Of a stretch of 21,237 bases of DNA, positions 1 through 21,237 are shown piece after piece (positions within the stretch are counted from its first letter, which is position 1; each line of letters starts with the position of its first letter). A model generated the notes under the pieces. That model searched no databases, had not been told where the DNA came from, and saw only the letters and a program-made list of their open reading frames with translations. The DNA lies in the IMG/VR virus record IMGVR_UViG_3300043469_002327, positions 1 through 21,237 of that record; one strand, 5' to 3'. The DNA comes from a virus. The translations under genes and the position numbers were made by a program.

Positions 1-2
1 AA

Positions 3-332
3 CTCAACCTGCCCGCTCGCTACTACGCCCTGCGCCAAACACAGGGCCCAAGCGGTGCACCGCGCAACGATTACGCCCCGCCGGTCTCGCTGTACTTGGG
101 GCGCGACTCGGGCAAGCAAACTGCGGCGGTAGTCGATTCTGTCGGGTCTCGGCGTGTTCAAGCAGAGGCGGGGTTCTTCTCTCACTTTGCCGAATGGCTG
201 GAGATAGGCGGGCGGCTCAGTGTCGAGGGTAAGACCTACGAGATCATTTCAGTCACGCCCGAGGGGGCCTACCGCTCAAAACTCATCCTCACCTGCAAGC
301 ACCTCGCCGGAGTCACCCAGCCTGTTTCCTAA
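3..332 (+). CDS. Head closure / head-tail joining protein (5' partial)
   Basis: The frame is open from the first bases of the window, so the gene starts upstream; a TTG at 96 is only an internal codon of this longer frame. About 109 residues are visible. The C-terminal half contains GGRLSVEGKTYEIISVTPEG, a beta-rich stretch typical of small head-tail joining (head closure) proteins, which usually measure 100-120 residues. In a long-tailed phage such proteins cap the portal/adaptor and take up the tail. The next gene begins directly after its TAA stop (ATG at 333), and the following genes are tail terminator, gp10-like and tail tube, which is the expected neighbourhood. The exact family is inferred mainly from size, context and the C-terminal pattern, because the N-terminus is missing. 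Confidence 0.6.
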   Translation, partial: LNLPARYYALRQTQGPSGAPRNDYAPPVSLYLGRDSGKQTAAVVDSVGSRRVQAEAGFFSHFAEWLEIGGRLSVEGKTYEIISVTPEGAYRSKLILTCKHLAGVTQPVS

Positions 333-770
333 ATGCACGCCGCAGTTCGCACATCACTAGCCTACTATCTCGCTGCGCTTCCCGCGCTGGCGGATGTGGG
401 CGCGTCGGTGCACTGGCGCATGGCTCCTCAATCAGCATCGCTGCCACTTGTTTTGCTCACCCTCGTTTCTGATCTTCGCCTAGTAAACCACCAAGGCGCT
501 AATCGGTGGGCCAACGCGGTAATCCAAGTAGACGCATTCGCCACGGATGCGGGGGCCTCAGAAACCCTGCGTGATGCGGTAATAGATGCGCTGCACGGAT
601 TCCGTGGGACCATAGGGTTTGCCTCATTTGGTCCTGTTTTGCATGCGGCAAGCAGGGAGGATGATAGTTTTGCCCCGGACCGCTTCCGCAGTTCATGCGA
701 CATCCAGGCGACCTACAGCCCTAGCGACGGCAATTTATTCGCCCTTAATCCCATCGTCGCCACTCCATGA
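333..770 (+). CDS. Tail terminator-like protein (DUF3168-like tail completion)
   Basis: 145 residues. The N-terminus (Y-L-A-A-L-P-A-L around residues 12-19), a central hydrophobic strand PLVLLTLVS, a second strand ANAVIQVDAFA, and a helix with ETLRDAVIDALHGFRGTIG match the alpha/beta plan of DUF3168 / lambda gpU-type tail terminator proteins. These form a ring that ends tail-tube growth and contacts the head. The length is normal for the family. It starts immediately after the previous stop and overlaps the next gene by ATGA at 767-770, so it is part of a coupled head-tail operon. It comes before the gp10-like gene, whereas many lambda-like genomes have the opposite order. Confidence 0.65.
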   Translation: MHAAVRTSLAYYLAALPALADVGASVHWRMAPQSASLPLVLLTLVSDLRLVNHQGANRWANAVIQVDAFATDAGASETLRDAVIDALHGFRGTIGFASFGPVLHAASREDDSFAPDRFRSSCDIQATYSPSDGNLFALNPIVATP

Positions 771-1312
771 TTAAATTTAAAATCACTGGCGAAGCGGAAA
801 TGGCCAAGGCGCTGCAAGGGCTGCCGTCTAAAATCAAAAAGGACGTGGCCTTTGCGGCTATGGTGGCAGCTGTACAGCCCACCGTTTTAGCCGCCAAGGC
901 GCTTGCCCCCGTCGGTGAGACTGGCGAACTCAAGAAGTCCATCGGCTTCGTTGTTCGCCAATACCGCCGTGGAGATGTCACCTATGGGATTATCGGTGCA
1001 CGCCGTGGCTTTGGCACCAAGAAGACTGACCCCGCCAAGTATGCCCACCTCGTGGAGTTCGGCCATGCGATAGCCGTAGGCGGCAAACTCTTTCGCGGGG
1101 TTAACCCATTCAAAAACGTGAAGGCAACCGGCGTGCTGGCTGGGTTTGTGGCGCCGCGCCCATTCCTTCGCCCGGCATGGGAGGCCACCAAAACCGAGGT
1201 GATCGCCATTCTTTCGCGCGTGCTTGGCCAAGGCATCGAGGCCGCAGTTGCCAAGCAGTCGAAGTCCATAGCCAAGCGCAATGCCCGCATGCTGATGAAC
1301 ACGAATGCCTGA
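767..1312 (+). CDS. HK97 gp10-like head-tail/tail protein
   Basis: 181 residues. The N-terminal pattern (FKITGEAEMAKALQGLPSKI, then a basic helix, then LAKALAP-VGETGELKKSI) is the signature of HK97 gp10-type proteins: a strand, a helix and a TG.L..SI motif around residues 47-55. The middle contains YAHLVEFGHA and the C-terminal part RPFLRPAWEATK, both recurrent in the family. The family acts at the head-tail junction or in tail completion. Its ATG overlaps the previous stop (ATGA). The last 30 residues are basic (AKQSKSIAKRNARM). A 44-bp gap follows before the tail tube gene, the first non-overlapping junction in this operon. Confidence 0.8.
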   Translation: MIKFKITGEAEMAKALQGLPSKIKKDVAFAAMVAAVQPTVLAAKALAPVGETGELKKSIGFVVRQYRRGDVTYGIIGARRGFGTKKTDPAKYAHLVEFGHAIAVGGKLFRGVNPFKNVKATGVLAGFVAPRPFLRPAWEATKTEVIAILSRVLGQGIEAAVAKQSKSIAKRNARMLMNTNA

Positions 1313-1356
1313 CCCATTTTCAAACCCAACTCCGAACACACTAAACCCACACCACC

Positions 1357-1764
1357 ATGGCCACTCCTACCTTTGGCGCTAAAATCGAAATCTGGACCGG
1401 CGCAGCTTACGTCCTGATTGCGGGCGCGAATCAAATCAAGAACCCGCGCATCCAAATGGATGACCCGCTCCCCGTGCTCACCCAAGACATGACGGACGGC
1501 ATCGCCACGCTGGTGCACCCCAAGACCTACAAGTGGTCAGACGGCTCGTGCACCCTCGACCAGATCCCAGCTGATGCCGGTCAGGTCGCTCTCATCGCTG
1601 CGGCGGCCGGCACAGCCTTGACCAAGTTCAAGTTCACCCGGGTCGGCGTCGCCGCGGTGATCGTCAATGCCTTCGTTAAAATCGAGGACGGCGAGGACGG
1701 CGTGAATGGGCTTCAAACCATCTCAGTGACCTTCCAGTGCTCGGGTGCCTCCCCTGTTTCCTGA
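1357..1764 (+). CDS. Major tail tube protein
   Basis: 135 residues. It lies between the gp10-like gene and the frameshifted chaperone gene, the invariant place of the tail tube gene in lambda-like phages. It is rich in beta strands (GAKIEIWTGAAYVLIAG, FKFTRVGVAAVIVNAFVKIED) and ends in a strand, LQTISVTFQCSG, that is typical of tube-domain proteins forming stacked hexameric rings. The size agrees with small tail tube proteins of 130-150 residues. The leader is A/C-rich without a Shine-Dalgarno sequence, suggesting a separately initiated, strongly expressed message. The stop TGA shares its A with the ATG of the next gene. The assignment rests on order and fold-like pattern rather than on a diagnostic motif. 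Confidence 0.7.
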   Translation: MATPTFGAKIEIWTGAAYVLIAGANQIKNPRIQMDDPLPVLTQDMTDGIATLVHPKTYKWSDGSCTLDQIPADAGQVALIAAAAGTALTKFKFTRVGVAAVIVNAFVKIEDGEDGVNGLQTISVTFQCSGASPVS

Positions 1765-2075
1765 TGTCTCCCCTGCCTAAAGTTACGGCGCAGGTCGGCG
1801 GCGCTGAGCTGGTTCTCTCGTGGAACCGGCTCGCCCGCTACCGGCTGAGCACGCTCGGGGATGCCGACACCGGGGCCTATGCCGCGATGATCAATATCCT
1901 CTGGGCTGCCGACACCACGCGCACCTACCCGACGCCCGAGGCTATCCTCGCCGTGCTCACCGATGACGAGGAGCCGCTCGCACTCGCTGCCGTGCAGGGG
2001 CTCATCAAAGAGCAGGACGATAAAAAAAAAGCCTCCTCAGTGACTGGGCCTTTGCCCGCTACGACCTCGGCCTGA
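1764..2075 (+). CDS. Tail assembly chaperone, short form (gpG-like)
   Basis: 103 residues from the ATG at 1764, which shares one base with the tail tube stop. It is an acidic, helical protein (TDDEEPLALAAVQGLIKEQDDKKK) between tail tube and tape measure, where lambda encodes gpG. Near the end it runs through nine A residues (2022-2030) decoded as three Lys codons, and then continues for only about 14 residues before a stop. The sequence after the A-run in this frame looks unstructured, while the -1 frame encodes a well-formed domain. The short form is therefore likely the G-type chaperone that coats the tape measure during tail assembly. An earlier in-frame codon at 1737 lies inside the tail tube gene and is less likely. 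Confidence 0.75.
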   Translation: MSPLPKVTAQVGGAELVLSWNRLARYRLSTLGDADTGAYAAMINILWAADTTRTYPTPEAILAVLTDDEEPLALAAVQGLIKEQDDKKKASSVTGPLPATTSA

Positions 2076-2323
2076 GTACCGACGAATGGAGCACCCTCGG
2101 TGAGCGCGAACTGAGCGCGCTCACCGATCGCCACATAGCCCACCTAAAAAACATCCGCGACCACTTCGCCCAGCTCAGCGCGCTTCTCTGCAACCTGCAC
2201 GGCGCAACGCCTCCCGCTGGATCCCGAGTGTGGACCTCATCGCACTTTATTCCCGAGTCACCCAATCGCCGCTCGTTCGCTGAAATCGCCGCTGTTTACG
2301 GAGTGAAACCCGAAACCCCATGA
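1764..2323 (+). CDS. Tail assembly chaperone, -1 frameshift fusion (gpGT-like)
   Basis: A -1 slip within the A-run at 2022-2030 joins the first 89 codons of the short form to an open frame that has no start codon of its own and runs from 2030 to the TGA at 2321-2323. The fusion is about 186 residues. The added T-part begins SLLSDWAFARYDLG and contains W-S-T-L-GERELSALTDRH, ALLCNLHGA and a late F-I-P-E-S-P motif, consistent with the C-terminal domains of phage GT proteins. Its stop overlaps the tape measure start (ATGA at 2320), as expected for lambda-type G/GT-H gene order. A GGGC/GCCC hairpin lies 15 bases after the A-run. Frameshifting is inferred from the sequence and the known family mechanism. 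Confidence 0.75.
2022..2057 (+). promoter_or_regulatory. Programmed -1 frameshift site
   Basis: Nine A residues (2022-2030) are in frame as AAA AAA AAA. The heptamer A AAA AAA at 2024-2030 fits the X XXY YYZ rule for -1 slippage. A short hairpin GGGC-CTTT-GCCC at 2046-2057 lies downstream and may act as a stimulator. The -1 frame stays open for 97 codons. Confidence 0.75.
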
Positions 2324-3483
2324 GTACCTCAATCGCATCACTCGGAGTCGACGTCACCCTGGAGCTTTCCAAGATGGATGCGCAGTTTCGCGAGCTGCAA
2401 ACGAAGACCTCGAAGAGCATGGCCCAGCTCAAGGGCCAATTCCGCGCGGCCTCCAGGGATGCCAACGGTTCGCTTGGTAGCATCGGCAAGGGTGGCGGTG
2501 GCGGGGCATTTGGAAAGATCGGCAGCAAGCTGGCTGGTGATGCCGCAGGCAACTTGGCGGGCATTGGTGGACGCGGTGGCGACATCATCGCCGGGGCTGG
2601 CCCAGCTGGTGCGGTCGCCGCCGGTGTTGCCCTTGTGCTTAAATTTCACACCGCCGTGGCCAACTGGGCCAAGGAGAGCGGCAATGTGGATGACGCCACG
2701 ATTTCGGTGATGCGATATGGGGAATCCCTGACCGCCATCGGCAAGGGGGCGCTTGAGATGGGTAAGGAAATTTCAATAGGGGTTCTCGGTGCACTCAACC
2801 AGGTGGGTGAGTTTATCGGCAGCGGATTCAACCGTGATGCGGTTGCCGAGGCCAACGAGTCGGAGCGCGCCGCGCTTGAGCAGGAGGCCAAGCTCGCCGA
2901 TCTCCGCAAAAAGAATAACCCTGAAAAGTTAGCCGCAATCCGTGCCCAGATCACGCAGTTTCAACGCGACCAGAAATTCGCCGCAGGTAGCCCCAAGGAC
3001 CGGCAGAACATGCTCACCGATGAAATCGGCGGGCTCAAAACCAAGGAGGCTGCCGCCCGTGCCGATAGGCGCTTCCTGGATGCCGATACGATCAAGCTGG
3101 AGCGCATGAAGAAGGAAGCGGACCTCGCCAAGATCATCACCGATCAGTCCGAAGAGCAGCGCAAGAACGCTGAGGCCATCACCTTGTCGGCGATGAAGCG
3201 CAAAGACGCCGCCGATGAGGAGACAAAGAGGGAGCTCGATAAGCAGACCAAGCAGACCAAGCAAACAGCCAAGGATGCACTCGATGAAACCCTGAAGCAG
3301 ACGCGCGATCGCATGAGCAGCCTGCACAACCCGTTTCAGGGGGCAGGCGTGACCGGCTTTGGATCGGCCTCATCCGGTGGCACGCAGGCGCTGCAAGAGG
3401 GCAACAAGCTCCAGGCTCAAATGCTCAAGGCACTGCAAGCCATGGAGCAGAACACCGAATATCTAACCCGCGGGCTCAACTAA
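2320..3483 (+). CDS. Tail tape measure protein (short)
   Basis: 387 residues. It directly follows the GT chaperone, the standard place of the tape measure gene. The N-terminus has a helix with QFRELQTKTSKSMAQLKGQF, then a Gly/Ala-rich segment (about 50-100) and a hydrophobic stretch (AGAVAAGVALVLKF, about 95-108) that could help membrane passage during DNA injection. Residues about 170-330 are charged, heptad-like coiled coil, including the repeated KQTKQTK. The C-terminus has ALQAMEQNTEYLTRG, which recurs in tape measure ends. The protein determines tail length; at roughly 1.5 angstroms per residue it implies a short tail near 55-60 nm. This is much smaller than the 700-1500 residues common in siphoviruses. 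Confidence 0.75.
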   Translation: MSTSIASLGVDVTLELSKMDAQFRELQTKTSKSMAQLKGQFRAASRDANGSLGSIGKGGGGGAFGKIGSKLAGDAAGNLAGIGGRGGDIIAGAGPAGAVAAGVALVLKFHTAVANWAKESGNVDDATISVMRYGESLTAIGKGALEMGKEISIGVLGALNQVGEFIGSGFNRDAVAEANESERAALEQEAKLADLRKKNNPEKLAAIRAQITQFQRDQKFAAGSPKDRQNMLTDEIGGLKTKEAAARADRRFLDADTIKLERMKKEADLAKIITDQSEEQRKNAEAITLSAMKRKDAADEETKRELDKQTKQTKQTAKDALDETLKQTRDRMSSLHNPFQGAGVTGFGSASSGGTQALQEGNKLQAQMLKALQAMEQNTEYLTRGLN

Positions 3484-3484
3484 T

Positions 3485-4297
3485 ATGTCCTACGCAGCCA
3501 TTTCCGGAAAACTTTTAGACGGTTACCCGAAGACCCGTCGCAGCGCTTCGTCACAGGGGGAAACCTACAAGTACCTTGGAGACTACGCCCTGCTTTTTGC
3601 CAACCGGCCGGACATTCATGACGTTTGGGCGGGTGGCCTTGCGGTGTCGGGGCGGGAGTTTTACCGCGTTGGCCGCTCTGACCTGGCTGAACTCATCGTC
3701 GAGACAGACCAGCCAACAGACGGAGGCACGTCTGTTGCCAGCGTGCTCGATGAGACCCGCTACTCGAACAACTGGCAGCCCAACGACATTCCGCTTGAGC
3801 AGCATCCGGCCTTCATTCCGGGCGGTGCAAACGACCTGTTTGCGGCTGCATCGGGGTCGCCCAGCCGAAAACACATTGCCGACGTGTTTGGCTGGGAGAA
3901 CGAGCGAGACGTATCGCTGAAATATGCCTACCAGTATAAGATTATTGATTCTGCAGGCGTCCCATCGGCTACAGCTACAACCCTGACCGGCTCAGCCCTT
4001 GCCTTCGCCAAGCTGCGCAACATCGGCGTTTCAACCATCCCGGCATTCCTCCCGTGCTGGAGGAAGATCGGATCCTATACGGGCAGCGTCGCCCCAGGCG
4101 TTGGCGACATCGGCCAATATACTGCCACCCCTGACGGCACCGGATACCCGAGCGGTTACCAATGGGTAAAGATCGCAGATGATGCGGAGCGCATCGGACG
4201 CGGCCTGCGTTGGGAGCGCACCGAGGCCTGGCAGGGTTACAAAAAGGTGTGGTTCGACGTGGATACGCTTAACCCCGCCAGCAACACCCTGCCATGA
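3485..4297 (+). CDS. Unrecognised tail protein, distal-tail position
   Basis: 270 residues with no motif I can assign to a known family. It follows the tape measure, where lambda-like phages place minor tail/tail-tip proteins (M, L) and Gram-positive phages a distal tail protein. It is rich in aromatic residues and Gly/Ser/Thr, with alternating polar-apolar strands, for example ALLFANRPDIHDVWAGGL near the N-terminus and QWVKIADDAERIGRGLRWER near the C-terminus. No signal peptide or membrane segment is visible. It starts one base after the tape measure stop and overlaps the next gene by ATGA. A structural role in the tail tip or baseplate is inferred from position only. Confidence 0.55.
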   Translation: MSYAAISGKLLDGYPKTRRSASSQGETYKYLGDYALLFANRPDIHDVWAGGLAVSGREFYRVGRSDLAELIVETDQPTDGGTSVASVLDETRYSNNWQPNDIPLEQHPAFIPGGANDLFAAASGSPSRKHIADVFGWENERDVSLKYAYQYKIIDSAGVPSATATTLTGSALAFAKLRNIGVSTIPAFLPCWRKIGSYTGSVAPGVGDIGQYTATPDGTGYPSGYQWVKIADDAERIGRGLRWERTEAWQGYKKVWFDVDTLNPASNTLP

Positions 4298-4830
4298 ACC
4301 CCCGTTCAATCAACGTAGGGCCGGGGCTGATGCGTAAATCGTCCATGAACGGCGTGGTGATCACGCCGTTTACCCGGTCGCGGCCGGCGCAGAGTTCGCC
4401 AGGGGCGGAAGCACCCGTCTACCCGTTCGACCTCACGCTTGAGGACGCGGGCTCCACTTTCACAGGCAAGTTCCGCCCTGGCACGGTGAACGGGCTGATC
4501 CCGTCCAACTACGCATCGCTAACGGGCATATCCAAGACAGGGACGGTTTACATCGGCATTGTCTGCACCTTCTCCAATGCGGCGGTGCAGACAGCGGTGT
4601 TCGCGGCAGGCGGCACAGCCCCGCCCGCGTATCTGGTGACGATGAACGTGCCCCCGACCGATCTGAGCATCCTGACGCATGTCGTGGTCGACGGGGCGGT
4701 CTACCGCGTACTCGGGACAAACAGCATCACGGTAACTCCCCTGACCTCGTTCGTCACGGACAAGACCACCACCTTAGTACCGGGTGAGAAGTCCACGAAT
4801 ACGTGGTACACCTATTCGGTGACCTCATAA
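4294..4830 (+). CDS. Unrecognised tail protein, probable tail tip/baseplate
   Basis: 178 residues, starting on the ATGA overlap with the preceding tail gene. The N-terminal 45 residues are polar and Pro/Arg-rich. The rest is Thr/Val-rich and beta-like: YPFDLTLEDAGSTFTGKFRPG, then VNGLIPSNYASLTG, then TYSVTS at the end. A segment near GAVYRVLGTNSITVTPLTSFVTD looks like a beta sandwich strand series. The pattern of short strands and the location between a distal-tail candidate and the fibre suggest a component of the tail tip. No enzyme motif is visible, and I do not recognise the family. Confidence 0.5.
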   Translation: MNPRSINVGPGLMRKSSMNGVVITPFTRSRPAQSSPGAEAPVYPFDLTLEDAGSTFTGKFRPGTVNGLIPSNYASLTGISKTGTVYIGIVCTFSNAAVQTAVFAAGGTAPPAYLVTMNVPPTDLSILTHVVVDGAVYRVLGTNSITVTPLTSFVTDKTTTLVPGEKSTNTWYTYSVTS

Positions 4831-4831
4831 C

Positions 4832-6787
4832 ATGGCGATTTCATGGCAAAGAACCGTAGCGGGCCAGCAGCCTTGGGTATCCCAGATAAGCCAAGTTACC
4901 AGCCGATCGGGCACGGCGATTGGCGGGGTTGGGACAATATCGAGCACCTCGGCATCAAGCGCATACAGCGTAGGGAATGCCTCCAGCGCGACAGGCTTTT
5001 CTTCTGGGACGAGCAGTTTGTACAGCGTGTTTGGCACATCCCAGACAGAATCAGCTAACGGTAACACCGCCAGCGCCTTCGGAGCGTCAAATATCGGAGG
5101 TGGATTCGGTACAACTACATACAGTTACTCGTCCACCTACGCTGGTACCGCCACCTTTACCCGTACCAGCGCGCCCACTACGTCTTCCGGCAGTAACAGA
5201 TCCTCGGGCAGCTTAAGCCATGAAGTCACCAGAAACCTCGTCGGAAATAACTGGTCGCAGACCATCCGCGACACCACCTGTAACTTCGGGATTACCACGA
5301 CAAGCTCAACCACCTCGTCTGGGGTTGCTTCCGCTGCTTACACTTCGGGCACCAGTTCATCAGCGATAGTGGATTACCGAGCCCAGAGTACGACCCAGAC
5401 CACGACCCGCTCGATCATCACCAAGCACTCGGTTTCCAGCTTATCCAGCACCACCACCGAGAGCCAGACGTACACTGAGACACTCCAGACCTACGAAACA
5501 GTTAATACAACAACTAGGAGCTATCTAACGGGCAGCTATATTGCGGGCGTAAACCACACGCAGTCGGTCTGGGAGGCCGAATACTCGGAGTTTCTCCGAG
5601 CTATAACCGCGTCACCCACTACGTTTACCGGGCTGGACGCGCTGCTGGGTGGCGCGTCACGGTCCCTGATCCAGAGCACGATGGGGGGTCAGTATTCTTA
5701 CGCAGCGGCCATAAGCCAGGCGTTCACTACGTTTACCTATTCGGTGGTGGCGGGTAGCGGGGTTCCGACCACGCTAACCACCACATTCCAGAGCTTCGTA
5801 CCCGTAACGTGGGGAGCTTCGGACGGCTGGGTCGGCGGGACCAACACTACCCTTGGCTATGTAGGCGGAATATACACCTCCGCGCAGGCCATGACAATCC
5901 AGCTCACCACCTCAGCCAACACCCTTACGACTCGGGGGCGAGCCACCTATACTACTCTCAGCCTAGTGGGTATCAGCTACATCCTAACCGACACGATTAC
6001 GGGGATAAACTCCGCAGGCAGTTCCGCGAGCTACGTCATCCAGCGGGTAGGCTCAACATTGTCTAAGTACACCTCGACCATCGTGGTTAACGATGGCGAG
6101 GTGAGTAGTTCATCGGTATACGGTTTCTCCGTCACCAAGTTTATCAGCCCAGCGTTATACTATAACTTCGGCCGCGCATCCGTAAAACTAAGCCGATTAG
6201 AAAAGGCGCTAGGTTACCAACATGCGTCCAGTCTTGGATCGGGAGGCGGCAGGGGCGTTTCGCTATCTGCAAACAGCAGCTTCTTCATCGGCACGGGCAA
6301 CTATATCATGTGCGACCCCAACGGGGTGCGCGTACCCGTCCCCTCCGTATCAACGGCATCAACTGCCGACTCGTCCTACAGTTTCACCCAAGGGCCTGCT
6401 GGCCAGTGGTCCGTAACCGCGCTGCGCACGGATGCCTCCAGCAGCACCCTCACTACGTTCACTGCGTCCGTCGGCACCACCGGGGCCACCGATCTATTCA
6501 TGAACCAGTACGCATCGTGGTATAATTCATCCAGCGGTAGCGTGATCGGCGGGGCCAATGCGCTATCCGGGATAAACCAGATAGCCACTTTCCACAACGT
6601 AGCGGGCTGGAAATACACGCTCAAGGACGCCTCCAGCACCACCGCGTTTACCACGCATCTCCCGGCCTACACCACGGCAAACATCGGCACCAGTCTGTTC
6701 GCAGGCGACTCGTTCAGCGCGGCCTCGGACATATCGGTAAATGCGGAATCTCCACTCGGCTTTATGACACTGCCATTCAATCAATGA
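4832..6787 (+). CDS. Large Ser/Thr-rich tail fibre/spike-like protein
   Basis: 651 residues. Roughly a third of the residues are Ser or Thr, often in runs (SSTTTESQTYTETLQTYET around 205-225), with Gly, Ala and Tyr between them and very few charged residues. The composition is that of a long beta-structured fibre or spike exposed on the virion. Two Cys occur far apart. No peptidase, lyase or collagen-like repeat was recognised. It is the largest gene of the tail module and sits at its end, the usual place of the receptor-binding fibre. Its TGA overlaps the ATG of a glycosyltransferase (ATGA at 6784). Such a Ser/Thr density would be a natural substrate for O-glycosylation, which is an inference. 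Confidence 0.6.
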   Translation: MAISWQRTVAGQQPWVSQISQVTSRSGTAIGGVGTISSTSASSAYSVGNASSATGFSSGTSSLYSVFGTSQTESANGNTASAFGASNIGGGFGTTTYSYSSTYAGTATFTRTSAPTTSSGSNRSSGSLSHEVTRNLVGNNWSQTIRDTTCNFGITTTSSTTSSGVASAAYTSGTSSSAIVDYRAQSTTQTTTRSIITKHSVSSLSSTTTESQTYTETLQTYETVNTTTRSYLTGSYIAGVNHTQSVWEAEYSEFLRAITASPTTFTGLDALLGGASRSLIQSTMGGQYSYAAAISQAFTTFTYSVVAGSGVPTTLTTTFQSFVPVTWGASDGWVGGTNTTLGYVGGIYTSAQAMTIQLTTSANTLTTRGRATYTTLSLVGISYILTDTITGINSAGSSASYVIQRVGSTLSKYTSTIVVNDGEVSSSSVYGFSVTKFISPALYYNFGRASVKLSRLEKALGYQHASSLGSGGGRGVSLSANSSFFIGTGNYIMCDPNGVRVPVPSVSTASTADSSYSFTQGPAGQWSVTALRTDASSSTLTTFTASVGTTGATDLFMNQYASWYNSSSGSVIGGANALSGINQIATFHNVAGWKYTLKDASSTTAFTTHLPAYTTANIGTSLFAGDSFSAASDISVNAESPLGFMTLPFNQ

Positions 6788-7812
6788 AACTCTCCATAAT
6801 CGTCTGCGCCACCCGTTCCTACACCTACGCCATGAAGGCTCAAGCCCGCCGCGTGAGCGCGTGCCTGCACATGGCCAAGGTCGAGTCGGCGCGCGTGTTC
6901 ATCGTCGGCGACAAATCCAAGGAGCTCGAATCCATCCGCGATTACTGGAAGGATGAGCTCCCAACCTGCGAAGTGGACCTCATCGCCGACAAGCGCTTTA
7001 TCGAAGGCCAATCGGCTAACTACAAACAGGCCGCGCAACTGCTCATCGCCGACATGCGTACGGTGGCCCACGCGGCCGCACGCCGAGTCGACTCCGATTG
7101 GTGTTGGTCGCTCGATAGCGACACGCTACCCCAGCCCAACGCACTGCGCTGCCTGTTCGATGCGTGCAGGTTCGACGGTGGCCACTACGCGGTGGCGATG
7201 TGCCCCTATCCCAACACGGCATTCTTGGGCGGCTTCGGCACGCCACAGAACCCCATCGCCGAAGACTTTCTTCCTCATGAGCGCGCGCTGCCTCCCCGCA
7301 TCAAGATGCTCTGGGAAACCAACGAGGCACGGCTCAAGGAGTGGAGCGCTCCCGATCGCCCCAACAAGCTGCTGGCCCGCCGCGATCGCCTGCACAAGCG
7401 GATCAAAGCCTGTCCCCCCGACGGCAATATCTGGCAAGTCACCGCCAAGCACGGCTGGCGTCGCCGCGGATGGCTGGATAGCGCGTATCCCGGCATCGGC
7501 CACGGCGCCATGGTGCCGACTGATTGGGTGGGCTTTGGCTGCACGCTCATGAACCGCCAAGCGCTCGCCCTGGCACACTTCGAGGGCTACGACGGCCAAG
7601 GCACCGAGGATCTGTTCATCGGCTGGCACCGCTGGATCCCGGCCGGCCTGCGCATGGCGGTGCTGCCGCATTGCCCAGCCGACCACGTTATCAACGATAA
7701 GAAAAAGGGCGGAGAGGAGATTAAGTACGTACTCCACCACGTGCACCACGAGCAGAGCGGCGAATGCGTCGGCCATCTGCGCGTGCGCCAAGTGCCCTGG
7801 CGTGTGGAGTGA
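6784..7812 (+). CDS. GT-A fold glycosyltransferase, phage-encoded
   Basis: 342 residues. The N-terminus KLSIIVCATR is the nucleotide-binding first strand of GT-A enzymes. Residues 103-117 (VDSDWCWSLDSDTLP) hold a hydrophobic strand ending in a DxD motif (D111-x-D113) that binds the metal and nucleotide sugar. VGFGCTLMNRQAL (249-261) resembles the acceptor-side segment of GT2-like enzymes, and GTEDLFIGWH (273-282) contains the Glu-Asp pair often serving as catalytic base. His-rich residues near the C-terminus (HHVHHEQ) could add metal contacts. It has no signal or TM segment, so it is cytosolic. Translational coupling to the Ser/Thr-rich fibre suggests it decorates that fibre or another virion protein; host surface modification is the alternative. 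Confidence 0.7.
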   Translation: MKLSIIVCATRSYTYAMKAQARRVSACLHMAKVESARVFIVGDKSKELESIRDYWKDELPTCEVDLIADKRFIEGQSANYKQAAQLLIADMRTVAHAAARRVDSDWCWSLDSDTLPQPNALRCLFDACRFDGGHYAVAMCPYPNTAFLGGFGTPQNPIAEDFLPHERALPPRIKMLWETNEARLKEWSAPDRPNKLLARRDRLHKRIKACPPDGNIWQVTAKHGWRRRGWLDSAYPGIGHGAMVPTDWVGFGCTLMNRQALALAHFEGYDGQGTEDLFIGWHRWIPAGLRMAVLPHCPADHVINDKKKGGEEIKYVLHHVHHEQSGECVGHLRVRQVPWRVE

Positions 7813-7816
7813 TAAA

Positions 7817-7860
7817 TAAACAGGCTGGGTGTAATCGTGTTTAAATCGACAGCCTGTTTA
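7817..7860 (+). terminator. Long inverted repeat after the tail operon
   Basis: TAAACAGGCTG at 7817-7827 pairs perfectly with CAGCCTGTTTA at 7850-7860, an 11-bp stem with a 22-nt loop, five bases after the glycosyltransferase stop. It has no long T-tract, so it is either an imperfect terminator or an mRNA-end stabilising stem-loop at the end of the structural operon. Confidence 0.5.
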
Positions 7861-7867
7861 AATAAGC

Positions 7868-7880
7868 TGAAACCGTTTCA
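7868..7880. promoter_or_regulatory. 13-bp palindrome abutting the start at 7881
   Basis: TGAAAC C GTTTCA is a perfect dyad with a single central base, ending one base before the ATG. It occupies the place of a ribosome binding site, so it could be an operator or a translational control element. No matching copy was noticed elsewhere in the window. Confidence 0.3.
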
Positions 7881-8063
7881 ATGGAACTAATCGCCTTCAT
7901 CTCCTTCATCCTGTGGATCACCACCATGATCTGGTTCACCCGTCGCATCAATTCGATGACTAAGGCCGCCACCCGCACCGCCGATTCCATTGAAATGATT
8001 CTGGCACTGCAACGCAGTGAGGCGAAGAGGCAGCGCAGTCTGCCCGCTGAAACCATCGCGTGA
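7881..8063 (+). CDS. Small single-TM protein (holin- or spanin-like candidate)
   Basis: 60 residues. Residues 2-19 (ELIAFISFILWITTMIWF) form one strongly hydrophobic N-terminal helix. A basic, helical cytoplasmic tail follows (RRINSMTKAATR, then LALQRSEAKRQRS). It lies after the tail operon and before the attachment site, a place where lysis or superinfection genes are common. One-TM proteins of this size include type III-like holins and small spanin partners, but no family motif is visible. No Shine-Dalgarno sequence is seen upstream. Its stop overlaps the GTG start of the zinc-ribbon gene (GTGA at 8060), so the two are likely translated together. Confidence 0.5.
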   Translation: MELIAFISFILWITTMIWFTRRINSMTKAATRTADSIEMILALQRSEAKRQRSLPAETIA

Positions 8064-8260
8064 CCCTGCCACCCCAGGCGAGCGTTGACCCCAAGGACTG
8101 TGCCACTCGTGCGGCCGTCGTCTGGGGTCACACGCACCTGGTCATCTGCCCCACCTGCCAAGGGTCCGCTCTGGTTGGTTGGCTCGATGCCAAGCCCGTG
8201 GCCTACGCCTGCCACCGCTGCGGCCCGATTTTACCCACAAAAACCGCGTCCGCCTGCTGA
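8060..8260 (+). CDS. Small zinc-ribbon protein
   Basis: 66 residues from a GTG that overlaps the preceding stop. Two CxxC knuckles, C30-x2-C33 (CPTC) and C51-x2-C54 (CHRC), separated by 17 residues make a four-Cys zinc ribbon. Short beta segments lie between them (ALVGWLDAKPVAYAC). Such mini-proteins bind nucleic acid or serve as adaptors; here the partner and role are unknown. It is probably translated after the one-TM protein and forms the last gene before the non-coding attachment region. A start further in is possible, but the GTGA overlap favours 8060. Confidence 0.5.
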   Translation: MTLPPQASVDPKDCATRAAVVWGHTHLVICPTCQGSALVGWLDAKPVAYACHRCGPILPTKTASAC

Positions 8261-8315
8261 TTCCGTGGATTTTTTCACGTTTTCGGGGGTGTTTCCCTGT
8301 TTTTCGTGCGTTTTT

Positions 8316-8355
8316 GTCCAAATAGGGGGGGGGAGGGTCAAAGTTTGGACGTTTT
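8316..8355 (+). terminator. Terminator-like hairpin before the attachment site
   Basis: GTCCAAA (8316-8322) pairs with TTTGGAC (8344-8350), and GTTTTT follows directly. The 21-nt loop contains a run of nine G (8325-8333) and GGG (8335-8337). The 7-bp stem plus five T fits a weak intrinsic terminator closing the late transcript before the integrase region. Confidence 0.5.
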
Positions 8356-8421
8356 TCGCCTAAGACCGCACCTGGTCTCTTCAAAAAAACAAACCGAGTT
8401 TCGATAGGGTGGGGGGGTGCG

Positions 8422-8455
8422 AGTTGGCGAGAATCGGTCGAAATTCTCGCCAACT
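8422..8455. repeat. Inverted pair of integrase arm-type sites (left arm)
   Basis: AGTTGGCGAGAAT at 8422-8434 and its exact inverse ATTCTCGCCAACT at 8443-8455 are separated by 8 bp. The same word occurs twice in tandem on the other side of the tRNA-like core (8619-8644). Multiple copies flanking an att core on both sides are the hallmark of integrase arm-binding sites. Alone, the pair would also form a 13-bp stem-loop. Confidence 0.65.
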
Positions 8456-8485
8456 TTCCATTTCTTGAGAGGTAAACACGGTGTC

Positions 8486-8530
8486 ATCGTAAACCGCAGG
8501 TCGTCGGTTCAATCCCGACCATCGGCTCCA
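8486..8530 (+). other. attP core: 3' half of tRNA-Thr(CGT)
   Basis: The segment reads as the 3' half of a tRNA from the anticodon loop onward: T33, anticodon CGT (8488-8490), A37-A38, anticodon stem 3' strand ACCGC, variable loop AGGTC, T-stem GTCGG / loop TTCAATC / CCGAC (8503-8519), acceptor strand CATCGGC, discriminator T and encoded CCA (8528-8530). The acceptor strand agrees with the GCCGAU... start of bacterial tRNA-Thr. The 5' half is absent: there is no GCCGATG or D-arm upstream. Phages using a tRNA as attB carry exactly this portion so that the host gene is restored on integration. The integrase follows at once. Confidence 0.85.
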
Positions 8531-8618
8531 GTGTATGAGAGGAGAAAACAGGGGTTTAGAGCCCCTTCTTCAATTTGGGCAAGTTGGCAGTAATTCACCG
8601 ATTTTCGCCGGTTTTCTT

Positions 8619-8644
8619 GATTCTCGCCAAGATTCTCGCCAACT
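8619..8644. repeat. Tandem integrase arm-type sites (right arm)
   Basis: GATTCTCGCCAA occurs twice head to tail at 8619-8630 and 8631-8642, the second continuing as CT. They match the inverted sites at 8422-8455. Degenerate relatives lie at 8582-8594 (AGTTGGC...) and 8601-8611 (ATTTTCGCCGG). Their position just upstream of the likely integrase ATG would also allow autoregulation. Confidence 0.65.
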
Positions 8645-8651
8645 GTACGGC

Positions 8652-9863
8652 ATGGCCCGACACCGCGAGAATCTGCTCCGCATAATCCCGCTCGCCGGCG
8701 GCTCATGGCTCCTTGATGGATTCCATCTCGGTAAGCGTATCAGGAAACAGGGGCGCGACGTCAACGCGCTGCGCGTGAAGATGCAGGAAATGCAGGCCGT
8801 GCTCACGCAGGCTACCGAAAACATCATGGCTCCGCGCATGACCAGGCTCACCGAGGCCCAGCTCCGCGATGCCGAGGCCGCAGTGGAGCGGGCAGGGGGG
8901 CGCTCGCTACTCTCCTGCGTGATCGCCTCCGACCGCGTCATGGTCAAGGGCGACCCCGTTGCCCTTAACTTTGCCCTTAAAGATTGGCTTGCTCATCAAG
9001 CCGAGCGTGGCCGGCAGAAGGACACGATGGAGAATAACCTAGGGCGGTCCCGCGCTTTCATCGCCTGGCTGGCTGATCAGGGCATCACCACCGTGGGCGC
9101 CGTGACCCCCGAGCACTACGAATCCTTCGTTTACCGCGGTAAACGCGCCGATTTCACGCGCAAAAACGACGCCTCCGTCCTCCAAGCCTGGGCAAACCAC
9201 TGGAAAAAGCGCCGCTGGGTTAAGGAAATCCCCTTCGAGGTAGACACCAAAGACCTGAGCAGCCGCGCCCGCTCCGTCGATTTGCCGCGTATTTTGACGC
9301 CGGGACAGGCCCACGCACTACTTGCGGCCGCAAAAGCCCGTGGCGGCGCGCGGTTGGCGGCCTACGTTGCGCTGGCGTGCTGGTGTTTTGCCCGCCATGC
9401 GGAGGTTTTACGGGTTTCGACTGACGACCTGAAGCTCGACGGCAAGATTCCGGTGGTCGAGATCCGGCCGCGAAAGCGCGGCACGGTGAGTTATCGGGCA
9501 GTGACCGTGCCCGCGTGCGTTCTGCAGGTTCTGCGCGATGCGAAGGCGGAGGCGGTGGCAGCGCATGAGGCTGAGAAGCTGCCGCCTGGGCCCGTCGTCT
9601 CATGGGGCCGCGTGCGCTGGGGCGCTGTGCGGGAAGTAGCTGGCCTGGCTGAGCGTGGGGCCATCGCCAACAAAAAGCGCCCGGTGCATTCGGCGATCTG
9701 GCAAGAAAACATCCTGCGCCATACCGGCCTGTCCTACTTTTTCCAGAAATCGGGAGACATCACCGAGACCTGCCGACAGGCGGGCAACTCATCGTCTACG
9801 GCATTCGCGCATTATTTGAACCTGCCAGTTGAGGGGGCGTCTGAGGCGTTTTTTGGGGCCTGA
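8652..9863 (+). CDS. int: Tyrosine recombinase integrase
   Basis: 403 residues from the ATG at 8652. The frame stays open to 8535, but the extra 39 codons would translate the arm-site repeats (DSRQDSRQ), so the shorter start is preferred; neither start has a clear Shine-Dalgarno sequence. Residues about 95-185 form an SAM-like core-binding domain (ALKDWLAHQAERGRQ, then AFIAWLADQGI). The catalytic domain has Arg-I in CFARHAEVLRV (R248, E251), the beta-hairpin Lys in RPRKRGTV (K275), Arg-II in NILRHTG (R356) and the nucleophile in AFAHYLN (Y388). The usual His of HxxR is Asn, and the His/Trp before the Tyr is also Asn (AGNSS). It mediates integration at the adjacent tRNA-Thr attP. Confidence 0.9.
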   Translation: MARHRENLLRIIPLAGGSWLLDGFHLGKRIRKQGRDVNALRVKMQEMQAVLTQATENIMAPRMTRLTEAQLRDAEAAVERAGGRSLLSCVIASDRVMVKGDPVALNFALKDWLAHQAERGRQKDTMENNLGRSRAFIAWLADQGITTVGAVTPEHYESFVYRGKRADFTRKNDASVLQAWANHWKKRRWVKEIPFEVDTKDLSSRARSVDLPRILTPGQAHALLAAAKARGGARLAAYVALACWCFARHAEVLRVSTDDLKLDGKIPVVEIRPRKRGTVSYRAVTVPACVLQVLRDAKAEAVAAHEAEKLPPGPVVSWGRVRWGAVREVAGLAERGAIANKKRPVHSAIWQENILRHTGLSYFFQKSGDITETCRQAGNSSSTAFAHYLNLPVEGASEAFFGA

Positions 9864-9885
9864 GTCGTCCCAAAGTGCGTTTTTC

Positions 9886-9926
9886 TTATCCGTCCAGACC
9901 AGCGCAGCGCCAGTCTGGACGGATAA
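9886..9926 (+). terminator. 14-bp stem-loop downstream of integrase
   Basis: TTATCCGTCCAGAC (9886-9899) and GTCTGGACGGATAA (9913-9926) are perfect inverted repeats around a 13-nt loop, 22 bases after the integrase stop. It is followed by A-rich rather than T-rich sequence, so it is not a classical intrinsic terminator. It may be an integrase mRNA end structure (sib-like) or a protein-binding dyad. The word TATCCGTCC recurs at 10043-10051. Confidence 0.5.
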
Positions 9927-9974
9927 AAAGAAAATTAGCAAGTTTAAAGTTCTAAGTAGTTGATTGTTAATAAA

Positions 9975-10003
9975 TTGCAAATCATTGAATCCATCATTTA
10001 AAT
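9975..10003 (+). promoter_or_regulatory. Candidate sigma-70-like promoter in the AT-rich core
   Basis: TTGCAA (9975-9980), a 17-bp spacer and TTAAAT (9998-10003) each match the consensus at four of six bases. It would transcribe across the palindrome block toward the receiver gene. AT-rich DNA produces such matches by chance, so this is tentative. Confidence 0.25.
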
Positions 10004-10103
10004 ACAAATAATTAATGGACTTAGAATATCAATGGTTTACGCTATCCGTCCGGAAATTGAAATCCGGCCGGACTGCCTATTATCGGACAGCATATTCCAT
10101 TCC

Positions 10104-10131
10104 GTCCGGAAACACTACGTGTTTTCCGGAC
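10104..10131. repeat. Stem-loop of TCCGGA family (bulged)
   Basis: GTCCGGAAACAC (10104-10115) pairs with GTGTTTTCCGGAC (10119-10131) around a 3-nt loop, with one extra T on the right arm. It lies between the TCCGTCCGG element at 10044-10072 and the perfect repeat at 10161-10195. Confidence 0.6.
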
Positions 10132-10160
10132 TGGAAATGGACTATGGGCTACAAGGGCTC

Positions 10161-10195
10161 CATTCCGGAAATTAAAATTAGGTATTTCCGGAATG
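10161..10195. repeat. Perfect 12-bp inverted repeat of TCCGGA family
   Basis: CATTCCGGAAAT (10161-10172) and ATTTCCGGAATG (10184-10195) are exact inverse copies separated by 11 bp of AT-rich sequence. Each arm itself contains the TCCGGA palindrome, so the element could be a double operator as well as an RNA hairpin. Confidence 0.65.
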
Positions 10196-10284
10196 CCGGG
10201 GCTGGTCTACCGCCACCCAGTGAAATCAGATTTTGGATAAAATTCTTTTAACCCATGCGGGTTGTGTGCCGATTAACTTCAAAG

Positions 10285-10302
10285 CCCCCCCCCCACCCCC
10301 CC
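10285..10302 (+). repeat. Poly-C tract abutting the receiver gene start
   Basis: Ten C, one A and seven C lie directly before the ATG at 10303, where a ribosome binding site would be. Homopolymers of this length are prone to slippage. If translation instead starts at 10255, the tract is coding (KPPPHPP) and slippage would change the frame. Confidence 0.55.
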
Positions 10303-10806
10303 ATGCGCATCCTAATCGCCGACGACACCGAGTCCATGCACGAGGTTTACCGCCTGATCCTGTGTCCCGCGACGCGCTCCGTGCCCAACTTTGAAGCGCT
10401 TTCAAAATTCGCCCCTGATTTCGCTGAACTCCCCCAGCGCACGGTGAGCCATGAGCTTACTTTTGTTTACCAAGGCAGGGACGCAGTTGCCGCAGTAGAT
10501 TCCGCCTTCATGGCCAGGACGCCATTTGACATCGCCATTCTCGACGTGCGTATGCCACCCGGCATCACCGGAGTGGCAGCGGCCTTGCAGATCCGCGAGC
10601 GCCATCCCGATCTACATTTTATCATCTGTTCGGCATTTTCCGATTTTACGTGGCCCGACCTCGCCGAGCGTTTCAGTCATGGGGTCGTAATCATTCGCAA
10701 GCCCTTTGATTTTATCGAGTTGCTTATGACCGTGGAATCCATCGGGGAAAAGGTCGGCATGCGCCGCGAGATTGAGGCGCTCAAGCGAAAGGCTGGCCGT
10801 GAATAA
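10303..10806 (+). CDS. Stand-alone response-regulator receiver (CheY-like) protein
   Basis: 167 residues from ATG 10303 (an upstream in-frame ATG at 10255 would add 16 residues including the poly-C translation). All receiver landmarks are present: acidic pair D7-D8 in RILIADD, phospho-acceptor D81 in AILDVRMPPG, Ser110 in IICSAFSD (the usual Thr/Ser) and K133 in IIRKPFD. An insertion of about 30 residues after the first helix, followed by FVYQGRDAV, matches a receiver subfamily in bacterial signalling proteins (IHE...FAYQG...VDVRMPPG...CTAYSD...KKPFD). There is no output domain; the end is a basic helix (REIEALKRKAG). It overlaps the coiled-coil gene by 8 bases. It probably acts by protein contact and is a likely lysogenic-conversion gene that intercepts host phospho-relay. 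That role is inference. Confidence 0.8.
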   Translation: MRILIADDTESMHEVYRLILCPATRSVPNFEALSKFAPDFAELPQRTVSHELTFVYQGRDAVAAVDSAFMARTPFDIAILDVRMPPGITGVAAALQIRERHPDLHFIICSAFSDFTWPDLAERFSHGVVIIRKPFDFIELLMTVESIGEKVGMRREIEALKRKAGRE

Positions 10807-11050
10807 CCCCACCCCAGCAGAACGATTTGAGTCGCTACGCACTGCGGAAGTCAGCCGACTGGAGGCCCAAAACGCGGGGCTCGTGACGGCAAACCGCGAA
10901 ATGTTTGCACTTTACGCCGAATCCATGCGCGAGCTCACGCAGATTCACGCCGAAATAGCCGATGTGAGCGACACGATGGACGCCCTCTCACGCCGGTTAT
11001 GCACCACTCTGCGCAAGCTGCGCCGTCACGCCGGGGTGGATGCATTCTAA
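10799..11050 (+). CDS. Small coiled-coil protein coupled to the receiver
   Basis: 83 residues from the GTG at 10799, inside the last codons of the receiver gene. Almost the whole protein is predicted helix with heptad spacing (RFESLRTAEVSRLEAQNAGL, then MRELTQIHAEIADVSDTMDAL), ending in a basic tail (RRLCTTLRKLRRH). There is no enzyme motif. Coupled translation with a phosphorylatable receiver suggests a partner protein, comparable in layout to a receiver/effector pair, but the family is not recognised. Its stop overlaps the stop region of the convergent repressor-like gene at 11047, so the two operons collide tail to tail without an obvious terminator. Confidence 0.6.
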   Translation: MNNPTPAERFESLRTAEVSRLEAQNAGLVTANREMFALYAESMRELTQIHAEIADVSDTMDALSRRLCTTLRKLRRHAGVDAF

Positions 11051-11430
11051 GCCTGCTTGAGATCGCGCCCTGCCTCACGAGCGAGCCTCTCCTCGCGCCC
11101 GATGCGGGCGCATTCAGCCAATTTCGCCGCCTGCGCGGGCGTGATTCCGGCCTTAATATCAGCCTGCGACATTTTTTCAGGCAGAGGCTTGCTGCTCTTG
11201 TGTGGCAGCTCGCGCAAGGCGGGTTTTGACGTGCGCGGGCGTCTCTTATTTGGAGAAATAACCGCCTCAGGAGGCAATCCGAGGGACACTGCGATGGTGT
11301 TTGCGATGTAATTACTGATTGTTCTGCCCTGCCTTAATGCCTCCTTTTTAATAGCTTCATTTAGTGCCTTAGTTGTTGATAAAGAAATTCCTGCGCCATC
11401 CGGCCCCCTGTCGTGGTTTCTCGTGCTCAT
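11047..11430 (-). CDS. Ribbon-helix-helix regulator, candidate lysogeny repressor
   Basis: 127 residues from the ATG complementary to 11428-11430; a GTG nine bases upstream (11437-11439) is also possible. It is the only supported minus-strand gene. Residues 14-52 (GISLSTTKALNEAIKKEALR, then QGRTISNYIANTIAVSLGL) form a beta strand followed by two helices, the MetJ/Arc ribbon-helix-helix DNA-binding fold. A basic linker (NKRRPRTSK) precedes a C-terminal helical part (ITPAQAAKLAECARIGREER). It is divergent from a second ribbon-helix-helix gene, with related 13-bp sites in front of each, as in a bistable immunity switch. The repressor assignment is from strand, position and fold. Confidence 0.65.
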   Translation of the reverse strand: MSTRNHDRGPDGAGISLSTTKALNEAIKKEALRQGRTISNYIANTIAVSLGLPPEAVISPNKRRPRTSKPALRELPHKSSKPLPEKMSQADIKAGITPAQAAKLAECARIGREERLAREAGRDLKQA

Positions 11431-11443
11431 GCGTAACACGTAA
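11431..11443 (-). promoter_or_regulatory. Operator-like site 1
   Basis: On the minus strand this reads TTACGTGTTACGC, two TTACG half-sites spaced 7 bp, directly upstream of the minus-strand ATG and just after a minus-strand TATTAT (11443-11448). It matches site 2 at 11 of 13 bases, in the opposite orientation. Confidence 0.55.
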
Positions 11444-11473
11444 TAATAAAAAATAAATTCTCAAGAAAGGTTA

Positions 11474-11503
11474 TTGACTTACGTATTACGGCCTGTTGCT
11501 TAT
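11474..11503 (+). promoter_or_regulatory. Rightward early promoter candidate with operator-like site 2
   Basis: TTGACT (11474-11479) is a good -35; GCTTAT (11498-11503) is a poor -10 at 18 bp. TTACGTATTACGG (11479-11491) overlaps the spacer and repeats the TTACG-N2-TTACG pattern of site 1, so a regulator bound here would block the promoter. A 12-base copy of its right part (CGTATTACGGCC) recurs at 11641-11652. Confidence 0.45.
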
Positions 11504-11518
11504 GGGGTCATCAACCCA

Positions 11519-11680
11519 ATGAAACAACGAAAACAACTTAGCTTCACCCTTCCGTATGAGGTGGCTGCCCAATTGAAAAAATTGGCAAAAGAGCAACGGC
11601 GCTCTGTTTCGGCCCAAGCCGAAATCATTCTTGCTGATGCCGTATTACGGCCCGGCACTAAACAGGAGGCCAGCGCATGA
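11519..11680 (+). CDS. Arc-like ribbon-helix-helix protein, candidate Cro-type regulator
   Basis: 53 residues from the ATG at 11519; an in-frame start at 11474 is possible but would place coding sequence over the candidate promoter. KQLSFTLP is the DNA-contacting strand, and YEVAAQLKKLAKEQRRSVSAQAEIILADAV gives the two helices, with the RRSVSAQAE turn typical of Arc/CopG proteins. The length equals that of P22 Arc. It is the first gene of the rightward early operon and is divergent from another ribbon-helix-helix gene. It overlaps the next gene by ATGA at 11677 and contains an AGGAGG serving that gene. Confidence 0.75.
   Translation: MKQRKQLSFTLPYEVAAQLKKLAKEQRRSVSAQAEIILADAVLRPGTKQEASA
11640..11650. 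promoter_or_regulatory. Operator-like site 3 inside the Arc-like gene
   Basis: CCGTA T TACGG is a perfect dyad around one base. CGTATTACGGCC at 11641-11652 is identical to 11482-11493 in site 2. A third, intragenic copy suggests a cooperating or auxiliary operator. Confidence 0.35.
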
Positions 11681-11796
11681 CCCTCCTCATCGCCATCCCG
11701 ATCACCTGCGTGGTGCTTCTCGTGGGCATCGCAGCCCTGTGCCACAAGCCGATGCGCCAAGCCCTCGACGAAATCCAGCAGGAGGACGCCAAGTGA
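11677..11796 (+). CDS. 39-residue membrane mini-protein
   Basis: Starts at an ATG overlapping the Arc-like stop, with a strong AGGAGG at 11664-11669 seven bases upstream. Residues 2-22 (TLLIAIPITCVVLLVGIAALC) form a single transmembrane helix. The tail (KPMRQALDEIQQEDAK) is amphipathic and probably cytoplasmic. Its last codons carry an AGGAGG for the next gene, whose GTG overlaps its stop. The good ribosome binding site and the two-sided coupling argue that it is translated. Mini-proteins at this spot could be exclusion or regulatory peptides; no family is recognised. Confidence 0.55.
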   Translation: MTLLIAIPITCVVLLVGIAALCHKPMRQALDEIQQEDAK

Positions 11797-12062
11797 ACGC
11801 GACACTCTCCGACCTGAGCCCCTCCGCGATCCAGCAAATCGTCGCCGCAATCCGCGAAGGCCAGAAGCCCCAGCCCACCGGCCTGATCCTGACCACCGCC
11901 GAGGCCATCGCCTACGTTAAGAAGGATTCTAAGTCGGGCTTCTACGCATGGGCGAAAACCTACGGCGTCGAGCGCAGCGGCTCCGACCGCTACCCGATCC
12001 ACCGCCTCGACCAAGGTCTGGCGAAAGAGGCTCGGGTGAAATTCACCTCAAAAGCGGCCTGA
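11793..12062 (+). CDS. Small HTH DNA-binding protein (excisionase/MerR-like)
   Basis: 89 residues from a GTG overlapping the previous stop (GTGA), with AGGAGG at 11780-11785. The N-terminal 25 residues are helical (SAIQQIVAAIREGQ). Residues about 32-75 read LILTTAEAIAYVKKDS, then FYAWAKTYGVER, then RYPIHRLDQGLAKEA. This is a winged-helix-like excisionase/HTH_17 arrangement in which TAEA starts the recognition unit and the Y-P-I-H segment is the wing. It may be the phage Xis or an early regulator; its place at the start of the early operon next to the switch fits both. The C-terminus is basic. Confidence 0.55.
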   Translation: MNATLSDLSPSAIQQIVAAIREGQKPQPTGLILTTAEAIAYVKKDSKSGFYAWAKTYGVERSGSDRYPIHRLDQGLAKEARVKFTSKAA

Positions 12063-12110
12063 GCCACCGCACCAACCCAATTTCCGTGCGCCGAATACGG
12101 CCACGAAAAA

Positions 12111-12132
12111 GCCCCCTGCTGAAACAGAGGGC
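12111..12132 (+). promoter_or_regulatory. Hairpin in the intergenic leader (possible attenuator)
   Basis: GCCCCCTG (12111-12118) and CAGAGGGC (12125-12132) pair with one mismatch around CTGAAA. It lies in the 89-bp gap before the gene at 12152, preceded by AAAAA, and is not followed by a T-run. It may mark an attenuator or a processing site. Confidence 0.35.
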
Positions 12133-12151
12133 TCAACTGCAAACCAATACC

Positions 12152-12445
12152 ATGCAACCCATCAACGAAACCGCGCAGCCGGTCAATCCTGCAATGCCAA
12201 ACAAGCGCCGCGTCACGACCCTCACGGTCGGCAACACGAAGCTGCTTTTACCCGAAGGCTTCCCTCAATCGAAGCTCGTCGAACTGCTCGAAACTTTGGG
12301 CGAAGCCCAAGTGATCGAATACCAGTACACCGCCAAGGGCTCGATTTACTTCCCTGCCGGTGAAGTCGAGATCACTGCTGGGATTCAGAGCCTTTACATC
12401 GTCGAGAGCGCCGAAGCTGCGCACCGGATCGGAGGCACGCTGTGA
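12152..12445 (+). CDS. Early protein of unknown function (97 aa)
   Basis: 97 residues from the ATG at 12152, which follows an A/C-rich leader without a Shine-Dalgarno sequence. After about 20 polar residues it looks like a compact alpha/beta domain: RRVTTLTVGNTKLLLPEG (strands), SKLVELLETLGEAQVIEYQY (helix and strand), then IYFPAGEVEITAGIQSLYIVE. There is no catalytic or metal-binding signature. It is the first gene after the intergenic hairpin and overlaps the next gene by GTGA (12442). A nucleic-acid-binding or host-takeover role is possible but not supported by any motif. Confidence 0.55.
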   Translation: MQPINETAQPVNPAMPNKRRVTTLTVGNTKLLLPEGFPQSKLVELLETLGEAQVIEYQYTAKGSIYFPAGEVEITAGIQSLYIVESAEAAHRIGGTL

Positions 12446-13338
12446 GCACCAAACTAGCCGCCAACGAGTGCCTGCGTCAGGTGCGATACAACTATCCCGA
12501 CGCCGAACTGATTGAAAAGGCCAAGGCCCTTTCCGCCACGCTCAACCACTACGCCGCCACCGAGAACGAGCTGGCCCGCGTCAAAAAAGATTACGGCGCC
12601 CGCATCGATGTGACGCAGGCCCAGATCGACCAGCTCAAGGAGTGCGTGCAAACCGGCTACGAGATGCGCGAATACGTGTGCTTCTGGGAGTTCGACGTCC
12701 CCGCCCCCGGCCGCAAGACCCTGCGCAAGCGCGAGGGCGGCGAGATCGTCACCGAGGAGGAAATGACCCAGCGCGATCGCCAGATGGTGATGGACATCAT
12801 CGACGCGCAGGCCGCCGCCGAGCCCACCCCGCAGGTCGAACGCCTCGCGCTCCCCGCGCCCAAGGAATGGCCCACCGCTCCGATCGAAGTCATCCTCACC
12901 GAAGAGCAGGCCAACGCCGAAAGCTTTTTCAGTCATGACCAGACCGCCGACTGGTCGGTGCGTCTCCGCGAAATTTTCACCGATTACAAGATGGGGGAGC
13001 CCGCTAAGATCCGCACCAAGGACGAAGCTGCGGAATACGCCATAAGCCTGATCGAAAACCAGCCGGATGCTGAACTGCAACGCATGGCCGAATGGCTGAC
13101 CACCGGCCCCCGCGCCAACATCCCCGGCACTGAGTGGCTGGCCAGCGAAATCCAGACCGCTCTCGACGACGTCGAGCAGCAGCGCCTCATGCAGGCCGAC
13201 GCCGAGAAGGCCCGCCAGGCTGCCGCCAAGAAAGCCGCCCGTGCCGGCCGCAAAGCCAACACGTCCGGGACCGTCGATTGCGCCGCCGACGAAGGCAGCC
13301 GCGACGACGCCGGAAGCGACTCCAAGAACAACCTATGA
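12442..13338 (+). CDS. Early protein of unknown function with coiled coils (298 aa)
   Basis: 298 residues from a GTG overlapping the previous stop. The N-terminal third is helical (KAKALSATLNHYAATENELA, then TQAQIDQLKECVQTGY). The centre contains YVCFWEFDVPAPGRKTLRKR, a beta-like basic segment followed by an acidic helix (TEEEMTQRDRQMVMDIIDAQ). Residues 190-240 form another helical region. The last 60 are an Ala/Lys/Arg-rich helix (EKARQAAAKKAARAGRKA) and a disordered acidic end (DEGSRDDAGSDSKNN). No known domain is recognised. It stands in the early operon upstream of the recombination ATPase, and its stop overlaps the next ATG. Confidence 0.55.
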   Translation: MSTKLAANECLRQVRYNYPDAELIEKAKALSATLNHYAATENELARVKKDYGARIDVTQAQIDQLKECVQTGYEMREYVCFWEFDVPAPGRKTLRKREGGEIVTEEEMTQRDRQMVMDIIDAQAAAEPTPQVERLALPAPKEWPTAPIEVILTEEQANAESFFSHDQTADWSVRLREIFTDYKMGEPAKIRTKDEAAEYAISLIENQPDAELQRMAEWLTTGPRANIPGTEWLASEIQTALDDVEQQRLMQADAEKARQAAAKKAARAGRKANTSGTVDCAADEGSRDDAGSDSKNNL

Positions 13339-13667
13339 GCGCCAACACCTTCGGACACGGCCTCGCAAAGGCGAAGGCGAAAGCCAAGTCGAGGGCACTA
13401 CTCAAGGCCCCGGTCTACGTCACGGTAGCCACTGGAACCTGCGAGCTACTTGAGGCCATCGGTCGCACCGACATCACCGATGCTCAAACCGCGGCATCAA
13501 GCCTCGGCGGCATCGTGGCCAACTATGACGCCCTGTGCCGCAAGTACCCGGATCAAGTGCAGAAGCTCACGCAGGTGATCGAAATATCACCCCGCGTCGA
13601 GGCCCGCCTTGAAGCCGAGCGCCTGAAATCCCGCGAGCGCCGCAAGGCCCTCACGTTCACCGCCTAA
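13335..13667 (+). CDS. Early protein of unknown function (110 aa)
   Basis: 110 residues from the ATG that overlaps the preceding stop (ATGA). The N-terminus has a Lys/Ala repeat (LAKAKAKAKSRALLKAP) suited to nucleic-acid contact. The middle is a helical stretch (CELLEAIGRTDITDAQTAAS, then YDALCRKYPDQVQKLTQVIE) and the end is a charged helix (EARLEAERLKSRERRKAL). I do not recognise a family. A 79-bp gap follows before the AAA ATPase gene, so this may be the last cistron of the first early message. Confidence 0.5.
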   Translation: MSANTFGHGLAKAKAKAKSRALLKAPVYVTVATGTCELLEAIGRTDITDAQTAASSLGGIVANYDALCRKYPDQVQKLTQVIEISPRVEARLEAERLKSRERRKALTFTA

Positions 13668-13746
13668 ACCCACCTCCCGTGTCTTAGGGAAACGAGACCT
13701 CCGACGCCACCCCTCGCCGCGAAATAACGGGGCAACTTTTAAAATC

Positions 13747-15030
13747 ATGGCACTTAAAATCAAAACCGGAAAACTGACGCCCCCCGTTCGGGCGCTCATC
13801 TATTCCAACGCAGGCTTCGGGAAAACCTCCCTCGCCTCCGCGCTTCCCAAGGCGCTTTTCATCGACATCGAAGGCAGCTCCGAGCGTTACAACGTCTCCC
13901 GCGTAGAAGCCAAGACCGAGGCCGAAGTCCGGAGCGTCCTTCAAGAACTCATCAAGGATCGCCAAGGCTTTTTAACCGTGGTGATCGACACCGCCGATTG
14001 GCTGGAATCAGCCATCTCGGACGCGATGTGCAAGGCCCAGAACGTCAAAAGCATCTCCGAATGCTCGGGCGGTTTCGGCAAGGGCTTCGTCGAGGCGGGC
14101 TGCCGCTTCGGTGAAATCCTCACCCTGTGCGACACGCTCATTTCAAAGGGCATGCACGTTGTTTTCTTGGCGCATAGCGTGGTGAAAAAGGTCTCACCGC
14201 CCGACCAGATGGAGAGTTACGACCGCTACGAGATCGCCCTCGATGCCAAGAACTTCGCCGCCCCCCTGCGTGAGTGGGCCGAAATGATTCTGTTCGGCAA
14301 GTTCGACACCGCGCTGGTTAAAACCAAGGACAAGAAAATCAAAGCCGACTTGGGTGAGCAGAGCCGCACGCTCTACACGACCAACAGCGCAGCATGGGAC
14401 GCGAAGAACCGCTTCAACCTGCCCACCGAGATCACGATTCAAGCCGTCGAGTTCGGCGCTGACGGCACCATCCCCGCCGAAATCCTGCCGGCCGAGTTGG
14501 CTGCCGTTTTCGCCGGGACTGCCGCCCCCGTGGTCGCCCCCGTCCGCGTGGTGCAGCCGGTAGCGGCACCCGCTGCCGTGGTGGCCTCTGTGAGGATCGA
14601 GCCCGCCGGCGAGCCCGAGGTTAATCCGCCGACCGATGCCAACATCACCGCCGAGCAACGCGCCAAGTTGGAGCAGTATGGCGCGATCGATATGTGCGCG
14701 AAGGTGATCCGTGGCGCGTTGGCGCATTATGTCTGCGTCGACGTGGCCGAACTCACCGAGGCCCAAGCCGACAAGGTGATCGACCGCTGCCAAGAGGAAA
14801 TGAACAAGGAGCCCGCCAAGCCCGCAGCGCCCACCGACCTCTTGTTCCCCTGGAGCGCCGCCGCCCGCGAATGGCTCACCGCCAACGCGCCCGCCGTGAA
14901 TACCTACCTCCACCAAAAAGGCCGCATCACTGCGGGCCAGACTTGGAAAGACCTGCACCACGAGAAGGCGGAAAAAATCTTCGCCCACTTCGAGGCGTTC
15001 AAGGGCTCCGTGCTGGGAGGTGCGAAATGA
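13747..15030 (+). CDS. Sak4-like RecA-fold AAA ATPase (AAA_24)
   Basis: 427 residues. A Walker A motif, NAGFGKTS (21-28), and a Walker B strand, FLTVVIDTADWLE (75-87), are followed by GMHVVFLAHSVVKK (135-148) and a Tyr/Arg segment. This is the layout of AAA_24/Sak4 single-strand annealing ATPases of phage recombination systems. The core ends near residue 250. An Ala/Val/Pro-rich linker (about 255-285) leads to a C-terminal extension of about 130 residues with helical repeats (AEQRAKLEQYGAIDMCAKVI) that is longer than in typical Sak4 proteins. It probably assists annealing/strand exchange together with the SSB-like protein downstream. GGGAGG near its end serves the next gene, whose ATG overlaps its stop. 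Confidence 0.75.
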   Translation: MALKIKTGKLTPPVRALIYSNAGFGKTSLASALPKALFIDIEGSSERYNVSRVEAKTEAEVRSVLQELIKDRQGFLTVVIDTADWLESAISDAMCKAQNVKSISECSGGFGKGFVEAGCRFGEILTLCDTLISKGMHVVFLAHSVVKKVSPPDQMESYDRYEIALDAKNFAAPLREWAEMILFGKFDTALVKTKDKKIKADLGEQSRTLYTTNSAAWDAKNRFNLPTEITIQAVEFGADGTIPAEILPAELAAVFAGTAAPVVAPVRVVQPVAAPAAVVASVRIEPAGEPEVNPPTDANITAEQRAKLEQYGAIDMCAKVIRGALAHYVCVDVAELTEAQADKVIDRCQEEMNKEPAKPAAPTDLLFPWSAAAREWLTANAPAVNTYLHQKGRITAGQTWKDLHHEKAEKIFAHFEAFKGSVLGGAK

Positions 15031-15734
15031 GCACCGCCCTCACACTCACCGGCCTGCAAAACACGCAGCTCGGAATCGTCCCCGAGGTCTACACTCGCCG
15101 CGACGTCGCCGTACTTGAGGCCCGTCAGATCACCTCAATCGGCGACGCCTTTGAGGCCGAGTCCGCCGCCGACGCCCTGCGCGCCGTCTCGACTATCGCC
15201 AAGGAGATCGAGGAGGCCCGCAAGATCGTCAAAGACCCCGTTCTCGCGCTCGGCAAAAAGATCGACGAAACGGCCAAGACCTTTGTCGCCGATCTGATCA
15301 CCGAGAAGGACCGGCTCCAGCGCCTGCTTGGCGACCACCAAGCCGCCGAACAGCGCAAGGCCGACAAGCTCCGCCGCGAGGCGCAGGAGGAGGCCGACCG
15401 TTTGGCCCGCGAAGCTGCCACCGCAGCCCGCGCCGCCGAGCGGGCAACGACCGACGGCCAAGCTGAGCAGGCCCAGCAAGCTGCCGCCGTGGCGGAAGTG
15501 AAGGCAGTCGAGGCACGGGTGGCCGTGGCCGATATCAAGCGCGACGGCCCCAGCGGTACCATGCTACGCCAAGCCTACAAGTTCGAGGTAACGGACATCA
15601 ACGCCCTGTTCAAGGCGCGTCCTGACCTCTGCGTGATCGAACCCAACGGCGCGGCGATCCGCGCTCAGATTCCACATAACCAAAACATCCCCGGCCTGCG
15701 CATCTGGCAGGAGGCCAAGGCCAGCGTCCGCTAA
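15027..15734 (+). CDS. Coiled-coil protein of the recombination module
   Basis: 235 residues. It starts on ATGA with GGGAGG six bases upstream. Residues 45-160 are continuous charged coiled coil (DALRAVSTIAKEIEEARKIV, later KADKLRREAQEEADRLAREA) with an Ala-rich part. The C-terminal 55 residues form a different domain: YKFEVTDINALFKARPDLCV, then IEPNGAAIRAQIP, then GLRIWQEAK. The strand-plus-helix ending recurs, from memory, in phage proteins encoded beside annealing ATPases, but I cannot name the family safely. It lies between the Sak4-like and SSB-like genes and is probably an accessory recombination protein. Confidence 0.55.
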   Translation: MSTALTLTGLQNTQLGIVPEVYTRRDVAVLEARQITSIGDAFEAESAADALRAVSTIAKEIEEARKIVKDPVLALGKKIDETAKTFVADLITEKDRLQRLLGDHQAAEQRKADKLRREAQEEADRLAREAATAARAAERATTDGQAEQAQQAAAVAEVKAVEARVAVADIKRDGPSGTMLRQAYKFEVTDINALFKARPDLCVIEPNGAAIRAQIPHNQNIPGLRIWQEAKASVR

Positions 15735-15755
15735 CTCTCAGAAACCAAACACATC

Positions 15756-16238
15756 ATGTCACAAATTACATCAGGCCGTCACACGGCCACCATCCAATCC
15801 GCCAGCGTAACCGAGACTAAAAACGGGAAAGCCCAAGTTAGTTTCGACCTCCTCCTTGAAGGCGGCTGCACCTTCACGGGAACCAAAAGCCTGGAGGGCG
15901 GCGCCTACGAGTACACGTTGAACGCACTCCGCGGATTCGGGTTCAACGATGACTGGATGACCCTAGATGCTCAACTCTCTGGGCGTGAGTGCTCGATTAC
16001 TATCGAGATGGAGCCGGGGCAAAGGGACCCCGCTAAACTGTTCCCGAAGCTTCAATACATCGACCCGCCGAGAATGGCCAACAAGCCCGCCGCTGGCAAC
16101 CTACTCGCCCGCCTCTCGGCACAGGCCAAAGGCATTGCTCGCCCCGCCGACGCCCCCAAGCCGAACGCGAAGATCACGCCCAAGCCCGCACCGGCCCCCG
16201 CCGCTGCTCCCGTAGCTGATGACGAGTGCCCCTACTAA
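15756..16238 (+). CDS. Phage SSB-like protein with acidic tail
   Basis: 160 residues. The N-terminal 95 residues are beta-strand rich, OB-fold-like (HTATIQSASVTE, KAQVSFDLLLEGG, CSITIEMEPGQ), resembling small phage DNA-binding proteins encoded with Sak4. A Pro/Ala/Lys linker (about 110-150) ends in an acidic tip, DDECPY, comparable with the DDDIPF tail of bacterial SSB that binds partner enzymes. The linker-plus-acidic-tip architecture is the main argument. The leader is A/C-rich without a Shine-Dalgarno sequence. It would coat single strands for the annealing ATPase and helicases of this operon. The family is not certain: the core lacks a motif that would settle it. Confidence 0.6.
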   Translation: MSQITSGRHTATIQSASVTETKNGKAQVSFDLLLEGGCTFTGTKSLEGGAYEYTLNALRGFGFNDDWMTLDAQLSGRECSITIEMEPGQRDPAKLFPKLQYIDPPRMANKPAAGNLLARLSAQAKGIARPADAPKPNAKITPKPAPAPAAAPVADDECPY

Positions 16239-16239
16239 C

Positions 16240-16455
16240 ATGGCCACCATCTCACAAACCGGCCACCGCACGATCGAGCGCGCCCTCGCCTGCGGTTGGA
16301 CCCACGGCAACGGACTGTTCGGCCCCGGCCGCTTCCTGAAGCTCTCCAAAGCCGACCGCAAAAAATACCTGACGAACCAAGCCCGCAAGGCCAAGGCGTC
16401 AAACGGCTGGGTGCCGGTCAAGATCGTGCCCGAGATTGAGGAGGCGTCCGCTTGA
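16240..16455 (+). CDS. Small basic protein of unknown function (71 aa)
   Basis: 71 residues from the ATG two bases after the SSB-like stop; an in-frame ATG at 16219 would overlap the SSB tail and is less likely. It is basic, with Gly-rich turns (CGWTHGNGLFGPGRFLKLSK) and a lysine-rich helix (ADRKKYLTNQARKAKASN). No motif is recognised. Its stop overlaps the TTG start of the SF2 helicase (TTGA), so it may be a helicase partner or a nucleic-acid-binding accessory protein. Confidence 0.45.
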   Translation: MATISQTGHRTIERALACGWTHGNGLFGPGRFLKLSKADRKKYLTNQARKAKASNGWVPVKIVPEIEEASA

Positions 16456-17657
16456 AGCTCAGGCCCTACCAGTCCCGCGCCAGCGCCTTCCTCGCCCCCC
16501 GCAAGCTCGCGCTCTGCGTGTGCCCAGCGGGTGGCGGCAAGACGCTCATCGCTGCCGATGCCCTTGATCGCGCCTCGATCCCTGGCGACGTGATCGGCTG
16601 GGCCTGCAACACCCGCGAACAGGTGGAGCAGGGTAAAAAAGCCTTGGCCTCCGCTGGCATTACGCCGGCGTGGGTCAAGTGCGTGGCAGGGATCAAGGCT
16701 GAGGATGTCCAAAGCCTTGATTTCTTGGTGATCGACGAAGCCCACCACGTCGCCACGGCGGTGACGTGGCAGGCGGTTTTTTCCGCCTGCAAGGGCACCA
16801 TCTTCGCCCTGACCGCCACCCCGCCCGACGACCTCGATGTCCGCATGTTTTGGGACGGCATTTTTGGCGACAACGTGATCACCATCCCCCGCGACGAAGT
16901 GCAGGCCGGTGGCCATCTCGCCAAGGGCCGCGTCACGATGATCGATATTGAGGACGTGAACCAGTACCGCGACGAGATCGACCGCACGGTGGTGGCGCAC
17001 CTGTTCGAGTATTTTTCCAACTGGGGAAACCTGAAAAACATCCTGCGCCCCTTCCTTGAGGCGAAGGAGTTTTTTACTCAATCCGCAATCGATGCCCTGT
17101 CCCTGGCAGAGAAGAAGTATTTTCAGAAGTTCGAGATCGAGACCAACCGGGCAAAGTGGCTGGCAACCAAGAAGCTCGTCATCGGCAACGAGGCCCGCAA
17201 CGACGCCGCCGCCACCGTCTGCAATATCGAGGTGGGGCGCGGCAAGACCGGGCTCCTCCTGGTTGAATCGATCGAGCAGGGCAAAGCCTTCGCCGAGCAG
17301 ATCCCCGGCTCAGTGCTGGCCTACTCCAGAATGGGTAAGAAGGCCCGCGCGGCCTGCATCGAGGGGGCGCGTGACGGCTCCATTAAGTGCATGATCGCCA
17401 CCAGCCTTGCCGATGAGGGCCTCGACATTCCCCGCCTGTCCTTCGTGGTGCTCACCTCATGCGGCAAATCCTCGCGCCTGGCTGAGCAACGCACCGGCCG
17501 CGTGCTCCGTCAGTTCGAGGGCAAGGCTATGGGGCACATTTATGATTTTACCGACAACGGCACGCCAATGGGGCGCCGCAATTCAGTCGAGCGCCGCAAG
17601 TCCTACAAGCGCCTCGGCTATGAAATCGAAACCACCAACCACCTTATTTTTCAGTGA
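16452..17657 (+). CDS. SF2 DEAH-box helicase
   Basis: 401 residues from a TTG overlapping the previous stop. Motif Q-like LRPYQ is at 3-7, Walker A PAGGGKT at 25-31, the DEAH box VIDEAHH at 93-99 and motif III LTATPP at 120-125. In the second lobe, motif V is ATSLADEGLDIP at 316-327 and motif VI QRTGRVLR at 346-353. Between the lobes is a helical insert (about 170-250). This is the phage DEAD/DEAH helicase type (UvsW/RAD25-like) used to remodel replication or recombination intermediates. All key residues are present and the protein appears complete. It is coupled to a nuclease gene by GTGA at 17654, suggesting that they act together on branched DNA. Confidence 0.9.
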   Translation: MKLRPYQSRASAFLAPRKLALCVCPAGGGKTLIAADALDRASIPGDVIGWACNTREQVEQGKKALASAGITPAWVKCVAGIKAEDVQSLDFLVIDEAHHVATAVTWQAVFSACKGTIFALTATPPDDLDVRMFWDGIFGDNVITIPRDEVQAGGHLAKGRVTMIDIEDVNQYRDEIDRTVVAHLFEYFSNWGNLKNILRPFLEAKEFFTQSAIDALSLAEKKYFQKFEIETNRAKWLATKKLVIGNEARNDAAATVCNIEVGRGKTGLLLVESIEQGKAFAEQIPGSVLAYSRMGKKARAACIEGARDGSIKCMIATSLADEGLDIPRLSFVVLTSCGKSSRLAEQRTGRVLRQFEGKAMGHIYDFTDNGTPMGRRNSVERRKSYKRLGYEIETTNHLIFQ

Positions 17658-17986
17658 AAACCGAACCCGAAGTATTCATCCAATTTTGCCTAAAGATGGG
17701 GCTACCCGCCCCAACCCCTGAGCTGAAATTTGACGAGCCAATCACACCAGGAATCAAGCCGCGCCAGTGGCGGTTTGATTATGCGTGGCCCGACGCCAAG
17801 GTATTCCTTGAAGTCGAGGGCGGCAGTTGGATTGGTGGCCGCCACACCAGCCCCAAGGGCTTCGCCAGAGACATGGCAAAATACAACCGGGCATCATGCT
17901 TAGGCTGGAAGCGGCTAAGCTGCACTCCGCAGCAACTCATGACCCTGCCCGTTATCAATATGATTAAGATTACCCGCTGCGTATGA
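17654..17986 (+). CDS. PD-(D/E)XK-like endonuclease, candidate junction resolvase
   Basis: 110 residues from a GTG overlapping the helicase stop. The core RFDYAWPDAKVFLEVEGGSW (40-59) has D42 and E53-x-E55 on consecutive strands, as in the DUF559/VSR-like branch of the PD-(D/E)XK nucleases. H64 and a helix with D73-x-x-K76-x-N78 follow, and then GWKRLSC, a characteristic final strand. Small phage nucleases of this kind stand in the place of RusA-type Holliday junction resolvases. The family and the junction specificity are inferred; metal-dependent cleavage is likely from the acidic cluster. It overlaps a mini-gene by ATGA. Confidence 0.65.
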   Translation: MKTEPEVFIQFCLKMGLPAPTPELKFDEPITPGIKPRQWRFDYAWPDAKVFLEVEGGSWIGGRHTSPKGFARDMAKYNRASCLGWKRLSCTPQQLMTLPVINMIKITRCV

Positions 17987-18105
17987 GCACCGAGGCCCCG
18001 CAACCCCCAACGATGGAAGAACTCCGGGCCATGGCCAAGCGCCTGCCCGAAGAGATCGACGCCATCATGGCCAAATATCGCCATCTCCTAAAGGCCACTA
18101 AATGA
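17983..18105 (+). CDS. 40-residue helical mini-protein
   Basis: The ATG overlaps the nuclease stop and the TGA overlaps the start of the AAA helicase (ATGA on both sides), so it is tightly coupled. Its sequence is a Pro/Thr-rich N-terminus followed by one amphipathic charged helix (MEELRAMAKRLPEEIDAIMA). It has no motif. It may be a small regulator of the nuclease or the helicase, or only a translational bridge between them. The two overlaps support expression. Confidence 0.45.
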   Translation: MSTEAPQPPTMEELRAMAKRLPEEIDAIMAKYRHLLKATK

Positions 18106-19427
18106 GCCCCGCAAAAATCAAGGAGCTGCTGAAAAAGCAGGCTGCCCCAGACTGGGAGGAGATCTTCCTTGGCGATGTCGTTTCGGACATCGACATGGAT
18201 TATTTGAACCAGTGCCGGGATCTGCCCGCCCTGGCATTCGAGGATTACGACCGGCGCAAGACGTGGTCCGCCCTCAAGTCCGCCACCACCTATGAAGAGG
18301 TGATGGACGTGGGCATGGACTACATGGACAAGGGATCGAGCGGGATGAAGTACGTCACCGCACGCCAGAAGGTTTATCTGCAAGCCCTCGCCGTGATGGG
18401 CTTCGACAAGTTGGAGGAGTGGAAGCAGACGCTGCCCGTCAAGTTCAAGGATCAGGGGCACGGCTGGGACCCGATCAGCGCGGCCCAATCCGAAGCAGTA
18501 CCGCCCCAAGTTCCCCAAGAACTCATTGCCGGGATGCTCTACGAGGGCGGCACCATGATGATGTCCGGCGCGTCCAAATCCATGAAGACCTACACCATGA
18601 TCGCCCTCGGGCTTTCGGTGGCGGCGGGCGCTGATTGGATGGGGCGCAAGTGCACCCAGCGCACGGTGGTTTACCTCAACCTAGAGCTCCAGCCCTTCGC
18701 CATGGCCAAGCGCGTCAAGGAGATCGCCTACGCCATGGGCATCGACCCGCCCGACAACTTCCTCGCCGTCAACCTGCGCGGACAGTTGATCAACATCGAC
18801 GCCGTCGAGGCCAACCTGTCGAAGCTGTTTAAGAACTATAACCCCGGCCTGGTGATCGTGGACCCGCATTACAAGATCAGCGCGGCCTCGGGCGTGGAGG
18901 AGAACAGCAACGACGCGCAGGGCCTGCTCCTCTACCGGCTGGAAAACGCGGTTTGCCGCAAGGGCGCGGCGCTGATGATTGCCCACCATTTCAGCAAGGG
19001 CGACAAGAGCACCTCCAAGGCCATCGACCGAGCGGCCGGCGGCGGCGCCCTGGCACGTTGGCCCGATGTGATCATGACGCTCACCGAGCACGAAGAAGAC
19101 AAGTGCTGTGCGGCTGAGTTTTCGCTGCGCAATTTTAGCCCGATCGAGCCCTTTGTGCTGCGGTGGCAATACCCCGTCTGGCATCTGGCGTCGGGAGTCG
19201 ACCCATCGAAACTCAAGAAAGCAGGGCGACCCGTGAAGCATGCGCCCGACGTACTGCTTTCGCTGATGGGCACAAGCGGGATGCTTAAGAAGGAGCTAGC
19301 TGATGCAGCGATGGAGAAAGGGTGGGGGAAAACCCGCGCCTACGACTCCATTAAGCAGCTGATCTCAGAGAGCAAAATAAGGGAGGCCGGGAGTCTTATA
19401 TACAAAAACGACCCCGCCGCCCAATGA
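18102..19427 (+). CDS. RepA/DnaB-like replicative AAA helicase (AAA_25)
   Basis: 441 residues. The first 130 are helical and of unknown role. The ATPase has Walker A SGASKSMKT (155-163), where the usual Gly before Lys is Met, then TVVYLNLELQP (188-198), Walker B GLVIVDPHY (249-257), AHHFSKGD (294-301) and a Gly-rich arginine region RAAGGGALARW (310-320). This series is typical of the RSF1010-RepA/AAA_25 family of ring helicases. The C-terminal 60 residues look like a winged helix (SLMGTSGMLKKELADAAMEK, then TRAYDSIKQLISES). It probably unwinds the phage replication fork. No primase or polymerase is in the window, so host enzymes may be recruited. Confidence 0.8.
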   Translation: MSPAKIKELLKKQAAPDWEEIFLGDVVSDIDMDYLNQCRDLPALAFEDYDRRKTWSALKSATTYEEVMDVGMDYMDKGSSGMKYVTARQKVYLQALAVMGFDKLEEWKQTLPVKFKDQGHGWDPISAAQSEAVPPQVPQELIAGMLYEGGTMMMSGASKSMKTYTMIALGLSVAAGADWMGRKCTQRTVVYLNLELQPFAMAKRVKEIAYAMGIDPPDNFLAVNLRGQLINIDAVEANLSKLFKNYNPGLVIVDPHYKISAASGVEENSNDAQGLLLYRLENAVCRKGAALMIAHHFSKGDKSTSKAIDRAAGGGALARWPDVIMTLTEHEEDKCCAAEFSLRNFSPIEPFVLRWQYPVWHLASGVDPSKLKKAGRPVKHAPDVLLSLMGTSGMLKKELADAAMEKGWGKTRAYDSIKQLISESKIREAGSLIYKNDPAAQ

Positions 19428-19795
19428 CCCCGAACCAATTCAACACGATCACGGGCAGCGACTGGAAAGTGAGCCTACAAGCCGCCCGCGCCCGCCGAAC
19501 CCTCAACAAAGAAAACTTCAGAAACCAAATCCTAGACACCATGAAGCCACGCAATCCCAGCGGGAAACCTCCCCGTGATTATTCTCCCGTCAAAACCCGA
19601 GCGTTATCCCTCCTGCGCGAGGGCTACTCGGTCAACGACATCCAGCGCGCCGCATCGGTGCCGCTTAAAGTTCTGGTCCAGTGGCGCGACGAGGCCGGAA
19701 TCAAGCCCCGCCCATCGGGCTTTAACTCCAACCGTGGCCGCCTGCCGTACCTGGATCAATTTGCCGTTGAGGCAGGAAAGGAGGGCGGCAAATGA
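19424..19795 (+). CDS. Small HTH protein
   Basis: 123 residues from the ATG overlapping the AAA helicase stop; an in-frame ATG at 19541 gives an 84-residue form that contains the whole recognisable part. A helix-turn-helix lies at about residues 58-92: TRALSLLREGYSVNDIQRAASVP, then KVLVQWRDEAG, the shape of transposase/terminase-small-like and phage regulator HTHs. The region before it is basic and probably disordered (KPRNPSGKPPRDYS). It may be a late or early transcription regulator or a packaging DNA-recognition protein. AAAGGAGGG near its end (19777-19785) provides the ribosome binding site of the next gene. Confidence 0.55.
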   Translation: MTPNQFNTITGSDWKVSLQAARARRTLNKENFRNQILDTMKPRNPSGKPPRDYSPVKTRALSLLREGYSVNDIQRAASVPLKVLVQWRDEAGIKPRPSGFNSNRGRLPYLDQFAVEAGKEGGK

Positions 19796-20136
19796 TCAAC
19801 ATCGACCGAATTGACGACGCCGAGCTGTCGGCGGTGTTCGCCGTCGAGGTGGCGGGGTGGGAACCGATGACAGAAGCACGGCCTTGCCACAAATGGATGG
19901 TCGATGGTTCAACGCTGAACAGTGAAGCCGTATTCGCCACGTCCATGGACGCCGTGCTGCCGTATCTAGAGCGCACACTTTTCAGAATCGAGCGCCTTTG
20001 CCAGCCCGATGAATACTGCGTTTACATCGAGTTACCCGCTGGCACCTACGTCAAAGGCTGCGACGTGCGGCTTTCAAAGGCCACGTGCATCGCGCTGATC
20101 CTCGCCGCGAGGGCTGAGAAGAAGGCCAGCCAATAA
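19792..20136 (+). CDS. Phage ABA-sandwich (BC1872-like) protein
   Basis: 114 residues, with a strong ribosome binding site six bases upstream and an ATGA overlap. The pattern ELSAVFAVEVAGWEP, then CHKWMVDGS, then FATSMDAVLPYLERTLFRIE, then DEYCVYIEL, and a final helix KATCIALILAARAEKK is the usual order of the phage ABA-sandwich domain (V-x-GW near the N-terminus, a polar S-T-D/M-D-A-V segment). The family is widespread in phage early operons and its function is unknown. Its length is normal. It closes the early operon; the HNH gene follows after two bases. Confidence 0.6.
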   Translation: MINIDRIDDAELSAVFAVEVAGWEPMTEARPCHKWMVDGSTLNSEAVFATSMDAVLPYLERTLFRIERLCQPDEYCVYIELPAGTYVKGCDVRLSKATCIALILAARAEKKASQ

Positions 20137-20138
20137 CC

Positions 20139-20468
20139 ATGCCCACCCGCCCGCCAACCCTAGGCCGCCAAGCGCCTGCGCCGCGTGCTCCCGATACCCG
20201 CGAAAGCGCATCGCGTCGGGGGTACTCGCCGCGCTGGTCCGCCTACGCTCGCGGCTTTCTCGCCTGCCACCCCCTGTGCTCAGCCTGCGCCAAGGCGGGG
20301 CGCACGGCGCTGGCCTGCCTGGTTGACCACATTGCACCCGTCACCCGTGGCGAGGCCGATCCGCACTTCTGGGCACCGGAAAACCACCAGCCGCTGTGCC
20401 GCCGCTGCCATGCCAAGAAGACCCATGCCGACCGCCGCGCGGGGCTCACTCGCAACGCCTCAAAATAA
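20139..20468 (+). CDS. HNH endonuclease
   Basis: 109 residues. It has a structural Cys pair, C47-x2-C50 (CSAC), the catalytic VDHIAPV (D63-H64), N82-H83 in ENHQPLC, and a second Cys pair with His, C87-x2-C90-H91 (CRRCHAKKTH). This is the complete phage HNH type located beside terminase genes, where it helps packaging-associated DNA cleavage. The N-terminal 40 residues are Pro/Arg-rich. It is the last gene before a strong intrinsic terminator that overlaps its own stop codon. Confidence 0.9.
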   Translation: MPTRPPTLGRQAPAPRAPDTRESASRRGYSPRWSAYARGFLACHPLCSACAKAGRTALACLVDHIAPVTRGEADPHFWAPENHQPLCRRCHAKKTHADRRAGLTRNASK

Positions 20469-20483
20469 GGCGTTGTTTTTTTT
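20453..20483 (+). terminator. Strong intrinsic terminator at the end of the early operon
   Basis: CAACGCCT (20453-20460), loop CAAAATA, AGGCGTTG (20468-20475) and eight T (20476-20483) form a textbook rho-independent terminator. The HNH stop codon lies at the loop/right-arm junction. It separates early from packaging/late genes. Confidence 0.9.
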
Positions 20484-20510
20484 GTGCCTTTCTGCTACTT
20501 GTCGCCCCGT

Positions 20511-20735
20511 ATGACAGCTTTACCGCTACCGCTCATTCTTCTTACCAGTTTTTCGGCTTTGCTTTCGGGTTGCACCTCAACTGGCACCACCTCCGCCCCG
20601 ATCCCGACCACCTACCACGCCGACGCCGCAGGACGCTACGCTGGCCGCGATGAGGTCCGCACCAATGCCGCCACCGGCAAGCCCGAGGTGATGCACTACG
20701 ACGCGAAGGGTCGTTACATCGGCATCAGCCGCTAA
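20511..20735 (+). CDS. Small phage lipoprotein
   Basis: 74 residues from ATG 20511; a GTG at 20484 directly behind the terminator would add nine residues including an Arg, which would give the otherwise uncharged signal peptide a positive end. A hydrophobic segment (LPLILLTSFSALLSG) ends in a lipobox LLSGC with Cys21. The mature part is short and contains a duplicated motif: DAAGRYAGRDE and DAKGRYIGISR. The Thr after the Cys predicts outer-membrane sorting under the E. coli rule. Roles could be superinfection exclusion, a spanin (Rz1-like) or host surface change; it is not Pro-rich like Rz1. It stands immediately before the small terminase gene, an unusual place. Confidence 0.65.
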   Translation: MTALPLPLILLTSFSALLSGCTSTGTTSAPIPTTYHADAAGRYAGRDEVRTNAATGKPEVMHYDAKGRYIGISR

Positions 20736-20739
20736 GTCT

Positions 20740-21174
20740 ATGGGAGCACGAGGACCAGCCCCGCACATCCCCGCCGGATCCGCCGCCCGCTCGGCTCCCG
20801 GTGTGCCGTGCGCCCCCGCCCACCTTTCGCCCTCCGCTGCCGACGAATACGGCCGCGTCGCCGTCCTGCTCAAAGATTCACTCCAGCACCACGACGCCGC
20901 TGTGCTCGCCGCCTACGCCGCCGCCTTCGATGAGGTCGCCACCTTCACCGAGCAGCTGCGCACCGAGGGGCACATCCTAAAATCAGCCACCGGCGGGCGC
21001 TACCTGCACCCCGCCCACGCCGCGCGCGCATCGGCCCATAAACTTCTGCTCGCCACTGCCACCCAGCTCGGGCTTTCCCCTGCCGCCCGTGCTCGCTTGG
21101 GCGCAGTCACCACACCCGCCGCACTCCCCGTGGGGCCTGAGTCTTTTAACGCCACCTACGGAACCGCCGCATGA
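20740..21174 (+). CDS. terS: Terminase small subunit (P27-like)
   Basis: 144 residues. It opens with GARGPAP, and has LSPSAADEYGRV, then D52 within SLQHHDAAVLAAYAAAF, then a helix (FTEQLRTEGHIL) and a C-terminal ATQLGLSPAARARLG. This series (G-x-x-GP at the start, a D-x-x-x-L-x-x-Y-A helix, and the ending LGLSPAAR-x-R-L-G) is the signature of P27-type small terminases. It recognises phage DNA and starts packaging with the large subunit. Size and motif order are normal. Its stop overlaps the next ATG. Confidence 0.85.
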   Translation: MGARGPAPHIPAGSAARSAPGVPCAPAHLSPSAADEYGRVAVLLKDSLQHHDAAVLAAYAAAFDEVATFTEQLRTEGHILKSATGGRYLHPAHAARASAHKLLLATATQLGLSPAARARLGAVTTPAALPVGPESFNATYGTAA

Positions 21175-21237
21175 TCGCACCCGCCCAACGCTTCCACGCC
21201 CCGAAGGAGTTGCCTGATGCGCTCGATGCGATCGGCT
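21171..21237 (+). CDS. terL: Probable terminase large subunit (3' partial)
   Basis: The frame begins at the ATG overlapping the small terminase stop (ATGA) and remains open to the window end, giving 22 residues that start MIAPAQRFHAPKELPDALDAI. No ATPase motif is inside the window. The identity is inferred from the near-universal order of P27 small terminase followed by large terminase. The large subunit would be the packaging ATPase/nuclease. Confidence 0.6.
   Translation, partial: MIAPAQRFHAPKELPDALDAIG

Follow-up and report, generated by a model that had tools for sequence, protein, structure and literature searches.

A probable G/GT-type tail chaperone pair with a run of nine adenines at its candidate slip site in a phage genome fragment

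Tail chaperones made by frameshifting belong to textbook knowledge. As set out in passages of PMC5009743, the -1 frameshifting of the lambda G/GT pair is widely conserved, and in part of PMC3711429 shifting of 6 and 7% is given for two genes that belong to a cluster of tail chaperone genes. The same part of PMC3711429 counts A_AAA_AAA among the ribosomal slip sites and longer A runs among those of the polymerase; moreover, sections of both sources name nine A's or T's as a proven high-efficiency slip site of bacterial RNA polymerase, which is used by Thermus dnaX. Literature searches on tail chaperones with transcriptional slippage, on A-run sites in tail genes and on Verrucomicrobia phages with a tape measure and a frameshift, with subscription papers mostly outside their scope, returned general papers only or none.

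At positions 1764-2323 of the window, that is, the whole stretch of 21,237 bases of an IMG/VR virus record that was analysed, two overlapping frames are found whose layout is almost certainly that of G/GT. The whole statement, i.e., that they form a G/GT-type tail chaperone pair expressed by ribosomal -1 slippage on A_AAA_AAA, is considered likely.

Gene context and reading frames

The record begins with tail-completion genes and finishes at a small terminase gene (20740-21174), an integrase is located at 8535-9863, and no head genes were seen in window positions 1-21237; therefore, the window probably represents part of a temperate phage genome. The nearest helicase to that at 16452 is the one of Verrucomicrobia phage P8625 (35%), one Opitutae MAG locus being matched as well, and from this helicase the host phylum is probably Verrucomicrobiota. 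In phage P8625 itself, an unsplit ORF of 206 aa precedes the tape measure; its kinship to G or T was not established, and it was set aside.

The features of the tail region are collected in Table 1. The HK97 gp10-like gene fixes the tail-module context, and the tube and tape measure genes of the window are assigned mainly from position: the Pfam search with the tube ORF gave no match, nor did the Pfam and PHROG searches with the probable tape measure ORF. The length of a tail follows a rule of 0.15 nm per tape measure residue, by which a tape measure of only 387 aa would imply a short tail of about 58 nm.

Table 1. Features of the tail region of the window
Feature	Position	Strand	Basis
Tail completion gp17-like / tail terminator gene	333..770	+	Pfam PF11367, E 1.2e-5 (above cut-off); PHROG 347, E 2.1e-4
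HK97 gp10-like (neck/tail completion) gene	767..1312	+	Pfam PF04883, E 3.9e-8; PHROG 5, E 7.8e-24
Probable major tail (tube) protein ORF, 135 aa	1357..1764	+	Position; weak PHROG "major tail protein" match, E 0.028
G-like tail assembly chaperone ORF, 103 aa, zero frame	1764..2075	+	ATG 1764; stop TGA 2073-2075
TAA closing the -1 frame on the upstream side	2021..2023	+	Sequence
A9 run; A_AAA_AAA slip heptamer 2024-2030, in zero-frame phase	2022..2030	+	Sequence; A9 likewise placed in L009
-1 frame with T-like domain, 97 codons from 2030, stop TGA 2321-2323	2024..2323	+	Profile match; open frame 2024-2320
Small GGGC/GCCC hairpin, probably without function	2045..2058	+	-6.8 kcal/mol
Probable tape measure ORF, 387 aa	2320..3483	+	Position and sequence character; start (ATG 2320-2322) overlaps T stop as ATGA

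The zero frame is read across the A run as GAT AAA AAA AAA GCC. Since the TAA just before the run closes the -1 frame on its upstream side, a shift is required at 2024 or later, and since the zero frame continues to the TGA at 2073, the shift is confined to 49 bases. Within this permitted stretch, A_AAA_AAA is the sole in-phase heptamer of the XXXYYYZ type. No early start is present in the -1 frame; on reading the sequence, the first ATG, GTG or TTG is a GTG deep within the T-like domain. The initial annotation had described the nine A's, a startless -1 frame of 97 residues and its end on the tape measure start, and all of these coordinates agreed when recomputed. The A9 run is unique in the window on both strands (0.15 expected; at least one A9 in 9 of 100 shuffles). 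In addition, the G+C of the -1 frame by codon position (0.63/0.52/0.70) is similar to that of other window genes, and that of the zero frame across the same bases (0.52/0.70/0.64) is unlike them.

The T-like domain and its relatives

When a profile built without the window was scored against 315 open frames, the frame 2024-2320 was matched at E 4.1e-19, the next best frame reaching 1.6. The second IMG/VR scan described below selected for the motif A[RV]YDLGLS, so that every one of its 58 loci carries it, and the seed alignment included the window. Because this selection brings circularity, the match was repeated with the motif masked in the window, and the frame was still found at E 2.9e-8. 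As for the known T families, L008 passes the cut-offs of both Phage_tail_T (PF06223) and Phage_TAC_6 (PF09550), and the T domain of L009 scores 31.0 bits against Phage_tail_T, above the cut-off of 25.9; through these two loci the family is linked to T domains already described. The window domain alone obtains 12.9 bits, below the same Phage_tail_T cut-off. That is to say, the comparison of the -1 translation with T families proposed in the initial annotation gave a match by way of these two relatives, which the window joins through the profile. Alignment of the family profile with lambda T by hhalign gave no match. The AlphaFold2 model of the T-like domain is helical and good (pLDDT 83), a fold search with it returned no significant matches, and a profile match to HeliScrew4, a designed protein, was ignored.

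The G-like ORF is 34% identical (E 2.6e-4) to an ORF placed equally in the tail module of L004, which is the only locus that it matches. Pfam and PHROG searches with the window G gave no match; PHROG 2115, "tail protein", matches five of nine G frames, the window G not being among those five. There was also no match between lambda G and the family by hhalign, and the AlphaFold2 model of G (pLDDT 48) is too poor for a fold search.

Relatives were searched for in 387 genomes of the Opitutae-MAG phylum and in IMG/VR. In the former, T-domain matches were obtained at L005 and L007, both in one genome, and the G-domain match at L004 in another; one further match was discarded as unrelated. The gene order of L004 is a tail gene, G, a -1 frame and a long ORF, without a proper heptamer; its T-like frame, first spotted by position, was later matched alone (as L017, E 1.2e-6, with a profile lacking L017). 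In L005 and L007, an in-phase GGGAAAC is followed by a T-like domain read in the -1 frame, and L016, likewise from a genome of this phylum, has the site in the same place; a tail-tube-like gene and a short G (83 aa in L005) precede T at these loci. Beside the T of L005 no tape measure was seen, and an opposite-strand ORF resembling a sensor kinase comes next. L006 and L018, whose long ORFs appeared unrelated by eye, were dropped.

In the first IMG/VR scan with the domain alignment, seven loci were found, and in all seven the T-like domain is shifted by -1 relative to an upstream ORF. The second scan gave 58 loci, including the contigs of the first, and these together with the window, minus 12 near-identical rows, make up 47 distinct rows, from which L004/L017, L005, L007 and L016 were kept apart. 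By script, 46 of the 47, window included, have the T-like domain at -1 to an upstream ORF; the remaining row, L080, failed the script rule, and its T frame is -1 by eye. The order of a tail-tube-like gene, G, T and a tape-measure-like long ORF also occurs in L008, L011 and L012. At L009, an ORF (6754-7860) that we take to resemble a TnpB-type transposon protein lies between the chaperone pair and a tape-measure-like ORF of 922 aa. Five weak matches (L019, L020, L021, L023 and L025; E 7e-4 to 9e-3) have the -1 layout too and were excluded from the counts, as was L022 at a contig end. Among them, L019, L020, L021 and L023 form a more distant chaperone group with a DFNPY motif, in which G and T overlap by 181-340 bases and TTTTTTC/TTTCCCG stands in phase where a conserved FFP is encoded.

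Several other searches found nothing. With tblastn against 50,697 phage records, there were no matches for P0002, the tail tube ORF, the 270-aa ORF after the tape measure, or the T domains of L009 and L011. Likewise, viral-contig scans with G, the tape measure, the 270-aa ORF and the tube, a scan with a two-row G alignment, and an integrase search of the genome contigs gave no relative.

Slip heptamers and how the shift may occur

At 46 loci, the 100 bases that lead up to the T-like domain were scored for heptamers. XXXYYYZ occurs in phase 39 times at 943 positions and is present at 35 of the loci, the other 11 having none in this stretch; in each wrong phase there are 4 at 897 positions (3/46 and 4/46 loci), and the remaining parts of the G frames have 13 in phase at 4832. 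The sites are mostly non-homopolymeric, namely CCCAAAC (15), AAACCCT (13), CCCTTTN (5) and a few others, a composition that fits tandem tRNA slippage. A-run sites occur in the window (A9), L072, which is the same as L009 (A9, then G), and L066 (A6, AAAAAAC), so that A9, present in two rows, is a rare alternative site in the family. These two rows do not group on the T-domain tree: L072 is paired with L082, a row with CCCAAAC sites, and the window stands on a long branch in an unsure position. From this pairing, slip sites seem to turn over and the -1 layout to persist. A9 apparently arose by two changes on the tree, and a single origin could also account for it.

Taken together, the homology of the T-like domain, the -1 layout and the in-phase heptamers of the relatives identify the family as a lambda G/GT-type pair, and the GT-type chaperone with a -1 shift, as first annotated, is thus well supported by synteny, by the -1 T domain of the relatives and by their slip heptamers. 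On the observed frames, slip site, T-domain homology, gene order, conserved -1 layout and conserved in-phase heptamers, we infer that the shift occurs, that the ribosome slips rather than RNA polymerase, the rate of the shift and the chaperone action. Most ribosomes would read the zero frame and release the short G-like protein. In a minority of them, two lysine tRNAs on A_AAA_AAA would slip back by one base, and these ribosomes would go on in the -1 frame to make a G-T fusion of 186 aa ending on the tape measure start. By analogy with lambda, many copies of G may coat the tape measure, and a few copies of G-T may recruit the tail tube protein.

For the RNA around the site, the small GGGC/GCCC hairpin is indeed present, as had been pointed out, but there is no sign of a stimulator role: over the 60 bases that follow the slip site, predicted folding is not more stable than in shuffled sequences (z +0.6), so this hairpin is probably incidental. 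Upstream there is a short SD-like AGGA (2014-2017), which is absent in L009. A perfect 12-bp hairpin of around -21.5 kcal/mol lies in the T frame at 2097-2127, about 66 bases past the slip site, in one of just two places of the window with a stem of at least 10 bp and a loop of 3-10; it is too distant for a usual frameshift stimulator.

Since A_AAA_AAA is a known ribosomal slip site and nine A's are a known polymerase one, slipping of RNA polymerase on A9 has to be retained as a rival, by which some mRNAs would carry ten A's and give the G-T fusion by standard translation. It is judged unlikely, with appreciable weight left to it. An efficient bacterial site of the very length used by Thermus dnaX, as parts of PMC5009743 and PMC3711429 describe it, is consistent with polymerase slippage, as are the missing downstream stimulator and the TGA at 2041-2043 in the third frame, by which other slippage products remain short. 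However, most relatives have at this place non-homopolymeric in-phase heptamers, which a slipping polymerase does not need, the A run of the window is in exact heptamer phase, and the A9 of L072 pairs on the tree with the CCCAAAC of L082. Given the tandem-slip heptamers of the relatives, a ribosomal slip on A_AAA_AAA is more likely than a separate poly-A mechanism; of the initial proposal of a simple poly-A slip, the A9 run in place of the GGGAAAG of lambda stands, and the mechanism is more likely a ribosomal tandem slip like that of the relatives. If polymerase stuttering were at work, the pair apparently moved from tandem-slip heptamers to a transcriptional site more than once (window and L009); that the G/G-T ratio, and hence tail assembly, is set by such stuttering on A9 in this phage lineage is a slightly more doubtful proposition still.

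Far less probable is an error of assembly or sequencing, with a true run of A10 and G-T as one ordinary fused gene. Homopolymers are prone to error, and a second record of the exact window junction was not found in IMG/VR, so the length of A9 rests on one assembly; against this, the other distinct relatives hold the split -1 layout (L080 by eye), the independent record L009 has A9 in the same place, and the T-domain rows examined included no relative with G and T fused into one ORF. Finally, although 1506 of 20,000 dinucleotide shuffles (7.5%) also leave the -1 frame open over this length, which by itself is weak evidence, a chance open frame or a gene with its own start is scarcely credible against the window-free profile match, with and without the motif, and the lack of an early start codon.

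Comparison with known systems

By the pair described here, a divergent phage, probably of Verrucomicrobiota, joins the G/GT chaperones, and slip sites become comparable over dozens of relatives. Since one protein pair is found with CCCAAAC, AAACCCT, CCCTTTN, GGGAAAC or A9 in the same position, it offers a natural test of ribosomal versus transcriptional slippage. Moreover, such a gene would be missed or split by ordinary annotation.

Like lambda G/GT, the pair is located between the major tail gene and the tape measure, with the -1 shift late in G and the T stop overlapping the tape measure start, and the lambda slip site GGGAAAG is itself located in zero-frame phase. Unlike in lambda, the slip site of the window is A_AAA_AAA inside nine A's, sequence similarity to lambda G or T is not detectable, and both the T domain and the tape measure are shorter. 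With respect to Phage_tail_T and Phage_TAC_6, it is the relatives that pass the cut-offs, the window domain reaching about half of that of PF06223. Slipping on an A run is shared with Thermus dnaX (transcriptional slippage on A9) and E. coli dnaX (frameshifting on A_AAA_AAG), as given in parts of PMC5009743 and PMC3711429; however, the gene and function differ from those of the dnaX systems, and the -1 product of the window is longer, not shorter. The window pair is thus of the known G/GT kind, with an uncommon slip site.

What the first reader, a model, noticed from the sequence alone, without database searches (positions are those of the whole stretch)
4832..7812. Ser/Thr-rich fibre translationally coupled to its own glycosyltransferase
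A 651-aa protein with roughly one third Ser/Thr overlaps a GT-A glycosyltransferase (DxD at 111-113, ED at 275-276) by ATGA at the end of the structural operon. Late co-expression argues for modification of virion proteins rather than lysogenic surface conversion. Glycosylated tail fibres are little documented and could shield receptors or tune adsorption.
Basis: inference. Interest (0 to 1): 0.7.

Follow-up and report, generated by a model that had tools for sequence, protein, structure and literature searches.

The report
Phage sugar-transferase paired with Ser/Thr-rich protein
A large, undescribed group of viruses, several of them found in Verrucomicrobiota-type bacteria, keeps a sugar-adding enzyme next to a fast-changing protein that is one third serine and threonine, which suggests that these viruses coat part of their own tail with sugar.

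Summary
ORF 4832-6787 (651 aa, 34% Ser+Thr) overlaps ORF 6784-7812 (342 aa) by ATGA; DSD 111-113 and ED 275-276 are where stated. AlphaFold2 plus Foldseek give the second protein a GT-A fold; best PDB hits include protein O-glycosyltransferases.

The pairing is not local. Among 88 distinct GT relatives, nearly all with enough flank have a long Ser/Thr-rich ORF next door: about 73 upstream on the same strand, 10 convergent with abutting stops, with at least two orientation switches on the GT tree. A conserved ~200-aa gene (window 4294-4830) precedes the Ser/Thr-rich gene: a three-gene cassette. The Ser/Thr-rich partner is hypervariable (44 mutually undetectable clusters; only 41% detectable when GTs exceed 90% identity), yet stays Ser/Thr-rich (mostly 24-40%). 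Verrucomicrobiota prophages with the conserved gene but no GT have about 14% Ser+Thr in that slot, but this is a single split on the tree.

Best reading: the GT O-glycosylates its neighbour, probably a tail fibre. No glycan, sugar donor or virion location is shown. No isolated phage was found with this GT. New variant of phage virion glycosylation.

The parts
4294..4830 (+).
   Evidence: phmmer finds homologues in about 70 GT loci, directly before the Ser/Thr-rich gene, including convergent loci; no Pfam or PHROGs family
4832..6787 (+). 651-aa Ser/Thr-rich protein, putative tail fibre and proposed acceptor
   Evidence: 34.2% Ser+Thr; a relative in L001 at 34% identity over 421 aa; Ser/Thr-rich ORF in the same slot in nearly all GT loci
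6784..7812 (+). 342-aa GT-A glycosyltransferase; DSD 111-113, ED 275-276, invariant D113, D276, H301
   Evidence: AlphaFold2 pLDDT 83.6, pTM 0.77; Foldseek to GT-A enzymes, probability 1.00, E 3.4e-9; alignment A1
6784..6787 (+). ATGA stop/start overlap
   Evidence: sequence; the same 4-nt overlap in L001, L004, L051 and others

Best explanation
The 342-aa protein is a soluble, phage-encoded GT-A glycosyltransferase dedicated to its neighbour. Made from the same tail-gene transcript, at a level matched by the stop/start overlap, it transfers sugar from a nucleotide-sugar donor onto Ser/Thr hydroxyls of the 651-aa Ser/Thr-rich protein in the cytoplasm before or during tail assembly. The modified protein is carried on the tail, next to the product of the conserved gene at 4294-4830. 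The enzyme probably reads composition or exposed Ser/Thr rather than one sequon, so the partner can change its sequence while keeping its Ser/Thr. SHOWN: the GT-A fold (by prediction), the gene pairing across many viruses, hypervariability with conserved composition. INFERRED: the substrate, the linkage, the fibre role, and the effect (masking, receptor choice or adhesion).
For: GT-A fold. Ser/Thr-rich gene adjacent in nearly all GT loci with enough flank. Adjacency survives inversion: convergent arrangement in two lineages, two changes forced by supported branches. Partner sequence turns over completely while composition stays. Scan started from the conserved gene of one clade returns GT and Ser/Thr-rich gene in every contig that reaches far enough. 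GT-minus prophages have a Ser/Thr-normal protein in the slot. Sugar-pathway genes beside the GT in some relatives: dTDP-sugar isomerase-like cupin in 19 loci, a group-1 GT in four. No transmembrane segment.
Against: No glycan, donor or acceptor is shown. The GT-plus/GT-minus contrast is a single split on the tree, so it is not independent evidence. Fibre identity rests on position; the structure model failed. Other genes near the GT in some relatives could also be substrates (collagen-like ORFs in up to 18 of 87 loci).
Confidence: 0.66

Rival explanations
1. The GT modifies the virion, but its main substrate is another protein (a downstream collagen-like or other fibre, the conserved gene's product, the capsid). 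The Ser/Thr-rich protein is a beta-rich fibre whose composition is a structural trait.
For: Ser/Thr enriched at spacing two and away from proline, as in beta-structure; Gly-X-Y repeat ORFs, several with GAT triplets, 0.4-5 kb downstream in up to 18 of 87 loci; top Foldseek hit is a collagen galactosyltransferase, though many GT-A enzymes match.
Against: Only the Ser/Thr-rich gene is adjacent in nearly all loci and in both orientations; GT-minus relatives with equivalent tail genes lack the Ser/Thr excess, though that is one event.
Confidence: 0.16
2. Lysogenic conversion: the GT modifies host surface glycan to exclude superinfection, and its place beside a tail gene is incidental.
For: In the window the GT precedes an integrase-like gene (8535-9863, weak PF00589 match), the usual site of conversion genes; bacterial wall-glycan GTs such as TarS and TarP are among the structural matches.
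Against: No membrane segments in the family, no flippase or membrane GT genes recognised beside it; in relatives the GT is followed by more tail-type genes; strict pairing with a Ser/Thr-rich gene in two orientations.
Confidence: 0.12
3. The GT-like protein acts on something else (phage DNA, a small molecule) or serves as a non-catalytic assembly factor for the fibre.
For: Phage GTs that modify DNA are known (cited in PMC12619734); a gene kept beside a variable fibre could be a fibre chaperone; position 111 is D or E and 275 is E or Q in the family.
Against: D113, D276, H301 and the GYDGxGT segment are invariant or nearly so, as expected of an active enzyme; no DNA base-modification gene recognised in the window.
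Confidence: 0.06

Closest known systems
Mycobacteriophage virion glycosylation (Freeman et al. 2023; paper not held, read through PMC12619734 and PMC11256854)
   Same: Phage-encoded glycosyltransferases proposed or shown to put glycans on virion proteins
   Different: There: capsid and tail-tube subunits, GT genes near the 3' end of the genome in the related phage Maravista. Here: one soluble GT locked beside a hypervariable Ser/Thr-rich tail-region gene; no glycan shown
Collagen galactosyltransferase COLGALT1 (PDB 9evj) and LH3
   Same: GT-A fold; best structural matches (E 3.4e-9); glycosylate a protein
   Different: 11-12% identity, TM-score 0.47 by query length; hydroxylysine acceptor in the ER; sequence membership not met
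Polypeptide GalNAc-transferases (GT27, PGANT9, GalNAc-T2)
   Same: GT-A fold, Ser/Thr O-glycosylation of proteins (general knowledge); structural match
   Different: 12-13% identity; no lectin domain here (342 aa)
Glycosylated serine-rich repeat (Srr) adhesins with their own GTs (general knowledge)
   Same: A long Ser-rich surface protein encoded beside its glycosyltransferase; one relative (L189) has a 55% Ser+Thr repeat protein after the GT
   Different: Bacterial, exported, GT-B enzymes GtfA/GtfB and accessory secretion; window protein is not a Ser repeat
Gtr serotype-conversion genes of temperate phages (general knowledge)
   Same: Phage GT close to an integrase gene
   Different: No flippase or membrane GT neighbours recognised; soluble; embedded among tail genes in relatives

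Membership tests
GT-A fold glycosyltransferases | Single Rossmann-like alpha/beta GT-A domain | tested here: met
   AlphaFold2 pLDDT 83.6; Foldseek to many GT-A enzymes with probability 1.00
GT-A fold glycosyltransferases | DxD-type metal/donor motif and C-terminal acidic motif | tested here: met
   [DE]SD at 111-113 with D113 invariant; [EQ]D at 275-276 with D276 invariant
Pfam Glycos_transf_2 / Glyco_tranf_2_3 | Score above the curated cut-off | tested here: not met
   14.7 bits against 23.3 and 13.9 against 27; 13 of 30 relatives hit PF13641, best E 4e-5
GT25 / COLGALT | Sequence-level similarity to the family | tested here: not met
   No PDB sequence hit to COLGALT, no Pfam GT25 match; structural similarity only
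Phage virion glycosylation system | Phage-encoded GT | tested here: met
   Virus record, tail operon, IMG/VR relatives
Phage virion glycosylation system | Glycan covalently bound to a virion protein | not testable with these tools
   Needs virion glycoproteomics
Tail fibre / receptor-binding protein (for 4832-6787) | Homology or fold of a known fibre | tested here: inconclusive
   No family match; model of a member of another partner cluster pLDDT 41, all-beta but unreliable
Tail fibre / receptor-binding protein (for 4832-6787) | Location at the end of the tail gene block | tested here: met
Gtr serotype conversion | Membrane GT and flippase neighbours | tested here: not met
   Maximum 19-residue hydropathy 1.08 in the GT, 1.45 in the family; no such genes recognised beside it
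Mucin-type O-glycosylated domain | Pro/Thr/Ser-rich disordered repeats | tested here: not met
   Pro 2% in the window protein, depleted next to Ser/Thr in the set; no repeat array in the ORF

The most novel reading that the evidence does not exclude
A phage tail module in which the surface chemistry is made by one conserved enzyme acting on a protein under selection for composition rather than sequence: the Ser/Thr-rich protein is a freely diverging glycan carrier, so protein-level recognition of the tail finds no stable target while the glycan coat sets adhesion or shielding.
Probability: 0.25. Interest if true: 0.82.

Novelty: new variant of a known kind. Interest (0 to 1): 0.62.

Why it matters
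Phage virion glycosylation is documented in few systems, on capsid and tail tube. This would be a widespread cassette (over 100 related loci in IMG/VR) that targets a hypervariable tail-region protein, in viruses with hosts in Verrucomicrobiota, Kiritimatiellota and perhaps Planctomycetota, whose phages are little studied. It offers a defined enzyme-substrate pair for testing what glycans do on a phage tail, and a possible source of a soluble protein O-glycosyltransferase with loose sequence demand.

Tried and rejected
Family libraries gave nothing usable for the Ser/Thr-rich protein, nor did tblastn-confirmed search in IMG/VR. AlphaFold2 on a 20-member Ser/Thr-rich cluster failed (pLDDT 41), so no fold search was made with it. 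No record among 50,697 phage genomes matched the GT or the conserved gene. A diversity-generating retroelement as cause of the hypervariability: the only reverse-transcriptase-like motif was inside an 840-aa tail-type ORF, judged chance. Mucin-like disorder: rejected on proline and periodicity. An apparent set of exceptions without an upstream Ser/Thr-rich gene turned out to have it convergent. The GT-plus versus GT-minus contrast looked very strong (p 2.7e-11) but rests on one tree split, and some GT-minus slots are doubtful ORFs, so it is not used as independent statistics. A search for GT losses inside the GT-plus clade found none, only contigs cut off too early.

Full report
WHAT IS THERE. 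The window is a linear IMG/VR virus record of 21,237 bases. ORF 4832-6787 encodes 651 aa with 34.2% Ser+Thr and overlaps ORF 6784-7812 (342 aa) by ATGA. Upstream lie a tail-completion/terminator gene (PF11367), an HK97 gp10-like gene (PF04883, phrog_5), a likely tape measure (by position), and a 178-aa gene at 4294-4830; downstream is an integrase-like gene with a weak Pfam match.

THE ENZYME. Sequence libraries barely see it: PF00535 and PF13641 are below cut-off, although 13 of 30 relatives hit PF13641, best 4e-5. With 30 aligned sequences AlphaFold2 gives pLDDT 83.6 and pTM 0.77, and Foldseek finds GT-A enzymes with probability 1.00: collagen galactosyltransferase COLGALT1 (E 3.4e-9), lysyl hydroxylase LH3, chondroitin polymerase, polypeptide GalNAc-transferases, TarS/TarP, and many annotated viral glycosyltransferases. 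D113, D276 and H301 are invariant; the first position of the DxD motif is D or E and position 275 is E or Q. There is no obvious transmembrane segment in the family. The GT-A assignment is firm; donor, acceptor and inverting or retaining chemistry are not known.

THE PAIRING. Two IMG/VR scans and one of GTDB genomes gave well over 100 relatives of the enzyme. Of 88 distinct ones, 70 have a Ser/Thr-rich long ORF as nearest such neighbour, directly upstream on the same strand. L002, L034 and L084, listed otherwise by the automatic rule, also have the upstream gene. The apparent exceptions are the most telling: in ten loci the Ser/Thr-rich gene is on the other strand, tail to tail with the GT, stops abutting (L057 and the L065 group). 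The few remaining loci are cut by contig ends (L078, L108, L114) or have a wider gap (L118, 179 nt); in the metagenome fragment L044 the candidate is 1.5 kb away. A maximum-likelihood GT tree needs two orientation changes, both forced by supported branches. Adjacency therefore survived rearrangement, which mere inheritance of one operon does not explain.

THE THIRD GENE. The 178-aa gene has homologues directly before the Ser/Thr-rich gene in about 70 loci, including convergent ones. Starting from this gene instead of the GT, scans with the homologues of two clades returned loci that have both the Ser/Thr-rich gene (28-39%) and the GT wherever the contig reaches far enough. So the unit is a cassette: conserved gene, Ser/Thr-rich gene, GT.

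HYPERVARIABLE, BUT ALWAYS SER/THR-RICH. Eighty-two partner proteins fall into 44 clusters with no detectable similarity between them by BLAST, and iterated profile searches from five starting points did not join them further to any extent. Among GT pairs above 90% identity the conserved gene is detected in 100% (median 57% identity) and the Ser/Thr-rich partner in 41%. Pooled composition is nevertheless Thr 16.8% and Ser 14.0%. Ser/Thr is spread over the whole length, enriched at spacing two, and avoids proline, which points to beta-structure rather than a mucin-like chain. A model of one cluster is all-beta but of no confidence.

A CONTROL WITHOUT THE ENZYME, AND ITS LIMIT. Verrucomicrobiota prophages with the conserved gene but no GT have the same gene order in the clear cases (tape measure, about 235 aa, conserved gene, next gene; L149, L150, L151, L155), yet the next gene has median 14.4% Ser+Thr (n = 19, maximum 23.5%) against 30.9% (n = 79) with the GT. 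Some of the GT-minus slots are doubtful ORFs. More important, on a tree of the conserved gene GT-plus and GT-minus are two sides of one branch. The contrast is in the expected direction but is one evolutionary event; the rank-test p value must not be taken at face value.

SUGAR GENES IN THE NEIGHBOURHOOD. In 19 loci a small cupin matching PF14667, and below cut-off PF00908 (dTDP-sugar epimerase) and FdtA, lies beside the GT. In four a group-1 GT (PF00534, 5e-12) lies before the Ser/Thr-rich gene; in a few a DUF3431 protein overlaps the GT end. These fit a phage that tailors its own glycan. In L046/L189 (Kiritimatiellaeota bacterium B1221) a 462-aa serine-repeat protein (55% Ser+Thr) directly follows the GT.

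HOSTS. Genome hits are a Rariglobus MAG, an Opitutales MAG, a Chthoniobacter MAG, Kiritimatiellaeota bacterium B1221 and a Planctomycetota MAG. The family is rare in cellular genomes (2 of 286 drawn from the class of the Rariglobus MAG, both already known) and was not found in GenBank phage records. The window's nearest host-linked relative is in the Rariglobus MAG (78% GT identity), so an Opitutaceae host is likely (inference).

HOW IT MOST LIKELY WORKS. The GT O-glycosylates Ser/Thr of the neighbouring tail-region protein in the cytoplasm during assembly; overlap or close spacing keeps dose matched in most lineages; recognition is by composition or exposure. The purpose (shielding, receptor choice, adhesion) is open. 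Rivals: another virion substrate; modification of host surface glycan; another or no enzymatic role. In the window the GT precedes an integrase-like gene, the classical site of conversion genes, but in relatives further tail-type genes follow it.

COMPARED WITH WHAT IS KNOWN. Phage virion glycosylation is established for mycobacteriophages on capsid and tail tube (Freeman et al. 2023, read only through PMC12619734 and PMC11256854). Literature searches here found no description of a GT paired with a hypervariable Ser/Thr-rich tail-region protein; the library holds open-licence papers only, so absence is weak evidence. The system would work like dedicated protein O-glycosylation; membership in GT2 or GT25 is not met at sequence level. 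Verdict: real feature, new variant of a known kind, interest 0.62.

Noticed in passing
G345:C1, conserved-gene hits at 4485437, 4521157, 4556877, 4592597 (L176, L185, L187, L188): Four identical-scoring hits at exactly 35,720-base spacing in one Verrucomicrobiota genome: what looks like four tandem copies of one prophage, or an assembly artefact.
   Followed up: no
L189:11174-12562 (G003, Kiritimatiellaeota bacterium B1221): A 462-aa protein with 55% Ser+Thr, made of SSDSSLSS-type repeats, directly follows the GT; short 50% Ser/Thr proteins also occur in L063 and L118.
   Followed up: partly
window 10255-10806: A response-regulator receiver protein (PF00072, 7.8e-9) lies between the integrase-like gene and the early genes: an unusual cargo for a phage.
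   Followed up: no
window 1-21237: Gene order is tail, GT, integrase, early genes, HNH and what looks like a small terminase: the record looks like a permuted, incomplete temperate phage lacking its head genes (inference).
   Followed up: no
window 9880-9932: A 26-nt inverted repeat (85% complementary, 1-nt gap) just after the integrase-like gene, like a strong terminator.
   Followed up: no
L154:4871-7509 (G320): A 619-aa protein whose N-terminus matches the conserved gene is followed by a 272-aa ORF with a DxD-like motif; Pfam did not confirm a glycosyltransferase.
   Followed up: partly
18 loci, for example L033:10724-11968, L047:11712-14045, L040:4042-7671: Downstream ORFs with runs of 8-34 Gly-X-Y triplets, mostly collagen-like tail-type proteins (a few, such as those in L044 and L062, are only Gly-rich).
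   Followed up: partly
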